DNA from: Bacteroides stercoris ATCC 43183
GTDB taxonomy: Bacteria > Bacteroidota > Bacteroidia > Bacteroidales > Bacteroidaceae
Length of the DNA stretch: 64,000 nucleotides
NCBI RefSeq assembly: GCF_025147325.1
Contig: NZ_CP102262.1
Coordinates: 1,922,001-1,986,000 of the forward strand
Reading direction: 5' to 3'
This document shows, one piece after another, positions 1 through 64,000 of the stretch. Made by a program: the position numbers and the translations under genes. The notes below the pieces were generated by a model. That model was given only the letters and a program-made list of their open reading frames with translations, had not been told where the DNA came from and ran no database searches. Numbering within the stretch: the first letter of the stretch is position 1; each line of letters opens with the position of its first letter.

Positions 1-1
1 G

Positions 2-298
2 ATACTTTCACAAGCTGTGAATTATACCAACGAAACAAGAGATGAAATTATAGCAAACGACTTGCGGCAATTTATTTCCTGTGCATTGCAACAGTTGACC
101 CCTCGCCAACGTGAAATATTCGAGATGAGTCGGGAGCAACAAATGTCTCATCGTGAAATAGCTGAAGTATTAGGTATTTCTGTTAATACGGTACAAGAAT
201 CCATTTCCATATCATTGAAAACACTGCGTGCTTATTTGGAAAAGAATTCGATAGTAGGTTCTGATTTGATTTTGATTCTTATTTGTTTGAATTTATAA
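2..298 (+). CDS. ECF RNA polymerase sigma factor, C-terminal part (cut by window start)
   Basis: The reading frame is open from base 2, so the gene begins outside the window; the GTG at 17 is unlikely to be the true start. What is visible is sigma-70 region 4: LTPRQREIFEMSREQQMSHR followed by EIAEVLGISVNTVQESI, a helix-turn-helix that would contact the -35 element. The gene is followed by a FecR-type anti-sigma gene and a SusC with an N-terminal STN domain. This is the standard Bacteroides trans-envelope signalling set, in which the outer-membrane receptor, anti-sigma and sigma factor couple substrate binding to transcription of the locus. Regions 2 and 3 are not seen. The family call is firm; the specific regulon is inferred from neighbours. 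Confidence 0.9.
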   Translation: MLSQAVNYTNETRDEIIANDLRQFISCALQQLTPRQREIFEMSREQQMSHREIAEVLGISVNTVQESISISLKTLRAYLEKNSIVGSDLILILICLNL

Positions 299-467
299 AA
301 TGATAAATTCAGGTATTTATTCGACAAAAAATATTGATTTGAACTTGCTTATTTATGTAGAATCACTGACTTTATCTTGTGCTTTTTTGTGTTTTAAGTT
401 GTTGATAATCATGATTTTATTATTAATAAAGGCTTTTGGTTAACAGTGTATATTAAAAAATATTAAT

Positions 468-498
468 CACACCCCAGTCATTCTTTTCTTATGTGTAT
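468..498 (+). promoter_or_regulatory. Candidate ECF-sigma promoter upstream of fecR
   Basis: The string ACACCCCAGTC (469-479) is followed after exactly 13 bases by GTGTAT (493-498). The same two boxes with the same 13-base gap recur upstream of susC at 1555-1584. Sharing between two genes of one sigma/anti-sigma locus suggests the -35 and -10 elements read by the sigma factor encoded at 2-298. The gap between sigma and fecR (299-554) is otherwise AT-rich and shows no gene. Confidence 0.6.
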
Positions 499-554
499 AT
501 CTTAATGTCAAAGGGTTATTTTTAATAATCTTGCTTCATTTAGAATTATATTTT

Positions 555-1538
555 ATGAAAAATAGTGAAAATAATAAATCACTGCTGCGTCGTTATTTGG
601 ACGATCTGTATACAATGGATGATGCCCGTAAGTTGTTGGATGAGTTACAGACTTCGGAGTATGATACAGATATGCTTCAGGATCTGGCTGCTGAAGTATG
701 GGAAGAAACTTCCCTGCAATCACCGCAGACAGACCTTGAACGCGAACAATATAAAAAAGAGGCGCGACTGTTATTAAAGCGTATAGAGCATAAGAAACGT
801 ATGTGGATTCGTCGGGCTGCATTGGCTGTGTCAAGTGTGGCTGCGATGGTTTGTCTTGTATTTGGCAGTATTAGTTACATTCGTTATATAGATAGAACAC
901 AGGTATCTTATTTAGAGGCTTCTACTTCTTTTGGAGAACGCAAGGAAGTACAGCTTCCCGATGGTACGACATTGATATTAAACTCTTGTTCGCGTGTTCA
1001 CTATCCAGATCGTTTTACCGGTAAGGAACGTAGAATAGAACTGGAAGGTGAAGGGTATTTTCGCGTATATCATAATGAGAAGCAGCCTTTCGTAGTGGAT
1101 ACCCGCCACTTCGATGTGCGTGTCTTGGGTACTTGTTTTAATATCAAATCTTATTCTTCGGACGAGGTAGTATCAGTAGATGTGGAAAGTGGTAAAGTCC
1201 AGGTTGATTTGCCGGAAGCGATGATGCGTCTACGTGCTAAAGAGCAGGTGCTTATCAATACTGTTTCAGGAGAATATAATAAGAGACGCGAAGAACGCAC
1301 TATGGCGGTTTGGCGAAAAGGTAATTTACGTTTCAATAGTACTCCGATACATGATGTGGCTAAAGAATTGGAGCGTATGTATAATTGTCGCATTACTTTT
1401 GCTGAGGGACAGAATTTTGACAATCTCATTTCTGGTGAACATGATAATAAGAGTTTGGACGCTGTATTACAGGCTGTGGAGTATACAAGCGGTATTCATT
1501 ACAAGAGAATGGGGAATATGATTCAGCTCTATAAATAG
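555..1538 (+). CDS. FecR-family anti-sigma factor
   Basis: A 327-residue inner-membrane anti-sigma factor. The start chosen is ATG 555 (MKNSENNKSLLRRYLDDLYT); the frame is open a few codons further up but only with TTG. The order is a cytoplasmic N-terminal segment of about 90 residues (sigma-binding), one transmembrane helix (AALAVSSVAAMVCLVFGSIS), then a periplasmic FecR domain (EASTSFGERKEVQLPDGTTL, then YFRVYHNEKQPFVVDTRHFD) and a DUF4974-like C-terminus. The family receives the signal from the STN domain of the partner SusC and releases the sigma factor. It lies 256 bp after the sigma gene and 252 bp before susC, each gap holding a copy of the same two-box promoter. The product call is secure; the ligand is unknown. 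Confidence 0.93.
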   Translation: MKNSENNKSLLRRYLDDLYTMDDARKLLDELQTSEYDTDMLQDLAAEVWEETSLQSPQTDLEREQYKKEARLLLKRIEHKKRMWIRRAALAVSSVAAMVCLVFGSISYIRYIDRTQVSYLEASTSFGERKEVQLPDGTTLILNSCSRVHYPDRFTGKERRIELEGEGYFRVYHNEKQPFVVDTRHFDVRVLGTCFNIKSYSSDEVVSVDVESGKVQVDLPEAMMRLRAKEQVLINTVSGEYNKRREERTMAVWRKGNLRFNSTPIHDVAKELERMYNCRITFAEGQNFDNLISGEHDNKSLDAVLQAVEYTSGIHYKRMGNMIQLYK

Positions 1539-1554
1539 TGAAAAAATATAAAAT

Positions 1555-1584
1555 ACACCCCTGTCTTTGAGAACTACAGTGTAT
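1555..1584 (+). promoter_or_regulatory. Candidate ECF-sigma promoter upstream of susC
   Basis: ACACCCCTGTC (1555-1565), 13 bases, then GTGTAT (1579-1584): the same architecture as at 469-498. A TATATTTG at 1585-1592, resembling the housekeeping -7 box, directly follows, but no TTTG lies at the expected distance. A transcript from here would have a leader of about 200 nt before the susC ATG at 1791. That leader includes a weak stem around 1650-1681 but no gene. Confidence 0.6.
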
Positions 1585-1790
1585 TATATTTGTATTGTTA
1601 AACATTAATCTATATCGGATATGAAACCACCATCTTAATCTGCCAAAAAATAGGAGCTATCTCTCAGAGCAGCCCCTATACTAGTAATCCGGACAGATAT
1701 TCATTCGTTTCGACCCGTGTGAATAGCGTCTCGTGTATTACAAACCTTTGTTTTAAATAATTTATTACAATTACTAAAACGCACAAATTT

Positions 1791-4700
1791 ATGAATAATC
1801 TTCCTAATACAAAAAGGAAATCTGAAAATGTACATTCATTTTTAGCTTTTTTACTTTTCATATGCTTTTCATTTACAAGTTATTATATACAGGCGCAAGA
1901 AGTGAAGGGCATAACATTAAATGTTCAGAACGAAACGGCAGAAAATGTCTTTAATCAATTGAGTATACAAACAGGACTGAAGTTTTTCTATGATCAAGAA
2001 ATTGTTAATTCAGCTCCCCGCATTACCCTCAAAGTATCAAATGCCTCTCTACAGGATGTTTTGGAGCGTATTACTTTACAGACAAAATTGTATTTCAATA
2101 GGGATAATCATACAATATCTGTTGGTAAACAGAAAACCGGACAAAGCACTTCGAAAGGTATAAAACTGAGAAATCTCAAGGGAAGAGTTGTCGATCAAGA
2201 TGGTGAACCTATCATTGGTGCCAGTGTATTGGTAAAAGGCACTACTAATGGTGTAATTACTGATATGGATGGAAATTATAATTTGATAGACGTGCCGGAA
2301 AATGCATTACTTGCCTTTTCATATATCGGTTATCAGACAGTAGAGTTGAAAGCCAATGGCAAAGGACTTGATAAAATAATGATGAAAGAGGATAATGAAT
2401 TGCTGGATGAAGTTGTAGTAGTAGGATATGGTGTACAGAAGAAGCGCGATGTGACAACTGCTATTGCCAGTATACGTGCCAGTGATTTGAAAGGACAGCC
2501 TGTAACTTCTATGGCTGAAGCAATGGTTGGCAAAATGCCGGGTGTACAAGTTTCACAATCTACAGGTGCACCGGGTTCTTCTTTACAAATTAAGGTGCGC
2601 GGTACAGGTACTATTACTGCTGGAACATCACCGTTGTATGTAGTAGATGGAGTACCTCTTGCCAAAGAGCAACTGAATACTTTCAACATGAATGATGTGG
2701 AGTCTATTGAGGTTCTGAAAGATGCTTCCTCTTCTGCTATTTATGGGTCGCGAGGCTCTAATGGCGTAGTGCTGATTACTACCAAGAAAGGACAGGAAGG
2801 ACGAGCTACGGTTTCTTATAATGGATATTATGGTTGGCAGACTGTATCTAAAAAAATAGATATGCTGAACGCTTACGAATATGCCGATTTGGTAAACGAT
2901 GCTCGAAATAATACCTATGTAGATAAAATGGAAGCGGTAAACCGTAAACGTATCGCTCAAAATAAACAGCCTTTGGCCTTTAGTATTACTGATAGTAATG
3001 CCATACGTTTACAAAATACCGGTAATGATTATAATACGATTGTTCCGGTTGAAATCTTACCTTATCTAAGGGGTGAAAAGGGATTGGTTGATACAGATTG
3101 GCAAGACGAGATTTTTCGTACGGCAGGTATGCAGAATCATTCTGTTTCGGTATCTGGTGGAAGTCAGAAGATAAAATATTATGCTTCTGTAGATTACTTG
3201 TCACAAGACGGTGTAATTATTAACAGTGATTTTACGAGATATAGTTCTCGTTTTAATCTGGATGTTACTGAAGGTATTTTTAAGTTTGGGCTCTCTTTAA
3301 ATCCGTCTGTAACGATAGAGAATGCAGTGAACTCTGATGGTGCTTATAATAAGGATGGTGGTGGCATTATTGCTTCAGCTTTGCATAGTGCTCCTATATT
3401 TCCTGTTTACAATGCTGATGGTTCTTTTTGTTTTGCACAGAATGCTTGGAGTCCGAATACGCAGACGACACTAGAGGATGGTTCTGTTAAAAAAGGAAAT
3501 AGCCAAACTCAAGTGTGGAATCCGGTAGCATTGGCTTTGTTGCAAAAGGATGAAACAAAAGCTTCCCGTATATTTGGTAATGTTTATGGAGAAGTAGCTT
3601 TTATGCCCGAATTAAAATATCGTGCAAATTTTGGTGTAGATATTTACAACAGCTCACAAGATACATTTCGTCCATCTACTATTCCTGTTGCCAATACGGA
3701 AGGTAATCCGGAATCTGAGCCTGAAGCAACAGCCAAAACGGCTAAGATGTATAATTGGTTGTTTGAGCAAACTGTAACCTATAATAAGGATATTAAAGGG
3801 CATTCCATTTCTGCGTTGGCAGGGTGGACTATGCAATATCAGCGCGATGAGAGTACATACGCTTTTGCTAATGGATTTATAACAAATAATGTGCCTACTC
3901 TGAATGCCGGTACTGTAACGCGCGGAGACTCTCATGCTTCTGAGTGGGCTTTGCTTTCAGGACTTGCTAGAGTCCAATATAATTATAAAGGTAAATATAT
4001 GGTTACTGGAGCACTTCGTGCAGATGGTGCCTCTCGTTTTGGTAAGGATAATCGTTGGGGGTGGTTCCCTTCGGTATCGGCGGGATGGCGTTTAACGGAA
4101 GAGCCTTTTATGAAATCATTGACCTTTATTGATGATTTGAAACTTCGTGCCAGTTATGGTTTGACGGGTAATTTCCGTATTCCCAATTATGGGGCTCAGG
4201 GAGAAGTTGCTTATTACAGCTATGTATTAGGTGGGAATAGTGCAGATGTTGTTAAGGGAGCTGCCCCCAAGAGTATGCCTAATCCTGAACTACATTGGGA
4301 GAAGACAGCTCAAGTTAATATTGGTTTTGATGCATCATTATTTAAAAACCGTCTGACTTTGGGTTTGGACTTATACAATAGTAATACTTATGATTTATTA
4401 TTGGATGTTCCGGTTCCGATGACAACAGGGTATAAAACTCGTCTGGAAAATATTGGTAAAGTCAATAACAAAGGTGTGGAATTTAATATTGCTACCAACC
4501 AGAAGATGGGTGATTTTAATTGGAGTGTATATTTTAATATTTCGAAAAACATCAATGAAGTAAAGGAACTCGGGCCTGGTAATGCAGATATAATTTCTTC
4601 CGGTTCAGTGAGTAATGCTTATTTTATAACCCGTGTAGGTGAGCCTATTGGAAGTTATTATTTACCTGTAGTAGAGGGAGTTTTCAAGAATCAGGAAGAA

Positions 4701-5351
4701 GTGGATGCAACCTTGCACTATATGGATTCTCCAACAAACTACGGCTTAGCAGACACGAAACCCGGAGATTTCAAGTTTAAAGATGTGAATGGTGATAAAG
4801 TGCTTGATATCTCAGATACAGACCGTGCTATTGTAGGTAATTATATGCCGGACTTTACTTACGGCTTTGGTGCAACGTTAGCTTGGAAAGGTATTGACTT
4901 TGGCATCGTATTTCAGGGTGTTCAAGGAAATGAAATCTTGAATCTTTCTCGGCGCTATTTTTATAATCATGAAGGGAATATGAATAATTATAAGGGTGCT
5001 TTAAACCGTTGGAAGTCGGAAGATGAGCCGGGAAGTGGAATGAACGTGCGTGCCAATCGTGTTAGCAAAGGACAGAATGGTACTACATCTACTTGGCATG
5101 TAGAGGATGGTTCGTATTTACGTATCAAGAATATTTCATTAGGATATACATTACCTGAAAATTGGATAAAGAAGGTTTATTTAAAATCTGCTCGTATCTA
5201 TTGCTCACTCCAAAATCCATTTACATTCACTCACTATGAAGGTTATAATCCAGAAGTTTCCAATCGTAGTGCAGTGACTACCAATGGTGAGGATTATGGG
5301 GTTTATCCGTTGGCAAGAACCACCTCTATAGGTGTTAACCTTACGTTTTAA
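1791..5351 (+). CDS. SusC/RagA-family TonB-dependent outer-membrane transporter with STN signalling domain
   Basis: An 1186-residue outer-membrane receptor. After a signal sequence ending near YYIQAQ come an STN (secretin/TonB N-terminal) domain at about residues 45-105 (NETAENVFNQLSIQTGLKFF), a CarboxypepD_reg-like domain at about 128-215 (GRVVDQDGEPIIGASVLVKG), a TonB plug beginning near 220 (VVVVGYGVQKKRDVTTAIAS; LYVVDGVPL; IEVLKDASSSAIYGSRGSNG), and a long beta barrel ending in the expected aromatic residue (GVNLTF). The STN domain marks it as a transducer to the FecR/ECF pair just upstream. It is followed after 18 bp by susD and farther on by a phosphodiesterase and a GlpT-type permease, so the cargo may be a phosphodiester rather than a glycan; that is inference. 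Confidence 0.95.
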   Translation: MNNLPNTKRKSENVHSFLAFLLFICFSFTSYYIQAQEVKGITLNVQNETAENVFNQLSIQTGLKFFYDQEIVNSAPRITLKVSNASLQDVLERITLQTKLYFNRDNHTISVGKQKTGQSTSKGIKLRNLKGRVVDQDGEPIIGASVLVKGTTNGVITDMDGNYNLIDVPENALLAFSYIGYQTVELKANGKGLDKIMMKEDNELLDEVVVVGYGVQKKRDVTTAIASIRASDLKGQPVTSMAEAMVGKMPGVQVSQSTGAPGSSLQIKVRGTGTITAGTSPLYVVDGVPLAKEQLNTFNMNDVESIEVLKDASSSAIYGSRGSNGVVLITTKKGQEGRATVSYNGYYGWQTVSKKIDMLNAYEYADLVNDARNNTYVDKMEAVNRKRIAQNKQPLAFSITDSNAIRLQNTGNDYNTIVPVEILPYLRGEKGLVDTDWQDEIFRTAGMQNHSVSVSGGSQKIKYYASVDYLSQDGVIINSDFTRYSSRFNLDVTEGIFKFGLSLNPSVTIENAVNSDGAYNKDGGGIIASALHSAPIFPVYNADGSFCFAQNAWSPNTQTTLEDGSVKKGNSQTQVWNPVALALLQKDETKASRIFGNVYGEVAFMPELKYRANFGVDIYNSSQDTFRPSTIPVANTEGNPESEPEATAKTAKMYNWLFEQTVTYNKDIKGHSISALAGWTMQYQRDESTYAFANGFITNNVPTLNAGTVTRGDSHASEWALLSGLARVQYNYKGKYMVTGALRADGASRFGKDNRWGWFPSVSAGWRLTEEPFMKSLTFIDDLKLRASYGLTGNFRIPNYGAQGEVAYYSYVLGGNSADVVKGAAPKSMPNPELHWEKTAQVNIGFDASLFKNRLTLGLDLYNSNTYDLLLDVPVPMTTGYKTRLENIGKVNNKGVEFNIATNQKMGDFNWSVYFNISKNINEVKELGPGNADIISSGSVSNAYFITRVGEPIGSYYLPVVEGVFKNQEEVDATLHYMDSPTNYGLADTKPGDFKFKDVNGDKVLDISDTDRAIVGNYMPDFTYGFGATLAWKGIDFGIVFQGVQGNEILNLSRRYFYNHEGNMNNYKGALNRWKSEDEPGSGMNVRANRVSKGQNGTTSTWHVEDGSYLRIKNISLGYTLPENWIKKVYLKSARIYCSLQNPFTFTHYEGYNPEVSNRSAVTTNGEDYGVYPLARTTSIGVNLTF

Positions 5352-5369
5352 TCTTAAAAATACTATAAT

Positions 5370-6740
5370 ATGAAAAAAATAATAATATCTATTTTTACAG
5401 CGATTGCTCTTTCTGGTTGTAATGATTTTATAGATTTGAAACCTGTTGATTTTCCTACAGAGGAAACTTTTTATACGGATGTCAAGGGATTAGAAGGGGC
5501 TATTATTGGTATTTATGATGAGTTGCAATCGAGTGATCAATATGGTTCTAAGTTCATGACTTTAATGGAAGTTCGGGGGGATAATGTTAAGAATGACAAT
5601 TCTGGTGCCAGTGGTGGTATTACCTATCAAATAGAGGTATTTACCGAAACTCCGGCTAATTCCAATTTGTCGGGTGCATGGCTTTCTTTATATAAGACTA
5701 TTTATCGTTGTAATCTTGTACTCCAAAATATGGAGAAAGTACAAATGACTGAAGAACAACGAACGCAAATAGCAGGACAGGCTTCTTTTGTACGTGCATT
5801 GTGTTACTTTAATCTAGTGCGTTTATGGGGAGAGGTTCCTATTATTACAAAAACGCAGACTGTAGCTGAAGCACGTAACAACAAGCGTTCTCCTGTTAGT
5901 GAGGTTTATGACTTGATTATCAAAGACCTGATTGTAGCTAAAGGTTTGCCGGAAGTGTGGGATGAATCAGAGCGAGGGCGTGCTACATCTTATGCAGCAC
6001 GTGCTTTGTTGGCAAAAGTATATTTATACATGAAAAACTATCAAGAAGTGATTAATGAATTGACTTCTGTAGTTGCTGATATCAATGCTAAGCGGAATTT
6101 ATCTTTGGTACCTATGCCTCAAACTTTTCCTAATAATTTAAAGACTAGTAAAGATATAATTTTTGCAGTCCAGTATCTGAAAGGTGGTGTAGGAGAATCC
6201 GTTCATCAGAATAATCGATATAGAAATAATGATAACGGTAATATAATATCTTTGGAACAGGCTGAATTTGAAAATAATGACGATAATCGGAAAGTGTTAG
6301 TAGCTCCAACGGGAAGCGGTCAGCGGCCGGGTAAATTCGATGCTCCCGCAACAAATAATGAAACAAGTGCGGATTTCCCTGTTATGCGTTGTGCCGAAGT
6401 GATGTTGATGTACGCAGAAGCTGCCAATGAACTTTCTGCCATTCCTACACAGGAAGCTTTGGATGCTTTAAATGCAGTTCGTATTAATGCTAATCTCATG
6501 GGAAAGACATTAGAAGAGCTATCTACAAAAGAAATTTTTCGTCAGGCTGTATATAAAGAACGGCGTCTGGAACTGGCTTTGGAATGTGACCGTTGGTTTG
6601 ATATCGTACGTACCGGACAGATGACTACTGTATTTCCGGGAATAGCTGCTTATCGTCAGTTATATCCGATTCCTCAGACAGAAATAGAGAATGTCAGTGA
6701 TAAGGACGGCTGGCAGAATGAAGGGTATACGGTTGAGTAA
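5370..6740 (+). CDS. SusD/RagB-family surface lipoprotein
   Basis: A 456-residue SusD-type lipoprotein, the lid that pairs with the SusC barrel. A lipobox (AIALSGC, lipidated Cys17) is followed by the typical start NDFIDLKPVDFPTEETFYTD. Tetratricopeptide-like helices include FVRALCYFNLVRLWGEVPII, where the AL.YF.LVR.WG pattern is the family signature. The C-terminus has YKERRLELALECDRWFDIVR and ends with YPIPQTEIE, both characteristic. The gene starts 18 bp after susC and is surely co-transcribed. A perfect 9-bp hairpin follows it before the phosphodiesterase gene. Length and motifs are normal for the family. Confidence 0.95.
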   Translation: MKKIIISIFTAIALSGCNDFIDLKPVDFPTEETFYTDVKGLEGAIIGIYDELQSSDQYGSKFMTLMEVRGDNVKNDNSGASGGITYQIEVFTETPANSNLSGAWLSLYKTIYRCNLVLQNMEKVQMTEEQRTQIAGQASFVRALCYFNLVRLWGEVPIITKTQTVAEARNNKRSPVSEVYDLIIKDLIVAKGLPEVWDESERGRATSYAARALLAKVYLYMKNYQEVINELTSVVADINAKRNLSLVPMPQTFPNNLKTSKDIIFAVQYLKGGVGESVHQNNRYRNNDNGNIISLEQAEFENNDDNRKVLVAPTGSGQRPGKFDAPATNNETSADFPVMRCAEVMLMYAEAANELSAIPTQEALDALNAVRINANLMGKTLEELSTKEIFRQAVYKERRLELALECDRWFDIVRTGQMTTVFPGIAAYRQLYPIPQTEIENVSDKDGWQNEGYTVE

Positions 6741-6752
6741 TTAATAAACTAT

Positions 6753-6774
6753 CCTGGAGAGATAACTCTCCAGG
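6753..6774 (+). terminator. Hairpin after susD (terminator or processing site)
   Basis: CCTGGAGAG, loop ATAA, CTCTCCAGG is a perfect 9-bp stem 13 bp after the susD stop, followed by a short CTTTTAAAA run. The T tract is weak, so it may attenuate expression of the downstream phosphodiesterase or protect the susCD message rather than stop all transcription. Confidence 0.6.
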
Positions 6775-6792
6775 CTTTTAAAAATAATAGAA

Positions 6793-7689
6793 ATGAAAAA
6801 AATATATATATTATTGTATGCTGTCTTTGTTGCATTGCAACTTTCAGCACAAGATCATGTTGCGCAGATTCGTGAAAAGCTGATGAGTCGCGATTCAACT
6901 TCTGTAATTGTAGTGGCTCATCGTGGAGATTGGCGTAATTTTCCTGAAAATTCGTTGGAAGCAATAGATAACGCTATTAAAATGGGAGTAGACATTGTTG
7001 AGTTGGATGTTAAGAAAACGAAAGACGGCGAACTGATTCTTATGCACGACCGCACATTGGATCGTACTACTACCGGAAAAGGATTGGTTTCTGAAAACAC
7101 ATTGAGTGATATTCGTAAGTTGAATTTGAGAAATGGTTGTAATATCCGTACTATTCACAAAGTGCCGACTTTGGAAGAGGCATTGTTGCATGCTAAAGGA
7201 AAAATCATGATAAATTTGGATCAGGCAGACCTTTACTTTGATCAGATTTATGAGCTTATGAAGAAAACCGGAACTACCAAACAAATTATAATGAAAGGGA
7301 GAAGACCGGTTGCCGAAGTGAAGAAACAATTTGGTGATTATTTGGAAGATGTAATTTATATGCCGATTGTTGACCTTGATGCTTCTGGAGCCGAGAAACA
7401 CATAGAGGCTTTTATTAAAGATATGTCTCCAGTTGCTTTTGAGTTACTATTTGTAAAAGATACAAACTTGCTTCCTAAAAAACTTGCAACTACCTTGAAC
7501 GGACGTTCTCTAATTTGGTATAATACTTTATGGGATACAATGGCTGGCGGACACGATGATGATATGTCTTTGCAGAATCCGGATTCAGGTTATGGCTACT
7601 TAATTGATACATTAGGATGCCGTATCATTCAAACTGACAGGCCTGCTTACTTGCTGGACTATTTACGGAAAAGAAAACTGCATGATTGA
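6793..7689 (+). CDS. Secreted glycerophosphodiester phosphodiesterase family protein
   Basis: A 298-residue GDPD-family TIM-barrel enzyme with a signal peptide (MKKIYILLYAVFVALQLSAQ). The family hydrolyses glycerophosphodiesters to glycerol 3-phosphate and an alcohol. The catalytic signatures are visible: VVAHRGDWRNFPENSLEAI (His-Arg and the PEN motif), VELDVKKTKDGELILMHD (metal-binding Glu/Asp and the second catalytic His) and DRTTTGKG. The signal peptide places it in the periplasm or outer membrane. It follows susC/susD and precedes an organophosphate-type permease by 22 bp. Together they suggest the SusCD pair imports a phosphodiester that is cut here, with glycerol 3-phosphate taken up next. 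The exact substrate cannot be read from the sequence. Confidence 0.88.
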   Translation: MKKIYILLYAVFVALQLSAQDHVAQIREKLMSRDSTSVIVVAHRGDWRNFPENSLEAIDNAIKMGVDIVELDVKKTKDGELILMHDRTLDRTTTGKGLVSENTLSDIRKLNLRNGCNIRTIHKVPTLEEALLHAKGKIMINLDQADLYFDQIYELMKKTGTTKQIIMKGRRPVAEVKKQFGDYLEDVIYMPIVDLDASGAEKHIEAFIKDMSPVAFELLFVKDTNLLPKKLATTLNGRSLIWYNTLWDTMAGGHDDDMSLQNPDSGYGYLIDTLGCRIIQTDRPAYLLDYLRKRKLHD

Positions 7690-7711
7690 GATGTAAGGGT
7701 TACTTAAAAGT

Positions 7712-9058
7712 ATGTTGAAGAATATAATAAACTTTTACAGGGTTTCACAACCGAAACCCTGTAATGAAGAATCTTTGTCCGAACAGAAACAGCGTTTGAA
7801 ACGTTTTCAGTGGTCTACTTTTCTTGCTGCTACACTTGGTTATGGCATGTATTATGTTTGTCGTTTGAGCCTGAATGTCGTAAAGAAACCGATTGTAGAT
7901 GAGGGCGTTTTCTCGGAAACAGAATTGGGCATTATCGGTGCTGTGCTGTTCTTTACCTATGCTGTAGGTAAGTTTATGAACGGTTTTCTTGCTGACCGTA
8001 GCAATATCAATCGTTTTATGTCGACCGGTTTGCTGGTGACTGCTTTGGTGAACCTCTGTTTGGGATTTGTACATTCTTTTATTCTGTTTGCCGTTCTTTG
8101 GGGTATCAGCGGATGGTTTCAGTCTATGGGTGCTGCTTCTTGTGTGGTCGGCTTGTCCCGTTGGTTCACGGACAAGAAACGTGGTTCTTTTTACGGCTTT
8201 TGGAGTGCGAGTCACAACATCGGTGAGGCAATGACTTTCATTATCGTAGCCTCTATTGTAAGTGCACTGGGATGGCGTTACGGTTTTCTGGGTGCTGGCC
8301 TTGTCGGTCTGATTGGCGCTTTGGTAGTCTGGCGTTTTTTCCATGATACTCCTCAGAGCAAGGGACTTCCTGCTGTCAATGCTCCTGAAAAGAAAAAGGA
8401 GATGGATGCTTTAGAGACGGAGGAGTTCAATCGTGCTCAAAAAGCGGTATTGAGAAACCCGGCTATTTGGATACTTGCACTTAGTAGTGCTTTCATGTAC
8501 ATCAGCCGCTATGCGGTAAATAGCTGGGGTGTTTTCTATCTGCAGGCTGAGAAGGGCTATTCTACGTTGGATGCCAGTTTCATTATTTCTATAAGTTCGG
8601 TATTCGGCATTGTAGGAACAATGTTTTCTGGCGTTATCTCAGATAGGTTTTTTGGCGGTCGTCGCAATATTCCTGCCTTGATTTTCGGTTTGATGAATGT
8701 GTTTGCTCTATGTCTTTTCCTGCTTGTTCCGGGTGTACATTTTTGGATGGATGCTTTAGCGATGATGCTCTTTGGCTTGGGTATCGGTGTGCTAATTTGC
8801 TTTCTGGGTGGATTAATGGCTGTGGATATTGCTCCTCGCAATGCTTCGGGTGCAGCTTTAGGTGTGGTAGGTATTGCCAGTTATATCGGAGCAGGTTTGC
8901 AGGATGTGATGAGCGGTGTATTGATTGAGGGTAATAAACAGCTTGTTGATGGTGTAGAGGTTTACGATTTTACGTATATCAATTGGTTTTGGATAGGTGC
9001 GGCATTGTTGTCTGTTCTGTTGGCTTTGTTGGTATGGAATGCAAGAAGTAAAGAGTAG
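7712..9058 (+). CDS. Organophosphate:phosphate antiporter of the GlpT/UhpT type (MFS)
   Basis: A 448-residue, 12-helix major facilitator protein of the OPA family. The N-terminal motif LGYGMYYVCRLSLNVVKKPI matches the position of the substrate-binding Arg of GlpT helix 1, and MYISRYAVNSWGVFYL matches the second binding Arg in helix 7. FLADRSNINRFMSTGLL and GVISDRFFGGRRNIPALIFG are the two MFS A-motif loops. The family exchanges cytoplasmic phosphate for glycerol 3-phosphate, hexose phosphate or similar. It starts 22 bp after the phosphodiesterase, whose product would be a natural cargo, so glycerol 3-phosphate is the best guess. The symbol glpT is withheld because the substrate is not proven. 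Confidence 0.88.
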   Translation: MLKNIINFYRVSQPKPCNEESLSEQKQRLKRFQWSTFLAATLGYGMYYVCRLSLNVVKKPIVDEGVFSETELGIIGAVLFFTYAVGKFMNGFLADRSNINRFMSTGLLVTALVNLCLGFVHSFILFAVLWGISGWFQSMGAASCVVGLSRWFTDKKRGSFYGFWSASHNIGEAMTFIIVASIVSALGWRYGFLGAGLVGLIGALVVWRFFHDTPQSKGLPAVNAPEKKKEMDALETEEFNRAQKAVLRNPAIWILALSSAFMYISRYAVNSWGVFYLQAEKGYSTLDASFIISISSVFGIVGTMFSGVISDRFFGGRRNIPALIFGLMNVFALCLFLLVPGVHFWMDALAMMLFGLGIGVLICFLGGLMAVDIAPRNASGAALGVVGIASYIGAGLQDVMSGVLIEGNKQLVDGVEVYDFTYINWFWIGAALLSVLLALLVWNARSKE

Positions 9059-9189
9059 TATATCTTGTAATATTGGTAACAGTGTGAAATCGGAAAAACT
9101 TAACCGTTTATTCCGATTTTATACTGTTTTTTGTATTCTTACTAATATTCCATTTTAAAGATTTCGTATCTTTGTGAAAAGCATTGTGA

Positions 9190-9300
9190 ATGAAAAACAG
9201 ATGTAAAGGTATTATGGATTTTCATAGGATATATCTGTTAATAACAGTTGTACTATCTGGTTTAGTTGCCGCTCGTGCACAAGTCGCCTTAATAAGGTAA
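9190..9300 (+). CDS. 36-residue signal-peptide-like mini-ORF (possible gene remnant)
   Basis: The ORF MKNRCKGIMDFHRIYLLITV continues as VLSGLVAARAQVALIR and stops. It reads as a signal peptide with a cleavage-like ARAQ and almost no mature protein. A TATCTTTG box (9167-9174) lies 15 bp upstream. No extension of the frame resumes a domain downstream. It could be the 5' relic of a deleted secreted protein, a small secreted peptide, or chance. The rest of the 9059-9387 gap holds nothing else I can identify. Confidence 0.35.
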   Translation: MKNRCKGIMDFHRIYLLITVVLSGLVAARAQVALIR

Positions 9301-9387
9301 TGTATATGTATAACGATTTACAAGGCTATACAGAAAGATATGATGTGGCAGAAGAGTTGTGAAAGAAATATATAATAAAGATATCGT

Positions 9388-9879
9388 ATGAAGAAGATTA
9401 TCAACCCATGGAAAAACATGGAAGGTTATAATTGTTTTGGCTGTTCTCCCGATAATGAGGCAGGTGTAAGAATGGAATTCTATGAAGACGGCGATGAGAT
9501 AGTAAGTATCTGGAAGCCCCGTCCGGAGTATCAGGGGTGGTTGAATACGTTGCATGGGGGTATTCAGTCCGTATTGCTGGATGAAATTTGCGGTTGGGTG
9601 GTGTTCCGTAAGTTGCAGACCGGAGGAGTGACCTCTAAAATGGAGACTCGTTTTCGTAAGTCCATATCTACCAATGATACACACTTGGTGTTACGGGCAT
9701 CGTTGCGTGAGCAGAAACGTAATATTGCCGTTATAGAAGCAAGATTGTATAACAGCATGGGCGAACTCTGTACGGAGGCTACATGTACCTATTTTACTTT
9801 CCCGCAGGAAAAGGCGGAAAAGGAAATGTGTTTTCATCATTGTGATGTAGAACCGGATGAAATCTTACCTCTTGTTTGA
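9388..9879 (+). CDS. PaaI-type acyl-CoA thioesterase (hotdog fold)
   Basis: A 163-residue single-domain hotdog protein. The N-terminal NCFGCSPDNEAGVRMEFYED and the motif WLNTLHGGIQSVLLDEICGW (HGG..L.DE, the helix that carries the catalytic acid in the PaaI/4HBT2 group) identify the family. VTSKMETRFRKSISTND fits the central beta strand. The family cleaves acyl-CoA or similar thioesters; substrate specificity is not predictable here. The gene stands alone between the mini-ORF and the histidine operon leader and has its own ATG at 9388. No signal peptide is present, so it acts in the cytoplasm. Confidence 0.82.
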   Translation: MKKIINPWKNMEGYNCFGCSPDNEAGVRMEFYEDGDEIVSIWKPRPEYQGWLNTLHGGIQSVLLDEICGWVVFRKLQTGGVTSKMETRFRKSISTNDTHLVLRASLREQKRNIAVIEARLYNSMGELCTEATCTYFTFPQEKAEKEMCFHHCDVEPDEILPLV

Positions 9880-9941
9880 TGAAAATGAAAGAAAAATCAA
9901 ACTTTTTGTGATAATTCCTTGCTTGTTTAAAACAAATCGTT

Positions 9942-9949
9942 TACATTTG
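9942..9949 (+). promoter_or_regulatory. Bacteroides -7 box for the his leader transcript
   Basis: TACATTTG matches TAnnTTTG, with CTTG at 9922-9925 as a partial -33 box (16-base gap, slightly short). Transcription would start near 9956, about 16 nt before the leader-peptide ATG at 9972, which fits an attenuation leader. Confidence 0.6.
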
Positions 9950-9971
9950 TCGCATTAGAAATAGAAAAAGT

Positions 9972-10019
9972 ATGAAGAATATCGTTGCACATCATCACCA
10001 TTATTATCCTGAGGAATAA
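9972..10019 (+). CDS. hisL: Histidine operon leader peptide
   Basis: A 15-codon ORF, MKNIVAHHHHYYPEE, with four consecutive His codons followed by two Tyr codons. It lies 113 bp upstream of hisG and its RNA overlaps the first arm of the attenuator stem. It functions as the sensor of charged tRNA-His: ribosome stalling on the His run decides which stem forms next. The ORF is too short for routine gene finding. The run of four His at this place leaves little doubt about its role. Confidence 0.93.
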   Translation: MKNIVAHHHHYYPEE

Positions 10020-10104
10020 TCCGGTGGGCGTATGAGGATATGTGCATAACGAAGAACATATAATGAACGAGGCTTACCGAACATTGGTAAACCTCGTTTT
10101 TTTA
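9996..10104 (+). promoter_or_regulatory. Transcription attenuator of the hisGDCB operon
   Basis: Three mutually exclusive pairings can be drawn. Stem 1:2 is CACC (9996-9999, within the His codons) plus ATTATT (10000-10005) with AATAAT (10015-10020) plus GGTG (10023-10026). Stem 2:3, the antiterminator, is CGGTGGGC (10022-10029) with GCTTACCG (10072-10079), eight pairs with two G-U. Stem 3:4, the terminator, is AACGAGG and TTACC (10066-10078) with GGTAA and CCTCGTT (10086-10098), followed by a T7 run. Stalling on His codons masks strand 1 and frees strand 2 to block the terminator. An additional ATATGT/ACATAT stem lies between strands 2 and 3. Confidence 0.9.
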
Positions 10105-10132
10105 TTTGCAAACCATAAATATAAATAATATC

Positions 10133-10984
10133 ATGTTAAGAATTGCAGTACAGGCCAAAGGCCGTCTTTTTGACGAAACAATGTCGTTCCTTGAAGAATC
10201 GGATATTAAACTAAGCGCAACGAAACGCACGTTACTGGTACAGTCTTCCAACTTTCCTTTGGAAGTATTGTTTTTGCGCGATGATGATATTCCGCAAACA
10301 GTAGCTACGGGAGTTGCCGATTTGGGCATTGTCGGTGAAAACGAGTTCATGGAAAAGGCGGAAGATGCTGAGATTGTAAAGCGTTTGGGATTCAGCAAAT
10401 GCCGTCTGTCATTGGCTTTGCCTAAGGATATTGAATATACGGGGCCGCAATGGTTTGAGGGTAAGAAGATTGCCACTTCGTATCCCGGCATTCTTTCCCG
10501 ATACCTCAAAGAACAGGGGGTGAGAGCGGAAATACACGTGATTACCGGTTCGGTGGAGGTCTCTCCGGGGATTGGCCTGGCTGATGCGATTTTTGATATT
10601 GTAAGCTCCGGTTCTACTTTGGTGAGCAACCGCCTGAAAGAAGTAGAAGTAGTGATGAAATCCGAGGCTCTGTTGATTGGCAACAAGAATATGAGTGAGG
10701 AGAAGAAGGAGATTCTGGATGAATTGTTGTTCCGTATGAATGCGGTAAAGACAGCGGAAGACAAGAAATACGTACTGATGAACGCGCCGAAAGATAGACT
10801 GGATGAAATTATAGCCGTACTTCCGGGTATGAAGAGCCCTACGGTGATGCCGTTGGCGCAAGAGGGCTGGTGCTCCGTACATACAGTGCTGGATGAAAAA
10901 TGTTTCTGGGAGATTATCGGTAAATTGAAGGCATTGGGAGCGGAAGGTATTCTGGTTTTGCCGATTGAAAAAATGATACTTTAA
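10133..10984 (+). CDS. hisG: ATP phosphoribosyltransferase, long form
   Basis: A 283-residue HisG catalysing the first step of histidine synthesis (ATP + PRPP to phosphoribosyl-ATP). The start ATG 10133 (MLRIAVQAKGRLFDETMSFL) is preferred over an in-frame TTG farther upstream that lies inside the attenuator T-run region. Recognisable are VATGVADLGIVGENEF, the PRPP loop GSVEVSPGIGLADAIFDIVS, and a C-terminal regulatory domain (ALGAEGILVLPIEKMIL) that marks the long, hexameric, histidine-inhibited form, which needs no HisZ. It is the first gene of hisGDCB, 29 bp past the attenuator T-run. Control is expected both by attenuation and by feedback inhibition. Confidence 0.97.
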   Translation: MLRIAVQAKGRLFDETMSFLEESDIKLSATKRTLLVQSSNFPLEVLFLRDDDIPQTVATGVADLGIVGENEFMEKAEDAEIVKRLGFSKCRLSLALPKDIEYTGPQWFEGKKIATSYPGILSRYLKEQGVRAEIHVITGSVEVSPGIGLADAIFDIVSSGSTLVSNRLKEVEVVMKSEALLIGNKNMSEEKKEILDELLFRMNAVKTAEDKKYVLMNAPKDRLDEIIAVLPGMKSPTVMPLAQEGWCSVHTVLDEKCFWEIIGKLKALGAEGILVLPIEKMIL

Positions 10985-10995
10985 ATGTTAATGGT

Positions 10996-12288
10996 ATGAA
11001 TTTAATTACTAATCCTGATAAATCTCAGTGGGCGGAATTGCTGAAACGTCCGGTGATGAATACGGAAAACCTTTTTGATACGGTACGGGCTATTATAGAC
11101 CGTGTAAAAACAGAAGGCGACCGTGCCGTATTGGAATACGAAGAAAAATTTGATAAAGTGGCTCTGACCGCATTGGCTGTGACGGAAGCGGAGCAGGCGG
11201 AAGCGGAAGCATCGGTAGGCGAGGAATTGAAAAAAGCCATTCGTCTGGCCAAACGGAATATAGAGACGTTTCATGCGGCACAACGCTTCGAAAGTAAACG
11301 GGTAGAGACTCAGCCGGGAGTTACTTGTTGGCAGAAGGCGGTTGCCATAGAGAAAGTCGGGTTGTATATCCCCGGTGGAACAGCACCGCTCTTTTCCACC
11401 GTGCTGATGCTGGCAGTTCCAGCCAGGATTGCAGGATGTAAGGAGATAGTGCTTTGCACGCCTCCGGGCAAAGATGGAAAAGTACACCCCGCCGTATTGT
11501 TTGCAGCTAAGGTGGCGGGAGTAAACCGTATTTTCAAAGCCGGTGGTGTGCAAGCTGTTGCGGCAATGGCTTATGGAACGGAAAGCGTGCCGAAAGTATA
11601 TAAGATATTTGGCCCGGGCAATCAATACGTAACGGCTGCCAAACAGTTGGTGAGCTTGCGTGATGTAGCTATTGATATGCCCGCCGGTCCTTCGGAAGTA
11701 GAGGTACTGGCGGATGAAACAGCCAATCCGTCTTTTGTAGCTGCCGACTTGCTGAGCCAGGCAGAGCATGGGGCCGACAGTCAGGCGATACTGATTACCA
11801 CTTCCCCGGCATTACAGCAGGCTGTGAAAGAGGAAGTGGAGCGTCAATTGGCTTTGTTGCCCCGTAAAGAGATTGCGGAAAAGTCTCTTGCCAATAGTAA
11901 ACTGATTGTTGTGCGCAATATGGACGAAGCTGTCGAACTGACCAATTCCTATGCACCGGAGCATCTCATTATCGAAACAGCGGATTATATGTCCGTTGCG
12001 GAGCGGGTGGTTAATGCCGGTTCGGTATTTTTGGGCTCTCTGACTCCGGAAAGTGCGGGAGATTATGCTTCGGGCACTAACCATACGCTGCCCACCAATG
12101 GCTATGCCAAAGCTTATAGCGGTGTCAGCCTTGATAGCTTTATACGTAAGATTACTTTCCAGGAAATTAAGCCGGAAGGGATACGCATTATTGGCCCTGC
12201 TATAGAGGAAATGGCAGCCAGCGAGCATTTGGATGCGCATAAGAATGCGGTAACTGTCAGACTTGATAAATTGGGAGTTGAAAATTAA
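10996..12288 (+). CDS. hisD: Histidinol dehydrogenase
   Basis: A 430-residue HisD, the zinc enzyme of the last two oxidations from histidinol to histidine with NAD+. Diagnostic stretches are EKVGLYIPGGTAPLFSTVLM, PGNQYVTAAKQLV and VAIDMPAGPSEVEVLADETA. The Zn- and substrate-binding part follows: LLSQAEHGADSQAILIT, YAPEHLIIE and SAGDYASGTNHTLPTNGYAK, which contain the conserved Gln, His, Glu-His and Asp residues, with a final His in SEHLDAHKNAV. It lies 11 bp after hisG in the same operon. Length is typical of bacterial HisD. Confidence 0.97.
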   Translation: MNLITNPDKSQWAELLKRPVMNTENLFDTVRAIIDRVKTEGDRAVLEYEEKFDKVALTALAVTEAEQAEAEASVGEELKKAIRLAKRNIETFHAAQRFESKRVETQPGVTCWQKAVAIEKVGLYIPGGTAPLFSTVLMLAVPARIAGCKEIVLCTPPGKDGKVHPAVLFAAKVAGVNRIFKAGGVQAVAAMAYGTESVPKVYKIFGPGNQYVTAAKQLVSLRDVAIDMPAGPSEVEVLADETANPSFVAADLLSQAEHGADSQAILITTSPALQQAVKEEVERQLALLPRKEIAEKSLANSKLIVVRNMDEAVELTNSYAPEHLIIETADYMSVAERVVNAGSVFLGSLTPESAGDYASGTNHTLPTNGYAKAYSGVSLDSFIRKITFQEIKPEGIRIIGPAIEEMAASEHLDAHKNAVTVRLDKLGVEN

Positions 12289-12342
12289 AAATCATACTTC
12301 ATCATTGATAATTCATAATCCGTAAATAAACTCTTTCTGTCC

Positions 12343-13383
12343 ATGAGAACCTTAGAAGAACTTACCCGACCGAATATCCGGCGTTTGAAACCTTACTCTT
12401 CGGCACGCGATGAATATAATGGCGCTGCTGCATCCGTTTTTCTCGATGCAAATGAAAATCCGTACAATATGCCGCACAACCGCTATCCGGACCCGATGCA
12501 GCGGGAGCTAAAGAAAGAACTGTCGAAGGTAAAGAAAATCTCCCCCGAACGCATATTTCTGGGAAATGGCAGTGATGAGGCAATAGACCTTGTATTTCGC
12601 GCTTTTTGCGAACCGCGTATAGACAATGTAGTAGCTATAGACCCTACGTACGGCATGTATCAGGTATGTGCCGAAATAAATGATGTGGAGTACCGCAAGG
12701 TACTGCTAGACGAGGATTTTCAATTTTCGGCAGATAAGTTGCTGGCGGTTGCGGATGAACATACGAAGCTGATTTTTCTTTGTTCTCCCAATAATCCCAC
12801 AGGAAATGATTTGCTTCGGAGTGAGATTGAGAAAATCATCCGCGAATTCGACGGGCTGGTGATATTGGATGAGGCTTATAACGATTTTTCAGAGGCGCCT
12901 TCTTTTTTGGATGAACTGGACAAATATCCTAATCTGATTGTACTGCAAACTTTCTCCAAAGCATGGGGCTGTGCTGCCATACGCTTGGGCATGGCTTTTG
13001 CTTCGCAGGAAATCATTTCGATTTTCAGCAAGATAAAGTATCCTTATAATGTAAACCAACTGACTCAGAAACAAGCGATGGAGATGTTGTACCGTTATTA
13101 TGAAATAGAGCGTTGGGTAAAAACATTGAAAGAAGAACGTGAGAATCTGGAAAACGAATTTGTGAAACTGCCTTGTACGGTGAAAATATTTCCTTCAGAT
13201 GCAAACTTTTTTCTGGTCCGTGTGACGGATGCGGTGAAGATTTATAATTATCTGGTGGCTGAAGGCATCATTGTGCGTAACCGTAATTCCGTATCGCTTT
13301 GCGGAAACTGTCTGCGGGTAACGGTAGGTACGAGAAACGAGAATGAAAGGCTGGTTGAGGCGTTGGAGAAATATAAAGTATAA
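12343..13383 (+). CDS. hisC: Histidinol-phosphate aminotransferase
   Basis: A 346-residue PLP enzyme of fold type I. Family features: LDANENPYN near the start, [44 protein letters not shown] (the Asp and Tyr that contact PLP), and [19 protein letters not shown] with the Schiff-base Lys in SKAW. It converts imidazole-acetol phosphate to histidinol phosphate with glutamate as donor. It is third in the his operon, separated from hisD by 54 bp of AT-rich, slightly repetitive sequence. No anomalies were seen. Confidence 0.96.
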
Positions 13384-13394
13384 AGTAGTAGGGT

Positions 13395-14543
13395 ATGAAG
13401 AAAGTACTTTTCATAGATCGTGACGGGACGTTGGTTATAGAGCCGCCCGTAGATTATCAATTGGATTCGTTGGAGAAACTGGAGTTTTATCCGAAAGTAA
13501 TGCGTAATCTTGGTTTTGTCCGTAGCAGGCTGGATTTTGAGTTCGTTATGGTTACCAATCAGGACGGGTTGGGTACGGCATCTTTTCCGGAAGAAACTTT
13601 TTGGCCGGCGCATAACCTGATGATGAAGACGTTGGAAGGTGAGGGAATTGCCTTCGATGATATTTGCATAGACCGTAGCATGCCCGAAGACAATGCGCCA
13701 ACCCGCAAGCCGCGTACCGGTATGCTGACGAAATATCTCGACAATCCTGAATACGATTTGGCAAATAGTTTTGTGATAGGCGACCGTGCTACGGATGTGG
13801 AGTTGGCTAAGAATCTGGGATGCCGTGCTATCCTCTTACAGGAAGATACGAATATGCTGAAACCGAAATCGGCCGGTGGTGAAGCTGCGTGTGAGGGCTT
13901 GGAGGACGTCTGTGTTTTGGCAACAAAGGATTGGGATAAGGTCGCCGAATTTCTTTTTGCCGGTGAGCGGAAAGCGGAAGTGCGCCGTACCACGAAAGAA
14001 ACGGATATTTACGTGGCTGTAAATTTAGACGGTAACGGTCATTGTGATATTCATACCGGACTTGGTTTCTTCGATCATATGCTGGAACAGATAGGCAAGC
14101 ATGGCGGCATGGATTTGACCATTCACGTAAAAGGTGATTTGGAAGTAGACGAGCATCATACAATAGAGGATACCGCCCTCTCTTTGGGTGAGTGCCTGTA
14201 TCAGGCATTGGGCAGTAAGCGCGGCATAGAACGTTACGGCTATGCACTGCCTATGGACGATTGTCTGTGTCAGGTATGTCTGGATTTTGGAGGACGTCCC
14301 TGGCTGGTATGGGATGCCGCGTTCAAGCGCGAGAAAATAGGAGAGATGCCTACGGAAATGTTCCTGCATTTCTTTAAGTCATTAAGCGATGCAGCCAAGA
14401 TGAACCTTAACATCAAGGCGGAAGGGCAGAATGAGCATCATAAGATAGAGGGAATCTTCAAAGCACTGGCAAGAGCCTTGAAGATGGCGGTGAAACGCGA
14501 TATTTATCACTATGAATTGCCAAGCTCAAAAGGGGTACTTTAG
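13395..14543 (+). CDS. hisB: Bifunctional histidinol-phosphatase / imidazoleglycerol-phosphate dehydratase
   Basis: A 382-residue fusion. Residues 1-170 form a HAD phosphatase (nucleophile motif [11 protein letters not shown] at 6-16, then [10 protein letters not shown], and [15 protein letters not shown]) that dephosphorylates histidinol phosphate. From about 200 on is the dehydratase, with manganese-binding [35 protein letters not shown] and the closing [18 protein letters not shown]. It starts 11 bp after hisC and ends the cluster; the other his genes are not in this window. A separate PHP-type histidinol-phosphatase gene lies at 52687, which would duplicate the N-terminal activity. A 13-bp GC-rich hairpin follows. 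Confidence 0.95.
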
Positions 14544-14589
14544 TGTTTGACTCGGGACTGAGTCATTATTAACCGTCCGCAAACGAACA

Positions 14590-14619
14590 GGGGGAGTGTC
14601 CGATTTCGGACACTCCCCC
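14590..14619 (+). terminator. Perfect 13-bp GC-rich inverted repeat after hisB
   Basis: GGGGGAGTGTCCG, loop ATTT, CGGACACTCCCCC. It lies 46 bp after hisB and 25 bp before the -24 box of the tolC promoter. No T run follows (TTGCGTAATAC), so it is a weak Rho-independent terminator by that criterion. It may instead, or also, be a dyad operator for the sigma-54 activator encoded downstream. Confidence 0.6.
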
Positions 14620-14643
14620 TTGCGTAATACTTTCCTGCCTGCT

Positions 14644-14659
14644 TGGCACACTCTTTGCT
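14644..14659 (+). promoter_or_regulatory. Sigma-54 (-24/-12) promoter of tolC
   Basis: TTGGCACACTCTTTGCT carries GG at 14645-14646 and GC at 14657-14658 with exactly ten bases between them, and it matches TGGCAC-N5-TTGC closely. It lies 32 bp before the ATG of the tolC-like gene, whose downstream neighbours are a sigma-54 activator and a sensor kinase. Spacing, match and context agree. Confidence 0.85.
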
Positions 14660-14690
14660 TTTCTGTCAACGACAATTTTAAAGACCGAAC

Positions 14691-16178
14691 ATGAAAAAGA
14701 ATATTTTACTTGCCGCTTGTTTTGGGATATCACTGTTTGCCTCGGCACAGAATGATACTTTGACGCACGAACGTGAAATCACTTTAGCGGAAGCCATTGC
14801 ACTGGCGCGTACCCAATCTGTAGATGCTGCCGTGGCGCTCAACGAATTGAAGACAGCCTATTGGGAATACCGTACTTTCCGTGCAGACCTGTTGCCCGAA
14901 ATAAATTTTACGGGAACATTGCCCAATTATAATAAGTCGTACAGCACCTATCAGAACTCGGACGGTTCCTATAGCTTTGTCCGTAACAATACATTGGGGT
15001 TGTCCGGTGCACTTTCCATTGACCAGAACATTTGGTTCACAGGCGGTAAGTTGTCGCTGGCTTCTTCTCTCGATTACATCAAGCAGTTGGGCTCCGGCGG
15101 CGACAAACAGTTTATGTCCGTGCCCGTAAGCCTTGAATTGACGCAACCTATATTCGGCGTGAACAGTTTGAAGTGGAACCGCCGTATCGAACCTGTCCGG
15201 TATGCAGAGGCAAAGGCTGCCTTTATTTCGGCAACGGAGCAGGTAACGATGAAGACCATTACTTATTTTTTCGAGTTATTGCTGGCAAAGGAAGCGCTTG
15301 CCACGGCGCAGCAAAACAAAGCAAACTCAGACCGGCTTTACGAAGTGGCCATTGCCAAACGGAAAATGGGACAGATTTCGGAAAACGACTTGCTGCAACT
15401 CAAGCTGAACTCTCTGCAAGGCAAAGCCGATGTAACCGAAGCCGAAAGCACTTTGAACGCCAAGATGTTTCAGCTACGTTCGTTTCTCGGCGTGTCGGAG
15501 AGCGAGGGGCTGAATCCTGTTATACCTGCTTCCGTTCCTGGTATTAAAATGGACTACGACCGTGTTCTGAACAAAGCTTTGGAACGCAACTCGTTTGCCC
15601 AGAATATACGTCGCCGCCAGTTAGAAGCCGATTATGAAGTGGCTACGGCACGTGGAAATTTAAGGAGTATAGACCTGTTTGCCAGCGTTGGCTATACCGG
15701 ACAAAACTATGAGTTCTCATCTGCCTATCAGGATTTGCTGGATAACCAGATTGTCAAGGTCGGTGTAAAAATACCTATCCTCGATTGGGGAAAACGTCGC
15801 GGCAAGGTGAGGGTAGCCAAGAGCAACCGCGAAGTGGTACTTTCCAAAATCCGACAGGAACAAATGGACTTCAATCAGGACATTTTCCTGCTGGTGGCAA
15901 ACTTCAACAACCAAGCCCAGCAGTTGGAAATAGCCGAAGAGGCGGACCAGATAGCCGAAAAACGTTACAAGACCAGTGTAGAGACTTTTATGATTGGTAA
16001 AATAAGTACCCTTGACCTCAACGATGCGCAGAACTCCAAAGACGAAGCCCGGCAAAAGCACATCTCCGAACTTTATTATTATTGGTATTACTTCTATCAA
16101 CTCCGTAGCCTGACCCTTTGGGATTTTGAACGGAACATGGAGTTGGAAGCCGACTTTGAAGATATAATCAAAGGCTGA
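14691..16178 (+). CDS. TolC-family outer-membrane efflux protein
   Basis: A 495-residue outer-membrane channel of the TolC (OEP) family with signal peptide MKKNILLAACFGISLFASAQ. Two repeats of long helices are seen; each OEP repeat has its hallmark, for example REITLAEAIALARTQSVDAA at the start, LLLAKEALATAQQNKANSDR, and VGVKIPILDWGKRRGKVRVA with RYKTSVETFMIGKISTLDLN in the second half. Alone it forms only the outer-membrane part of a type I or RND exporter; no membrane-fusion protein or pump gene is adjacent. It has its own sigma-54 promoter and is followed by an NtrC-like regulator and kinase that probably control it, so envelope stress or an exported compound may be the cue. Confidence 0.92.
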   Translation: MKKNILLAACFGISLFASAQNDTLTHEREITLAEAIALARTQSVDAAVALNELKTAYWEYRTFRADLLPEINFTGTLPNYNKSYSTYQNSDGSYSFVRNNTLGLSGALSIDQNIWFTGGKLSLASSLDYIKQLGSGGDKQFMSVPVSLELTQPIFGVNSLKWNRRIEPVRYAEAKAAFISATEQVTMKTITYFFELLLAKEALATAQQNKANSDRLYEVAIAKRKMGQISENDLLQLKLNSLQGKADVTEAESTLNAKMFQLRSFLGVSESEGLNPVIPASVPGIKMDYDRVLNKALERNSFAQNIRRRQLEADYEVATARGNLRSIDLFASVGYTGQNYEFSSAYQDLLDNQIVKVGVKIPILDWGKRRGKVRVAKSNREVVLSKIRQEQMDFNQDIFLLVANFNNQAQQLEIAEEADQIAEKRYKTSVETFMIGKISTLDLNDAQNSKDEARQKHISELYYYWYYFYQLRSLTLWDFERNMELEADFEDIIKG

Positions 16179-16297
16179 TGCCGGTAGAAATTATGCCGAT
16201 TTGTACGATTATAAAGGAAATAACAAAAAAATGGTGCAAATCTGTATGACCTGTGGCTAAAAAACTTACTTTTGCAAGTAACAAACTACAAAATACT

Positions 16298-17656
16298 ATG
16301 ATACTGATAGTCGATGATGATAGTGCCGTACGTTCTTCACTTAGTTTTATGCTGAAGCGTGCCGGTTATGAGGTAAAAACAGCACCGGGACCCCGTGAGG
16401 CGATGGATATAGTTCGTGCAGAATCTCCCGCACTGATATTGATGGATATGAACTTTACACTTTCCACTACCGGAGAGGAGGGGCTTACGCTGTTGAAACA
16501 GGTAAAGGTCTTCCGTCCCGATGTTCCCGTTATACTGATGACGGCATGGGGAAGCATCCAACTTGCCGTGCAGGGGATGCAGGCGGGGGCTTTTGACTTT
16601 ATTACCAAACCGTGGAACAATGCCGCCCTTTTGCAGCGTATCGAAACCGCCTTGGAACTGAGTGCCGCTCCGAAAGAAGTGCCGGAAGAGCAGGCGGAGG
16701 GTTTGAACCGCAGTCACATCATCGGAAAATCGCAAGGACTGATGGAGGTGCTGAATACCGTAGCCCGCATAGCCCGTACCAACGCTTCCGTACTCATTAC
16801 CGGCGAGAGTGGTACAGGTAAGGAACTGATAGCCGAAGCTATCCATATCAACAGTCAGCGCACCAGACAGCCTTTTGTGAAAGTCAATCTCGGCGGTATC
16901 TCGCAGAGTCTGTTCGAGAGCGAGATGTTCGGTCATAAGAAGGGCGCTTTTACCGATGCAAGTGCCGACCGTATAGGGCGTTTTGAACTGGCAAACAAAG
17001 GAACTATCTTTCTGGACGAAATAGGCGACTTGGATTTGTCCTGCCAGGTTAAACTATTGCGTGTGCTTCAGGACCAGACGTTTGAGGTGCTGGGCGACAG
17101 CCGCCCGCGCAAAGTGGATGTGCGTGTTGTCTCCGCCACCAATGCCGATTTGCGCAAAATGGTTGCCGAACGCACATTCCGCGAAGACCTTTTCTACCGT
17201 ATCAATCTGATAACCGTAAAACTGCCCGCCTTGCGCGAACGCCGTGAGGATATTCCCTTGTTGGCACGTCACTTTGCCGACCGTCAGGCTGCCGTAAACG
17301 GCTTGCCGCGTACCGAATTTTCAGCGGATGCGCTGAACTTCCTTTCCCGTTTGCCTTATTCGGGTAATATCCGCGAATTGAAAAACCTGGTGGAGCGTAC
17401 CATTCTTGTCAGTGGAAAACAAACCCTGGATGCTTCTGATTTTGAATCGCAGTACCAACGCCACGACGAACCTGCAAAAGCCGCAGATGGCACTTCCTTT
17501 GCCGGCATGACGCTGGATGAAATAGAACGGCAAACTATCCTGCAAGCCTTAGAACAGCATAAAGGCAATCTTAGTCAGGTTGCATTGGCACTGGGCATCA
17601 GCAGGGCTGCTCTATACAGACGGCTGGAAAAATATAAAATAGCGATTAGTGATTAG
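16298..17656 (+). CDS. Sigma-54-dependent response regulator (NtrC family)
   Basis: A 452-residue activator starting at ATG 16298 (MILIVDDDSAVRSSLSFMLK); fifteen upstream in-frame codons are not convincing. The receiver domain at 1-120 has acidic residues DDD and the phospho-acceptor Asp in ALILMDMNF. The AAA+ domain at about 140-370 has Walker A GESGTGKELIAEAIH, the sigma-54 contact loop as GAFTDA (a variant of GAFTGA), Walker B FLDEIGDL and the R-finger region. The C-terminal Fis-type HTH is QVALALGISRAALYRRLEKY. It activates sigma-54 promoters, and one such promoter lies just upstream at tolC. A TACTTTTG box at 16267-16274 may give it its own housekeeping promoter. The kinase gene follows. 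Confidence 0.95.
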   Translation: MILIVDDDSAVRSSLSFMLKRAGYEVKTAPGPREAMDIVRAESPALILMDMNFTLSTTGEEGLTLLKQVKVFRPDVPVILMTAWGSIQLAVQGMQAGAFDFITKPWNNAALLQRIETALELSAAPKEVPEEQAEGLNRSHIIGKSQGLMEVLNTVARIARTNASVLITGESGTGKELIAEAIHINSQRTRQPFVKVNLGGISQSLFESEMFGHKKGAFTDASADRIGRFELANKGTIFLDEIGDLDLSCQVKLLRVLQDQTFEVLGDSRPRKVDVRVVSATNADLRKMVAERTFREDLFYRINLITVKLPALRERREDIPLLARHFADRQAAVNGLPRTEFSADALNFLSRLPYSGNIRELKNLVERTILVSGKQTLDASDFESQYQRHDEPAKAADGTSFAGMTLDEIERQTILQALEQHKGNLSQVALALGISRAALYRRLEKYKIAISD

Positions 17657-17717
17657 GGTTTAGCGATAAGTGTTGAGTCATTTAAATCTTGACCGTTAGT
17701 TGTCGCCCTACCAGCCC

Positions 17718-17796
17718 CTAATCGTTAATCACTACCCGCTAATCATTAACCCCTAATCGCTAATCGTTAATCACTAACCCCTAATCCCTACCTCAC
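17718..17796 (+). repeat. 21-bp tandem repeat array upstream of the sensor kinase
   Basis: Units starting CTAATC lie at 17718, 17739, 17760 and 17781, exactly 21 bp apart, with unit text like CTAATCGTTAATCACTACCC. The last unit degenerates into the region just before the kinase GTG start. Antisense-oriented relatives (AGCGATTAGTGATTAGGG) overlap the 3' end of the regulator gene at 17641-17658, so the transcript could fold back on itself. Confidence 0.8.
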
Positions 17797-19110
17797 GTGC
17801 GTATTAAATTTTATTTTTTTATTCTTGTATTGTTTTTGCTTGGGCTGGGTGGAGCGTTGATATATTTGGCAGGCAAAATGCAGACCACGCATCTATATGT
17901 TGTGGAGGGTATTATTGTATTCATACTGCTCTATCTGGCGGTGTTCTATCGTAAGATTGTCAAGCCGATGAGTACGATAGGAAGCGGTATGGAGTTGTTG
18001 CGCGAGCAGGATTTCAGCAGCCGGCTCAGCAGGGTGGGGCAGTATGAGGCCGACCGTATTGTGAACGTTTTCAACCGTATGATGGAACAACTCAAGAATG
18101 AGCGTCTGCGTATGCGCGAGCAGAACCATTTTCTTGATTTGCTGATTCAGGCATCGCCTATGGGGGTTGTCATTATGACGTTGGACGGTGAGGTGTCACA
18201 ACTCAATCCGATGGCTGTAAAGATGCTGGGCGTTCGTCTGGAAGAGGCGCAGAACAGGAAACTGGATAAAATTGATTCGCCTTTGGCGGAAGAGCTGGCA
18301 TCCATTCCTAAAGAAACGACTTCCGTGGTGCGGTTGAACGATGCGAATATCTACAAGTGTACCCATTCTTCGTTTATAGACAGGGGGTTCAAGCATCCTT
18401 TCTTCCTGATAGAGCGCATGACGGATGAAGTGATGAAAGCGGAAAAGCGTGCATACGAAAAGGTTATCCGTATGATTGCCCACGAGGTGAACAATACCAC
18501 TGCCGGCATTACCTCTACCTTGGATACGGTGGAGCAGGCTCTTTCTACGGAAGAAAATATGGAAGACATTTGCGAGGTGATGCGCGTGTGTACGGAGCGC
18601 TGTTTCTCTATGAGCCGTTTCATTACCCGTTTTGCCGATGTGGTGAAGATACCCGAACCTACGGTAGCGCAGGTTCAACTGAACGAATTGGTATCCATGT
18701 GCAAGCGTTTTATGGAGGGAATGTGCAATGACCGCAACATTATTCTCCGCTTGGAATGCGACCCCGAAGTAGGGCAGGTGCGCCTGGATGCTTCGCTGTT
18801 CGAGCAGGTTTTGGTAAATATCATTAAGAATGCTGCCGAAAGTATAGAGAGCGCCGGAGAAGCGGCAGGCAAGCAGGGCGAAATAACGGTAAGGACCACT
18901 GCCCCCGCTCTTATAGAAATCGTAGACAATGGTCCCGGAATCAGCAAAGAGACCGAAGCTAAACTCTTCAGTCCCTTCTTCTCCACCAAGCCGAACGGGC
19001 AGGGGATTGGCCTGGTGTTTATCAGGGAAGTGCTGAGCCGTCACGGTTGTGCATTCTCCCTGCGCACATACAATGACGGATTGACCCGCTTCCGAATCTT
19101 GTTTAATTGA
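17797..19110 (+). CDS. Membrane sensor histidine kinase (NtrB/AtoS-like)
   Basis: A 437-residue kinase with a GTG start at 17797. Two N-terminal transmembrane helices (FYFFILVLFLLGLGGALIYL and VVEGIIVFILLYLAVFY) leave almost no periplasmic sensor. Then come a HAMP linker (RKIVKPMSTIGSGMELLREQ), a PAS domain at about 115-190 (LDLLIQASPMGVVIMTLDGE), the phospho-acceptor segment MIAHEVNNTTAGITSTLD (His in HEVNN), and the ATPase boxes NIIKNAAES, VDNGPGISKE, FSPFFSTKPNGQGIGLVFIR. It lies 140 bp after the NtrC-type regulator, which it most likely phosphorylates. With so little exposed outside, the signal may be membrane-borne or cytoplasmic. Confidence 0.93.
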   Translation: MRIKFYFFILVLFLLGLGGALIYLAGKMQTTHLYVVEGIIVFILLYLAVFYRKIVKPMSTIGSGMELLREQDFSSRLSRVGQYEADRIVNVFNRMMEQLKNERLRMREQNHFLDLLIQASPMGVVIMTLDGEVSQLNPMAVKMLGVRLEEAQNRKLDKIDSPLAEELASIPKETTSVVRLNDANIYKCTHSSFIDRGFKHPFFLIERMTDEVMKAEKRAYEKVIRMIAHEVNNTTAGITSTLDTVEQALSTEENMEDICEVMRVCTERCFSMSRFITRFADVVKIPEPTVAQVQLNELVSMCKRFMEGMCNDRNIILRLECDPEVGQVRLDASLFEQVLVNIIKNAAESIESAGEAAGKQGEITVRTTAPALIEIVDNGPGISKETEAKLFSPFFSTKPNGQGIGLVFIREVLSRHGCAFSLRTYNDGLTRFRILFN

Positions 19111-19127
19111 GAATTCCCAATTCTCAA
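19107..19127. terminator. Hairpin shared by convergent kinase and aspD genes
   Basis: TTGAGAATT, CCC, AATTCTCAA is a perfect 9-bp inverted repeat. It contains the TGA of the kinase (19108-19110) and overlaps the stop of aspD on the other strand (19124-19126). It probably acts in both directions; an AT-rich stem and only a short downstream T stretch make it weak. Confidence 0.55.
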
Positions 19128-20743
19128 CTTCTGTTTTTCCTCCATTCTTCTGCGTACTCATCCAATATCCGCTTGATTCCCTGGCCGATTGTAATATAAT
19201 CACTCTCGTTCAGATTGGCAAGGGAAGCACGTACGCTCCATTCGGGTCCGTCGAAGCCGCCACCGTTCAGAAGCACTAAAGATGTTTCCTGAGCAAGGCG
19301 GAATACTACGTTCAGCGGACTGTACGTTTTTTTGAGGTATTCCACAAACTTCTCTCCATAGAACTTTTCGGCCCATACCAGCATGTCTATTTCCGTATAA
19401 TAGCCTACCCGTAAGGGGTCTTCCACTAACGTAAACCCGGTATTGTCCCAAAGAGCCTGCAAGCGGCGCCGGATAATTTCCTGCATTTTCTGCTTGTAGC
19501 TGTTCTCTTTGTCCAGCAGGGCAAAGGCGGCGAATAAGCTCATCTGCATCTGTTGAGGCAATGAAAGTCCTGCCGTATGGTTCAAGGCTATCTGACGGCT
19601 GTCCGCTACCATGCGGTCTATGAACTTCAATTTTTCGGGATGCAGGGTCAGCGTGGCATAGCGGCGGTTGAGGGCTTCGCGCTTCTCTTTCGGCAATCGG
19701 GATATTTGTCTGTCGAATACATTGTATTCGTGCAGCGCTATGACGGCATTGCGCCAGCCGGTAGCGCCGAAATACTTGGAGAAAGAGTATACGCAAAGCG
19801 TATTGTACGGAATTTCTGCCATGAACGAGCGGAAATGCGGGCTGAAAGTACCGTACACATCGTCCGTAATAATCATCAGGTTGGGATTGTCTTCCTTTAC
19901 GATGTTTACGATGCGCGCCATTGTTTCGGGGCTGAGCGTATAGCTGGGCGGGTTGCTTGGGTTGGTGACAAACAAAGCCTTTATGGCCGGATTTTTCAGC
20001 CGGTCTATATCCTCGTCACTGTATTGCCACAGATGCAGCCCGTCTTTGCTCATGCGGTTGGCATGCAACTCGGTCACCTTGAACCGGTAACGGTCCAGTT
20101 GGGGAATCTCTATGTAAGGTGTAAAGGCGGGAACCATGAGGGCGATGCCGTCGCCTTTGTCCAGCAGGAAATTCTCTTGCAGCGAATCGAAGATGTAACA
20201 CATGGCAGCCGTTCCGCCTTCGGTGGCAAACAGGTTGAAAGCTCCGCGAGGCGGACGGTTGTCGCACATTTCCTGATTCAGGTAGTCGCATACCAGCATT
20301 TCGGTGAATTGCAGGATGCGGTCGGGCACAGGATACTGGTTGCCTATGACGCTTTCCGCCCATTCGTGTACGAGGCTGTCGGGGTCGACGGCATGCTGCA
20401 TCAGCATGTAGTGGTAGGTTTGTTCCAGCAGTTTGGCTCCGGGCTGGTAGGTATTGCTTTTGAGGAATTGCTCAAAGCGGGCGGCAATACCTTGTTTTTC
20501 GGGGATGCCGGCGATGCCTTCGGGGAGAAACATGACGTGACGGCATTCTTCCAGTCCGAATTTTCCCAGGAGGAAAAAGGCTTCGCGTGGAGTGGTTGCA
20601 ATCCAGTTGGGATTGCCGCGCCCGGCGTTCAACATGGTACGGGCGGTCTTTTTCAGGCTTTCATCTGCCATGTCGATAAGACGGTTTTTCAGTTCAAAGG
20701 GACTGATATTCTCCATCTTCTTTTCTAAAAGTTTTGTATTCAT
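19124..20743 (-). CDS. aspD: Aspartate 4-decarboxylase / aspartate aminotransferase
   Basis: A 539-residue PLP enzyme of fold type I, longer than ordinary aminotransferases as expected for AspD. It has MLNAGRGNPNWIATTPREAF (the family's GRGNPNW), NLFATEGGTAAMCYIFDSL, LFVTNPSNPPSYTLSPE, IITDDVYGTFSPHF and the PLP lysine in CVYSFSKYFGATGWR. It releases CO2 from aspartate to give alanine. Upstream in the same orientation is an AspT-type aspartate:alanine exchanger; together they form a proton-consuming decarboxylation cycle that supports acid tolerance and proton-motive force. The 237-bp leader between the two genes carries a 22-bp dyad array. Confidence 0.94.
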   Translation of the reverse strand: MNTKLLEKKMENISPFELKNRLIDMADESLKKTARTMLNAGRGNPNWIATTPREAFFLLGKFGLEECRHVMFLPEGIAGIPEKQGIAARFEQFLKSNTYQPGAKLLEQTYHYMLMQHAVDPDSLVHEWAESVIGNQYPVPDRILQFTEMLVCDYLNQEMCDNRPPRGAFNLFATEGGTAAMCYIFDSLQENFLLDKGDGIALMVPAFTPYIEIPQLDRYRFKVTELHANRMSKDGLHLWQYSDEDIDRLKNPAIKALFVTNPSNPPSYTLSPETMARIVNIVKEDNPNLMIITDDVYGTFSPHFRSFMAEIPYNTLCVYSFSKYFGATGWRNAVIALHEYNVFDRQISRLPKEKREALNRRYATLTLHPEKLKFIDRMVADSRQIALNHTAGLSLPQQMQMSLFAAFALLDKENSYKQKMQEIIRRRLQALWDNTGFTLVEDPLRVGYYTEIDMLVWAEKFYGEKFVEYLKKTYSPLNVVFRLAQETSLVLLNGGGFDGPEWSVRASLANLNESDYITIGQGIKRILDEYAEEWRKNRS

Positions 20744-20825
20744 ATAATCTGAAGTTTAGTTTTTAAAAAGCGTTATAATTAAAGTGACAGTCGGCATAAA
20801 CTAATTCCAGGTATGCTAAAATCTA

Positions 20826-20913
20826 TTCGTCCGATAATTGTTTTCAATTCGTCCGACAGCTGTTGAATTATCGTCCGACAATTGTTGAATTTTCGTCCGA
20901 CAGATGTCGGACG
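20826..20913. repeat. Four-copy 22-bp dyad array between aspT and aspD
   Basis: Units begin at 20826, 20848, 20870 and 20892, exactly 22 bp apart, with core TTCGTCCGACA (first copy CCGATA, third starts ATC). Each unit is an imperfect dyad; the fourth is perfect: CGTCCGACA, GA, TGTCGGACG. It lies 83-170 bp upstream of the aspD start. Two-helical-turn spacing of dyads suits cooperative protein binding, though a hairpin series in RNA is also possible. Confidence 0.85.
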
Positions 20914-20980
20914 GAAAGATTTTAGTAAGCTTGAAAACAGTTTTTACTTATTAAGTAATCTGCTTAAAGTCTTCAGGGCA

Positions 20981-22675
20981 TTAAATCAACAGGACGATAA
21001 CCACTCCCCATATAATCAGCAGGGTGTTGCCTACGGCATACGTCACGGTATAACCCAGCGCAGGCGTTTCACTCTCTACGGCATCCTGTATGGCTCCGAG
21101 GGCTGCCGTAGTGGTCCTTGCGCCCGCACAGCATCCCAATGCGATGGCCGGATGAAACTTGAACAGATACCTGGCAAGCAACAGCCCGATAATCAGTGGG
21201 AAAGTGGTGGCTGCTGCGCCTACGAGGAACAGGCTGATACCCACATCGTGAAATCCCTGTACAAAACCGGGGCCTGCCGATATGCCTACTACGGCGATAA
21301 ACATGTTCAGCCCTACATTGTTCAGTACCCATTGCGACGGTTCGGGAATGCGTCCGAAAGTGGGATGCTTGCTGCGCAGCCAGCCGAAGAGCAATCCCGC
21401 TATCAGCGCTCCGCCACTGGTGCTCAGACTGATTGGTACGCCGCCGATGTGGACGGATAGTGCACCGAACAACCCGCCTACAAGGATGCCGAGCCCTACG
21501 AAAATCATATCAGTCTGATTGGTAGGACGGTCTATATAGCCCAAACGTCTGGCGGCTGTTTCCACTTCCTGCCTGGTTCCCACTACCTCTACCACGTCGC
21601 CGGCATCTACGGTGGTCTGCGCCATGACGGGGATGTCGATGCCCGCACGCCTGATGCTGCGGATACTGACACCGTGCATGAACTTCTCGTTGCGGATGGC
21701 CGAAACGGTCTTTCCGGCAAAGGTCTTTTTGGTAATCATGACGGGCAGTTTTTCTGCGGGGAAGTCCAATAGCTGCTGGTCTTGTATTTCAGGTCCTATC
21801 CAATCCTCTTCGCCGATAACGTATTCCCGGCGTCCGCTTAGTACGACTTCATCCCCTATTTCCAGTTGCACGTTGGGGCTGACCTCACGGATAGTGCCTG
21901 CCTTGCGTATCCGCTCCACAAACAGGCGCTTGTCCTGTTGCTGGAAGTACACTTCAAGGTCTACGACCCTTTTCCCGTTTTTGAACCATTCGTTTTCGAT
22001 GCGGTAGGCGCGGAAAGTGACGGGGCGTGCGGCATGAATAAAGCCGGGTTCATCTGCCTGAGAGTTGCCCATGCGGACTTCCAAATCCTTGCAGGCGGCT
22101 TTCACCTTATCCAGTCCGCCCAGCATTTTCGGTCCGATGGACGATAGCACCCAAGCCGAGCCGGCGGTACCGAAAATGTAGGTTACGGCATAGGATACGG
22201 GGATGATGTTGACGTAGCTCTGCCGTTGCGCTTCATCCAGTCCCATGTTTGCCATTGTATCTTCGGCCACGCCGATGACGGCCGATATGGTTTGTGAGCC
22301 GGCAAGCAATCCGGCGGCTTCTCCCATGTTATATCCCATGAGTAGGGCAAGCAGCCAGGTTACTCCCAAAACGGATACGCACATCAGCACCGCAAAAGCC
22401 ACTTGGGGCAATCCGTCTTTTTTCAGTCCGCGAAAGAACTGCGGCCCTACCTTGTAGCCTACGGCAAACAGAAACAGCAAGAAAAACACTGACTTGACAG
22501 GGCCGGGTACGGCAATATTCAGTTGCCCTACCACTACGCCTACCAATAACACGCTGGTGACGGTTCCCAAAGTAAACTTACCGATACGCAGCTTACCCAG
22601 CCAGAACCCCAGAAAAATGGTGAGGAAAATGGCTAATTCGGGACGTTCTCTGAGTTGGTTGAAAATCCATTCCAT
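20981..22675 (-). CDS. aspT: Aspartate:alanine exchanger family transporter (AspT)
   Basis: A 564-residue membrane protein starting [20 protein letters not shown]; the frame is open farther upstream but MEWIF is where family homology begins. Two AspT/YidE/YbjL half-domains flank two TrkA-C (RCK-C) domains: [20 protein letters not shown] and [20 protein letters not shown] in the first half, then [15 protein letters not shown] and [16 protein letters not shown], then [20 protein letters not shown] and [20 protein letters not shown] in the second. AspT swaps aspartate in for alanine out. Together with aspD downstream this makes an electrogenic decarboxylation pathway. Specificity is inferred from that neighbour; family membership is secure. 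Confidence 0.9.
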
Positions 22676-22819
22676 AATTAAGTATTTAGGTCGGTTTGTA
22701 CGTCTTTTGTAAGTCGTATTCGCTATACAACGGGTTTTAACGGGAAGTGTTTTGAATAAAAGTGGTTTTTTAGAACATTTATTCCGCAAAACCGGACTTT
22801 TAGAAAAAGTTTTCTTCCG

Positions 22820-22827
22820 TACCTTTG
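22820..22827 (+). promoter_or_regulatory. Bacteroides promoter -7 box for the DUF5686 gene
   Basis: TACCTTTG matches TAnnTTTG, with TTTT at 22798-22801 as a near -33 box (18-base gap). The start of transcription would be about 20 nt before the ATG at 22854. Confidence 0.5.
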
Positions 22828-22853
22828 CGCACTGAATGATAGATGGGTAAGGT

Positions 22854-25391
22854 ATGAGGTTGTTTATTAGGGTATTTCTGCTGTTGCAGATAATTGCACT
22901 TCCTGTGAGGGCGCAATATATAGTGCAAGGTGTTGTCACGGATTCGCTGACACGGGAGCCGTTGCCATATACCTCGGTCTATCTGAAAGGAACCACAGAG
23001 GGGGGGATGACTGATGACAAGGGGGTATTTTCCTTTAAGACCTATCGCCCGGAAGCACGGTTGGTAATCTCGGCCGTGGGCTATAATGAATACACCCGGC
23101 TGATTCATCCGGCACGCGGGGAGCGTATAAAAGTGGCGCTTGCCCCCACCACTTATGCACTGAATGAAGTGGTGGTGAAGCCGAAACGCGAGCGCTACAA
23201 GAAGAAAAACAATCCGGCAGTGGAGTTTGTGCGGAAGATGATAGAGCACCGGGATGATTATTCTCCGGATGAGCGCGACTTCTGGCAGCGCGAGCGTTAT
23301 GAGAAAATGACGTTTGCCATTAATAACTTCGACAGTGTGAAACAGCAGAAGTGGCTGTACCGCAAGTTCAAGTTCCTGACCGATTATGTGGATACCTCCG
23401 CCGTGACGGGAAAGCCGGTACTGGCGGTGTCCAACCGCGAGTTGCTGGCTACGGATTATTACCGTAAGTCGCCGCACAGCGAAAAGCAATGGGTGAAGGC
23501 GCGGCGGCAGGCGGGAGTGGACGAAATGCTGTCACAGCAGGGGATGGAGCAGGCCATCAGCGTCACTATGACGGACGTGGATATTTATCAGAACAACATA
23601 ACGCTGTTTACCAATAAGTTTGTCAGTCCGTTATCTTCTTTAGGCCCTTCGTTCTACAAATACTATCTGATGGATACGCTGACCGTTGCCGGAAAGCCTT
23701 GCGTGGACTTGACTTTCGTGCCTTTCAACTCCGAGTCGTTCGGCTTTACGGGGCATCTGTACGTCATGCTGGACAGCACGTATTTCGTGCGTCGTGTAGT
23801 GATGAACTTTCCTCAGAAAATCAATCTGAACTTTGTGGATTACATGAAGATAGAACAGGACTTCGACCGTGCAGAAGACGGTACAAGGCAACTTATGAAT
23901 GAAAGTATCACGACGGAATTCAAATTGGTGGACAACAGCGACGGCATCTATGCCAAACGGGATGTCTATTACCGGAATTATGCTTACGAATCTACTGCCG
24001 ATGCCTTGCAGGCGTTCCGAAAACCCGAGAAGGTGATTGAAGGCATGGACTCTTCCGCTCATTCCGACGCTTACTGGGATGCCAACCGCCTTGCGGAAGT
24101 GAGCAAGAAAGAGACTTCCGTAGACAAGATGATGGCGCAACTGCGTAGTTATCCGGTTTATTATTGGACGGAGAAGGTGCTGAAGGTGCTGTTTACCGGA
24201 TATATTCCCGCACCTAAGGAGAAAGCTCCTTTGTTCTATATCGGCATGATGAACACCACCATTAGCGGTAATGCGCTGGAAGGAGTGCGTGTGCGTGCCG
24301 GTGGAATGACAACGGCATGGCTTAATCCGCATTTGTTCGGCAGGGGATATGTGGCGTACGGTTTCCGCGACGAACGTGTGAAAGGGTTGGCGGAACTGGA
24401 ATATTCTTTCCATAAGAAAAAAGAGTATGCCAATGAGTTTCCGATTCACTCTTTGAAACTCCGTTATCTGTCCGATGTCAACCAGTATGGGCAACATTAT
24501 CTCTATACCAGTCAGGATAACGTTTTCTTGGCATTGAAACGCCAGAAGGACGACCGTATCGGCTATCAGCGGAAAGCGGAACTGACGTATACGAACGAGT
24601 TTCATTCGGGCTTCTCCTTTCAAGTGACCACACGTCTGCGGAAAGATGAATCTTCGCATCTCATTCCTTTCATCAGGCAGGATAAAGATAAGTCGTTTGT
24701 AAAAAGTATTTCGACCAGTGAACTGGAACTTAAACTGCGTTATGCTCCTAATGAGAAGTTCTTTCAGACACAGTGGAACCGTTTTCCGGTATCTTTGGAT
24801 GCTCCGGTATTTACGCTGACGCATACAATGGCCGCCAAAGGAGTGCTGGGTGGAGACTATACGTATCATTATACGGAGGCAGGATTTCAGAAACGTTTCT
24901 GGTTCTCGGCTTTCGGCTATACGGACGTCATACTGAAAGCCGGTAAGGTGTGGAATAAAGTTCCTTTTCCGCTGCTTATCATTCCCAATGCCAACTTGTC
25001 CTACACCATTCAGCCGGAGTCTTACTCGCTGATGAATGCAATGGAATTTATGAACGATGAATATGCCTCGTGGGATGTGACTTACTTTTTGAACGGTTTC
25101 CTTTTCAACCGCATTCCGTTGTTGAAAAAATTGAAATGGCGCGAAGTGTTGTCCTGCCGGGGAATTTATGGAAATCTGAGCGACAAGAACAATCCGGAAT
25201 TCAGTGAGGGATTGTTTGCCTTTCCGGCAGGAAGCACTACTATGGGACACACTCCGTACGTGGAGGTAGGGGTAGGTGTTGAGAATATTTTAAAAGTGCT
25301 CCGGGTGGATTATGTATGGCGTTTGACTTACCGCGATTTACCTAATATAGATAAATCCGGGCTTAGAATCAGTCTGCACATGACGTTTTAA
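22854..25391 (+). CDS. DUF5686 / carboxypeptidase-regulatory-like outer-membrane protein
   Basis: An 845-residue envelope protein. A signal peptide ([20 protein letters not shown]) is followed by a CarboxypepD_reg-like beta sandwich at about 22-105 ([20 protein letters not shown], then [20 protein letters not shown]), then a long region resembling DUF5686 that ends in aromatic-rich strands and a terminal Phe (ISLHMTF), as in outer-membrane barrels. It lacks the TonB plug of SusC proteins. No enzymatic motif is seen. Its function is unknown; the family is widespread in Bacteroidota. It is divergently arranged with aspT and separated from the inositol cluster by 100 bp, so a link with either is not evident. 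Confidence 0.75.
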
Positions 25392-25491
25392 CTTAAATCT
25401 TACTAACAGAGTATTAAATCGGATAAAAAGACTAATCTATATTGGGTAAAATACCCTAAATTTGAGCAATTTTTTAAACTAAAATAATTCA

Positions 25492-26787
25492 ATGGCAATG
25501 AAAGAAAACATTAAGCCGGCAACCGGTCGTTTAGGCGTACTGGTAGTCGGAGTAGGTGGTGCGGTTGCAACCACTATGATTACAGGTACATTAGCAGCCC
25601 GTAAGGGGTTGGCAAAAGCTATAGGCTCAATCGCACAAATGGCTACTATGCGTATGCAGGACGGCAAAGAACATCTGATTAAGGATATAGTGCCTTTGGT
25701 TGATTTGAACGATATCGTTTTCGGCGGTTGGGACATTTTCGCTGATGATGCGTATGAAGCTGCAATGTATGCAGAGGTTTTGAAGGAAAAGGACTTGAAC
25801 CTCGTAAAAGATGAGTTGAAAGCCATTAAACCCATGCCTGCCGCTTTTGACCACAATTTTGCAAAACGCCTGAACGGTACGCACATCAAGAATGCCGCTA
25901 CACGTTGGGACATGGTAGAGCAGTTGCGTGAGGATATCCGCACTTTCAAGGCAAACAACAATTGCGACCGTATCGCCGTGTTGTGGGCTGCAAGTACTGA
26001 AATTTATGTTCCTCTGGCAGAAGAGCACAAGTCGCTCGCTGCTTTGGAAAAGGCAATGAAGGAAAACAATACGGAAGTTATTTCTCCGAGCATGTGCTAC
26101 GCTTACGCTGCAATCGCAGAAGGTGCTCCGTTCATCATGGGTGCTCCTAACTTGTGCGTAGATACTCCGGCTATGTGGGAATTCTCCAAGAAAATGAATG
26201 TGCCTATTGCCGGTAAAGACTTCAAGAGCGGTCAGACTTTGATGAAAACTGTACTTGCTCCGATGTTCAAGACCCGTATGCTGGGTGTAAGCGGATGGTT
26301 CTCTACCAATATCTTGGGTAATCGTGACGGTGAAGTGCTTGACCAACCGGAAAACTTCAAGACCAAAGAAGTCAGCAAGCTGTCCGTTATCGACAATATC
26401 TTCGAACCCGAAAAATTCCCCGATTTGTACGGTGATGTATATCACAAAGTACGTATTAACTATTACCCGCCCCGTAAGGACAACAAGGAGGCATGGGATA
26501 ATATCGATATCTTCGGCTGGATGGGCTATCCGATGGAAATCAAGGTTAACTTCCTGTGTCGCGACTCTATCTTGGCAGCTCCTATCGCACTCGACCTGGT
26601 TATCTTCAGTGACCTCGCTCTGCGTGCCGGTATGTGCGGTATCCAGACTTGGCTGTCATTCTTCTGCAAGAGCCCGATGCACGACTTTGAACACGAACCG
26701 GTACATGACCTGTTCCAACAATGGAGAATGGTGAAAGAAACCCTGCGCAATATGGTAGGTGAAACTGCACCGAGCTATTTGGACTAA
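25492..26787 (+). CDS. ino1: Inositol-3-phosphate synthase (myo-inositol-1-phosphate synthase)
   Basis: A 431-residue NAD-dependent enzyme converting glucose 6-phosphate to inositol 3-phosphate. It has the NAD loop GVLVVGVGGAVATTMITGTL, DIVFGGWDIFADDAYEAA, a central VAGKDFKSGQT-type segment (here IAGKDFKSGQTLMKTVLAPM), VSGWFSTNILGNRDGEVLDQ, and an SKLSVIDNIF segment close to the catalytic lysine region of the family. An ATG at 25492 with a second ATG two codons on leaves the exact start ambiguous by two residues. A TAAATTTG box sits at 25457-25464. It is the first gene of the inositol-lipid cluster reaching to 29497, where it supplies the headgroup precursor; the order matches BT_1526 to BT_1522 as I recall it. 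Confidence 0.94.
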   Translation: MAMKENIKPATGRLGVLVVGVGGAVATTMITGTLAARKGLAKAIGSIAQMATMRMQDGKEHLIKDIVPLVDLNDIVFGGWDIFADDAYEAAMYAEVLKEKDLNLVKDELKAIKPMPAAFDHNFAKRLNGTHIKNAATRWDMVEQLREDIRTFKANNNCDRIAVLWAASTEIYVPLAEEHKSLAALEKAMKENNTEVISPSMCYAYAAIAEGAPFIMGAPNLCVDTPAMWEFSKKMNVPIAGKDFKSGQTLMKTVLAPMFKTRMLGVSGWFSTNILGNRDGEVLDQPENFKTKEVSKLSVIDNIFEPEKFPDLYGDVYHKVRINYYPPRKDNKEAWDNIDIFGWMGYPMEIKVNFLCRDSILAAPIALDLVIFSDLALRAGMCGIQTWLSFFCKSPMHDFEHEPVHDLFQQWRMVKETLRNMVGETAPSYLD

Positions 26788-26938
26788 AATAAGAAAACGG
26801 TAAGGTAATAAAAGTGATAAGGCGATAGAGTGATTGGCAAGTTTCCGCTTGAAATTTCATCACTTTACTGCCTTACCACTTTTATGACTTTATCACCGCA
26901 TTATCTTGTCACTTTTATTATTCTATCACTTTTTATCA
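26788..26938 (+). repeat. Degenerate CACTTTTAT-type repeats between ino1 and the PgpA-type gene
   Basis: CACT/CACC words recur at 26861, 26877, 26894, 26910 and 26927, a period of 16-17 bp, each followed by a pyrimidine-rich stretch such as CACTTTTATTATTCTAT. Reverse-complement relatives (AATAAAAGTGATAAGGCGAT) occupy 26808-26827 right after the ino1 stop, so the transcript can form a long imperfect stem. No gene is present. Confidence 0.65.
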
Positions 26939-27412
26939 ATGAAGAAACCCTCTTTTTTCCCGGTTATCATCGGTACGGGCTTCGGTTCGGGCTTTTCTCC
27001 TTTCGCTCCGGGTACGGCAGGCGCTTTACTGGCCGTGCTTATCTGGTTCGGAATATCTTTCATTGTTTCGGAAATATGCCTGATATGGCTGACGGTGGCT
27101 CTTATTCTTTTTTTTACGGTAATGGGAGTATGGGCAACCAATCGTCTTGAACCTTTCTGGGGAGAGGACCCGTCACGGGTGGTGGTGGACGAAATGGTAG
27201 GAGTGTGGATTGCATTGCTGGCAGCACCGTCTGGAAATGTCTGGTATGCGTTGGGGGCTTTTGCCCTCTTTCGTCTGTTTGACATATTCAAACCGTTAGG
27301 CATCCACCGCATGGAAAGTTTTCCGGGCGGAATTGGCGTGATGATGGACGATATCTTGGCGGGAATTTATAGCTTTGTAGTCTTAATCGGAGTAAGATGG
27401 CTGATAAGCTGA
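26939..27412 (+). CDS. PgpA-family phosphatase, probable phosphatidylinositol-phosphate phosphatase
   Basis: A 157-residue integral membrane protein of the phosphatidylglycerophosphatase A family; the start is ATG 26939 (MKKPSFFPVIIGTGFGSGFS). The family signature GTGFGSGFSPFAPGTAGALL and the acidic motif RVVVDEMVGVWIALL with RLFDIFKPLGIHRME, and MDDILAGIYSFVVL near the end, are all present. In the classic pathway it dephosphorylates phosphatidylglycerophosphate. Here, between an inositol phosphate synthase and a CDP-alcohol phosphotransferase, it more likely removes the phosphate from phosphatidylinositol phosphate, as reported for the B. thetaiotaomicron cluster. It overlaps the next gene by 16 bp, so translation is coupled. 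Confidence 0.85.
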   Translation: MKKPSFFPVIIGTGFGSGFSPFAPGTAGALLAVLIWFGISFIVSEICLIWLTVALILFFTVMGVWATNRLEPFWGEDPSRVVVDEMVGVWIALLAAPSGNVWYALGAFALFRLFDIFKPLGIHRMESFPGGIGVMMDDILAGIYSFVVLIGVRWLIS

Positions 27413-27903
27413 AAGGAAAACCGGGATTTGCAGGATGGCGTCATGCTGTTTGGGTCTTTATCAAGGCTCAGCTTTCGTCATACGTGGCAAGTCTCATAGA
27501 TTTCTTGGTGACCATTCTGCTGGTTAAACTATCCGGACTTTTTTATTTGTATGCTACTTTTCTGGGCTCTGTAGTTGGCGGCGTGGTGAATTGCGTTATC
27601 AATTACGGGTGGGTATTTCATGCGGACGACTGCAAAAAGACGCATGTTGCACTGAAGTATCTTTTTGTCTGGGGAGGTAGTATTTTATTGAATACATGGG
27701 GCACGTTTGCCCTGACCGAGTGGCTGACGGGTATGCACTGGGTGGACGGATTGCTGGGACATTATATAAACGATGTGTTTATCCTGTCCAAGATTATCGT
27801 AGCCATTCTGGTGGCGTTCTTCTGGAACTATCATCTGCAACGGGTATTCGTATATCGTAATCATAATTTCGGGAAATTTATACGACAATATTTTAGAGAC
27901 TAA
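27397..27903 (+). CDS. GtrA-family membrane protein
   Basis: A 168-residue protein with four predicted transmembrane helices: [60 protein letters not shown], and [20 protein letters not shown]. The closing [15 protein letters not shown] is the typical GtrA end (W.FF.NRxWVF-like). GtrA proteins are thought to move or position lipid-linked sugars or lipids across the inner membrane. Its start lies inside the end of the pgpA-type gene and the transferase gene follows 11 bp on. A role as flippase or accessory for inositol lipids is a guess from position only. Confidence 0.8.
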
Positions 27904-27914
27904 ATAGAACTGAT

Positions 27915-28565
27915 ATGAATTATAGAGATTGGCTGCAACAGTTGATTTATAAGATTATAAATCCGGTTGTGCATGGAATGATCAAGGTAGGCATTACGCC
28001 TAATTTTATTACTACTACCGGATTGGTGATGAACATCGTGGCTGCATGCGTATTTGTGTATGCGGGCATGTATAAACCGGGTGAGCTTGCTTATGTGGGC
28101 TGGGGAGGAGGTATTGTTCTCTTTGCCGGTTTGTTCGATATGATGGACGGGCGCGTGGCGCGTGTAGGTAATATGTCTTCTACGTTCGGAGCATTGTATG
28201 ACTCGGTGCTCGACCGTTATAGCGAGATGGTGACGCTGTTCGGTATTTTCTATTATCTGATTTTGCAAGGGTATCTGTGGGGATCGATGATTACTTTTGT
28301 CGCATTGGTCGGTTCGCTTATGGTGAGTTATGTGCGTGCACGTGCCGAAGGATTGGGACTGGAATGTAAAGTAGGCTTCATGCAGCGTCCCGAGCGTGTG
28401 GTGCTGACCAGCCTTGGTGCTTTGTGCTGCGGTATTTTCGGAGACTGCAAGGCGTTCGACCCGATGCTGATACTGATTGTTCCTATGGCAGTGATAGCCG
28501 TTCTTGCTAATCTGACAGCATTCGCTCGCATTGCGCATTGCTATAAATTATTAAAGAAACAATAA
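27915..28565 (+). CDS. CDP-alcohol phosphatidyltransferase, probable phosphatidylinositol-phosphate synthase
   Basis: A 216-residue inner-membrane enzyme. The catalytic CDP-alcohol signature DG-x2-AR-x8-G-x3-D-x3-D is complete: [20 protein letters not shown] followed by [12 protein letters not shown]-terminal [20 protein letters not shown] is also typical. The enzyme joins a CDP-diacylglycerol to an alcohol phosphate; next to inositol-3-phosphate synthase the acceptor is expected to be inositol phosphate, giving phosphatidylinositol phosphate that the PgpA-type protein would dephosphorylate. The stop overlaps the next start by one base, so the two are coupled. Confidence 0.88.
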
Positions 28566-29497
28566 TGAGAAAAGATATTTTTCCTTCTGTCAAAGAAGCG
28601 TTGCCTGTTGTTGTCCTTACAGCACTGTTCTTGTTGTTGACAGCCGTGTGTATAGGGTTGCGTACAGAGCATCTTTTAATGACGGGGCTGTTTCTGATAC
28701 TCTTTTTTGCAGGAAAAACAACCCGTAAATTGGCGGTAGCGCTACTTCCTTTTATCATCTTTGGCATTTCTTACGACTGGATGCGGGTGTATCCCAACTA
28801 TGAGGTGAATCCTATTGATGTGCAGGGATTGTATGAGGCGGAGAAGTCCTTGTTCGGTATCTCGATTGATGGGACAAAATTGATTCCCTGCGAGTATTTT
28901 GCACAGAATCACTGTACGGTAGGCGATTTCTTTGCCGGTATATTCTACCTTTGCTGGGTTCCTGTTCCCATTGCATTCGGTCTGTGGCTTTATCTGAAAG
29001 GCGAACGCAAGGTATATCTTCGCTTTGCCATGGTCTTTCTGCTGGTAAATCTTATCGGGTTTGCCGGATATTATATTCATCCGGCAGCACCGCCCTGGTA
29101 TGCCATGAATTATGGCTTTGAGCCGGTTCTCAATACTCCGGGCAATGTAGCGGGACTGGGGCGCTTTGACGAACTGCTGGGGTGCTCTGTCTTTCATTCC
29201 ATTTATGGACGGAACGCCAATGTATTTGCCGCTGTTCCTTCATTGCATGCGGCTTATATGGTGGTGGCTGTAGCATACGCTATTATGGGACGTTGCAAGA
29301 AATGGCTGATAGCTTTGTTCTCTGTTATCATGGCGGGCATCTGGTGGACGGCTGTCTATTCCGGACATCATTATCTGATTGATGTGATGTTGGGCATTTC
29401 CTGTGCGTTGCTGGGGATTCTGGTATTTGAACAAGGCTTGATGAAGTGGGGCGCATTCAAGCGTTTCTTTGAAAGATACAGTTGGTATATAGGATAA
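28565..29497 (+). CDS. PAP2-superfamily membrane protein, probable inositol phosphorylceramide synthase
   Basis: A 310-residue multispanning protein. PAP2 motifs are in the AUR1/IPC synthase style: AAVPSLHAAYMVVAVAYAI (motif with catalytic His) and TAVYSGHHYLIDVMLGISCA (second His and Asp); WYAMNYG in the preceding loop also fits the family. Such enzymes move an inositol-phosphate head from phosphatidylinositol to ceramide. Bacteroides make sphingolipids, and the homologous gene in B. thetaiotaomicron (BT_1522 as I recall) is needed for inositol sphingolipid formation. It ends the cluster of five genes. Function is inferred from motifs and neighbours. Confidence 0.83.
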   Translation: MRKDIFPSVKEALPVVVLTALFLLLTAVCIGLRTEHLLMTGLFLILFFAGKTTRKLAVALLPFIIFGISYDWMRVYPNYEVNPIDVQGLYEAEKSLFGISIDGTKLIPCEYFAQNHCTVGDFFAGIFYLCWVPVPIAFGLWLYLKGERKVYLRFAMVFLLVNLIGFAGYYIHPAAPPWYAMNYGFEPVLNTPGNVAGLGRFDELLGCSVFHSIYGRNANVFAAVPSLHAAYMVVAVAYAIMGRCKKWLIALFSVIMAGIWWTAVYSGHHYLIDVMLGISCALLGILVFEQGLMKWGAFKRFFERYSWYIG

Positions 29498-29510
29498 ATT
29501 ATAAGGTGTG

Positions 29511-29575
29511 GATTAACGCAAATTTACGCAGGGGGCATTCTTTATATTGAAACTCTGCGTATATTTGCGTTAATC
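29511..29575. repeat. 21-bp near-perfect inverted repeat between the inositol cluster and the alcohol dehydrogenase
   Basis: GATTAACGCAAATTTACGCAG (21 bases, 29511-29531) is mirrored at 29555-29575 with one mismatch; 23 bases separate the arms. It lies 14 bp after the PAP2 gene stop and a short T run (TGTTTTTA) follows, so it can end transcription. The right arm also contains TATATTTG (29560-29567), a possible -7 box for the next gene. Confidence 0.85.
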
Positions 29576-29595
29576 TGTTTTTATGTTATAGGTAT

Positions 29596-30768
29596 ATGAA
29601 TAATTTTGTCTTTTACAGTCCTACCGAATTTGTATTCGGCAAGGACACGGAAATGCAAGTCGGTGCCTTGGCCGGTAAGTATGGGGCACGGAAAGTAATG
29701 ATTGTGTATGGTGGCGGTTCCGTGCTGCGCAGCGGGTTGTTGGACAGAGTGAAGCAATCTTTGCAGAAAGCCGGTATTCGTTATTGCGAGATGGGGGGTG
29801 TGCAACCTAATCCGGTGGATACGAAGGTGTATGAGGGGATTGAAATTTGCCGTCGTGAACAGGCTGATTTACTGCTCCCGGTAGGAGGCGGTTCTGTAAT
29901 TGATACAGCAAAGGCTATCGCTGCCGGTGTACCTTATGAGGGTGATTTTTGGGATTTCTTTATAGGTAAGGCGAAAGTGACGGAAGCATTGAAAGTTGCT
30001 GTTGTGCTGACAATTCCTGCTGCGGGTAGCGAGGGCTCGGGCAACTCGGTGATAACGAAAGTGGATACCCTGCAAAAGCTAAGCTTGCGTGTGCCGGAAT
30101 TGTTGCGCCCTGTCTTTTCCATTATGAATCCGGAATTGACTTATACATTGCCGCCTTTTCAGACGGCTTGCGGCATTGCCGATATGATGGTGCATATCAT
30201 GGAACGTTATTTTACTAATACGCAGGATGTGGAGATTAGCGACTGTCTTTGTGAAGGTACGCTGACAGCTATCATTAAAGAAGCTTATCGCATAAAACAA
30301 AATCCGGGAGATTACGGTGCGCGCGCCAATATTATGTGGTGTGGAACGATTGCTCATAACGGGACTTGTGGTGTGGGTTGCGAGGAAGATTGGGCTTCGC
30401 ATTTTCTGGAACATGAAGTCAGTGCGATTTACAACGTTACGCATGGCGCCGGACTGTCTGTAATAGTTCCGGCATGGATGACTTTTATGGCCGGACATAA
30501 TCCGAAAAAGATAGCCCGGTTTGCCAACCGTGTTTTCGGTGTTCCCGAATCGGAGGATTTGGAAGAGATGGCATTGGCGGGTGTGTCCCGTTTGAAACAC
30601 TTTTTCCGTTTTATAGGGCTGCCGGTTAACTTTAAGGAACTGGGTATCGAGAATCCCGATATAGACCGCTTGGCGGATAGCCTGCATCGTAATAAGGGAG
30701 AGTTTGTGGGCAATTATGTGAAACTGACTAAACAGGACAGTAAGGAAATCTACCGTCTGGCACTGTGA
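29596..30768 (+). CDS. Iron-containing alcohol dehydrogenase (YqhD/BDH type)
   Basis: A 390-residue cytoplasmic dehydrogenase of Fe-ADH family, the butanol-dehydrogenase/YqhD branch. N-terminal MNNFVFYSPTEFVFGKDTEM, NAD(P)-binding VYGGGSVLRSGL and LLPVGGGSVIDTAKAIAAGV, metal-ligand region QTACGIADMMVHIMERYF and HGAGLSVIVPAWM, and the terminal RNKGEFVGNYVKLTKQD are all present. The family reduces aldehydes using NADPH. It follows the inositol cluster but is separated by a strong inverted repeat and probably has its own promoter. The physiological substrate cannot be read from the sequence. Confidence 0.9.
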   Translation: MNNFVFYSPTEFVFGKDTEMQVGALAGKYGARKVMIVYGGGSVLRSGLLDRVKQSLQKAGIRYCEMGGVQPNPVDTKVYEGIEICRREQADLLLPVGGGSVIDTAKAIAAGVPYEGDFWDFFIGKAKVTEALKVAVVLTIPAAGSEGSGNSVITKVDTLQKLSLRVPELLRPVFSIMNPELTYTLPPFQTACGIADMMVHIMERYFTNTQDVEISDCLCEGTLTAIIKEAYRIKQNPGDYGARANIMWCGTIAHNGTCGVGCEEDWASHFLEHEVSAIYNVTHGAGLSVIVPAWMTFMAGHNPKKIARFANRVFGVPESEDLEEMALAGVSRLKHFFRFIGLPVNFKELGIENPDIDRLADSLHRNKGEFVGNYVKLTKQDSKEIYRLAL

Positions 30769-30773
30769 TAAAC

Positions 30774-30816
30774 AAAAAAAAACGGCGAAGTATTTTATCT
30801 GACTTCGCCGTTTCTT
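30774..30816. terminator. Bidirectional Rho-independent terminator
   Basis: AACGGCGAAGT (30781-30791), loop ATTTTATCTG, ACTTCGCCGTT (30802-30812), with an A run before it (30774-30782) and TTTCTTTT after it. It ends both the alcohol dehydrogenase (plus) and the convergent RNase G gene (minus). Confidence 0.9.
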
Positions 30817-32391
30817 TTATTTGATTTCGATTTCTTCCTTCATGTCAATCTCTTCTCCCTGCGGATCGTAGAAAACATATTCCAGAAATGCTAATTTCTG
30901 ACTTGGAATAATCTTGATTCCGAATCCGTATTTCATTTGCCATTTCCGTTTCAGTGAGAGAACTCCCTGATTGATGTAGGCAGCGATATACGGGTGGATG
31001 TGTAACGAGAATTTCTTTATCTTCAGTTTGTTGACAAGGTAGTCAATTTTACTCTCTAAAGTGTCCGTAAAGAGGATGGACGATTTAATAGTGCCTTTAC
31101 CAAAGCAGGTTGGACAGGTTTCCGTAGTATTCACATCCATTGCCGGACGTACTCGCTGACGCGTAATCTGCATCAATCCGAATTTGCTGAGTGGCAGGAT
31201 GTTGTGTCGTGCTCTGTCTTTCTGCATATTGGCACACATACGTTCGTAAAGCTTTTGTCTGTTTTCGGCTTCATTCATGTCGATGAAATCCACCACGATG
31301 ATACCACCCATATCTCTTAGCCGCAATTGGCGCGCCAGTTCATCGGCGGCTCCCAGATTCACTTCCAGTGCGTTGGCTTCTTGCCCGTTGGCATTCTTGA
31401 TGCGGTTACCGCTGTTCACGTCTACTACGTGAAGCGCCTCGGTGTGCTCAATAATCAGGTAAGCCCCGCTTTTGTATGAAACGGTTTTGCCAAATGACGA
31501 TTTTATCTGTTTGGTGATACCGAAATTGTCGTAAATAGGAAGTTGCCCTTTGTACAGTTTTACAATTCCTGCCCGTTCAGGGGCGATGAGTGTTACGTAA
31601 TCCTTGATTTCGTTGAATACAGCTTCGTTGTTCACATAGATGTTTTCGAAAGAAGGATTGAACAAGTCGCGCAACAAACCTACGGCGCGGCTGGTTTCTT
31701 CGTAAATCAGTGTCGGAAATTTGGTGGCTTTTTGTACTTTGACAATAGCTTCTTCCCAATGTTTTAATAGAACTTTAAGCTCTCCGTCAAGCTCGGCCAC
31801 GCGTTTACCTTCAGCAACAGTGCGGACGATGACACCGAAATTCTTGGGTTTGATGCTCATCAGCAGTTGTTTGAGGCGGGCGCGCTCTTCACTTGATTTA
31901 ATTTTTTGTGATACGGAAACCTTATCATTAAAGGGAATCAATACAAGATACCTTCCGGCAAAGGAGAGTTCGGAAGTCAGTCTCGGCCCTTTGGTTGAGA
32001 TAGGCTCCTTTACGATTTGCACCACTACTTCTTGTCCTACCTTGAGTGTGTTGGATACTGTTCCGTCCTTTTCAAGGTCGGGAAGTATGGTTGCTTTGGT
32101 AATTGGATTAAGCTTTTTTTTGTCGCTTAAAGTTTGCTTTACGTATTTTTCTAATGAGTTAAATTGAGGACCTAAGTCCAGATAATGAAGAAAAGCATCT
32201 TTCTCGTAACCTACATCCACGAAGCAGGCATTCAGGCCCGGCATCAATTTCTTGACACGTCCCAAATACATGTTGCCCACAGAGAAGGAAATGTTTCTTC
32301 CTTCGCTTTGGAGTTCCACCAGGCTTTTGTCTTCGAGTAAAGCAATGGAAACTTCTTTGGGCTGTACGTCTACAACGAGTTCGCTTGTCAC
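30817..32391 (-). CDS. rng: Ribonuclease E/G family endoribonuclease
   Basis: A 524-residue RNase G-type enzyme. It begins with MTSELVVDVQPKEVSIALLE, followed by an S1 domain at about 37-120 (NMYLGRVKKLMPGLNACFVD), an RNase-H-like part, and the DNase-I-like catalytic centre with VDVNSGNRIK and GGIIVVDFIDM supplying the Mg-binding Asp residues. TCPTCFGKGTI is the CPxC zinc link for dimerisation. The long disordered tail of RNase E is absent, so it fits RNase G/CafA, acting in rRNA maturation and mRNA decay. Its 5' leader (32392-32558) carries two hairpins and separates it from the small ribosomal-type protein upstream on the same strand. Confidence 0.93.
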   Translation of the reverse strand: MTSELVVDVQPKEVSIALLEDKSLVELQSEGRNISFSVGNMYLGRVKKLMPGLNACFVDVGYEKDAFLHYLDLGPQFNSLEKYVKQTLSDKKKLNPITKATILPDLEKDGTVSNTLKVGQEVVVQIVKEPISTKGPRLTSELSFAGRYLVLIPFNDKVSVSQKIKSSEERARLKQLLMSIKPKNFGVIVRTVAEGKRVAELDGELKVLLKHWEEAIVKVQKATKFPTLIYEETSRAVGLLRDLFNPSFENIYVNNEAVFNEIKDYVTLIAPERAGIVKLYKGQLPIYDNFGITKQIKSSFGKTVSYKSGAYLIIEHTEALHVVDVNSGNRIKNANGQEANALEVNLGAADELARQLRLRDMGGIIVVDFIDMNEAENRQKLYERMCANMQKDRARHNILPLSKFGLMQITRQRVRPAMDVNTTETCPTCFGKGTIKSSILFTDTLESKIDYLVNKLKIKKFSLHIHPYIAAYINQGVLSLKRKWQMKYGFGIKIIPSQKLAFLEYVFYDPQGEEIDMKEEIEIK

Positions 32392-32441
32392 AATAATTTG
32401 CTTTTACATTTTTGTTATACAGATGTTTTCTGTTCAGATTT

Positions 32442-32478
32442 ACCGGTACATCAATCTTTTTTACATTGACGAACCGGT
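32442..32478 (-). promoter_or_regulatory. Stem-loop in the leader of rng
   Basis: On the minus strand ACCGGT and TCAAT pair with ATTGA and ACCGGT around an A-rich loop (plus positions 32442-32447 and 32451-32455 with 32465-32469 and 32473-32478). It lies about 50 nt before the rng start. Self-cleavage control by the enzyme on its own leader, known for RNase E in enterobacteria, is a possibility only. Confidence 0.5.
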
Positions 32479-32491
32479 TTGATACTTAAAC

Positions 32492-32536
32492 AAAGAACAA
32501 ACCCGCGAGACAATTAGCTTCACAAGTTTGTTCTTT
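32492..32536 (-). terminator. Hairpin between the small ribosomal-type gene and rng
   Basis: AAAGAACAAAC (32492-32502) and GTTTGTTCTTT (32526-32536) form a perfect 11-bp AT-rich stem. On the minus strand it is followed by TGTTTAAG. It may terminate or partially attenuate readthrough from the HU and small-protein genes into rng. Confidence 0.55.
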
Positions 32537-32558
32537 ATTTTGTCCTTCAGACTAAAAA

Positions 32559-32651
32559 TTACTTTTTGCTTTTATGTCTGTTCTTTCTTAGTCTTTTTTT
32601 ACGCTTGTGCGTAGACATTTTATGTCTTTTTTTCTTCTTTCCGCTTGGCAT
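32559..32651 (-). CDS. Tiny basic ribosome-associated protein (AURKAIP1/COX24-like, bS22-type)
   Basis: A 30-codon gene: MPSGKKKKRHKMSTHKRKKR followed by LRKNRHKSKK. More than half of the residues are Lys or Arg. The family, annotated in Bacteroidota as AURKAIP1/COX24 domain protein, resembles the small bS22 ribosomal subunit protein of actinobacteria and mitochondrial mS38. It lies between HU and rng on the minus strand, 36 bp after HU, so a shared growth-linked transcript is likely. It is easily missed by gene finders because of its size. The identification rests on composition and the K(R)HKM-THKRKKRLRKNRHK pattern. Confidence 0.85.
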   Translation of the reverse strand: MPSGKKKKRHKMSTHKRKKRLRKNRHKSKK

Positions 32652-32687
32652 AGCTTCAAAATTTTATGGGTTAATACTAATTGTTTA

Positions 32688-32963
32688 TTATTTTTTCACA
32701 GCAATGGTGAATGTCTTGGCAGGTTTAAAAGCCGGAATGTTGTGTTCCGGAATGATGATAGTAGTGTTCTTTGAGATGTTACGAGCTGTTTTTTGAGCTC
32801 TTTTCTTTACTACAAAACTACCAAACCCGCGGAGATAAACATTTTCATCTTTAGATAAAGATGCCTTCACTGCGTCCATGAACGCTTCAACGGTTGCAAG
32901 CACTGTTACTTTGTCGATTCCGGTGTTCTTTGTAATTTCGTTTACAATATCAGCTTTAGTCAT
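32688..32963 (-). CDS. HU-family DNA-binding protein
   Basis: A 91-residue nucleoid protein; the start is MTKADIVNEITKNTGIDKVT (minus ATG at 32963), since the frame extension upstream is not conserved-looking. The HU fold is complete: two N-terminal helices, the VYLRGFGSFVVKKRAQKTAR saddle, then IIIPEHNIPAFKPAKTF, where the beta arm has the Pro that intercalates into DNA. It binds and bends DNA without strict sequence preference. It precedes the small ribosomal-type gene and rng. Confidence 0.95.
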   Translation of the reverse strand: MTKADIVNEITKNTGIDKVTVLATVEAFMDAVKASLSKDENVYLRGFGSFVVKKRAQKTARNISKNTTIIIPEHNIPAFKPAKTFTIAVKK

Positions 32964-33087
32964 TTTTTTCTTAAAAAAAATATTATTACTATAGTTTTCT
33001 AATTTTTTGGACTGCAAATATATAGCTTTTTGGCGGCTCTAAAAAATATATTTTGGACATTTTTTGAAAAAAGTCAAAGCATTAGGT

Positions 33088-33115
33088 TTTGTTAGACTGA
33101 AAAACTGTATTTTTG
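33088..33115 (+). promoter_or_regulatory. Bacteroides-type promoter of mutY
   Basis: TTTG (33088-33091), 16 bases, TATTTTTG (33108-33115). The ATG of mutY at 33150 is 34 bp farther on. Spacing is slightly shorter than the usual 18-19. Confidence 0.55.
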
Positions 33116-33149
33116 TTCTTTTGAAAAAGGATGTGTGTCCTTTTGAGGT

Positions 33150-34202
33150 ATGAAACTATATATGAATAGATTGACTGAAGCTTTATTGGATTGGTACGCG
33201 GATAATAAACGTGATTTGCCTTGGAGAGGCACTACTGATCCCTACCGGATATGGATTTCTGAGATTATTTTGCAGCAGACGAGAGTGGTACAAGGATATG
33301 AGTATTTTCTTCGTTTTATCCGCCGTTTTCCTGATGTGAGAACTTTGGCTTCGGCTTCGGAAGACGAGGTCTTGAAGTATTGGCAGGGATTGGGATATTA
33401 TTCTCGTGCCCGTAATCTGCATGCTGCTGCTAAGAGTATGAACGGTAAGTTTCCGGAAAGCTATCAGGAAGTGCGGGCTTTGAAAGGGGTAGGGGATTAT
33501 ACGGCTGCCGCCATTTGTTCCATAGCCTATAATATGCCCTATGCGGTAGTGGACGGAAATGTGTATCGAGTGCTTTCCCGTTATTGCGGCATTGATGTGC
33601 CTATTGACTCTACGGAAGGAAAGAAGCTCTTTGCTGCTTTAGCTGATGAAATGCTCGATAAATCCCGCCCGGCTGCTTATAATCAAGCTATAATGGATTT
33701 TGGGGCTATTCAGTGTACGCCACAGTCTCCTAACTGTATGTTTTGTCCTTTGGCGGATAGTTGTTCCGCCTTATCGAAAGGGCTGGTTATGCAACTTCCC
33801 GTGAAGCAACACAGAATAAAGACGTCCAACCGTTATTTTAATTATATATATGTACGCATGGGCGCGTGTACCTTTATACATAAACGAACGGCTGATGATA
33901 TTTGGAAAAACCTGTTTGAATTGCCATTGGTTGAAACGGATAGAAATCTATCGGAAGAGGAATTTTTATCATCGGCATCCTTTCGCTCACTTATAGCGGA
34001 AGGAGAGGTACCGGAAGTACGTTTGGTGTTTCGAAATGTGAAACATGTGCTGTCCCATCGGGTGATATACGCTAACTTTTATGAAGTCGTTTTGCCGGAG
34101 AACTCCCGTTCTTTTTCGGAATACCAGTGTATCAGAATGGAAGATTTGGAGCAGTATCCGGTATCTCGCTTGGTACATGCTTTTTTGGAGAAGTATTTAT
34201 AA
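33150..34202 (+). CDS. mutY: A/G-specific adenine DNA glycosylase
   Basis: A 350-residue MutY removing adenine mispaired with 8-oxoguanine. ALLDWYADNKRDLPWRGTTD and YRIWISEIILQQTRV are at the N-terminus, the helix-hairpin-helix GVGDYTAAAICSIAYN precedes the catalytic Asp segment AVVDGNVYRVLSRY, and the iron-sulfur ligands are C-x6-C-x2-C-x5-C in QCTPQSPNCMFCPLADSC. The C-terminal NUDIX-like domain recognises 8-oxoG (NVKHVLSHRVIYANFYEVVL). A second ATG lies four codons in, so the start could be 33162. It leads a mutY-ssb-gldE-PPTase run that is conserved in gene order across Bacteroidota. Confidence 0.95.
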   Translation: MKLYMNRLTEALLDWYADNKRDLPWRGTTDPYRIWISEIILQQTRVVQGYEYFLRFIRRFPDVRTLASASEDEVLKYWQGLGYYSRARNLHAAAKSMNGKFPESYQEVRALKGVGDYTAAAICSIAYNMPYAVVDGNVYRVLSRYCGIDVPIDSTEGKKLFAALADEMLDKSRPAAYNQAIMDFGAIQCTPQSPNCMFCPLADSCSALSKGLVMQLPVKQHRIKTSNRYFNYIYVRMGACTFIHKRTADDIWKNLFELPLVETDRNLSEEEFLSSASFRSLIAEGEVPEVRLVFRNVKHVLSHRVIYANFYEVVLPENSRSFSEYQCIRMEDLEQYPVSRLVHAFLEKYL

Positions 34203-34216
34203 AAGTTGGCTGTATT

Positions 34217-34248
34217 CTTGCATGATGTTGTTATTCTCGCTAATTTTG
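34217..34248 (+). promoter_or_regulatory. Bacteroides-type promoter of ssb
   Basis: CTTG (34217-34220), 20 bases, TAATTTTG (34241-34248), then 26 bp to the ssb ATG at 34275. A near-consensus pair of boxes just after the mutY stop. Confidence 0.6.
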
Positions 34249-34274
34249 GCAACAAATTTTAAAATTGAAAGCGT

Positions 34275-34730
34275 ATGTCAGTAAATAAAGTGATATTATT
34301 AGGAAATGTAGGCAGAGACCCCGAGGTGAGGTATCTCGATACCGGTGTGGCTGTTGCTACTTTCCCCTTGGCTACTTCAGACCGTGCCTATACATTGGCA
34401 AACGGAACGCAAGTTCCTGAACGTACGGAGTGGCATAATCTTGTCCTTTGGCGCGGACTGGCAGAAACGGCTGAGAAATATGTGCATAAAGGAGACAAAC
34501 TTTATGTGGAGGGTAAAATACGGACCCGTTCGTATGATGATCAGACCGGTGCAAAACGCTATGTAACGGAGATTTTTGTAGATAACATGGAAATGCTGTC
34601 TGCAAGAAGCGCAGCGCCCGGAACTACACCGCAGGCAGGTATATCCGGACAAACGGCTGCTCCTGTACAGTCAACACACTCGCAGGCTGCTCCTGCACAA
34701 AATAATCCAACGGACGATTTACCGTTCTAA
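34275..34730 (+). CDS. ssb: Single-stranded DNA-binding protein
   Basis: A 151-residue SSB. The OB fold occupies residues 1-112: MSVNKVILLGNVGRDPEVRY, ERTEWHNLVLWRGLAETAEK, and KGDKLYVEGKIRTRSYDDQT. A Gln/Pro/Ala-rich linker follows and the acidic tail DDLPF at the end recruits repair and replication partners. It protects single-stranded DNA as a tetramer. It lies between mutY and the gldE-type gene; it appears to have its own promoter. Confidence 0.97.
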   Translation: MSVNKVILLGNVGRDPEVRYLDTGVAVATFPLATSDRAYTLANGTQVPERTEWHNLVLWRGLAETAEKYVHKGDKLYVEGKIRTRSYDDQTGAKRYVTEIFVDNMEMLSARSAAPGTTPQAGISGQTAAPVQSTHSQAAPAQNNPTDDLPF

Positions 34731-34753
34731 TTGTTTAACTAAAACCAAAATCT

Positions 34754-36106
34754 TTGGACCCAGACGCTTATTTATGCCAATTGGCAGATGTTTTTAACAG
34801 TATAACCGTACATACTCCTTCTGTTTCGGCTATTATAGCTATTGTATTGGCTGGTGTGCTTTTGCTTGCTTCCGGTTTTGCTTCGGCTTCCGAAATTGCA
34901 TTTTTTTCACTCTCGCCGTCCGATTTGAATTCTATTGAAGAGGGGAAACATCCTTCTGATGAGAAAATCAGAAATTTGTTGGATGATACAGAACGACTGC
35001 TGGCCACGATACTGATTACGAACAATTTCGTGAATGTGACCATTATCATGCTCTGTAATTTCTTTTTTATGAATGTATTCCAATTCCATTCGGTTATTGC
35101 GGAGTTTTTAATCCTAACGGTTGTATTGACTTTTCTGTTGCTGCTTTTCGGTGAGATTATGCCGAAGATTTATTCAGCGCAGAAAACATTGGCATTTTGC
35201 CGTTTTGCAGCTCCCGGCATTCTGGCATGCCGTTCCATATTCTATCCGTTGTCGTCGATATTGGTGCGTTCTACATCGTTTCTTAACAAGCATTTTGTGC
35301 GTAAAAATCATAATATTTCAGTAGATGAGCTTTCTCATGCGTTGGAGTTGACGGATAAAGCCGAGCTTTCGGAAGAAAACAATATCTTGGAGGGTATCAT
35401 TCGTTTTGGAGGTGAGACGGCTAAGGAAGTCATGACATCGCGTCTGGATGTGGTTGACTTGGAAATTCGCACTTCTTTTAAGGATGTGTTAAAGTGCATC
35501 GTGGAGAACGCTTATTCGCGTATTCCTGTTTATGCGGAAACACGTGACAATATAAAAGGGGTGCTTTATATCAAGGATTTGCTTCCTCATTTGAATAAAG
35601 GAGATAATTTCCGTTGGCAATCATTGATTCGTCCGGCTTATTTTGTTCCGGAAACCAAGATGATTGATGATTTGCTGCGTGATTTTCAGGCAAACAAGAT
35701 TCATATCGCTATTGTGGTGGATGAATTCGGAGGGACATCGGGTATTGTTACGATGGAAGATATTATTGAAGAGATTGTTGGGGAGATTCGTGACGAATAC
35801 GATGATGAAGAACGTACTTATGCCGTACTCAATGACCACACATGGGTGTTTGAGGCTAAAACACAACTGACGGATTTCTATAAGATAACCAAGATAGATG
35901 AAGAAACTTTTGATGAAGTGGCAGGTGATGCCGATACTTTAGCGGGGCTTTTACTTGAGTTGAAAGGGGAATTTCCGGCGCTTCACGAGAAAGTAACTTA
36001 TGATTATTATGAATTTGAGGTTCTTGAAATGGATAACCGCCGCATCTTAAAGGTGAAATTTACAATAAATGAACCGGTACGGGAGGGTTCAGAAACAGAG
36101 AAGTAA
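34754..36106 (+). CDS. gldE: GldE-like CBS-domain membrane protein (CorC/HlyC family)
   Basis: A 450-residue protein with a TTG start at 34754, the only fitting start before the first helix. The order is a DUF21 membrane domain with about four helices (VSAIIAIVLAGVLLLASGFA, then FFMNVFQFHSVIAEFLILTV), two CBS motifs (AYSRIPVYAETRDNIKGVLY; IHIAIVVDEFGGTSGIVTME, then DIIEEIVGEIRDEYDDE), and a CorC/HlyC C-terminal domain. In Flavobacterium the orthologue is needed for gliding motility and lies after mutY and ssb; Bacteroides do not glide, so its role here is likely ion transport or another conserved envelope task. The stop overlaps the next ATG by one base. Confidence 0.88.
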   Translation: MDPDAYLCQLADVFNSITVHTPSVSAIIAIVLAGVLLLASGFASASEIAFFSLSPSDLNSIEEGKHPSDEKIRNLLDDTERLLATILITNNFVNVTIIMLCNFFFMNVFQFHSVIAEFLILTVVLTFLLLLFGEIMPKIYSAQKTLAFCRFAAPGILACRSIFYPLSSILVRSTSFLNKHFVRKNHNISVDELSHALELTDKAELSEENNILEGIIRFGGETAKEVMTSRLDVVDLEIRTSFKDVLKCIVENAYSRIPVYAETRDNIKGVLYIKDLLPHLNKGDNFRWQSLIRPAYFVPETKMIDDLLRDFQANKIHIAIVVDEFGGTSGIVTMEDIIEEIVGEIRDEYDDEERTYAVLNDHTWVFEAKTQLTDFYKITKIDEETFDEVAGDADTLAGLLLELKGEFPALHEKVTYDYYEFEVLEMDNRRILKVKFTINEPVREGSETEK

Positions 36107-36735
36107 TGCCTGTTTTTAAACAATATACAGAGAGTTCATATAAGTGGGGGATTTGGAAGACAAGTGAAAGTTTGGAAGAACTGCTTGCTTTACTTCCTCA
36201 TAAAGAAAAATATGAAGAGGGTATTGGAAAATTTACAGCCGTTTCTCGTAAGTTGGAGTGGCTGGCTGTACGTGTATTGCTATATACAATGCTTGGCGAA
36301 GAGAAAGAAATACACTATTATTCCAACGGCGGGCCCTATTTGGCAGACGGCTCTTTTTCCATCAGTATTTCACATACCAAAGGTTATGTAGCGGTCCTGT
36401 TAGGTGAACCGGGGAAAAGAGTCGGGATTGATATTGAGTGTTATAGCGAGCGGGTACGGAAAGTGGCGCATAAGTTTATGCGTGAAGATGAAAAAAAATC
36501 CTTATTCAAAGGTACGGAAACCTGGTCGTTGTTGCTTCACTGGTCTGCAAAAGAAATCATGTTTAAATGTATGAACGCTTCCGATGTCGATTTTCGGGAA
36601 CATTTGCATGTAATGCCTTTTACGCCTGACGAACAAGGTGTGTTCTCCGCCGCCGAATACCGTACGGCGGAGAAACAGATTTTTCAAATTTACTACTATT
36701 TGTTTTCAGACTTTGTCCTGACATTGAGTTTGTAG
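36106..36735 (+). CDS. 4'-phosphopantetheinyl transferase (Sfp type)
   Basis: A 209-residue enzyme that loads phosphopantetheine from CoA onto carrier proteins. Sfp-superfamily signatures are seen: YFSNGGPYLADGS-type region (here YYSNGGPYLADGSFSISISH), Mg-binding GIDIECYSERVRKVAHKFMR and WSAKEIMFKCMN (W..KE..FK). It begins with the last base of the gldE-type stop (TAATG) and is convergent with tryptophanase, the two stops being adjacent. Its target, whether acyl carrier protein for fatty acids or another synthase, cannot be told from sequence; no polyketide or peptide synthase is nearby. Confidence 0.9.
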   Translation: MPVFKQYTESSYKWGIWKTSESLEELLALLPHKEKYEEGIGKFTAVSRKLEWLAVRVLLYTMLGEEKEIHYYSNGGPYLADGSFSISISHTKGYVAVLLGEPGKRVGIDIECYSERVRKVAHKFMREDEKKSLFKGTETWSLLLHWSAKEIMFKCMNASDVDFREHLHVMPFTPDEQGVFSAAEYRTAEKQIFQIYYYLFSDFVLTLSL

Positions 36736-38109
36736 TTACAGCCTTTCCAATTGTACTGTAAAGTGACGCATTAACGGAGCTTCCCAAGTAATACGTACTC
36801 CTCTTGTAATTGTTTCGCGTCTGTCATATACATTTTTAAGCGCAGCGGCTATTACATTCATGTGGTTATCGGTATACACGCGGCGTGGAATAGCCAGCCG
36901 GAGTAAATCCAGTCCGTTGAAGCGGTTTTCACGGGTAACGGGATCACGGTCGGCAAGTAAATAACCGATTTCACATCCGCGTATGCCGGCTTCCAGATAT
37001 AACTCGACGGTTAAAGTCTGTGCAGGAAACTCTTCTTTAGGAACATGTGTTAAAACTTTGGGAGCATCTACAAAAATTGCATGTCCTCCGGCGGGACGTT
37101 GGTACGGTATTCCGTATTCATCTAATTTTTTAGCCAGATATTCTATCTGGCGAATACGGGTTTCAAGATTATTAAATTCGGTGTTTTCATCCAAGCCGAT
37201 GGCAAGTGCATTCATATCTCGGCCATTCATACCGCCATAAGTAAGGTAACCCTCGAATTGTACGCAGAATCCTTTTGCTCCTTCATACCAGTCTTGTCGG
37301 CGGGTTGCAATAAATCCTCCCATATTTACGATGCCGTCTTTTTTGGCGCTCATTGTCATACCGTCTGCAAGGGCAAACATCTCTTTGGTTATTTCCTTTA
37401 TGCTCTTATCTTGGTAACCTTCTTCACGTGTCTTTATGAAATAGGCATTTTCGGCAAAACGGGCGGAGTCGAATATGACAGGTTTATTGTATTTATCGGC
37501 AATATTCCGGACTTCCCGTAAATTTTGCATGGAAACAGGTTGCCCGCCAGCTGTGTTATTGGTAATGGTAACAATGATAAATGGTATGCGGCTGTGATGT
37601 TCTTGTAATGCTTTTTCCAGCTTTGCAGGATCTACGTTGCCTTTAAAGGGAATTTCCAGTTGCGTTTGCCGTGCTTCATCTATCGTACAGTCCAATGCTA
37701 TTGCTTTTCGGCTTTCGATATGACCTTTGGTTGTGTCGAAATGAGAATTTCCCGGGATAATATCTCCTTCATGAACCAGATAAGAGAATAGTACATTTTC
37801 GGCAGCACGTCCCTGATGTGTAGGAATGACATATTCAAAACCGGTCAGGCGGGTAATGACTTCTTTCAATTTGAAGAAAGAAGAAGCCCCGGCATAGCTT
37901 TCGTCTCCGAGCATGATACCGGCCCATTGCCGGTCGCTCATGGCTCCTGTTCCCGAATCGGTGATAAGATCGATATAAACTTGTTCTGATTTTAGTTGAA
38001 AAACATTGTAATGGGCTTCTTTCAACCACTGTTCACGCTCCTGGCGGGTACTTTTACGAATAGGTTCCACCATTTTGATTTTCCATGATTCGGCAAATGG
38101 TAATTCCAT
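36736..38109 (-). CDS. tnaA: Tryptophanase
   Basis: A 457-residue PLP lyase that splits tryptophan into indole, pyruvate and ammonia. TDSGTGAMSDRQWAGIMLGD, YVIPTHQGRAAENVLFSYL, NNTAGGQPVSMQNLREVRNI and the PLP lysine in ADGMTMSAKKDGIVNMGGF are present. Tyrosine phenol-lyase is the close alternative, but the segment GIRGCEIGYLLADRDP reads like tryptophanase, which has no Arg where phenol-lyase has its phenol-binding Arg. The 5' side holds a terminator hairpin and a cobalamin riboswitch on the same strand; a TATATTCG about 65 bp upstream may be its own -7 box. No TnaC-like leader peptide with a conserved Trp was found. Confidence 0.92.
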   Translation of the reverse strand: MELPFAESWKIKMVEPIRKSTRQEREQWLKEAHYNVFQLKSEQVYIDLITDSGTGAMSDRQWAGIMLGDESYAGASSFFKLKEVITRLTGFEYVIPTHQGRAAENVLFSYLVHEGDIIPGNSHFDTTKGHIESRKAIALDCTIDEARQTQLEIPFKGNVDPAKLEKALQEHHSRIPFIIVTITNNTAGGQPVSMQNLREVRNIADKYNKPVIFDSARFAENAYFIKTREEGYQDKSIKEITKEMFALADGMTMSAKKDGIVNMGGFIATRRQDWYEGAKGFCVQFEGYLTYGGMNGRDMNALAIGLDENTEFNNLETRIRQIEYLAKKLDEYGIPYQRPAGGHAIFVDAPKVLTHVPKEEFPAQTLTVELYLEAGIRGCEIGYLLADRDPVTRENRFNGLDLLRLAIPRRVYTDNHMNVIAAALKNVYDRRETITRGVRITWEAPLMRHFTVQLERL

Positions 38110-38230
38110 AGATTATTTTTTTATAAGTTAGACAATAGGTCAACGGATAAATCCGTTTTTGTGTTTTATGTGCCGAATATAATGATTTTATAGATGATGA
38201 ACAATGTTTTTGATGACTTTCTGTAAAACA

Positions 38231-38262
38231 AATGTCCGGGCGAATCACTTCGGCCGGACATC
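38231..38262 (-). terminator. Rho-independent terminator between the cobalamin riboswitch and tnaA
   Basis: ATGTCCGG (38232-38239) pairs with CCGGACAT (38254-38261), extended inside by CGAA with TTCG. On the minus strand the stem is followed by TTTGTTTT. It should stop riboswitch-driven RNA about 120 nt before the tnaA start. Confidence 0.85.
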
Positions 38263-38391
38263 ATTTAAATAAACTTGGCAGAGTTTATTCTCTTTTACTT
38301 TCTTTGAAAGAGTTTTGATGAATGAAATGATTGGATAGAATTTATCCCGTTCATTAGACTCAACGCTTTTTCCTCGAAAGCAATGATAAGA

Positions 38392-38580
38392 TAATGCATG
38401 GCAGGTCTTCTGACTTGTTTCTGTTGCAGGCTGCCTTCCCGGAAAACGTTTCCAGTGGCATGGAGAGAGAATTCATTGTCTGCAACATTATGTGAAACTT
38501 ACAGCAGCGGGACTGTTCAGGACTTGCACCTGATTCCCTTTTAATCGCCTCCTTTGAAAAAAGTCGACAAACCAATGCAT
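38392..38580 (-). ncRNA. Cobalamin riboswitch, not followed by a B12 gene
   Basis: Read on the minus strand, all conserved blocks are present in order: AAAAGGGAATCAGGTGCAAG, TCCTGAACAGTCCCGCTGCT, GTAAGTTTCAC, GCCACTGGAAACG, GGGAAGGCAGCC and the B12 box AAGTCAGAAGACCTGCC. The ends ATGCATTGG and CCATGCAT form P1. These riboswitches shut off B12 uptake genes when adenosylcobalamin binds. Downstream lies only a 34-codon ORF, a terminator and tryptophanase. Upstream is the 3' end of a histidine kinase gene. As I recall, the B. thetaiotaomicron btuB/btuG locus (BT1489-1490) lies beside its tryptophanase, so this may mark a deleted btu locus. Confidence 0.93.
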
Positions 38581-38626
38581 CGCAAAGATAATGAAAAAAG
38601 TAACAAACCAAAATGAATAAAAGAAA

Positions 38627-40423
38627 TTATTTCTCCTTTGCCAACGTAAAAACGAATTCCAGTCCGCCACCTTGATTATTCTTGGCGGAGATTGTTCCGC
38701 CATGAATGATGACGGCATTTTTTACGATGGCAAGCCCTAAGCCTGTACCGCCTAATTTTCGCGAACGTCCTTTGTCTACACGATAAAAGCGTTCGAACAA
38801 ACGATTCAGATGTTCTGGTGAAACGCCTACTCCGGTATCTGCAAAACTGAAATAATAGAAGTTCTCATCCTCACGGAAACAGTTGATGTTGATGTAGATA
38901 TTGGTTCCTGCATAAGCCATGGCGTTATCCATGAGGTTACGGAATATGGAATAGAGTAATGAATAGTTACCCTTTAATTGTATTTTGGGATGTAAACCGT
39001 TGACTACCGTAATATGCTTTTCTTCCAGTTCCAATGATACTTCGTTGACTATATTGGTGACAAGCATGCTGATGTCTACTTTCTCCATATCAATCATATT
39101 GGCTGCTTCATCCATACGTGTCAGTACGGAGATATCCCGTAATAGACGGCTCAGCCGGTTGCTTTGGGCATAACACCGTTCTAGGAAAGTCTGCATCTTT
39201 TCGCGAGGGATGCTTTCATTGCTGACAATTGTTTCCAGATACCCTTGAATACTGCTTACAGGGGTTTTCAGTTCATGTGCAATGTTCTGTGTCAGTTGGC
39301 GTTTCAAACGTACTTGTTCTTCTTCCTGTGTGATGTCATTAATGGATATTTCAAAACTCAGATCCTGGAAGATGATACATTCTACAATGAATATGCGCCC
39401 GTTTTTATTGATGTTGATGGAGAGACGCTTCTCTTCTTTATCCGAAGGTCTTCTTTGTGCCTTACTGATAAAATCGGTGATTTTTTGAAATTCGTAAATG
39501 GAAAATATCTCCTCGGTAGTTTGCAAGTTGGAATCGGAGATTAAATTGCCGTATTGTGTAAAGAGGTTATTGACTAAGATTTCTTTTTTGTCTTTAGTAA
39601 ATACACCCAATCCTTCGCGAGAAGTCTGTAGGTGTGTAATCAGTTTCTCACGTTCGATATATAACGCTTCTTTGGTTTCCCGCAAACGTTTATATATCTG
39701 TATAATGTGCTGGGATATTTCGCCAAGTTCATTATGCGGGAAAGCAGATTGTATATCGGTTTCCACCGGTTCGTTTTTATCGGCGCGTTTGGCAAATTCC
39801 CGCAGATGGTTGATTGCCGTACCCAGTTTGGATGTAAACTTATAGAAAACGAATATCAGCAATAAAGTAACAATAGCTGTAAACCAGAGGTAATGCGGAT
39901 CGGCAGCCAGACTATTTACCAGGTTTACATCATAGGGTAATGCCGAGCGAATGATATACTGGGGATAGAGAGTTGCCGAATAGAAATAGGGTATGCCTGT
40001 TGTTTCGGAGGTGCGCCTTAAATCATATCCTTTGCCGTTCTTTAATGCTTTTTGGACTTCCTGACGATTAATGTGATTGCTGAATGCTTCTTGGGAAGTT
40101 TCATTGTAACTGTCATAAAGGACGCGGCCTTGTAAATTTACGATAGTGACACGAAGGTCTCTGTATGAACCTTTGGCTATATACCGGTTTAAAGTAGATG
40201 TCCATAGACTGTCTGGAATACTTCGCAGTTCCTGTTGCAGGCGTTCATTATAGTCTTGGAGTTGCGTGTCGAGCAGTTCTACTTTATACTCTTTCTCCCG
40301 TTGATATTGATAAGCAATAAAACAGGCTGCAAAGACAAGAAATAATGAGATTACCGAAAGAAATAACTTCCGGCTGAATGACAGGAAGTGTCTGTCATTA
40401 TTCGGCTTCGAAGCAATAACCAT
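38627..40423 (-). CDS. Sensor histidine kinase (PhoR-like)
   Basis: A 598-residue membrane kinase. Helix 1 is KLFLSVISLFLVFAACFIAY, followed by a periplasmic domain of about 130 residues, then helix 2 YLWFTAIVTLLLIFVFYKF. A HAMP-like and PAS-like stretch follows, then HisKA with NIAHELKTPVSSIQGYLETI (phospho-acceptor His), and the catalytic part NLMDNAMAYAGTN, FADTGVGVSPEHL, FERFYRVDKGRSRKLGGTG, LGLAIVKNAVIIHGG. It overlaps the regulator gene upstream by 26 bp, so the two are co-translated and form a pair. The signal is unknown. It resembles the PhoR/RprX group of Bacteroides; I do not claim it is RprX. Confidence 0.93.
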   Translation of the reverse strand: MVIASKPNNDRHFLSFSRKLFLSVISLFLVFAACFIAYQYQREKEYKVELLDTQLQDYNERLQQELRSIPDSLWTSTLNRYIAKGSYRDLRVTIVNLQGRVLYDSYNETSQEAFSNHINRQEVQKALKNGKGYDLRRTSETTGIPYFYSATLYPQYIIRSALPYDVNLVNSLAADPHYLWFTAIVTLLLIFVFYKFTSKLGTAINHLREFAKRADKNEPVETDIQSAFPHNELGEISQHIIQIYKRLRETKEALYIEREKLITHLQTSREGLGVFTKDKKEILVNNLFTQYGNLISDSNLQTTEEIFSIYEFQKITDFISKAQRRPSDKEEKRLSININKNGRIFIVECIIFQDLSFEISINDITQEEEQVRLKRQLTQNIAHELKTPVSSIQGYLETIVSNESIPREKMQTFLERCYAQSNRLSRLLRDISVLTRMDEAANMIDMEKVDISMLVTNIVNEVSLELEEKHITVVNGLHPKIQLKGNYSLLYSIFRNLMDNAMAYAGTNIYININCFREDENFYYFSFADTGVGVSPEHLNRLFERFYRVDKGRSRKLGGTGLGLAIVKNAVIIHGGTISAKNNQGGGLEFVFTLAKEK

Positions 40424-41087
40424 ATCCTAAGCGAGTTACAATACATTTGCCATATATTCCTATCTTTTTGCGCAGGCGGGTGATGTTTACGTCTATAGTG
40501 CGGTCCAACACATATACTTCGTCACTCCAGATGCGGCTCAATATGTCTTCGCGGGAAAATACGCGTCCTTTGTTTTGCAATAGCAAGAGCAGTATTTCAA
40601 ACTCTTTTTTGGTGAGGGGAGCTTCCTCTCCGTCTATGCTTACTTTCTTTTTGATGATATCAAGCACTAATGATTTATAGGCAATTTGTTCAGGTGCGCG
40701 CTCCGTTTCAGTTTGCCGGGTACGGCGTAATACGGCTTTAACGCGTGCTGCTACTTCGCGTAAGGAGAAAGGCTTGGAGATATAGTCGTCTGCTCCTATA
40801 TTAAATCCGGTTACCGTATCATTTTCGGTGTCTTTGGCTGTGATAAAGATGATAGGAATCTTGGCCGTTTTCTTTTCTTTCTTTAGCATACTTGCCATTT
40901 TGAATCCGGAAATTTCCCCCATCATCACGTCCAGTAATAGCAGGTCGTAAGTACTGATGTCCATTTTCAAGGCATCTTCGGCAGAGTTTGCGGTATCTAC
41001 TTCGTAGCCTTCATTCTCAAGGTTAAACTTTAAGATTTCGCATAAATCTTCTTCGTCGTCTACTACTAAAATCCGATATTCGTTCAT
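40398..41087 (-). CDS. OmpR/PhoB-family response regulator
   Basis: A 229-residue regulator. The receiver at 1-120 has ILVVDDEEDLCEILKFNLEN, the phospho-acceptor Asp in YDLLLLDVMMGE, the conserved Thr/Ala in FITAKDTEND and Lys in GADDYISKPFSL. The winged-helix domain at 130-227 has APLTKKEFEILLLLLQNKGR, FSREDILSRIW and VYVLDRTIDVNITRLRKKIG. It is the first gene of a two-gene unit with the kinase, transcribed away from the transglutaminase-like gene across a 193-bp intergenic region that holds divergent promoters. DNA targets cannot be inferred. Confidence 0.94.
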   Translation of the reverse strand: MNEYRILVVDDEEDLCEILKFNLENEGYEVDTANSAEDALKMDISTYDLLLLDVMMGEISGFKMASMLKKEKKTAKIPIIFITAKDTENDTVTGFNIGADDYISKPFSLREVAARVKAVLRRTRQTETERAPEQIAYKSLVLDIIKKKVSIDGEEAPLTKKEFEILLLLLQNKGRVFSREDILSRIWSDEVYVLDRTIDVNITRLRKKIGIYGKCIVTRLGYGYCFEAE

Positions 41088-41280
41088 TGTATTTCTGAAT
41101 TAATGTAATGAGAGACGTATAGAGTCTCTTTATTACAAAGTTAAACTTTATTTCTTTTCTTCGACAAAATTGCGGCGTTTTTGTTACGATGGAATGAAAC
41201 AAGTATTACATTGCGATTACAAAATCTCTCTTGCAACTAATTAAGTATTATCTTTGTATTGTTTTAAAAAGGGTTTCTAT

Positions 41281-42483
41281 ATGAAAGAATTAATGGATAT
41301 AAAGAGGTGGGGACAATCTAAGTGGCGTATGCCGTTAATAGTGGCTGTATTGGCTGTTGTAATTATTGGTTCGATTTGGTTGAACGTTGCTCCTTTCCGT
41401 TCCGGTTTTGAGATAACGGATGAATTGGGTGGGAATATTTTTCCTTCCAGCATTTTGTCTGTTGCAACGACAGATGCCCAGGTGATTGTGCCGGCTGATT
41501 CGATGTTTGTGGGAAACCCAAAATCTTGTATCGCTGTGAAAGTCCGGTCGGCAAAGGCTTATAGCCGGGTGAGGATAGAAGTTGCGGAAACCCCTTTCTT
41601 TTCCCGTTCCGTTTCGGAGTTTGTATTGGCAAGGCCACGTACCGAGTATACAATCTATCCCGATATTATCTGGAACTATGAAGCCTTGAAGAATAATAAT
41701 CAGGCGGAGCCGATTAGCGTTGCCGTTACGGTAGAGATGAATAGGAAAGAGTTGGGGCAGCGGGTACGTACTTTTTCGGTGCGCAGTATCAATGAGTGTT
41801 TATTGGGGTATGTTACGGGAGGTACGAGATTTCATGATACCGGAATATTCTTTGCTGCTTATGTCAATGAAGAAAATCCTATGATAGACCATTTGCTACG
41901 GGAGGCATTGAATACTCGTATTGTGAATCGTTTCCTCGGTTATCAGGGTAGTCCTGAGGCTGTCGATAATCAGGTTTATGCCTTGTGGAATGTTTTGCAG
42001 AAACGTAATTTCCGGTATAGTTCGGTTTCTAATACAAGCCTGTCCAGCAATGTGGTTTTCTCTCAACGTGTTCGTACATTCGATGATGCCTTGGAGTCGT
42101 CGCAAATTAATTGTGTGGATGGGAGTGTTCTGTTTGCTTCTTTGCTGCGTGCCATAAATATCGAGCCGATACTGGTACGTACACCCGGACATATGTTTGT
42201 TGGTTATTATACTGATGCAAATCATAAAGATATGAAATTTCTTGAGACCACCATGATTGGGGATGTGGATTTGGACGATTTCTTTCCTGATGAACGGCTG
42301 GATTCTACTATGGTGGGAAAAACGCAGAATCAGATGTCCCGTATAACCTTTGATAAGTCTAAAGAGTATGCAAGTCGGAAATATAAAGAGAATGAAAAGG
42401 GCATTCATTCCGGCAGATTGAATTATATGTTTTTGGAAATATCCAAGGATGTAAGAAGGCGGATACAACCTATAGGAAAATAG
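41281..42483 (+). CDS. Membrane-anchored transglutaminase-like protein of unknown function
   Basis: A 400-residue protein; the start ATG 41281 (MKELMDIKRWGQSKWRMPLI) is preferred to an earlier in-frame codon inside the promoter. One N-terminal helix (PLIVAVLAVVIIGSIWL) anchors it with the rest outside the cytoplasm. INCVDGSVLFASLLRAINIE followed by PILVRTPGHMFVGYYTDANH has the Cys and His of a transglutaminase/NlpC-like catalytic core; a third Asp may lie in FLETTMIGDVDLDDF. Catalysis is not assured. A TATCTTTG box lies at 41249-41256. The gene ends just before the susC mirror repeat. I do not recognise a named function. Confidence 0.6.
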   Translation: MKELMDIKRWGQSKWRMPLIVAVLAVVIIGSIWLNVAPFRSGFEITDELGGNIFPSSILSVATTDAQVIVPADSMFVGNPKSCIAVKVRSAKAYSRVRIEVAETPFFSRSVSEFVLARPRTEYTIYPDIIWNYEALKNNNQAEPISVAVTVEMNRKELGQRVRTFSVRSINECLLGYVTGGTRFHDTGIFFAAYVNEENPMIDHLLREALNTRIVNRFLGYQGSPEAVDNQVYALWNVLQKRNFRYSSVSNTSLSSNVVFSQRVRTFDDALESSQINCVDGSVLFASLLRAINIEPILVRTPGHMFVGYYTDANHKDMKFLETTMIGDVDLDDFFPDERLDSTMVGKTQNQMSRITFDKSKEYASRKYKENEKGIHSGRLNYMFLEISKDVRRRIQPIGK

Positions 42484-42506
42484 TAAAGGTTGAATAGTTT
42501 ATAAGA

Positions 42507-42617
42507 TTAAATAGTACTTTGGGAACTTAGCGCATTATCAGCAGCAACAACCGAATATGGCACAGACATCCCAAGCAATGCAAGCAACACTAATGATAAG
42601 CAATAATTTCTTTTCAT
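42507..42617 (-). pseudogene. Truncated mirror copy of a susC 5' end
   Basis: Reading leftward from ATG 42617-42615: the first 35 codons equal the start of the susC at 44384 base for base (MKRNYCLSLVLLALLGMSVP through NALSSQST), then one Ile codon and TAA. The signal peptide is complete but no mature domain follows. It has the same promoter and leader as the intact gene because the whole 227-bp region is duplicated in inverted orientation. It is either the stub of a lost divergent susC or the far end of an inversion switch. Confidence 0.85.
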
Positions 42618-42739
42618 AAGCTCTTTTTTATTTGGATTTATTTGCAAATTTATAAATTAATTCAGCAAATCAAAGAGAGATGTATTTAAAATATATTAAA
42701 TAAATATTAATATATTTGCTTTTATAATTTTAAAATATT
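42513..42739 (+). repeat. Left arm of a perfect 227-bp inverted repeat
   Basis: Compared base by base, 42513-42739 is the exact reverse complement of 44262-44488, with no mismatch or gap. The outer edge begins AGTACTTTGGG, the inner edge ends TTTTAAAATATT. It contains a leftward promoter, leader and 35 codons. Between its inner edge and the IS lies a 50-bp spacer (42740-42789) with a 13-bp dyad CTTATC-T-GATAAG (42746-42758) and a TATATTTG (42780-42787). Confidence 0.98.
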
Positions 42740-42860
42740 ACGCTACTTATCTGATAAGAAATAATAATGTTTATTGTTTTATATTTGCCAATATTTTGGC
42801 TCAGCGGAAATATCTGGTTGGTAAGTTTTAAAATTAGCTATCTTTGCTTACCTTTGTTTT

Positions 42861-43211
42861 ATGAAACCCGCACAACTCCTTCGTGCCATCCTTCCGGATG
42901 TGCTTATAGACAACTTTGATATTGTCAATTTCGACAAGAGTGCTGACCGTTTTGATATTTATCTTGATGAAAAAAAAGTTCAACTAAAAGAAGATAAGAT
43001 CAATCCGGATATCATATCCTATGGTTTTGGTGAGTATCGTACAATCCAAGACTATCCTATTCGTGGTCGCGCCACTTATCTCCATGTTCGTAAACGTAAA
43101 TGGCTTGACAAATCTTCCAATGAAATCTTCAGTTATGACTGGGATTTATCCGAATTTGACGGTACACGGCTCAATTCTGAGTTCGTCTCTTTTTTAAAAG
43201 AAGGAGATTGA
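42861..43211 (+). CDS. ISAon1-family transposase, N-terminal region protein
   Basis: A 116-residue ORF (MKPAQLLRAILPDVLIDNFD at the start, SFLKEGD at the end) in the first part of the element. Such a short protein precedes the main transposase ORF in ISAon1-type elements and carries the N-terminal, probably DNA-binding, part. Two TAnnTTTG boxes lie just upstream (42839-42846 and 42849-42856). The next ORF is in the +1 frame and starts 11 bp after this stop; the join has TTTTTTAAAAG, so either recoding or coupled reinitiation is possible. Confidence 0.85.
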   Translation: MKPAQLLRAILPDVLIDNFDIVNFDKSADRFDIYLDEKKVQLKEDKINPDIISYGFGEYRTIQDYPIRGRATYLHVRKRKWLDKSSNEIFSYDWDLSEFDGTRLNSEFVSFLKEGD

Positions 43212-43221
43212 ATCTACTCCT

Positions 43222-44226
43222 GTGAGCATCAGTGTGCTTGCGGAACGTTATGGCGTAAAAGGGCAGACTCTTCGTAAACAATACAAGGAGAAAATCAGTG
43301 ATTACCGGAACTGGGATCAGCTCGAACATGCGCATGACTATCTCCTTTATCCTGAAAATATTGGAGAAAAGCTTTCTTTGGATGAAACTTGCCTGAGCAA
43401 TGGAGATGTTTATACGATTCTGACCAATAAAGCAGCTAAAGGTCGTAAGGGTGCTTTAGTTGCAATAGTTCGTGGAGTGGCCACAGATGCGGTAAGCGGA
43501 ATCTTGCGCAGGCTTCCGCACCGGAAACGGCTGTCTGTCAAGACTGTCACTACAGATTTATCTTCAGCCATGATGCTGACAGTCAGAAAGGTGTTTCCTG
43601 CCGCAAAGCTGATCAATGACCGTTTTCATGTACAGCAGCTCATGTCTGAAGCTGTTGACCAGTTAAGAATACGCTATCGGTGGAAAGTACTTGATGCGGA
43701 AAATCAGGCTATCAGGGAGCATCGCCAAAAGAAGAAAGAAACAAAGAGTAAGGCGGAAAGGGAAAGAATAGGGAAATGGGAACCTGAAAGAATGGAGAAC
43801 GGAGAAACCCTGTCACAGATAGTAAGCAGAAGCAAGCACATTATACTGAAACACTGGAGCAAATGGAATGAACAGCAAAAGACCAGGGCTGCCATTCTCT
43901 TTGATAAATTCCCCAAGCTTCTGGAAGGATACAGCCTTAGCATGAAACTGACAGACATCTTCAACAAGAAGTCAGGTCTCGATGAAGCAAGGCTAAATCT
44001 CGCAAGATGGTACAATGAAGTGGAAAAGTTTGACTATATGGAGTTCAACAAGGTACTTGATACGTTTTCAAACCATAGTACGACCATCATAAATTATTTT
44101 GAAGAACGATTGACAAATGCTTCAGCGGAGTCGTTCAATGCTAAAATCAAAGCTTTTCGAAGCCAGTTAAGAGGGGTGGCTGATCTGAAATTCTTCATGT
44201 TCAGACTGGCTAGGCTATACGCTTAA
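43222..44226 (+). CDS. ISAon1-family transposase, catalytic part
   Basis: A 334-residue protein with a GTG start at 43222 preceded by an AAGGAG-like ribosome site inside the end of the previous ORF. A DDE-type core is proposed from GEKLSLDETCLSNGD, VKTVTTDLSSAMMLTVRKVF and TNASAESFNAKIKAFRSQLR, which would supply Asp, Asp and Glu. MSISVLAERYGVKGQTLRKQ at the start resembles a helix-turn-helix. It moves the element flanked by the TIRs. No stop codons or frameshifts break the catalytic part, so it may be active. Confidence 0.88.
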   Translation: MSISVLAERYGVKGQTLRKQYKEKISDYRNWDQLEHAHDYLLYPENIGEKLSLDETCLSNGDVYTILTNKAAKGRKGALVAIVRGVATDAVSGILRRLPHRKRLSVKTVTTDLSSAMMLTVRKVFPAAKLINDRFHVQQLMSEAVDQLRIRYRWKVLDAENQAIREHRQKKKETKSKAERERIGKWEPERMENGETLSQIVSRSKHIILKHWSKWNEQQKTRAAILFDKFPKLLEGYSLSMKLTDIFNKKSGLDEARLNLARWYNEVEKFDYMEFNKVLDTFSNHSTTIINYFEERLTNASAESFNAKIKAFRSQLRGVADLKFFMFRLARLYA

Positions 44227-44261
44227 AAGAAAGCTTGCCAACCGGGGAAATCCGCTGACCC

Positions 44262-44488
44262 AATATTTTAAAATTATAAAAGCAAATATATTAATATTTA
44301 TTTAATATATTTTAAATACATCTCTCTTTGATTTGCTGAATTAATTTATAAATTTGCAAATAAATCCAAATAAAAAAGAGCTTATGAAAAGAAATTATTG
44401 CTTATCATTAGTGTTGCTTGCATTGCTTGGGATGTCTGTGCCATATTCGGTTGTTGCTGCTGATAATGCGCTAAGTTCCCAAAGTACT
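44262..44488 (+). repeat. Right arm of the perfect 227-bp inverted repeat
   Basis: Exact reverse complement of 42513-42739. It contains the promoter, leader and first 35 codons of the intact susC. It abuts the IS directly, since the IS target duplication is its first 8 bases. Identity ends within the codons after QST, right after AGTACT. Confidence 0.98.
44327..44356 (+). promoter_or_regulatory. Bacteroides-type promoter of the second susC
   Basis: TTTG (44327-44330), 18 bases, TAAATTTG (44349-44356), the canonical spacing; the ATG is at 44384. The identical, leftward-facing copy sits in the left arm. The promoter lies inside the arm, so the IS insertion does not cut it from susC. Confidence 0.75.
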
Positions 44489-47400
44489 CAGCAAGCCAAA
44501 ACAATCACAGGTAAAGTAGTGGATGTTGCAGGCGAACCGATTATTGGAGCCAGTGTATTGGTGAAAGGTTCCAGTACAGGTTCTGTTACTGACATCGATG
44601 GAAAATTCTCGGTAGAAGCTCCAGTGGGTAGCACATTGGTAGTCTCATTTGTTGGATATGCTACGGAAGAAGTGAAGGTAGGAACGGCAAGCGACTATAC
44701 GGTTACCCTGAAAGATGATACCCAGTCATTGAGTGAAGTTGTTGTAACGGCTATGGGCATTAAGAAAGAGAAAAAGGCGTTAGGTTATTCTGTTTCGGAT
44801 ATTAATTCCAAAGAGTTAATGAAGAACAAGCAAACGAATGTGGTAAACTCTTTGGCTGGTAAAATCCCCGGTGTGAATATTACGCAGGCGGGTGGTGCTG
44901 CGGGTGCCGGTTCCAATATTGTAATTCGTGGCGGTAACTCTGCCAGCGAATCTCGTGATAACCAGCCCTTGTTTGTTGTAGACGGTATTATCTATGATAA
45001 CTCTACAGTAAATACCGGTAATTCCGGTACGGATGGCATGACGAAAACTGCAACTACTTTCAGCAACCGCGTAATGGATATTAACCCTGAAGACATTGAG
45101 AGCATGTCCGTGTTGAAAGGTGCTGCGGCTGCTGCGCTGTATGGCTCCCGTGCTGCTAATGGCGTTATTATCATTACGACCAAGAAAGGTGAAGAGGGTG
45201 CTGTAAGGGTGAATGTAAGCAGTAAATATACCTATTCATGGGCTAATAAATTACCGGAAGCTCAAAAACAGTATGGCCGTGGAGAATATAACACTTCTGG
45301 TGCTTTTATTGATAAGACGATGGATTCCTGGGGAGATCGGATTGATGGTATGGCTTATGATAATATAGATGATTTCTTTCAAGGAAGTAGTGTTTGGGAT
45401 AATAGTGTAAGTGTGTCCGGCGGTAGTAAGAACGGTTCTTTCTATTTATCCGGTTCCAATTATCATCAGTCCGGCATTATCCCTACAACTGGTTATGACA
45501 AGACGACTTTCCGCTTTAATGGTGAACAGAAATATGGCATCCTGACAGTAGGAGCCAATGTTTCTTATTCGCAGGCAAGTACTGATAAGACACTGACCAG
45601 TGCAGGTTTGTACGGACAGGGCGGTAACGGTGCAATGACCGCTGTTTACGGATGGCCTGTCGACGATCAGATGAGTCGCTATCTGAATGATGATGGTAGT
45701 AAATACCGCATATTGGAGGGTTTGCAGGATTTGGAGGATGATGTTGAAAATCCGTATTGGATTCTGAATAAAAATACTTTGACGGACGAAACATCCCGTT
45801 TTACGGGTGCAGTCAACGCAAGCCTCAAACTGACAGACTGGTGGGATGTTTCCGCACGTGCGGGTATTGATAAGTACACTACCAGTTCCAATACGCTTCG
45901 GCGTCCGGGTGGTGCGGTCAAGCAGATATATCAGAACGGTTATATGTCCAAAGGTGATGTGAATTACCAATACATTACTACGAATGTGATGTCTAACTTC
46001 CATAAGACTTTCGGTGATTTTGATTTGAATCTTCTGGTAGGTACTACTACAGAAGCTACGAAGACAACGAATAACACCCGTTGGGGATATAATTTTGTAA
46101 CGGAAGGGCTTTACAGTTTCAACAATATTATTAAAGCCAACCAGTATTTCAAAGAGAGTACGGTACGCAAACGCATGGTAGGCCTTTACGGTGAATTCCG
46201 TGCTTCGTACAAGAATCTTGTTTATCTGACAGTGACCGGACGTAACGACTGGTCTTCTACATTGCCGGTGAATAACCGTTCTTATTTTTATCCTTCCGTA
46301 AGCGGTTCGTTTGTGTTTACCGAACTGCTGCCGAAGAACAACGTACTTTCATTCGGTAAGATCCGCGGTTCATGGGCACGGGTAGGTAAAGATGCCGATG
46401 CCTATTCTTTGGGATACTATATGTGGCCGGTAGCTACGCTGAACGGTGGCAAATATGGTATGGGCAACAGTTGGACAGGCGGTAGTGTCGGTTTGAAACC
46501 TGAAATACAGGATTCTTATGAATTGGGTTTGGAAATGCGTTTCTTCAACGGACGTTTGGGCTTTGACTATACTTACTATCAAAGCAAGACGAAAGACCAG
46601 ATTTGTGCACCGCGTTTGGCACAGTCTACGGGATACATTTTCCTTACGCTGAATGGCGGTTCGGTAGAAAATAAGGGTATGGAGCTCTCGATTACAGGTA
46701 AACCTATTGTAACGAAAGACTTCCAATGGGAAACGACATTGAATCTTTCCGGTAACCGTGGACGATTGGGAGATTTTATCGACGGTGTGGATATTTTCTA
46801 TGTGACGGATGCGCAGGTCGGTGCAGCCAAAGCCGGTTCAATACCCAATGGCGGTTATTTTTTGGGATTGACGGGTAATAAGTATGAAACGGCTCAAGGG
46901 CCCGACGGCAAGATGTACAATGTTATCGACCCGTCTACAGGTTTGTATAAGGATACGCAAGTTGAAACCAATATTGTGGGTAACCGTGAACCGAAGCTGA
47001 TAGGTGGTTTTAATAATAGTTTCAGCTATAAGAATTTCAACCTTTCTTTCTTGTTCGATATCCGTCTGGGAGGTGACATCTATAATGGGACCGAATACTA
47101 TCTCGTGACGAAAGGATTGAGCACAAAGACAATAAACAGAGAATCCGTATCATTTACGGGTGTTGTCAATACGGGTACTGCTGCAAAACCGTCTTATGAA
47201 ACCAAAACAATTACCTATAATGCCAATGAAACTTATCAGGTTGGTAACTCTACCCGTTCCGGCAAGTATATGATTCAGGAGTATTATAAGAATTATGCCA
47301 AGAACGCCTATAACTTTATAACTGACACCAATTGGCTGCGTTTGCGTTCTATTTCCTTGTCCTACGATTTCAAGGATTTGTTGAAGAAACAAAATATAAT

Positions 47401-47581
47401 CAAGGGGCTGACTGCTACAATTACGGGAACTAATCTGTTTGTTTGGACAAACTACAAGGGTATGGATCCTGAAACATGCGTTTCAGGTTCCGGTACAGGT
47501 GGTTCCGGTTCTGCAGGTATCGACTATTGCGGTGTTCCGGCCACAGCCGGCATGTCGTTTGGCATTAATCTTACATTCTAA
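44384..47581 (+). CDS. SusC/RagA-family TonB-dependent outer-membrane transporter
   Basis: A 1065-residue SusC; the start ATG 44384 gives a good signal peptide (MKRNYCLSLVLLALLGMSVP). The mature part begins with CarboxypepD_reg-like TITGKVVDVAGEPIIGASVL and continues with plug motifs EVVVTAMGIKKEKKALGYSV, QPLFVVDGIIYDNS, SMSVLKGAAAAALYGSRAAN, and a barrel ending in MSFGINLTF. Unlike the first SusC in the window it has no STN domain, so it is not wired to a FecR/ECF pair. Its first 35 codons and promoter are part of the 227-bp inverted repeat. susD follows after 24 bp; no glycoside hydrolase is nearby, so cargo is unknown. Confidence 0.95.
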   Translation: MKRNYCLSLVLLALLGMSVPYSVVAADNALSSQSTQQAKTITGKVVDVAGEPIIGASVLVKGSSTGSVTDIDGKFSVEAPVGSTLVVSFVGYATEEVKVGTASDYTVTLKDDTQSLSEVVVTAMGIKKEKKALGYSVSDINSKELMKNKQTNVVNSLAGKIPGVNITQAGGAAGAGSNIVIRGGNSASESRDNQPLFVVDGIIYDNSTVNTGNSGTDGMTKTATTFSNRVMDINPEDIESMSVLKGAAAAALYGSRAANGVIIITTKKGEEGAVRVNVSSKYTYSWANKLPEAQKQYGRGEYNTSGAFIDKTMDSWGDRIDGMAYDNIDDFFQGSSVWDNSVSVSGGSKNGSFYLSGSNYHQSGIIPTTGYDKTTFRFNGEQKYGILTVGANVSYSQASTDKTLTSAGLYGQGGNGAMTAVYGWPVDDQMSRYLNDDGSKYRILEGLQDLEDDVENPYWILNKNTLTDETSRFTGAVNASLKLTDWWDVSARAGIDKYTTSSNTLRRPGGAVKQIYQNGYMSKGDVNYQYITTNVMSNFHKTFGDFDLNLLVGTTTEATKTTNNTRWGYNFVTEGLYSFNNIIKANQYFKESTVRKRMVGLYGEFRASYKNLVYLTVTGRNDWSSTLPVNNRSYFYPSVSGSFVFTELLPKNNVLSFGKIRGSWARVGKDADAYSLGYYMWPVATLNGGKYGMGNSWTGGSVGLKPEIQDSYELGLEMRFFNGRLGFDYTYYQSKTKDQICAPRLAQSTGYIFLTLNGGSVENKGMELSITGKPIVTKDFQWETTLNLSGNRGRLGDFIDGVDIFYVTDAQVGAAKAGSIPNGGYFLGLTGNKYETAQGPDGKMYNVIDPSTGLYKDTQVETNIVGNREPKLIGGFNNSFSYKNFNLSFLFDIRLGGDIYNGTEYYLVTKGLSTKTINRESVSFTGVVNTGTAAKPSYETKTITYNANETYQVGNSTRSGKYMIQEYYKNYAKNAYNFITDTNWLRLRSISLSYDFKDLLKKQNIIKGLTATITGTNLFVWTNYKGMDPETCVSGSGTGGSGSAGIDYCGVPATAGMSFGINLTF

Positions 47582-47605
47582 TAACAGATTTAAAAAGATA
47601 AGAGT

Positions 47606-49576
47606 ATGAAGAAACTAATACATATTGCACTTGGCTTGGCGCTTGTGTTCGGCATGTCTTCTTGCGAGGACTACCTGGATGTGAATACAGATCCGGATAA
47701 TCCGGTTTCCGAAACCGTATCACCGCAGCTTCGCCTGCCGTGGATACAGAACTATTATGCTTACGCATGGGGTACAGCCAGTATGCGTACCAATACGATT
47801 GCCGGTATCATGACACAGACTGGCGGCACGGCTGCTAACAGCCTCTTGTCATCATGGAATCCTGCCCAAAGTTCATGTACCACTATTTATCAGAATTTTT
47901 ATCTGGGTGCAGGTGTAAATATCGATCCTTTGATAGAGAAGGCGGAAGCGGAAGGAGCTTATCATTATGAAGGTGCAGCTTATTGCATTAAGGCGATGGG
48001 ATTTATGATGATGCTCGACTTGCATGGCGAGCTGCCTGTTCAGGAAGCGTTTACCGGTAAGACCAATCCGGCCTATGATGACGGTAAAACCATGTATGAA
48101 CTCTGTATGGGGTATCTGGACAAAGCTATCGAGAATTTTGGCAAGCAGCAGAACACTACGGCTCCCGCATTGAGTGCAGGCGATTTATGGAATGGCGGAG
48201 AGGTTTCCAGGTGGCTGAAATTATGTTACGGTCTGAAAGCCCGTTATTTGCTGAAATTATCCAAGAAAGAGGATTTGTATGATCCGGAGGCTATTTTGAC
48301 GGCATTGAACTCTGCTCCTCAATCGAATGATGACAACACCATTATGAAACATTATAATGTGGAAGGGGATGAGGTTAATTTTACGGTGAGCGACCCTTAT
48401 CAGGCTTCCGTTATTTGGGATTGTACCGGATATGGTTCGACACAACGTCTGACGCGCTGGTATGTTAATCTGTTGACTAATGAATTTACAGGCGGTTCGG
48501 GTGTGAAAGACCCTCGTTTGTCAAAGCTTGTTCCTGCCATGATGACAAATGTGAAACTGAATGCTGATGGTAAAATAACGGCTAATGAATGGATTCGTGA
48601 TGCCGGGGTGGATGTGATACATTCCACTACACGCGCAGAAGGCGGTCCGGTAGCTGCTTTGTTTGTAACGGGTGGAGAAACCGGTTATAATAAGGAAAAA
48701 GGCGGATTTATGATAACTTATGATTTATCCAAAGCGGATAATGAAACAAAGACGAAATTTATTGCTGATGCTCAGGCCATACACCAGACAACGGTCGACG
48801 GCAACAATGTGACCGTGCTTTATCAAAAGGGGGCTGCATATTGCAATAATAAGGATTATAAGCGTGCAGGTGATACTATTTATGTAAATTTACGTTCTAA
48901 CGGTATGGCCAATAGCGGGCGAAACACTACGGATATGTATTACTATACCGATGCGAAATCAGACTATGTGGGCGGTACGGGTACATTCTATGCACGTCCT
49001 AATTCAGATTCCGATATTCTTACTTATTCGGAAATGTGCTTTATCAAGGCGGAAGTCCTTTTCCGCAAAGGAGATACCGATGGTGCATTGGATGCCTATC
49101 AAAAAGGCATAAAGGCAAACTTTGACCGTATGCAGGCTAAATTGAAATCATGGGAAGCCGAAGGAACAAAGAATCCGGATCAGAAGCCGATGGATGAAGG
49201 TGAAATCAGTACTTATATGGCAAGTTCTTCCGTATGTCAGAATGCTGCTAGTCTGACCTTGTTCGAGATTATGCGTCAGAAGATTATCGCATTGGGTATC
49301 AATACCGAAAATTGGAATGATATGCGCCGTTTGGATTATGACTATGTGGATTACGACCGTCCGCAGGATTTCACGGCTGTCAGCAAGATTGTAGGTACTT
49401 CTAAGAATGAGCCTACTTATTGGTTCCGTCGTTTCAGCCAGAGTACTCATGAGAGCAACTATAATCTGACTCAGCTAAAGGCATCCAACAAACAAGCCAT
49501 GACAGACCCGATTTGGTCGTGTCCGGTTTGGTGGGATTGTGCAACAGATAATGAGTATTACGGTTACATTAAGTAG
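47606..49576 (+). CDS. SusD-like surface lipoprotein
   Basis: A 656-residue lipoprotein, longer than classic SusD and closer to the SusD/RagB-like_2 type. A lipobox GMSSC (lipidated Cys20) is followed by acidic EDYLDVNTDPDNP, a typical surface-export start. YCIKAMGFMMMLDLHGELPV and KTMYELCMGYLDKAIENFGK are TPR-like helices of the family, and TYSEMCFIKAEVLFRKGDTD with EIMRQKIIALGINTENWNDM near the end are also characteristic. It forms the lid on the SusC encoded 24 bp upstream. The ligand is unknown. Confidence 0.92.
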   Translation: MKKLIHIALGLALVFGMSSCEDYLDVNTDPDNPVSETVSPQLRLPWIQNYYAYAWGTASMRTNTIAGIMTQTGGTAANSLLSSWNPAQSSCTTIYQNFYLGAGVNIDPLIEKAEAEGAYHYEGAAYCIKAMGFMMMLDLHGELPVQEAFTGKTNPAYDDGKTMYELCMGYLDKAIENFGKQQNTTAPALSAGDLWNGGEVSRWLKLCYGLKARYLLKLSKKEDLYDPEAILTALNSAPQSNDDNTIMKHYNVEGDEVNFTVSDPYQASVIWDCTGYGSTQRLTRWYVNLLTNEFTGGSGVKDPRLSKLVPAMMTNVKLNADGKITANEWIRDAGVDVIHSTTRAEGGPVAALFVTGGETGYNKEKGGFMITYDLSKADNETKTKFIADAQAIHQTTVDGNNVTVLYQKGAAYCNNKDYKRAGDTIYVNLRSNGMANSGRNTTDMYYYTDAKSDYVGGTGTFYARPNSDSDILTYSEMCFIKAEVLFRKGDTDGALDAYQKGIKANFDRMQAKLKSWEAEGTKNPDQKPMDEGEISTYMASSSVCQNAASLTLFEIMRQKIIALGINTENWNDMRRLDYDYVDYDRPQDFTAVSKIVGTSKNEPTYWFRRFSQSTHESNYNLTQLKASNKQAMTDPIWSCPVWWDCATDNEYYGYIK

Positions 49577-49650
49577 GTCATAACCTTATTAGTTTATAGA
49601 ATGTTAATTTAAATATCTTAAAATCTTGATGCACATATTATTTCATTGAT

Positions 49651-49770
49651 TATCTTTGCACTCGAAATATGGATTTATAAGATATGTTAAAATATTGGAG
49701 ACCTAAACAGTCTTCATTCATAGATGATGATTGGAACAGTCGGTTCGTGAGAATCGGCTGTTTTTTGTTG
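49651..49770 (+). ncRNA. Candidate small transcript between susD and the DUF3805-like gene
   Basis: TATCTTTG at 49651-49658 is a -7 box (a CTTG lies 22 bases upstream), and a terminator closes the unit: AACAGTCGGTTC, GTGA, GAATCGGCTGTT (49735-49762, with two G-T pairs) followed by a T run. A transcript of about 105 nt would result. A 37-codon ORF (ATG 49684, stop ending 49797) runs through and past the terminator and is less plausible. A second promoter for the next gene lies just after. Confidence 0.45.
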
Positions 49771-49776
49771 GGTTTG

Positions 49777-49808
49777 TTTGCATATCAACAGCGGTAATGT
49801 TACTTTTG
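49777..49808 (+). promoter_or_regulatory. Bacteroides-type promoter of the DUF3805-like gene
   Basis: TTTG (49777-49780), 20 bases, TACTTTTG (49801-49808), followed by the ATG at 49838. It sits right behind the preceding terminator. Confidence 0.7.
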
Positions 49809-49837
49809 CAAGAAAGAACCCATTTAGTCAATGAAGT

Positions 49838-50647
49838 ATGAAACAAGGTAAGAAATACATTTCTCCGGGAGCATGGTTCTCTATGGTTTATCCGGCAGAC
49901 TGGAATGAATTTGAAGACGGGGAAGGCTCTTTCCTGTTTTATAATCCTAACGAGTGGACCGGTAATTTCCGTATATCGGCTTATAAGGGAGATACTGCAT
50001 ACGGCAGGGAATCTGTTAAGCAGGAACTCAAAGAGAATACTTCGGCCACACTTGTGAAAATAGGTCGTCTGGATTGTGCGTACAGTAAGGAGATGTTTGA
50101 GGAAGAAGGAACATACTACACTTCCCATCTCTGGATAGCTGGGATAGACGATGTTGCTTTTGAATGCTCGTTTACGGTGCGTAAGGGAGAGCCGGTGGCA
50201 GAGGCCGAAAGCATCATAGCTTCATTGGAAGTCCGTCGGGCCGGCCAAAAATATCCGGCAGAGATAATTCCGGTGCGCCTATCGGAAATTTACCGGATAA
50301 ACGAAGCATACGAGTGGGTATGTACCACTGTAAAAGAGCAGTTGAAGAAAGACTTCCAGGGACAGGAAGAAGATATAGCCAATATGCAGCAGGTCATAGA
50401 CAGCGGCAGCATAGGCGCCAAGAAAAAAGAGGTATGGTTGTCGCTGGGTATTACGCTTTGTGTGATTTTGGCTAATGAAGTAGACGGTTTGGAATGGCGT
50501 ACGCTCATCGACGGCAATCGTGAAGCCCCTGTTCTGACGAGTGTTGCGGGCAATACCGTGATAGACCCGATGAAATTGGTATGGAGCAAAGTCAAAGCCG
50601 GAGAGCCCTGCAATCTTGCAGAGGTTTACCGGAATTTACTTTCATGA
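49838..50647 (+). CDS. DUF3805/DUF3806-like protein of unknown function
   Basis: A 269-residue soluble protein without a signal peptide. The first 140 residues (GAWFSMVYPADWNEFEDGEG, then FLFYNPNEWTGNFRISAYKG) look like a PsbP/DUF1795-like or DUF3805 alpha-beta domain. The last 120 (AYEWVCTTVKEQLKKDF, then LSLGITLCVILANEVDGLEW) resemble DUF3806. I recall these two domains occurring together in Bacteroides proteins, but function is not established. It has its own promoter and stands between susD and an ABC-F gene. Confidence 0.65.
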   Translation: MKQGKKYISPGAWFSMVYPADWNEFEDGEGSFLFYNPNEWTGNFRISAYKGDTAYGRESVKQELKENTSATLVKIGRLDCAYSKEMFEEEGTYYTSHLWIAGIDDVAFECSFTVRKGEPVAEAESIIASLEVRRAGQKYPAEIIPVRLSEIYRINEAYEWVCTTVKEQLKKDFQGQEEDIANMQQVIDSGSIGAKKKEVWLSLGITLCVILANEVDGLEWRTLIDGNREAPVLTSVAGNTVIDPMKLVWSKVKAGEPCNLAEVYRNLLS

Positions 50648-50725
50648 CAAGCCATTGCCCGATTCATATTGCCGTCTGCATGGCAATTTCTCAATTTTAA
50701 TTCTCAACTCTCAATTTAATAAGTT

Positions 50726-52615
50726 TTGGCAGCAGTAAATTCAATCCTTCAAGTGGAAAACCTGACTAAGTCGTTTGGCGACCTGGTACTATTCGAGAAT
50801 ATATCCTTTGGTTTGTCCGAAGGGCAACGGGTGGGGCTTATTGCCAAGAATGGCAGCGGCAAGTCCACACTGCTTAATATCCTTTCCGGAAAAGAAGGCT
50901 ATGACGGCGGTACAATCTCTTTCAGACGTGATATACGTGTCGGCTATCTGGAACAAGACCCTCAATATCCGGAAGAGCTGACTGTGTTGGAAGCATGTTT
51001 TCATCATGGCAACAGTACCGTAGAGCTGATAAAGGAGTATGAACGTTGCATGGAGACGGAAGGGCATCCCGGTTTGGATGAAATTCTGGTGCGCATGGAC
51101 CATGAGAAGGCCTGGGAGTATGAGCAGAAAGCCAAACAAATTCTTTCTCAACTCAAAATCCGCGATTTCAATCAGCAGGTGAAGTCTCTGTCCGGCGGAC
51201 AATTGAAACGTGTGGCGCTTGCCAATACGCTTATCACCGAACCCGATCTCCTTATATTGGATGAGCCTACCAACCACCTCGACCTTGATATGACCGAATG
51301 GCTGGAAGATTATCTGCGCCGTACCAACCTCACTCTGCTGATGGTGACGCACGACCGCTACTTCCTCGACCGCGTCTGCTCGGAGATAATCGAGATAGAC
51401 AATCGCCGTATATACCAGTACAAGGGCAATTACAGCTATTATCTGGAAAAACGCGAAGAGCGCATCGAAGCCAAGACCGTAGAGATAGAACGCGCCAATA
51501 ACCTGTATCGTACGGAGCTTGAATGGATGCGGCGTATGCCGCAAGCCAGAGGGCATAAGGCACGTTACCGGGAAGATGCTTTTTATGAATTGGAGAAGGT
51601 AGCCAAGCAACGTTTCAATAACGATAATGTAAAGCTGGATGTAAAGGCATCCTATATTGGCAGCAAGATATTCGAGGCAGACCACCTCTATAAGTCCTTT
51701 GGCGACTTGAAGATACTGGATGATTTCTCCTACATCTTCGCCCGCTATGAGAAGATGGGCATCGTGGGGAATAACGGTACGGGAAAGTCCACCTTCATCA
51801 AGATACTGATGGGACAGGAGTTGGCGGATAGTGGTACGCTGGACATCGGCGAAACCGTCCGTTTCGGCTATTATTCGCAGGAGGGTTTGCAGTTTGACGA
51901 GCAGATGAAAGTCATCGATGTGGTGCAGGACATTGCGGAAGTGATAGAGCTGGGTAACGGCAAGCGTCTGACGGCATCGCAGTTTTTGCAACATTTCCTC
52001 TTTACGCCTGAAACGCAGCACAGCTATGTCTATAAGCTGAGCGGTGGCGAGCGCCGCCGTCTCTATCTGTGTACGGTGCTGATGCGCAATCCTAATTTCC
52101 TGGTTCTGGACGAGCCTACCAACGACCTGGACATCGTTACGCTGAACGTATTGGAAGAGTACTTGCAGAACTTCAAGGGATGTGTGATTGTGGTGAGCCA
52201 CGATCGCTACTTCATGGATAAGGTGGTGGACCACTTGCTGGTGTTTAACGGGCAGGGAGACATCCGCGATTTCCCCGGCAACTATACGCAGTATCGCGAT
52301 TGGAAAGATGTGAAAGCCGCCCAAGAGAAGGAAAAGGAAAAAGAAGCGGCTAAAACTCAGGAAGAAAAGACTGCGAAAGTGCGTCTGAATGAAAAGCGCC
52401 GTATGTCTTTCAAGGAGAAGCGCGAATTTGAACAACTCGAACAGGAGATTGCGGCATTGGAAGCCGAAAAGCAATCCATTGAAGAGGCGTTGTGCAGCGG
52501 TGCGCTATCCGTAGAGGAATTGACGGAGAAGTCAAAACGCTTGCCGGAACTGACGGACTTGATTGATGAAAAGACCATGCGCTGGCTGGAACTGAGCGAG
52601 ATAGAGTCGAACTGA
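50726..52615 (+). CDS. ABC-F family ATPase (Uup-like)
   Basis: A 629-residue protein with two ABC domains and no membrane segment; the start is TTG 50726 (MAAVNSILQVENLTKSFGDL), as no ATG fits before the first Walker motif. Domain 1 has GLIAKNGSGKSTLLNIL, signature SLSGGQLKRVALANTL and LLILDEPTNHLDLDM. The ABC-F linker follows (YLEKREERIEAKTVEIERAN). Domain 2 has GIVGNNGTGKSTFIKIL, KLSGGERRRLYLCTVL and LVLDEPTNDLDI. A C-terminal coiled coil (REFEQLEQEIAALEAEKQSI) is typical of Uup. ABC-F proteins act on the ribosome or, for Uup, on branched DNA; antibiotic protection is possible but not indicated by context. Confidence 0.92.
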   Translation: MAAVNSILQVENLTKSFGDLVLFENISFGLSEGQRVGLIAKNGSGKSTLLNILSGKEGYDGGTISFRRDIRVGYLEQDPQYPEELTVLEACFHHGNSTVELIKEYERCMETEGHPGLDEILVRMDHEKAWEYEQKAKQILSQLKIRDFNQQVKSLSGGQLKRVALANTLITEPDLLILDEPTNHLDLDMTEWLEDYLRRTNLTLLMVTHDRYFLDRVCSEIIEIDNRRIYQYKGNYSYYLEKREERIEAKTVEIERANNLYRTELEWMRRMPQARGHKARYREDAFYELEKVAKQRFNNDNVKLDVKASYIGSKIFEADHLYKSFGDLKILDDFSYIFARYEKMGIVGNNGTGKSTFIKILMGQELADSGTLDIGETVRFGYYSQEGLQFDEQMKVIDVVQDIAEVIELGNGKRLTASQFLQHFLFTPETQHSYVYKLSGGERRRLYLCTVLMRNPNFLVLDEPTNDLDIVTLNVLEEYLQNFKGCVIVVSHDRYFMDKVVDHLLVFNGQGDIRDFPGNYTQYRDWKDVKAAQEKEKEKEAAKTQEEKTAKVRLNEKRRMSFKEKREFEQLEQEIAALEAEKQSIEEALCSGALSVEELTEKSKRLPELTDLIDEKTMRWLELSEIESN

Positions 52616-52686
52616 GAACTAGCTCCGGTTTTTATCGGCAGACTGATGAGGCGCCGGAATTAAGAATCTAACTAAAATATACGAGA

Positions 52687-53538
52687 ATGAGCAGAAGCAA
52701 GAATCTGACGAACTATCATAGTCACAGCCTGTATTGTGACGGACGTGCCAGCATGGAAGATTTCGTGCGGTTTGCCTTGAGCGAGGGATTTACTTCGTAT
52801 GGCTTTTCATCCCATGCCCCGTTGCCTTTTTCTACGGCATGGACTATGGAGTGGGACCGTATGAACGACTATCAGGCCGAATTTCATCGGATAAAGGAAA
52901 AGTATGCCGGAAAGATAGAACTTTATCTCGGCTTGGAAATAGATTATTTAAATGAAGAGAGCAATCCGTCTGCTGCCCGTTTTCGTGAACTGCCGCTGGA
53001 TTATCGCATCGGTTCCGTGCACATGCTGTATAATGAACGGGGCGAAGTGGTGGATGTGGATGTTCCGGCCGATGTTTTCAGGCAGATAGTAGATAAGCAG
53101 TTTGGCGGCGACTTGGAGCAGGTGGTGCGCTTGTACTACGGACGGTTGAGGCGTATGCTGGAGTTGGGCGGGTTCGATGTAGTGGGACATGCGGACAAGA
53201 TGCACTATAATGCTGCTTGCTATCGTCCCGGTCTGCTCGACGAGGTTTGGTATGATACGCTCGTGAAAGAGTATTTTGAAGACATTGCCGCACGAGGCTA
53301 TCAGGTGGAAATCAATACCAAGTCTTACCATGATTTGGGCACTTTCTATCCCAACGGACGTTATTTCCCGTTATTGCGTGGTTTGGGTATCCGCGTTCAG
53401 GTCAATAGCGACTCTCACTATCCGGAGCGGATTAACAGCGGTCGCCCGGAAGCATTGCGGGCATTAAAGCAGGCAGGGTATGAAACTGTGATGGAGATGT
53501 ACAACGGGGTATGGCAGGAGATGCCGATAGTATTATAA
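52687..53538 (+). CDS. PHP-family histidinol-phosphatase (HisJ/HisK-like)
   Basis: A 283-residue PHP-domain phosphatase. Metal-binding motifs are YHSHSLYCDGRASMEDFVRF, YGFSSHAPLPF, LYLGLEIDYL, DYRIGSVHML, DVVGHADKMHYN, and near the end VNSDSHYPERI. These fit the HisK family that dephosphorylates histidinol phosphate in Firmicutes. The genome also has a bifunctional HisB with a HAD histidinol-phosphatase domain at 13395, so this enzyme is either redundant or acts on another phosphate ester. It follows the ABC-F gene by 71 bp and seems to end the transcription unit. Confidence 0.8.
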   Translation: MSRSKNLTNYHSHSLYCDGRASMEDFVRFALSEGFTSYGFSSHAPLPFSTAWTMEWDRMNDYQAEFHRIKEKYAGKIELYLGLEIDYLNEESNPSAARFRELPLDYRIGSVHMLYNERGEVVDVDVPADVFRQIVDKQFGGDLEQVVRLYYGRLRRMLELGGFDVVGHADKMHYNAACYRPGLLDEVWYDTLVKEYFEDIAARGYQVEINTKSYHDLGTFYPNGRYFPLLRGLGIRVQVNSDSHYPERINSGRPEALRALKQAGYETVMEMYNGVWQEMPIVL

Positions 53539-53602
53539 GAATCCTGTAAAACAGAAACCCGGTAGTTTGTTCCTCAAAAATTGTATTAAGACGTGCACCT
53601 AA

Positions 53603-53658
53603 TGCTCTTTTTAGGCAGGGATTACACAGATTTCGATTTCCCGTGCCTAAAAAAAGCA
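53603..53658. terminator. Inverted repeat between the PHP gene and trx genes
   Basis: TGCTCTTTTTAGGCAGGG (53603-53620) pairs largely with CCCGTGCCTAAAAAAAGCA (53640-53658). The stem has T runs on one side and A runs on the other, so it may serve both convergent units. Confidence 0.6.
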
Positions 53659-53708
53659 CACAGTGAGCATTCTCTATTTGGGCATATTCTCTTTACTTGT
53701 ATATGCTG

Positions 53709-54179
53709 TTATTTCTTCAACAGGAACTCATCGATAGCCTTTTTGTAGGTTGCCTTATCGGCAGCTCCGCGGAATAACTGGGGTTCGCCCTGCATCGGAA
53801 TAAAGACAAACAGAGGAATACTGGTGGCGTTGAACAAGGCTGCCAGTTCTTTCTCCTTATCCACATTGACTTTGTATATTACGATTTTCCCGGCATATTC
53901 TTTCGCCAGTTCCTTCATAATAGGCGCTGTCATCCGGCAAGGTCCGCACCAGTCGGCATATAAGTCGATGATGGCGGGTTTGTCGCCTTTATATTTCCAC
54001 TCTTTGGACTTCTCGTAATCGAATATATCCTTGATGAACATGGCTTTGTTCATTACGATTACGCTACCCTCCTGGGCAGTCTTTTGCGTTTCAGCTTGTT
54101 TCTGTTCGGCTCCACCGGTGCAAGCATAAGTCAGCATGCTTGAGAAGATGAGAACCGCCATGGTTATGATTTTCTTCAT
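53709..54179 (-). CDS. Periplasmic thioredoxin-fold lipoprotein (TrxP-like)
   Basis: A 156-residue lipoprotein. The N-terminus MKKIITMAVLIFSSMLTYAC has a lipobox LTYAC with Cys20 lipidated. After a linker of about 40 residues comes a thioredoxin fold with IIDLYADWCGPCRMTAPIMK (active site WCGPC) and the cis-Pro TSIPLFVF. It should reduce or exchange disulfides outside the cytoplasm. It is transcribed 9 bp after a cytoplasmic thioredoxin gene, so the two are an operon. TrxP of B. fragilis is the nearest named analogue I recall; the symbol is left empty as this is not certain. Confidence 0.87.
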   Translation of the reverse strand: MKKIITMAVLIFSSMLTYACTGGAEQKQAETQKTAQEGSVIVMNKAMFIKDIFDYEKSKEWKYKGDKPAIIDLYADWCGPCRMTAPIMKELAKEYAGKIVIYKVNVDKEKELAALFNATSIPLFVFIPMQGEPQLFRGAADKATYKKAIDEFLLKK

Positions 54180-54188
54180 GTTTCTTAA

Positions 54189-54485
54189 TTATGAGTTTTG
54201 TTCGATAATGGCTTTAAGTTCCTTACCGCTGATTACCCCCGAATGACGCCACAAAGCTTCACCCTTTCTGAACAGGATAAAGGTAGGAACCATCTGTATA
54301 CGATAGCTTGCAGCCAATTCTTCATGCTGGTCTACATCGATTTTTGCAATACGCGCTCTGTCGCCGATTTCGCCTTTCAATGCTTCCAGCACGGGGTGCA
54401 TGGCTTTACAAGGTCCGCACCAGGTAGCAAAAAAGTCTACTAAAACAGGTTTTTCCGATTGTATTAATTCTTCAAATTTCTCCAT
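54189..54485 (-). CDS. Thioredoxin
   Basis: A 98-residue cytoplasmic thioredoxin, slightly shorter than the usual 105. KPVLVDFFATWCGPCKAMHP contains the active site WCGPC; IAKIDVDQHEELAASYRIQM and the cis-Pro VPTFILFRKGE follow. It is a general disulfide reductase working with thioredoxin reductase. It is the first of two thioredoxin genes in one orientation. No anomaly was seen. Confidence 0.93.
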   Translation of the reverse strand: MEKFEELIQSEKPVLVDFFATWCGPCKAMHPVLEALKGEIGDRARIAKIDVDQHEELAASYRIQMVPTFILFRKGEALWRHSGVISGKELKAIIEQNS

Positions 54486-54567
54486 AATCTTTGTCTTATA
54501 TATAGTTTATGAATATATAACGGATAAACGAAGAAATTGTTCGCCGTCAATTGTAAATTAGTAATAA

Positions 54568-56757
54568 CTAATTACTTTTTGTCATGTCCGGTTCCGCTTC
54601 GCTAATCGTCAGCTCCTTGATGATGTGCGAAGCACCGGCATACTTGTCTATGATAAACAACGTATAGCGGATATCCACACAGGCGGCACGTTGCGAAGAT
54701 GGACGGAAAGCGATGTCACCCGTCAGACCCTCGTAGTTGCGGTCGAAAGCCGTACCTATCAGTTCGCCTTTGGCATTGAACACCGGGCTGCCGGAGTTTC
54801 CGCCCGTATTGTCCGTGTTCACGATGAAGCATACGGGCATCTCGCCGTCGGGCATGGCATATCGTCCGAAATCTTTTGTCTGGTACAATTGCTTCAGTTT
54901 GGCAGGCACCACAAACTCCCAATTGTCGGGGTCTTCCTTTTCCATTGCCCCCTTTAGGGTGGTGTAATATCCGTATTCCACACCGTCGGCAGGTTTATAC
55001 GGCAATACGCGTCCATAGGTCAGGCGCAGGGTGGAGTTGGCATCGGGATATATAGGTGTGCCGGCTTCCCGCTTCATGTCCATCATGCCTTTTACCCATA
55101 CCTTGTGAGCGGCATTATAGTTGCGGTTGGCATCCATCATGGCAATGGTAGTTTGCAACAGACCGTCGGTGATGGAGTATTTGAGCAGTGTCATCCAGTC
55201 GTTGCCAATCTTATACAAGCTGGGTTTGCGGATGAACTTGGCGAAATTCTCCTTGCTGCCGAAGATGGAATATTCGAAGCAGGCATCGATAAAGGCATCG
55301 CTGTCTCCCTTGAAACGCTTGTCGATAACTTTGAAAATACCGATGCGCTGTTCGGCAGGAATGTATTTCATGTAGGTTTGCAGCATCTTCTTCCCTACAA
55401 TTCGCTCCACTTCGGGGAAGGGGACGGACGCAAAATACTTGTCGGCGGCAACTTGCAGACTGTCGGCGGCGGTTTTTATCCGGGTTTTATCCTTGCTTTT
55501 CAGGGCAGAAACCAGGGCGGCGGTACTCGGAATCCGCATGAAGTCGAGTCCCGTAACCAATGCTTCCTGAATGGCCTGCTGATGATAGAGAGCATTGCGG
55601 CGATGCTTCACGATGCCGCGTATTTGGTCGAAAGCCTTTTGATAAGAACTGTCGTTCAGGGCACGGCCGCGTGCAAGGAGCTGTTCCTGCTGTGCGCGTT
55701 TCGTATCTAGTATTTTCAGGCGGACAAGCCCTTCGTTCATGCCGATGGCATTCTTCCAGTAATTAGCGGATGAGGCGTATTTACTTGCATAGTGGATGCG
55801 CACGGCATCGTCTTTCAGCATTTGCTCCATGAGGGCTTTCTGGCGGACGTCACGCACGTGGTGGCGCATGAAGTTGGTGGTTTGCATACGTTCTTCCACT
55901 TCGTCGGAAATCATGTAGCGCCAGTTGCGTCCGGGAAATCCCATGACAAACGTGAAGTCGCCTTCACGATAGCCGGCGAGGCTGATGGTGAGGTGCTTCT
56001 TTACCTGCAAGGGCACATTGTCGGGGTTGTAAGCGGAGGGTTGGCCGTCCTTGCCGGCGTAGATGCGGAATAAGGAGAAGTCGCCCGTGTGGCGCGGCCA
56101 CATCCAGTTGTCCGTATCGGCTCCGAACTTGCCGATGGAAGAGGGAGGAGCACCTACCATGCGGATATCGCTGTAGGTTGTCTTTAGGAACAAGTAATAT
56201 TTGTTTCCGCCGTAGAATGCTTTCAGTTCTGCTTTATGGCCGGATGTCAGCGTGATGTCTTGCGCGGACAGGAAACGGTCGGCTATCATGGCAAGGTATT
56301 TGGGCGAGAGGTAATTTGTGCCGTTCGGGTCAGAGTCTATCTGTAACTGGTCGTTTACGTAGTCCGTCACGTCCATTATCTCGTCGATGTAGGTCACAGT
56401 AAGTCCCTTGCAGGGCAGCTCCTCGCTGCGGGACATTGCCCAAAAACCATCGGTCAGGTAATCGTGCTCCACGCTGCTGTGTTGCTGGATGGCTCCATAG
56501 CCGCAGTGATGATTGGTCAGTACCAGCCCTTCTGCCGAGATAACCTCACCCGTGCAACCGCCGCCGAAATGCACTACCGCATCTTTCAGGGCTATGCTGT
56601 TGGGGTTGTATATCTGTTCGGCAGGGATAAGCAGGCCGAGCTCTGTCATGGCAACCTCGTTCTGCTGTTTGAGGTCGGTAAGCATCCACATTCCTTCGTC
56701 GGCGTGTGCCGAAAGGATGCCGGATGTAAGGAATAATGATAATATGATTCGTCTCAT
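54568..56757 (-). CDS. dpp11: S46-family dipeptidyl-peptidase, DPP11 type
   Basis: A 729-residue periplasmic serine peptidase with signal peptide MRRIILSLFLTSGILSAHA. The catalytic His lies in [20 protein letters not shown], the Asp in [17 protein letters not shown], and the Ser in [20 protein letters not shown]. The specificity residue, 18 positions after the catalytic Ser, is Arg (GTAFDRNYEG), the hallmark of DPP11 (Asp/Glu at P1) as in Porphyromonas Arg673. A DPP7-type paralogue lies directly upstream on the same strand. The enzyme removes dipeptides from peptides imported into the periplasm. Confidence 0.93.
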   Translation of the reverse strand: MRRIILSLFLTSGILSAHADEGMWMLTDLKQQNEVAMTELGLLIPAEQIYNPNSIALKDAVVHFGGGCTGEVISAEGLVLTNHHCGYGAIQQHSSVEHDYLTDGFWAMSRSEELPCKGLTVTYIDEIMDVTDYVNDQLQIDSDPNGTNYLSPKYLAMIADRFLSAQDITLTSGHKAELKAFYGGNKYYLFLKTTYSDIRMVGAPPSSIGKFGADTDNWMWPRHTGDFSLFRIYAGKDGQPSAYNPDNVPLQVKKHLTISLAGYREGDFTFVMGFPGRNWRYMISDEVEERMQTTNFMRHHVRDVRQKALMEQMLKDDAVRIHYASKYASSANYWKNAIGMNEGLVRLKILDTKRAQQEQLLARGRALNDSSYQKAFDQIRGIVKHRRNALYHQQAIQEALVTGLDFMRIPSTAALVSALKSKDKTRIKTAADSLQVAADKYFASVPFPEVERIVGKKMLQTYMKYIPAEQRIGIFKVIDKRFKGDSDAFIDACFEYSIFGSKENFAKFIRKPSLYKIGNDWMTLLKYSITDGLLQTTIAMMDANRNYNAAHKVWVKGMMDMKREAGTPIYPDANSTLRLTYGRVLPYKPADGVEYGYYTTLKGAMEKEDPDNWEFVVPAKLKQLYQTKDFGRYAMPDGEMPVCFIVNTDNTGGNSGSPVFNAKGELIGTAFDRNYEGLTGDIAFRPSSQRAACVDIRYTLFIIDKYAGASHIIKELTISEAEPDMTKSN

Positions 56758-56796
56758 GTAACTATGCGTTAGAAGGTGTTCTGAGAGAGGGGAAAT

Positions 56797-56862
56797 TCAA
56801 TATACGACTAAATAGGATTCAGTATACGAGTGAATGGCATTCAGTATACGACCGAATGCCAT
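56797..56862. repeat. Three-copy 22-bp repeat array upstream of the DPP11 gene
   Basis: Units begin at 56797, 56819 and 56841, exactly 22 bp apart: TTCAATATACGACTAAATAG, TTCAGTATACGAGTGAATGG, TTCAGTATACGACCGAATGC (each two bases longer). The last two contain the dyads GAATGGCATTC and GAATGCCATTC. The array sits 40-105 bp before the DPP11 start and 34 bp after the DPP7 stop. Confidence 0.85.
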
Positions 56863-56895
56863 TCACTTTCATACCCTTTTGGGGATGGGTTCCCA

Positions 56896-59055
56896 TTACT
56901 CAATGATGTTCATTTCTTTTATCAGATGTCCGCAGTCTCCTAGTTTTTCCAGAATGAAGAGTACATAGCGGATGTCCAGTGCGATGCAACGTTGCAGGTT
57001 GTTGTCGAAGTTGATGTCACCACTCAAGGATTCCCAGTTGCCGTCGAATGCACAGCCGATAAGCTGTCCTTCACCGTTGATGACGGGACTGCCGGAGTTA
57101 CCGCCGGTGATGTCGTTGGTAGTCAGGAAGCAAACGGGCATTGTGCCGTCGGCCATGGCATAGCGTCCGAAGTCTTTATTGAGGATAAGCTCCTTCAGTT
57201 TGGCGGGCACTACGAATTCGCGGTCTTCGGGGTTTTCTTTTTCAAGAATGCCGTCCGTGGTGGTGTAGTAATTGTAGTGTATGGCATCGCGCGGGCTGTA
57301 TGCTTTCACATTGCCGTAGGTCAGACGGAGCGTGAAGTTGGCGTCCGGATAAGAGGGTACGGGCAGTTTCATCTCGCCCAGTCCGCGGATGTATGCTTTA
57401 TGCAGCAACTCAAGACCGTTGCTCAGTGCCTTTTCTTCTATGGAAACGGCTTTCAGCTTTTCTATCTTCGAGCGGGAGTAAGCTGTGGCAGGGTCTTTTT
57501 CGATAGCCTTTACCGTAGGTTTCTTCATGAACTTGTCGAAGTTGGTGCGGTTGGCAAGGATGGAGTTGTCGTACATATCATCTACGAAAGCATTGTAGTC
57601 GCCTTTGTACTTGCTTTGGATAGTCTGGTAGAAAACGGGCAACTGTTCAGGTTGCAGTTTTTGGGCGAGAGCGGGCAGGATGGCTTTGGCTACGGCACGG
57701 TCTACTTCGTGGTCGTAGTCTTTGTTGTGGATGTCGTTGAACACCTCTTCCAACTGTGCTTTGGAAGCAGCAAGCAAAGAGTCGTTTTTCTCTTTCAGCG
57801 CCGTCTTTATCTTATGCATAATCATGTACGGGCTTCCGAATTCGATAGCGCCGCTCAAGGCTTCGTACAAGTAGTTGAACTGACGGGTAACCGGCATTCT
57901 CTTGGCAATGATTTCGTCGATTCTCTCTACTACACCCTCGTATTCGGTTTTACCTTTGGCAAATTCGGCAAAGTTCTTTTCCTGTTTCGCTTTTGTGCCC
58001 AGCACATCGTTGTCGATAATTGCCTTGTTCATGCCGATGGAGTTTTTCCAGTAGTTGCTGCTTCCGGCAAATTTGCTGGCATACTGGATGCGGGTTTTGT
58101 CGCTGGCATCCATGTACTTGCGCAGTACATCGAGGCGGACACCGCGCATGTCAATCATGGCCTGGTTGTCTGCTTCCATGCGTTCTTTCACTTCCGACCG
58201 GGTGAGGTAACGGCTGGTGCTGCCGGGGAATCCCATAATCATGGCATAGTCGTTTTCTTTCAGTCCTTTGATGGAAATGGACAGGAATTTCGGAGTCTTC
58301 AAAGGTACGTTGCTTGCATTGTATTCGGCCGGTTCTCCGTTGGCATCGGCATAGATGCGGAACATGGAGAAGTCGCCCGTGTGGCGCGGCCACATCCAGT
58401 TGTCGGTTTCACCGCCGAACTTACCTACCGAGGAAGGGGGAGCGGCTACCATGCGTACGTCACTGTACACTTTGTAATAGAACAGGTAGAATTTATTTCC
58501 CGCATAGAAAGGAAGTGCTCTTACCTCGATGCCCGGTTTGCCTTTCAAATCACTCTTTTCCAGTTCTTCTTTGGCAAGTTTGCCGAGGAACGGGGCGGTC
58601 AATGCATCGACTTCCGTCACTTCTCCGGCTTTGACTTTCGCGTTTACGAGGTCGGTGATGTCTACAATGCGGTGTACGAAACGGAATTTCAATCCCGGAG
58701 TAGGCAACTCTTCATTGCGGCTTTTTGCCCAGAAACCGTCTGTCAGGTAATCGTGTTCCACTGAGCTGTGCTGTTGGATAGCACCGTAGCCGCAGTGGTG
58801 ATTGGTGAGAATCAGTCCTTCGGGTGAGATGATTTCGCCCGTACAACCACCGCCAAAGATGCCGACGGCATCCTTCAGCGATACTCCGTTCGGGTTGTAT
58901 AAATCATCGGCTGCAAGTTTCAGTCCTTGTTTCTTCATCATGTCGATAGAGTTCTGCTGCTTCATCAGTTGCAGTAACCACATTCCTTCGTCTGCACGTG
59001 CCGAGCAGACTGTCAGTACGGCGACCGCCGCAATCAAATACTTCGTTACTTTCAT
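56896..59055 (-). CDS. dpp7: S46-family dipeptidyl-peptidase, DPP7 type
   Basis: A 719-residue periplasmic serine peptidase with signal peptide [21 protein letters not shown]. Catalytic His in [20 protein letters not shown], Asp in [17 protein letters not shown], Ser in [20 protein letters not shown]. Eighteen residues after the Ser is Gly ([10 protein letters not shown]), the DPP7 residue that allows hydrophobic P1 side chains. It shares most motifs with the DPP11 gene just downstream, so the two are tandem duplicates that diverged in specificity. It is the upstream gene of the pair; the 138-bp gap between them holds the 22-bp repeats. Confidence 0.93.
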
Positions 59056-59085
59056 CTTTTTTGTTGTTAATTTACTATATGATTT

Positions 59086-60318
59086 TTAATTGAATCTTCC
59101 TTCCCGGATAGCATCCATGATGTTGGCAGGCGGACGCTGGTTCATCAGCTCTTGCTTCATGAAATCCATGTAAGGAGCCACATGCTTGAAGAATTTCCGG
59201 TAGCCGGCGCACAGGTAGTTCAGTCCGGGTTCGCCGTCGGCAGTATGTGCAAAGCGGTTTTTAGGACATTCACCGTTGCAGGCAAACAGCCATTCGCACT
59301 CCCTGCACTGGGTGGGGAGAGACTTTTGCTTCATCTGTCCGAAGGCTTGCTGACGTTCGCTGTACATCATTTCCACTAGTGTTTTCTGATAGATGTTTCC
59401 TAGCTTGTATTCCGGAAATACAAAGTGGTCGCAGGCATATACATCACCGTTGAATTCCATTACACCGGCATGTCCGCAGGTCTTTGCCATGGAACATACG
59501 CCCGGCTGTTCGCCCACCCAGTTGGCAAGGGTGGAGTCGAAGAGCTGGATATAGTAAGTACCTACATCCTGTTTCACCCATTCATCGAACAGGGTACAGA
59601 GGAAGTTTCCCCATTGTTCCGGGCTAACGGAGAAGTCCGCCAGTTCCGTAGCTTTTTCCTTATCGGTCAGTGAGGCCAGATGGCGTCCGTCTTGGTGCGG
59701 CATGATGCGTTCTACGATAGGAGCGAACTGGATATAATGAGAACCGATTTCTTTGAAGAATTTATAGAATTCAAGGGGATAGTCGGCATTGAAGTCATTT
59801 ACTACCGCCATCGCGTTCCATTCTACTCCGTGCTTTTTCAACAGGTTGATGCCTTGCATCACTTTGACAAAGGATGGTCTTCCAAGCCTGTTTTTACGGT
59901 ATTCGTCATGAAACTCCTGCGGCCCGTCGATAGATACGCCCACCAGCCAATTGTTCTCTTTGAAGAACTCGCACCATTCGTCGGTGAGCAGTGTGCCGTT
60001 GGTTTGTATGCAGTTGTCAATCGTCCGTCCGTTGGCGTATTTCTTTTGCAGTTCCATCGCTTTTTTGTAGAAGGCCAGCGGGCGCATTAGGGTTTCTCCG
60101 CCGTGCCAGGTGAACAATACTTGAGGCATTGTTTGCGAATTGATATATTCTTCAATGAACTTCTCCAGCAGTTCATCGCTCATCACGTGTTTTGGATTGT
60201 TTACATACAGTTTGGACTTCTCCAGATAATAACAATAATCGCATGCCAGGTTGCATACAGCCCCTACGGGCTTGAGCATTACATAAAGAGGTTTGGCAAA
60301 AGGAGCATAGGTTGACAT
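59086..60318 (-). CDS. Anaerobic sulfatase-maturating enzyme (radical SAM)
   Basis: A 410-residue radical SAM protein. The N-terminal iron-sulfur motif is CNLACDYCYYLEKSKLY (C-x3-C-x2-C) and a SPASM domain with further Cys residues follows (SMAKTCGHAGVMEFNGDVYA, QCRECEWLFACNGECPKNRF). It converts the active-site Ser or Cys of sulfatases to formylglycine without oxygen; in B. thetaiotaomicron the homologue (chuR) serves mucin and glycosaminoglycan sulfatases. No sulfatase gene is in this window, so it acts in trans. It follows the S46 genes' strand but precedes them by 30 bp, so it may lead that operon. Confidence 0.92.
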   Translation of the reverse strand: MSTYAPFAKPLYVMLKPVGAVCNLACDYCYYLEKSKLYVNNPKHVMSDELLEKFIEEYINSQTMPQVLFTWHGGETLMRPLAFYKKAMELQKKYANGRTIDNCIQTNGTLLTDEWCEFFKENNWLVGVSIDGPQEFHDEYRKNRLGRPSFVKVMQGINLLKKHGVEWNAMAVVNDFNADYPLEFYKFFKEIGSHYIQFAPIVERIMPHQDGRHLASLTDKEKATELADFSVSPEQWGNFLCTLFDEWVKQDVGTYYIQLFDSTLANWVGEQPGVCSMAKTCGHAGVMEFNGDVYACDHFVFPEYKLGNIYQKTLVEMMYSERQQAFGQMKQKSLPTQCRECEWLFACNGECPKNRFAHTADGEPGLNYLCAGYRKFFKHVAPYMDFMKQELMNQRPPANIMDAIREGRFN

Positions 60319-60450
60319 GTATATTTCTCCGTTTTTTATATTTATGATTGTGCAAAAATACGTAAACCAAATGAAAATTCCTTTCTTTCTATCCCGTTTA
60401 TAAGGAATATTAATACCTTTGCCACGTATAATTCATAAATCGTTTCCTGC

Positions 60451-61209
60451 ATGATTAGAATGAGTGTAAATCGTATTTTGCCTCTTTTGCTTTTACTCGT
60501 GTTTTTCACTTCTTGTGCCCGAAAATACAAGGTGGAAGGCAGTTCTTCAGTGACAAGCCTTGATGGAAAAATGTTGTTTCTTAAAACTCTTCAGAACGGG
60601 CAGTGGGTAGCTGTCGATTCTGCGGAAGTTATTCATGGGCTTTTCTCAATGAAAGGTCCTGTAGATTCTGTGATGATGGTAACTCTCTATATGGACGATG
60701 AAGGGATTATGCCGCTTGTACTGGAAGACGGTAAGATAGAAGTCTCTATTTCAAATACGCAATTGGCAGCTAAAGGGACATTGCTCAATGATCGGCTGTA
60801 TGAGTTTATAGAAAAACGGAATGCACTGGAACTGCAGATAGAGGAGCTCGACCGCAAAGAGGCGCGTATGGTGCTGGACGGAGCCAATTTGGAAGATGTC
60901 CATAAGGAGCTGGCGAAAGAAGGGGAAACTCTTGTTGAAGAAATGAATAATTATGTGAAGCAGTTCATCATTGACAACAATGAAAATGTTCTGGGTCCAA
61001 GCGTGTTTATGATGATGTGCAGCACATTACCGTATCCTGTCATGACTCCGCAGATAGAGGATATTATGCGAACCGCTCCATTGGCATTCAAGCAGAATCA
61101 GTTGATAAAGGAGTTCCTTTCAAAGGCGAAAGAAAACATGCAGTTGATTGAGGAACACCAGCGCGTCAGGCAAAACGCTTCAACTGATACTTCCGCCAAT
61201 AAACCGTAG
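60451..61209 (+). CDS. DUF4369-like lipoprotein
   Basis: A 252-residue lipoprotein; a lipobox FFTSC (Cys22) ends the N-terminal hydrophobic stretch RILPLLLLLVFFTSC. The next 100 residues (VTSLDGKMLFLKTLQNGQWV, then VIHGLFSMKGPVDSVMMVTL) resemble DUF4369, a beta domain often placed before thioredoxin domains in Bacteroidota. A thioredoxin part is absent; instead a charged, helical region follows (EKRNALELQIEELDRKEARM). A start at the second ATG (60460) is possible. Its function is unknown. It stands alone between divergent anSME and convergent plsC genes. Confidence 0.7.
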   Translation: MIRMSVNRILPLLLLLVFFTSCARKYKVEGSSSVTSLDGKMLFLKTLQNGQWVAVDSAEVIHGLFSMKGPVDSVMMVTLYMDDEGIMPLVLEDGKIEVSISNTQLAAKGTLLNDRLYEFIEKRNALELQIEELDRKEARMVLDGANLEDVHKELAKEGETLVEEMNNYVKQFIIDNNENVLGPSVFMMMCSTLPYPVMTPQIEDIMRTAPLAFKQNQLIKEFLSKAKENMQLIEEHQRVRQNASTDTSANKP

Positions 61210-61228
61210 GCAGTGCGGATGAAAGACT

Positions 61229-61987
61229 TCAACGGTCTTGATCTTCGTTTTTAACCATTCCTTTAAACTTCTCCGGAAGGCTGCTTTCTACTGCTGTATA
61301 GGCTTCCGCCATAGTTGCCTTGATGTTCTCCACTCCTTGTCCCTTAGGGGCAATCGGTTCATGAATAGTCAGTATCATGCGGTGGCGGTGTATCCACTTG
61401 CCCGTGCGGGGAAGTATCTCAAACGAACCATCGATGGTAACGGGCACTACCGCCAGTTGCAGTTCGTCTGCCAATTGGAAGGCTCCTCTCTTGAAGTATC
61501 CCATGTGACCGGTGAATGTGCGTGCTCCTTCGGGGAATACTACCAATGATACTCCATCCTTTAAGGAAGCCTCTGCCTGGCGCATGGTGGCCAGTACTTT
61601 TTTAGGACTGGAACGGTCTACGAAGATATGTCCCGCGCTTTCGCATGCTTTGCCTACGAACGGAATCTTTCGCAGGCTTTTCTTCATCATCCATTTGAAG
61701 TTTCTGCCCAAGAAGCCGTAAATCAGGAAAATATCGAAAGAACCCTGATGGTTTGGGACAAACACATAAGAAGTACGTTTGTGAAGTTTCTCGCGTCCGT
61801 TTATCTTTACCGGAATGAGCAGCAGGTAGCAAATCAGTTGTGACCATATTTTACCCGGATAATATCCCCAGAAATGAGCGCCCCCCAGTAACGAACCGAT
61901 AATTGTGACCAATGCGGTAAGGACAGTCAGGACCAATAAAACAGGCAGTGCAAAGCAAATCTGGTAAATATTGTAGAGTATCTTCAT
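61229..61987 (-). CDS. plsC: 1-acyl-glycerol-3-phosphate acyltransferase
   Basis: A 252-residue membrane acyltransferase. An N-terminal helix (LPVLLVLTVLTALVTIIGSL) is followed by the PlsC blocks: VPNHQGSFDIFLIYGFLG (NH-x4-D catalytic motif), KSLRKIPFVGKACESAGHIF, GVSLVVFPEGARTFTGHMGY (FPEG motif) and VVPVTIDGSFEILPRTG. It makes phosphatidic acid from lysophosphatidic acid at the inner membrane, or an amide/ester acylation of related lipids. It is the last gene of the minus-strand run from 63878 but is separated by 47 bp from the phosphoesterase. Confidence 0.9.
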   Translation of the reverse strand: MKILYNIYQICFALPVLLVLTVLTALVTIIGSLLGGAHFWGYYPGKIWSQLICYLLLIPVKINGREKLHKRTSYVFVPNHQGSFDIFLIYGFLGRNFKWMMKKSLRKIPFVGKACESAGHIFVDRSSPKKVLATMRQAEASLKDGVSLVVFPEGARTFTGHMGYFKRGAFQLADELQLAVVPVTIDGSFEILPRTGKWIHRHRMILTIHEPIAPKGQGVENIKATMAEAYTAVESSLPEKFKGMVKNEDQDR

Positions 61988-62034
61988 GGGTTGTGGATTT
62001 TATTGCCACAAAGATAGGTCTTTTTTATATTCTG

Positions 62035-63264
62035 TCACTCTTTCTCGCTAACTAATTTTATGACGGTGACTTCGGGCCATGCACCGAAGCGGAAAGGCAG
62101 ACCTACGTATCCTATACCGACATTTACATACAGGGCGCGTTTGCCTTCGTAGTACATACCGCTCCATTCAGGGTAGATGAGAGAAGATAACGAGTGTCCG
62201 AATATTTCCATCTGCATGGCGTGCGTATGTCCGGAAAGGGTTAACTCTATATCCGAATCAGGCAAAACTTCGCGTCGCCAGTGCGTAGGGTTATGGCTGA
62301 GCAGTATACGGAACATGCCTTCCGTGCCTTGCATGGCTTTGGATAAATCGGCGAATTGTGAGAAAGGCGGTTCGCCGTCGTTCTCAACACCTATCAGCGC
62401 TATGCTGTCGTCCTTATGATATAGGATGCAATGCTCGTTATTCAGCATTTTCCAACCCATATCTTTTTGCTGTCCTATTAGATACTCCAAGTTGGCTGCT
62501 TCCTCTTTTCTGTTATGCCAGCGGTAATATGTCCCGTAATCGTGATTGCCGAGGATAGAATATACTCCGTCGGGAGCATGAAGCAGTGAAAGTGTCTCTT
62601 TGAAACCGTCCAGTTCGTGGCTTTGCTGATTGACTAAATCACCGGTAAAGACAATGAGGTCCGCTTGCTGTTCGTTCACCAGCGTAACCAGACGCCGGAT
62701 AGCTTCCGGATTTCCCAACCAACTGCCTATATGTATATCCGATAGCTGAAGAACGCGGTAACCGTCAAAACCTTTGGGAATGTTGGGCGAGCGATATTCG
62801 ACATTCTTTACCTCAAAGCGCGTGATACCGGCAATGGCTCCGTAAAGGATATTGGCAAAACCGATTATCCCCAATATCAATCCGAGAAGTGTGTAAGGAA
62901 GCCGGTGGGCAACGAAAGGAAAACGGGGATTCCTGAACGGCGTATGGAAAATGATGAATGACAAAAGGCGGCTGATTCCCCGCATCAATATGCCAAACAG
63001 CGAACAAAGCATGAATACCGTCTTCGGGACGGCAAACAGCATTACGGTCACTGCCAGCCTGCCGATGCCTTGCGGATGGCGTGAAAGCGCATTGTCACCT
63101 GTCATATAGATGTAATACATATATATAGCTACCAGCACAACTGTAGGAAGCCAATACACACTGCGCCAAAGTATGTTACGTGTTCTCTTTACGATGTACA
63201 CCAAGTAGATGTACATGTCCGGTAAAAGCAGGCATAAGATAAGTATGAGAGTTATTCGGTGCAT
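62035..63264 (-). CDS. Membrane-bound calcineurin-like metallophosphoesterase
   Basis: A 409-residue protein with four N-terminal hydrophobic segments (LILILCLLLPDMYIYLVYIV, YWLPTVVLVAIYMYYIYMT, LAVTVMLFAVPKTVFMLCSL, LLGLILGIIGFANILYG) and a C-terminal phosphoesterase domain. Metal motifs are complete: LQLSDIHIGSWLG (DxH), LIVFTGDLVN (GD), YSILGNHDYGTYY (GNHD), RILLSHNPTHW and ELTLSGHTHAMQME (GHTH). Similar proteins act on nucleotides or lipids such as UDP-diacylglucosamine, but membership in that group is not shown. It overlaps the preceding membrane-protein gene by 13 bp, so the two are translated together. Confidence 0.87.
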   Translation of the reverse strand: MHRITLILILCLLLPDMYIYLVYIVKRTRNILWRSVYWLPTVVLVAIYMYYIYMTGDNALSRHPQGIGRLAVTVMLFAVPKTVFMLCSLFGILMRGISRLLSFIIFHTPFRNPRFPFVAHRLPYTLLGLILGIIGFANILYGAIAGITRFEVKNVEYRSPNIPKGFDGYRVLQLSDIHIGSWLGNPEAIRRLVTLVNEQQADLIVFTGDLVNQQSHELDGFKETLSLLHAPDGVYSILGNHDYGTYYRWHNRKEEAANLEYLIGQQKDMGWKMLNNEHCILYHKDDSIALIGVENDGEPPFSQFADLSKAMQGTEGMFRILLSHNPTHWRREVLPDSDIELTLSGHTHAMQMEIFGHSLSSLIYPEWSGMYYEGKRALYVNVGIGYVGLPFRFGAWPEVTVIKLVSEKE

Positions 63265-63878
63265 ATGTCTTTCAATTCTTCTATGTTCTTTTTAATGCAG
63301 TCGAGGTGTTTGTAAACGACTTTTTTATATATGAAATAAATAAGAAGTGCATCCAGGATGATGTAGCAACCGAGCAAGACGGCTTGTATCATGAGAGGCA
63401 GTGTATAGTAATCCATTATCCAGAAGAATAGTATGGTGAAGATAACGGTCCAGGCAGCTACTGCCCATATTTCGTAACGGGTCCAGTTACGGAATCTGGT
63501 CATGCGTCGGCTCACTTCGGCTACGGACATTTCGTCTATGTGGGTGTTCTTGTTCCAAAGGTAGGTTTTCCAGTCCCACCACATACCGCTGAGAATAGTT
63601 ACGGTAATGAAAATCAGAAACAGAATTATCTTGTTCTGCAAATGCTCGTTGAAACCGAAGGTAGGCAGTAAGAACCACACCAGCAGGATGACAGCCAATC
63701 CTATCGCACCTGTTCCAAGCGAGAAGCGTTGCAGGATAACGAGTCGTCCCAAACTGTGCCGGGTATTTGTTTTATAATTTGCAATCAGTTCTTTTATCTG
63801 TTTCTCATCGGCAATAGGTTCCTTTTGCAACTGTGCATCCAGGGCATTCCATGATTTTTTCAGTTCGTCCAGTTCCAT
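63252..63878 (-). CDS. Integral membrane protein of unknown function, possible anti-sigma partner
   Basis: A 208-residue protein. The N-terminal 55 residues are soluble (MELDELKKSWNALDAQLQKE), followed by four hydrophobic segments (SLGTGAIGLAVILLVWFLLP, KIILFLIFITVTILSGMWW, EIWAVAAWTVIFTILFFWI, LMIQAVLLGCYIILDALLIY). Its ATG lies 3 bp after the stop of an ECF sigma gene and it overlaps the phosphoesterase by 13 bp. A short cytoplasmic head plus membrane anchor next to a sigma gene suggests an anti-sigma-type regulator, but no known anti-sigma domain is recognised. Confidence 0.6.
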   Translation of the reverse strand: MELDELKKSWNALDAQLQKEPIADEKQIKELIANYKTNTRHSLGRLVILQRFSLGTGAIGLAVILLVWFLLPTFGFNEHLQNKIILFLIFITVTILSGMWWDWKTYLWNKNTHIDEMSVAEVSRRMTRFRNWTRYEIWAVAAWTVIFTILFFWIMDYYTLPLMIQAVLLGCYIILDALLIYFIYKKVVYKHLDCIKKNIEELKDICTE

Positions 63879-63881
63879 ATA

Positions 63882-64000
63882 TTAATCCTCCTTATTCATC
63901 TTTTTTAGTTTGTCTTTAATACGGTTGAGTTTGGTGGCCACGTTGGTTACGGTCAGTCCGGTAATCTCGGAAATATCTTCATAGCTTTTTTCTTCCAGAT
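63882..64000 (-). CDS. ECF RNA polymerase sigma factor, C-terminal end (cut by window end)
   Basis: The minus-strand frame reads LEEKSYEDISEITGLTVTNV then ATKLNRIKDKLKKMNKED and a TAA. This is the sigma region 4 helix-turn-helix (EEKSYEDISEITGLTVTNVA). The rest lies outside the window. The stop is followed at once by the membrane-protein gene (AAGGAGG-like ribosome site overlaps the stop), so the three minus-strand genes form one operon. Confidence 0.88.
   Translation of the reverse strand, partial: LEEKSYEDISEITGLTVTNVATKLNRIKDKLKKMNKED

What the first reader, a model, noticed from the sequence alone, without database searches (positions are those of the whole stretch)
42513..44488. Perfect 227-bp inverted repeat of a susC promoter, leader and signal peptide
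Both arms are identical over 227 bases, coding and non-coding alike. One drives the intact susC, the other a 36-codon stub. Perfect identity means either a very recent inverted duplication or continuous homogenisation by recombination. Without the IS the arms were only 50 bp apart, and the spacer holds a dyad CTTATC-T-GATAAG. This is what one would expect of a SusC inversion system in which a shared promoter/signal-peptide cassette is swapped between alternative receptors, with one partner lost. Recombinase-mediated SusC inversions are known in Bacteroides, but no recombinase gene lies in the window.
Basis: partly seen in the sequence, partly recalled or inferred. Interest (0 to 1): 0.85.

Follow-up and report, generated by a model that had tools for sequence, protein, structure and literature searches.

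The report
Invertible receptor switch, apparently locked ON
In this gut Bacteroides an on/off DNA switch in front of a nutrient-receptor gene has gained a second, mirror-image copy of its start signal, so that flipping the switch should no longer turn the receptor off.

Summary
In detail: two 227-bp arms, 100% identical, inverted, 50 bp apart before an ISAon1/ISL3-family IS entered; they are the only two copies in the 4.0-Mb genome.

Comparison across Bacteroides explains them. A conserved locus beside phoBR carries a promoter/leader/signal-peptide cassette ending in a 15-bp site, AGTTC-N5-GWACT, just after the susC signal peptide. Four relatives have two divergent susCD operons and one cassette between them. 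B. clarus and B. gallinarum kept one susC plus both inverted sites (ON). The window's arms end, to the base, at these sites. A tyrosine recombinase lies inside this locus in one relative; its 69%-identical relative in the window's genome lies 1.72 Mb away, inside another SusC shufflon.

Peculiar to the window: the left site also carries a full, inverted cassette. Inversion would restore the same 227 bp before susC, so the switch should be locked ON. That step and the recombinase assignment are inferred. New variant of the known SusC inversion systems. A chimeric assembly of ON and OFF molecules is not excluded.

The parts
42513..42527 (-). left site, AGTTCCCAAAGTACT read on the minus strand
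   Evidence: motif scan; same place beside P0001 as the sites of B. clarus and B. gallinarum
44474..44488 (+). right site, AGTTCCCAAAGTACT, codons SSQST just after the susC signal peptide
42513..42739 (-). left arm: inverted copy of the promoter/leader/signal-peptide cassette
   Evidence: judged the copy because spacer plus right arm continue as in B. clarus and B. gallinarum
44262..44488 (+). right arm: original cassette, joined to susC
42507..42617 (-). 36-codon stub reading frame (signal peptide plus a few codons), stop just past the site
44327..44356 (+). promoter-like TTTG-N18-TAAATTTG in the right arm
   Evidence: regex; the Bacteroides box consensus is recalled, not tested
42645..42674 (-). 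the same promoter-like element in the left arm
   Evidence: by identity of the arms
42740..42789 (.). pre-IS spacer; from about 42746 on homologous to DNA upstream of the cassette in sister species
42798..44261 (+). ISAon1/ISL3-family insertion sequence, target duplication AATATTTT
44384..47581 (+). susC, 1065 aa
47606..49576 (+). susD-like gene
41281..42483 (+). P0001, conserved neighbour of the left site
40398..41087 (-). phoB-type response regulator
   Evidence: NF053854, 375 bits over a cut-off of 270
38627..40423 (-). phoR-type histidine kinase
   Evidence: NF053855, 992 bits over a cut-off of 500
49838..50647 (+). DUF3805/DUF3806 gene, far border of the conserved locus

Best explanation
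The locus descends from a SusC phase-variation system. A tyrosine recombinase flips a cassette (promoter, leader, ATG, signal peptide) between two inverted AGTTC-N5-GWACT sites, so that the cassette joins either the susC body or the other side. Ancestrally the other side held a second susCD operon. In this lineage that operon was lost while its site stayed beside P0001, leaving an ON/OFF switch as still seen in B. clarus and B. gallinarum (ON) and, in mirror arrangement, in two further species (OFF). In the window's lineage the filler beside the left site was then replaced by an inverted copy of the cassette, for example by template switching or recombination between ON and OFF sister molecules. 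Each site now carries an identical full cassette, so an inversion rebuilds the same promoter and signal peptide before susC: the receptor is locked ON, and the mirror copy yields a 36-codon stub and probably a transcript towards the 3' end of P0001. Shown by sequence: sites, alternative configurations among species, remnants of a partner, which arm is the copy. Inferred: that the recombinase acts here, that both cassettes are transcribed, that flipping is neutral, and how the copy arose.
For: Arms end exactly at the site pair of B. clarus. Four genomes with two receptors and one cassette, facing either side. One-receptor forms ON (L003, L005) and OFF (L208, L209); the L209 body is open for 1036 codons with no start codon in the 22 open codons before it. 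Remnants of a second susC beside P0001 in L207 and L212. Spacer plus right arm align with native upstream DNA of the sister species. Arms 0 of 227 different, against 17 mismatches and 3 gap positions to B. clarus. A recombinase inside the locus in L007, with a 69% relative in this genome located in another SusC shufflon.
Against: No inversion was observed in the window's species; no reads or second strain could be examined. The recombinase relative lies 1.72 Mb away and the sites of its own locus (AGTTCTGCGAAAACT) differ from the window's. The strict site motif is not enriched in the genome: 16 hits against 26 for the reversed control. The link between site and recombinase has exceptions: G084 keeps an intact gene with a decayed site; G110, G075 and G133 have a perfect or one-mismatch site without a relative found. 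In G037 (L223) the same motif lies upstream of the signal peptide, a different plan.
Confidence: 0.7

Rival explanations
1. Assembly chimera: the population holds ON and OFF forms of an ordinary one-cassette switch, and the assembly joined an OFF left half to an ON right half.
For: The window equals an OFF left part followed by an ON right part; L207, a relative, has a run of N at this very site; the inner arm end coincides with the IS edge.
Against: G000 is one contig, and the junction to the spacer is clean; no read data were available either way.
Confidence: 0.13
2. Two-receptor, two-cassette ancestor (as in G040/L211 and G089/L060) whose second body was lost and whose cassettes were homogenised by recombination between the arms.
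For: Such loci exist; within a genome their two cassettes are 176 of 230 and 159 of 234 identical.
Against: B. clarus and B. gallinarum have a bare left site with no second cassette, so the second cassette would have been lost twice.
Confidence: 0.12
3. Chance inverted duplication by template switching that has nothing to do with site-specific inversion.
For: Short-spaced perfect inverted repeats can arise that way (general knowledge).
Against: The outer ends lie at the very bases where sister species have a 16-bp inverted pair and where other species join cassette and body.
Confidence: 0.05

Closest known systems
Tsr0667-controlled SusC/SusD shufflons of Bacteroides fragilis (Nakayama-Imaohji 2009, not held; known here from passages of PMC4747536 and PMC11852207)
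   Same: SusC/SusD genes, inversion by a tyrosine recombinase acting at several places in trans, alternative receptors
   Different: The window has one receptor, a doubled cassette and no choice of receptor; whether its sites and recombinase are those of Tsr0667 could not be tested
Shufflon EE of B. fragilis NCTC 9343 (passages of PMC5729914 and PMC3090145)
   Same: Inverted repeats overlapping the start of ragA/susC genes
   Different: There large segments with genes are said to turn behind an invertible promoter; here the small promoter/signal-peptide cassette is the turning part
Invertible promoters of Bacteroides capsule and vesicle loci (Mpi, Tsr19; passages of PMC4747536)
   Same: ON/OFF switching by turning a promoter between inverted repeats
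   Different: Here one site lies inside the coding sequence, so start codon and signal peptide move too, and in the window both orientations carry the promoter

Membership tests
SusC/SusD inversion systems (Tsr0667 type) | susC/susD receptor genes at the locus | tested here: met
   TIGR04056 682 bits over 368, SusD-like Pfam matches
SusC/SusD inversion systems (Tsr0667 type) | inverted recombination sites at the 5' part of susC | tested here: met
   inverted pair 42513-42527 and 44474-44488, conserved in relatives; function as sites inferred
SusC/SusD inversion systems (Tsr0667 type) | alternative receptor bodies at the locus | tested here: not met
   one susC in the window; partner present in four relatives
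SusC/SusD inversion systems (Tsr0667 type) | inversion by a tyrosine recombinase | not testable with these tools
   candidate gene at G000 239599-240801; action not shown, Tsr0667 sequence not available
ON/OFF invertible promoter | the two orientations give different expression | tested here: not met
   by sequence only: the 227 bp before susC are the same either way; expression not measured

The most novel reading that the evidence does not exclude
A phase-variable switch retired not by losing its sites or its recombinase but by becoming a palindrome: the invertible cassette was copied onto both sites, so flipping may continue but can no longer silence the receptor. This would be a natural route to phase-locking, at a phoBR-linked SusC switch found in many species of the genus.
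Probability: 0.5. Interest if true: 0.65.

Novelty: new variant of a known kind. Interest (0 to 1): 0.57.

Why it matters
It places a switchable SusC expression cassette, its site and a candidate recombinase at a conserved phoBR-linked locus in many Bacteroides species, in two-receptor, ON, OFF and decayed forms, so the life history of such a switch can be read by comparison. The window adds a form in which symmetry itself should cancel phase variation, which PCR and deletion of one arm can test.

Tried and rejected
Other genes sharing the leader in this genome: none beyond the two arms. Other pairs of the strict site motif: 16 rows at 14 places, fewer than 26 for the reversed control; the only inverted pair within 5 kb is the window's. 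The motif with up to 3 mismatches to the window site gave 45 hits against 70 for the control, the two exact ones in the window. A recombinase near the locus: none in the window. Other tyrosine recombinases: of 92 places in four genomes (37, 55) 60 were compared with the L007 enzyme; besides itself and four relatives at 67-69%, longer alignments reached at most 36%, with higher values only in matches of 74 aa or less, one a 75-aa fragment of G000 at 62% over 52 aa. At that fragment (L284) no SusC match and no good site. Filler beside the left site in B. clarus and B. gallinarum: best scores in the window 56-65, below 82 for shuffled filler. L207 was first read as OFF in my notes; its run of N shows an ON locus with an assembly break. 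B. gallinarum's left site was first noted as interrupted; it is present at 9578-9592. A text search for the half-sites gave nothing relevant; my memory of an AGTTC-N5-GAACT class in B. fragilis is recall only. The listings of the searches showed no title or abstract on a doubled, mirror-image SusC cassette; most subscription papers are not covered.

Full report
OBSERVATION. The arms 42513-42739 and 44262-44488 are 227 nt, fully complementary, with 1522 nt between, and are the only two matches of the arm in the 4,007,931-bp single-contig genome G000. Between them lies an ISAon1/ISL3-family element at 42798-44261 with target duplication AATATTTT. The genome has 12 near-complete copies, 10 of full length and 2 lacking the first 35 bases searched; all 10 full-length copies show an 8-bp duplication, 9 different sequences, mostly AT-rich. 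Without the IS the spacer is 50 bp. The left arm encodes a 36-codon stub, the right arm the start of a 1065-aa SusC.

WHAT THE RELATIVES SHOW. A search with this SusC in genome contigs gave 71 loci; the arm matches 38 of 149 genomes of the genus, own included. In many of the Bacteroides loci the surroundings are conserved: phoR- and phoB-type genes, P0001, the SusC region, a DUF3805 gene (names, window genes only). In four genomes (G056/L027, G047/L210, G032/L224, G144/L007) two divergent susCD operons stand there with one promoter/leader/signal-peptide cassette between them, joined to one body while the other lacks it. It faces the P0001 side in L027, L224 and L007 and the DUF3805 side in L210. 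The junction is AGTTC-N5-GWACT, read S-S-Q-S-T or similar. Reservations: L027 has broken frames, and the silent body of L007 stops 14 codons after the site. Two genomes (G040/L211, G089/L060) have two receptors each with a cassette of its own, 176 of 230 and 159 of 234 identical. G124 also had two weak arm matches, on different contigs; these were not examined. In G037 (L223) the motif lies upstream of the signal peptide, another plan.

ONE-RECEPTOR FORMS. B. clarus (L003) and B. gallinarum (L005) have only the DUF3805-side susC, but an inverted second site remains just downstream of P0001: 9630-9645 with 10090-10105 in L003, and 9578-9592 with 10091-10105 (one mismatch between them) in L005. 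Their cassette is ON. In L209 the body is open for 1036 codons with no start codon in the 22 open codons before it; in L208 it stops after 404 codons. G118 (L207) has a short susC piece with a site next to P0001, and G079 (L212) a piece of a susC C-terminal region, consistent with loss of a second operon. L207 has a run of N at its ON site.

WHAT IS SPECIAL IN THE WINDOW. The outer ends of the arms coincide to the base with the ends of the B. clarus site pair. The spacer from about 42746 on, together with the right arm, aligns with DNA upstream of the cassette in B. clarus and B. gallinarum. So the right arm is the original and the left arm an inverted copy that took the place of some 190-245 bp of filler. 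The arm differs from B. clarus by 17 mismatches and 3 gap positions, while the two arms do not differ; a copy as old as the species split would be expected to show about 17 differences, so copying or the last homogenisation is recent (inference).

RECOMBINASE. The window has none. In L007 a 390-aa tyrosine-recombinase gene (8630-9802, minus) lies between the two susC genes, inside the stretch bounded by the sites. Of 92 recombinase places in four genomes 60 were compared with it: four relatives at 67-69% (one each in G000, B. clarus G031 and G057, a second in G144), longer alignments to the rest at 36% or less. The G000 relative, 401 aa with domains PF17293, PF13102 and PF00589, is at 239599-240801, 1.72 Mb away. 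It lies in what looks like another SusC shufflon: a complete susC with signal peptide (L280 5942-9148, minus), on the other side a SusC body without signal peptide (11360-14320; it has an ATG just before the site), a further SusC match from 17573, and AGTTCTGCGAAAACT at 11363 and 17591 with its inverse at 8933; 8883-8947 and 11363-11427 form a 65-bp inverted repeat with one mismatch. G144 has the like at L283, 65 of 65.

Of 30 genomes searched (8 with weak arm matches were left out), 22 have a relative at E<=1e-60: 16 uninterrupted, 6 with stops. The site was classed in 29 (G013 dropped, no SusC match in its piece). An intact relative is present in 11 of 15 with a perfect site, 4 of 6 with one mismatch, 1 of 8 with two or more. 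Fisher p=0.0097 for 15 of 21 against 1 of 8; 0.047 for 14 of 19 against 1 of 5 in genomes at least 90% complete. Kinship is not corrected for; single stops in drafts may be errors; the relative may serve other loci. Exceptions: G084 intact gene with decayed site; G110, G075, G133 site without gene.

MECHANISM. The promoter-like TTTG-N18-TAAATTTG (44327-44356; consensus recalled) lies inside the arm, so both arms carry it. Whatever turns the stretch between the sites, susC keeps the same 227 bp up to the site. Compared with the B. clarus form, which should switch ON and OFF, the window form should be always ON, with a constant stub and a promoter directed at the 3' end of P0001. The copy may have arisen when an OFF and an ON molecule were joined in the spacer. 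All this is inference from sequence.

UNEXPLAINED. The inner end of the right arm coincides with the IS edge. Either the IS entered flush with the stem end, or it was there first and the copying stopped at its end. I cannot decide.

LITERATURE (passages only, by term search within each paper). [quoted passage not shown] fragilis. PMC11852207 says the like. PMC5729914: shufflon EE with inverted repeats overlapping the start of ragA/susC. PMC12548429: nutrient-receptor shufflons in B. thetaiotaomicron. PMC10939037: invertible regions in or near SusC/SusD systems differ between disease and health. PMC12632263, PMC3090145, PMC3547664 and PMC11892184 were seen in the same way. Nakayama-Imaohji 2009 is not held. 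SusC inversion is thus known; the mirror-image, locked form did not show in the listings.

VERDICT. The arms are its doubled cassette, and the likely consequence is the end of switching.

Noticed in passing
window 44262-44269 and 42790-42797: The inner end of the right arm coincides to the base with the IS target duplication; the order of IS insertion and cassette copying is open.
   Followed up: partly
L280 (G000:C1:230000-249900): A second SusC locus of the same genome with a recombinase between a complete susC and two further SusC bodies and three shared sites, apparently a working shufflon.
   Followed up: partly
window 38627-42483: The switch sits beside phoR/phoB-type genes in many species, which raises the question whether this receptor serves phosphate or phosphorylated nutrients.
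   Followed up: no
window 41281-42483: P0001 weakly matches the N-terminal part of the NCBIfam model antiphage_ProA (83 bits, cut-off 1500); no Pfam match.
   Followed up: no
cassette alignment: The first codons of the signal peptide are strongly conserved at DNA level across species, including synonymous positions, suggesting a constraint beyond the protein.
   Followed up: no
L208 6230-9333: The susC body in the OFF position has a stop after 404 codons, perhaps decay while silent, perhaps a sequencing error.
   Followed up: no
G000:C1:2390648-2390662 and 2391513-2391941: A single site-like motif lies within 1 kb of a serine-recombinase gene; probably chance.
   Followed up: no
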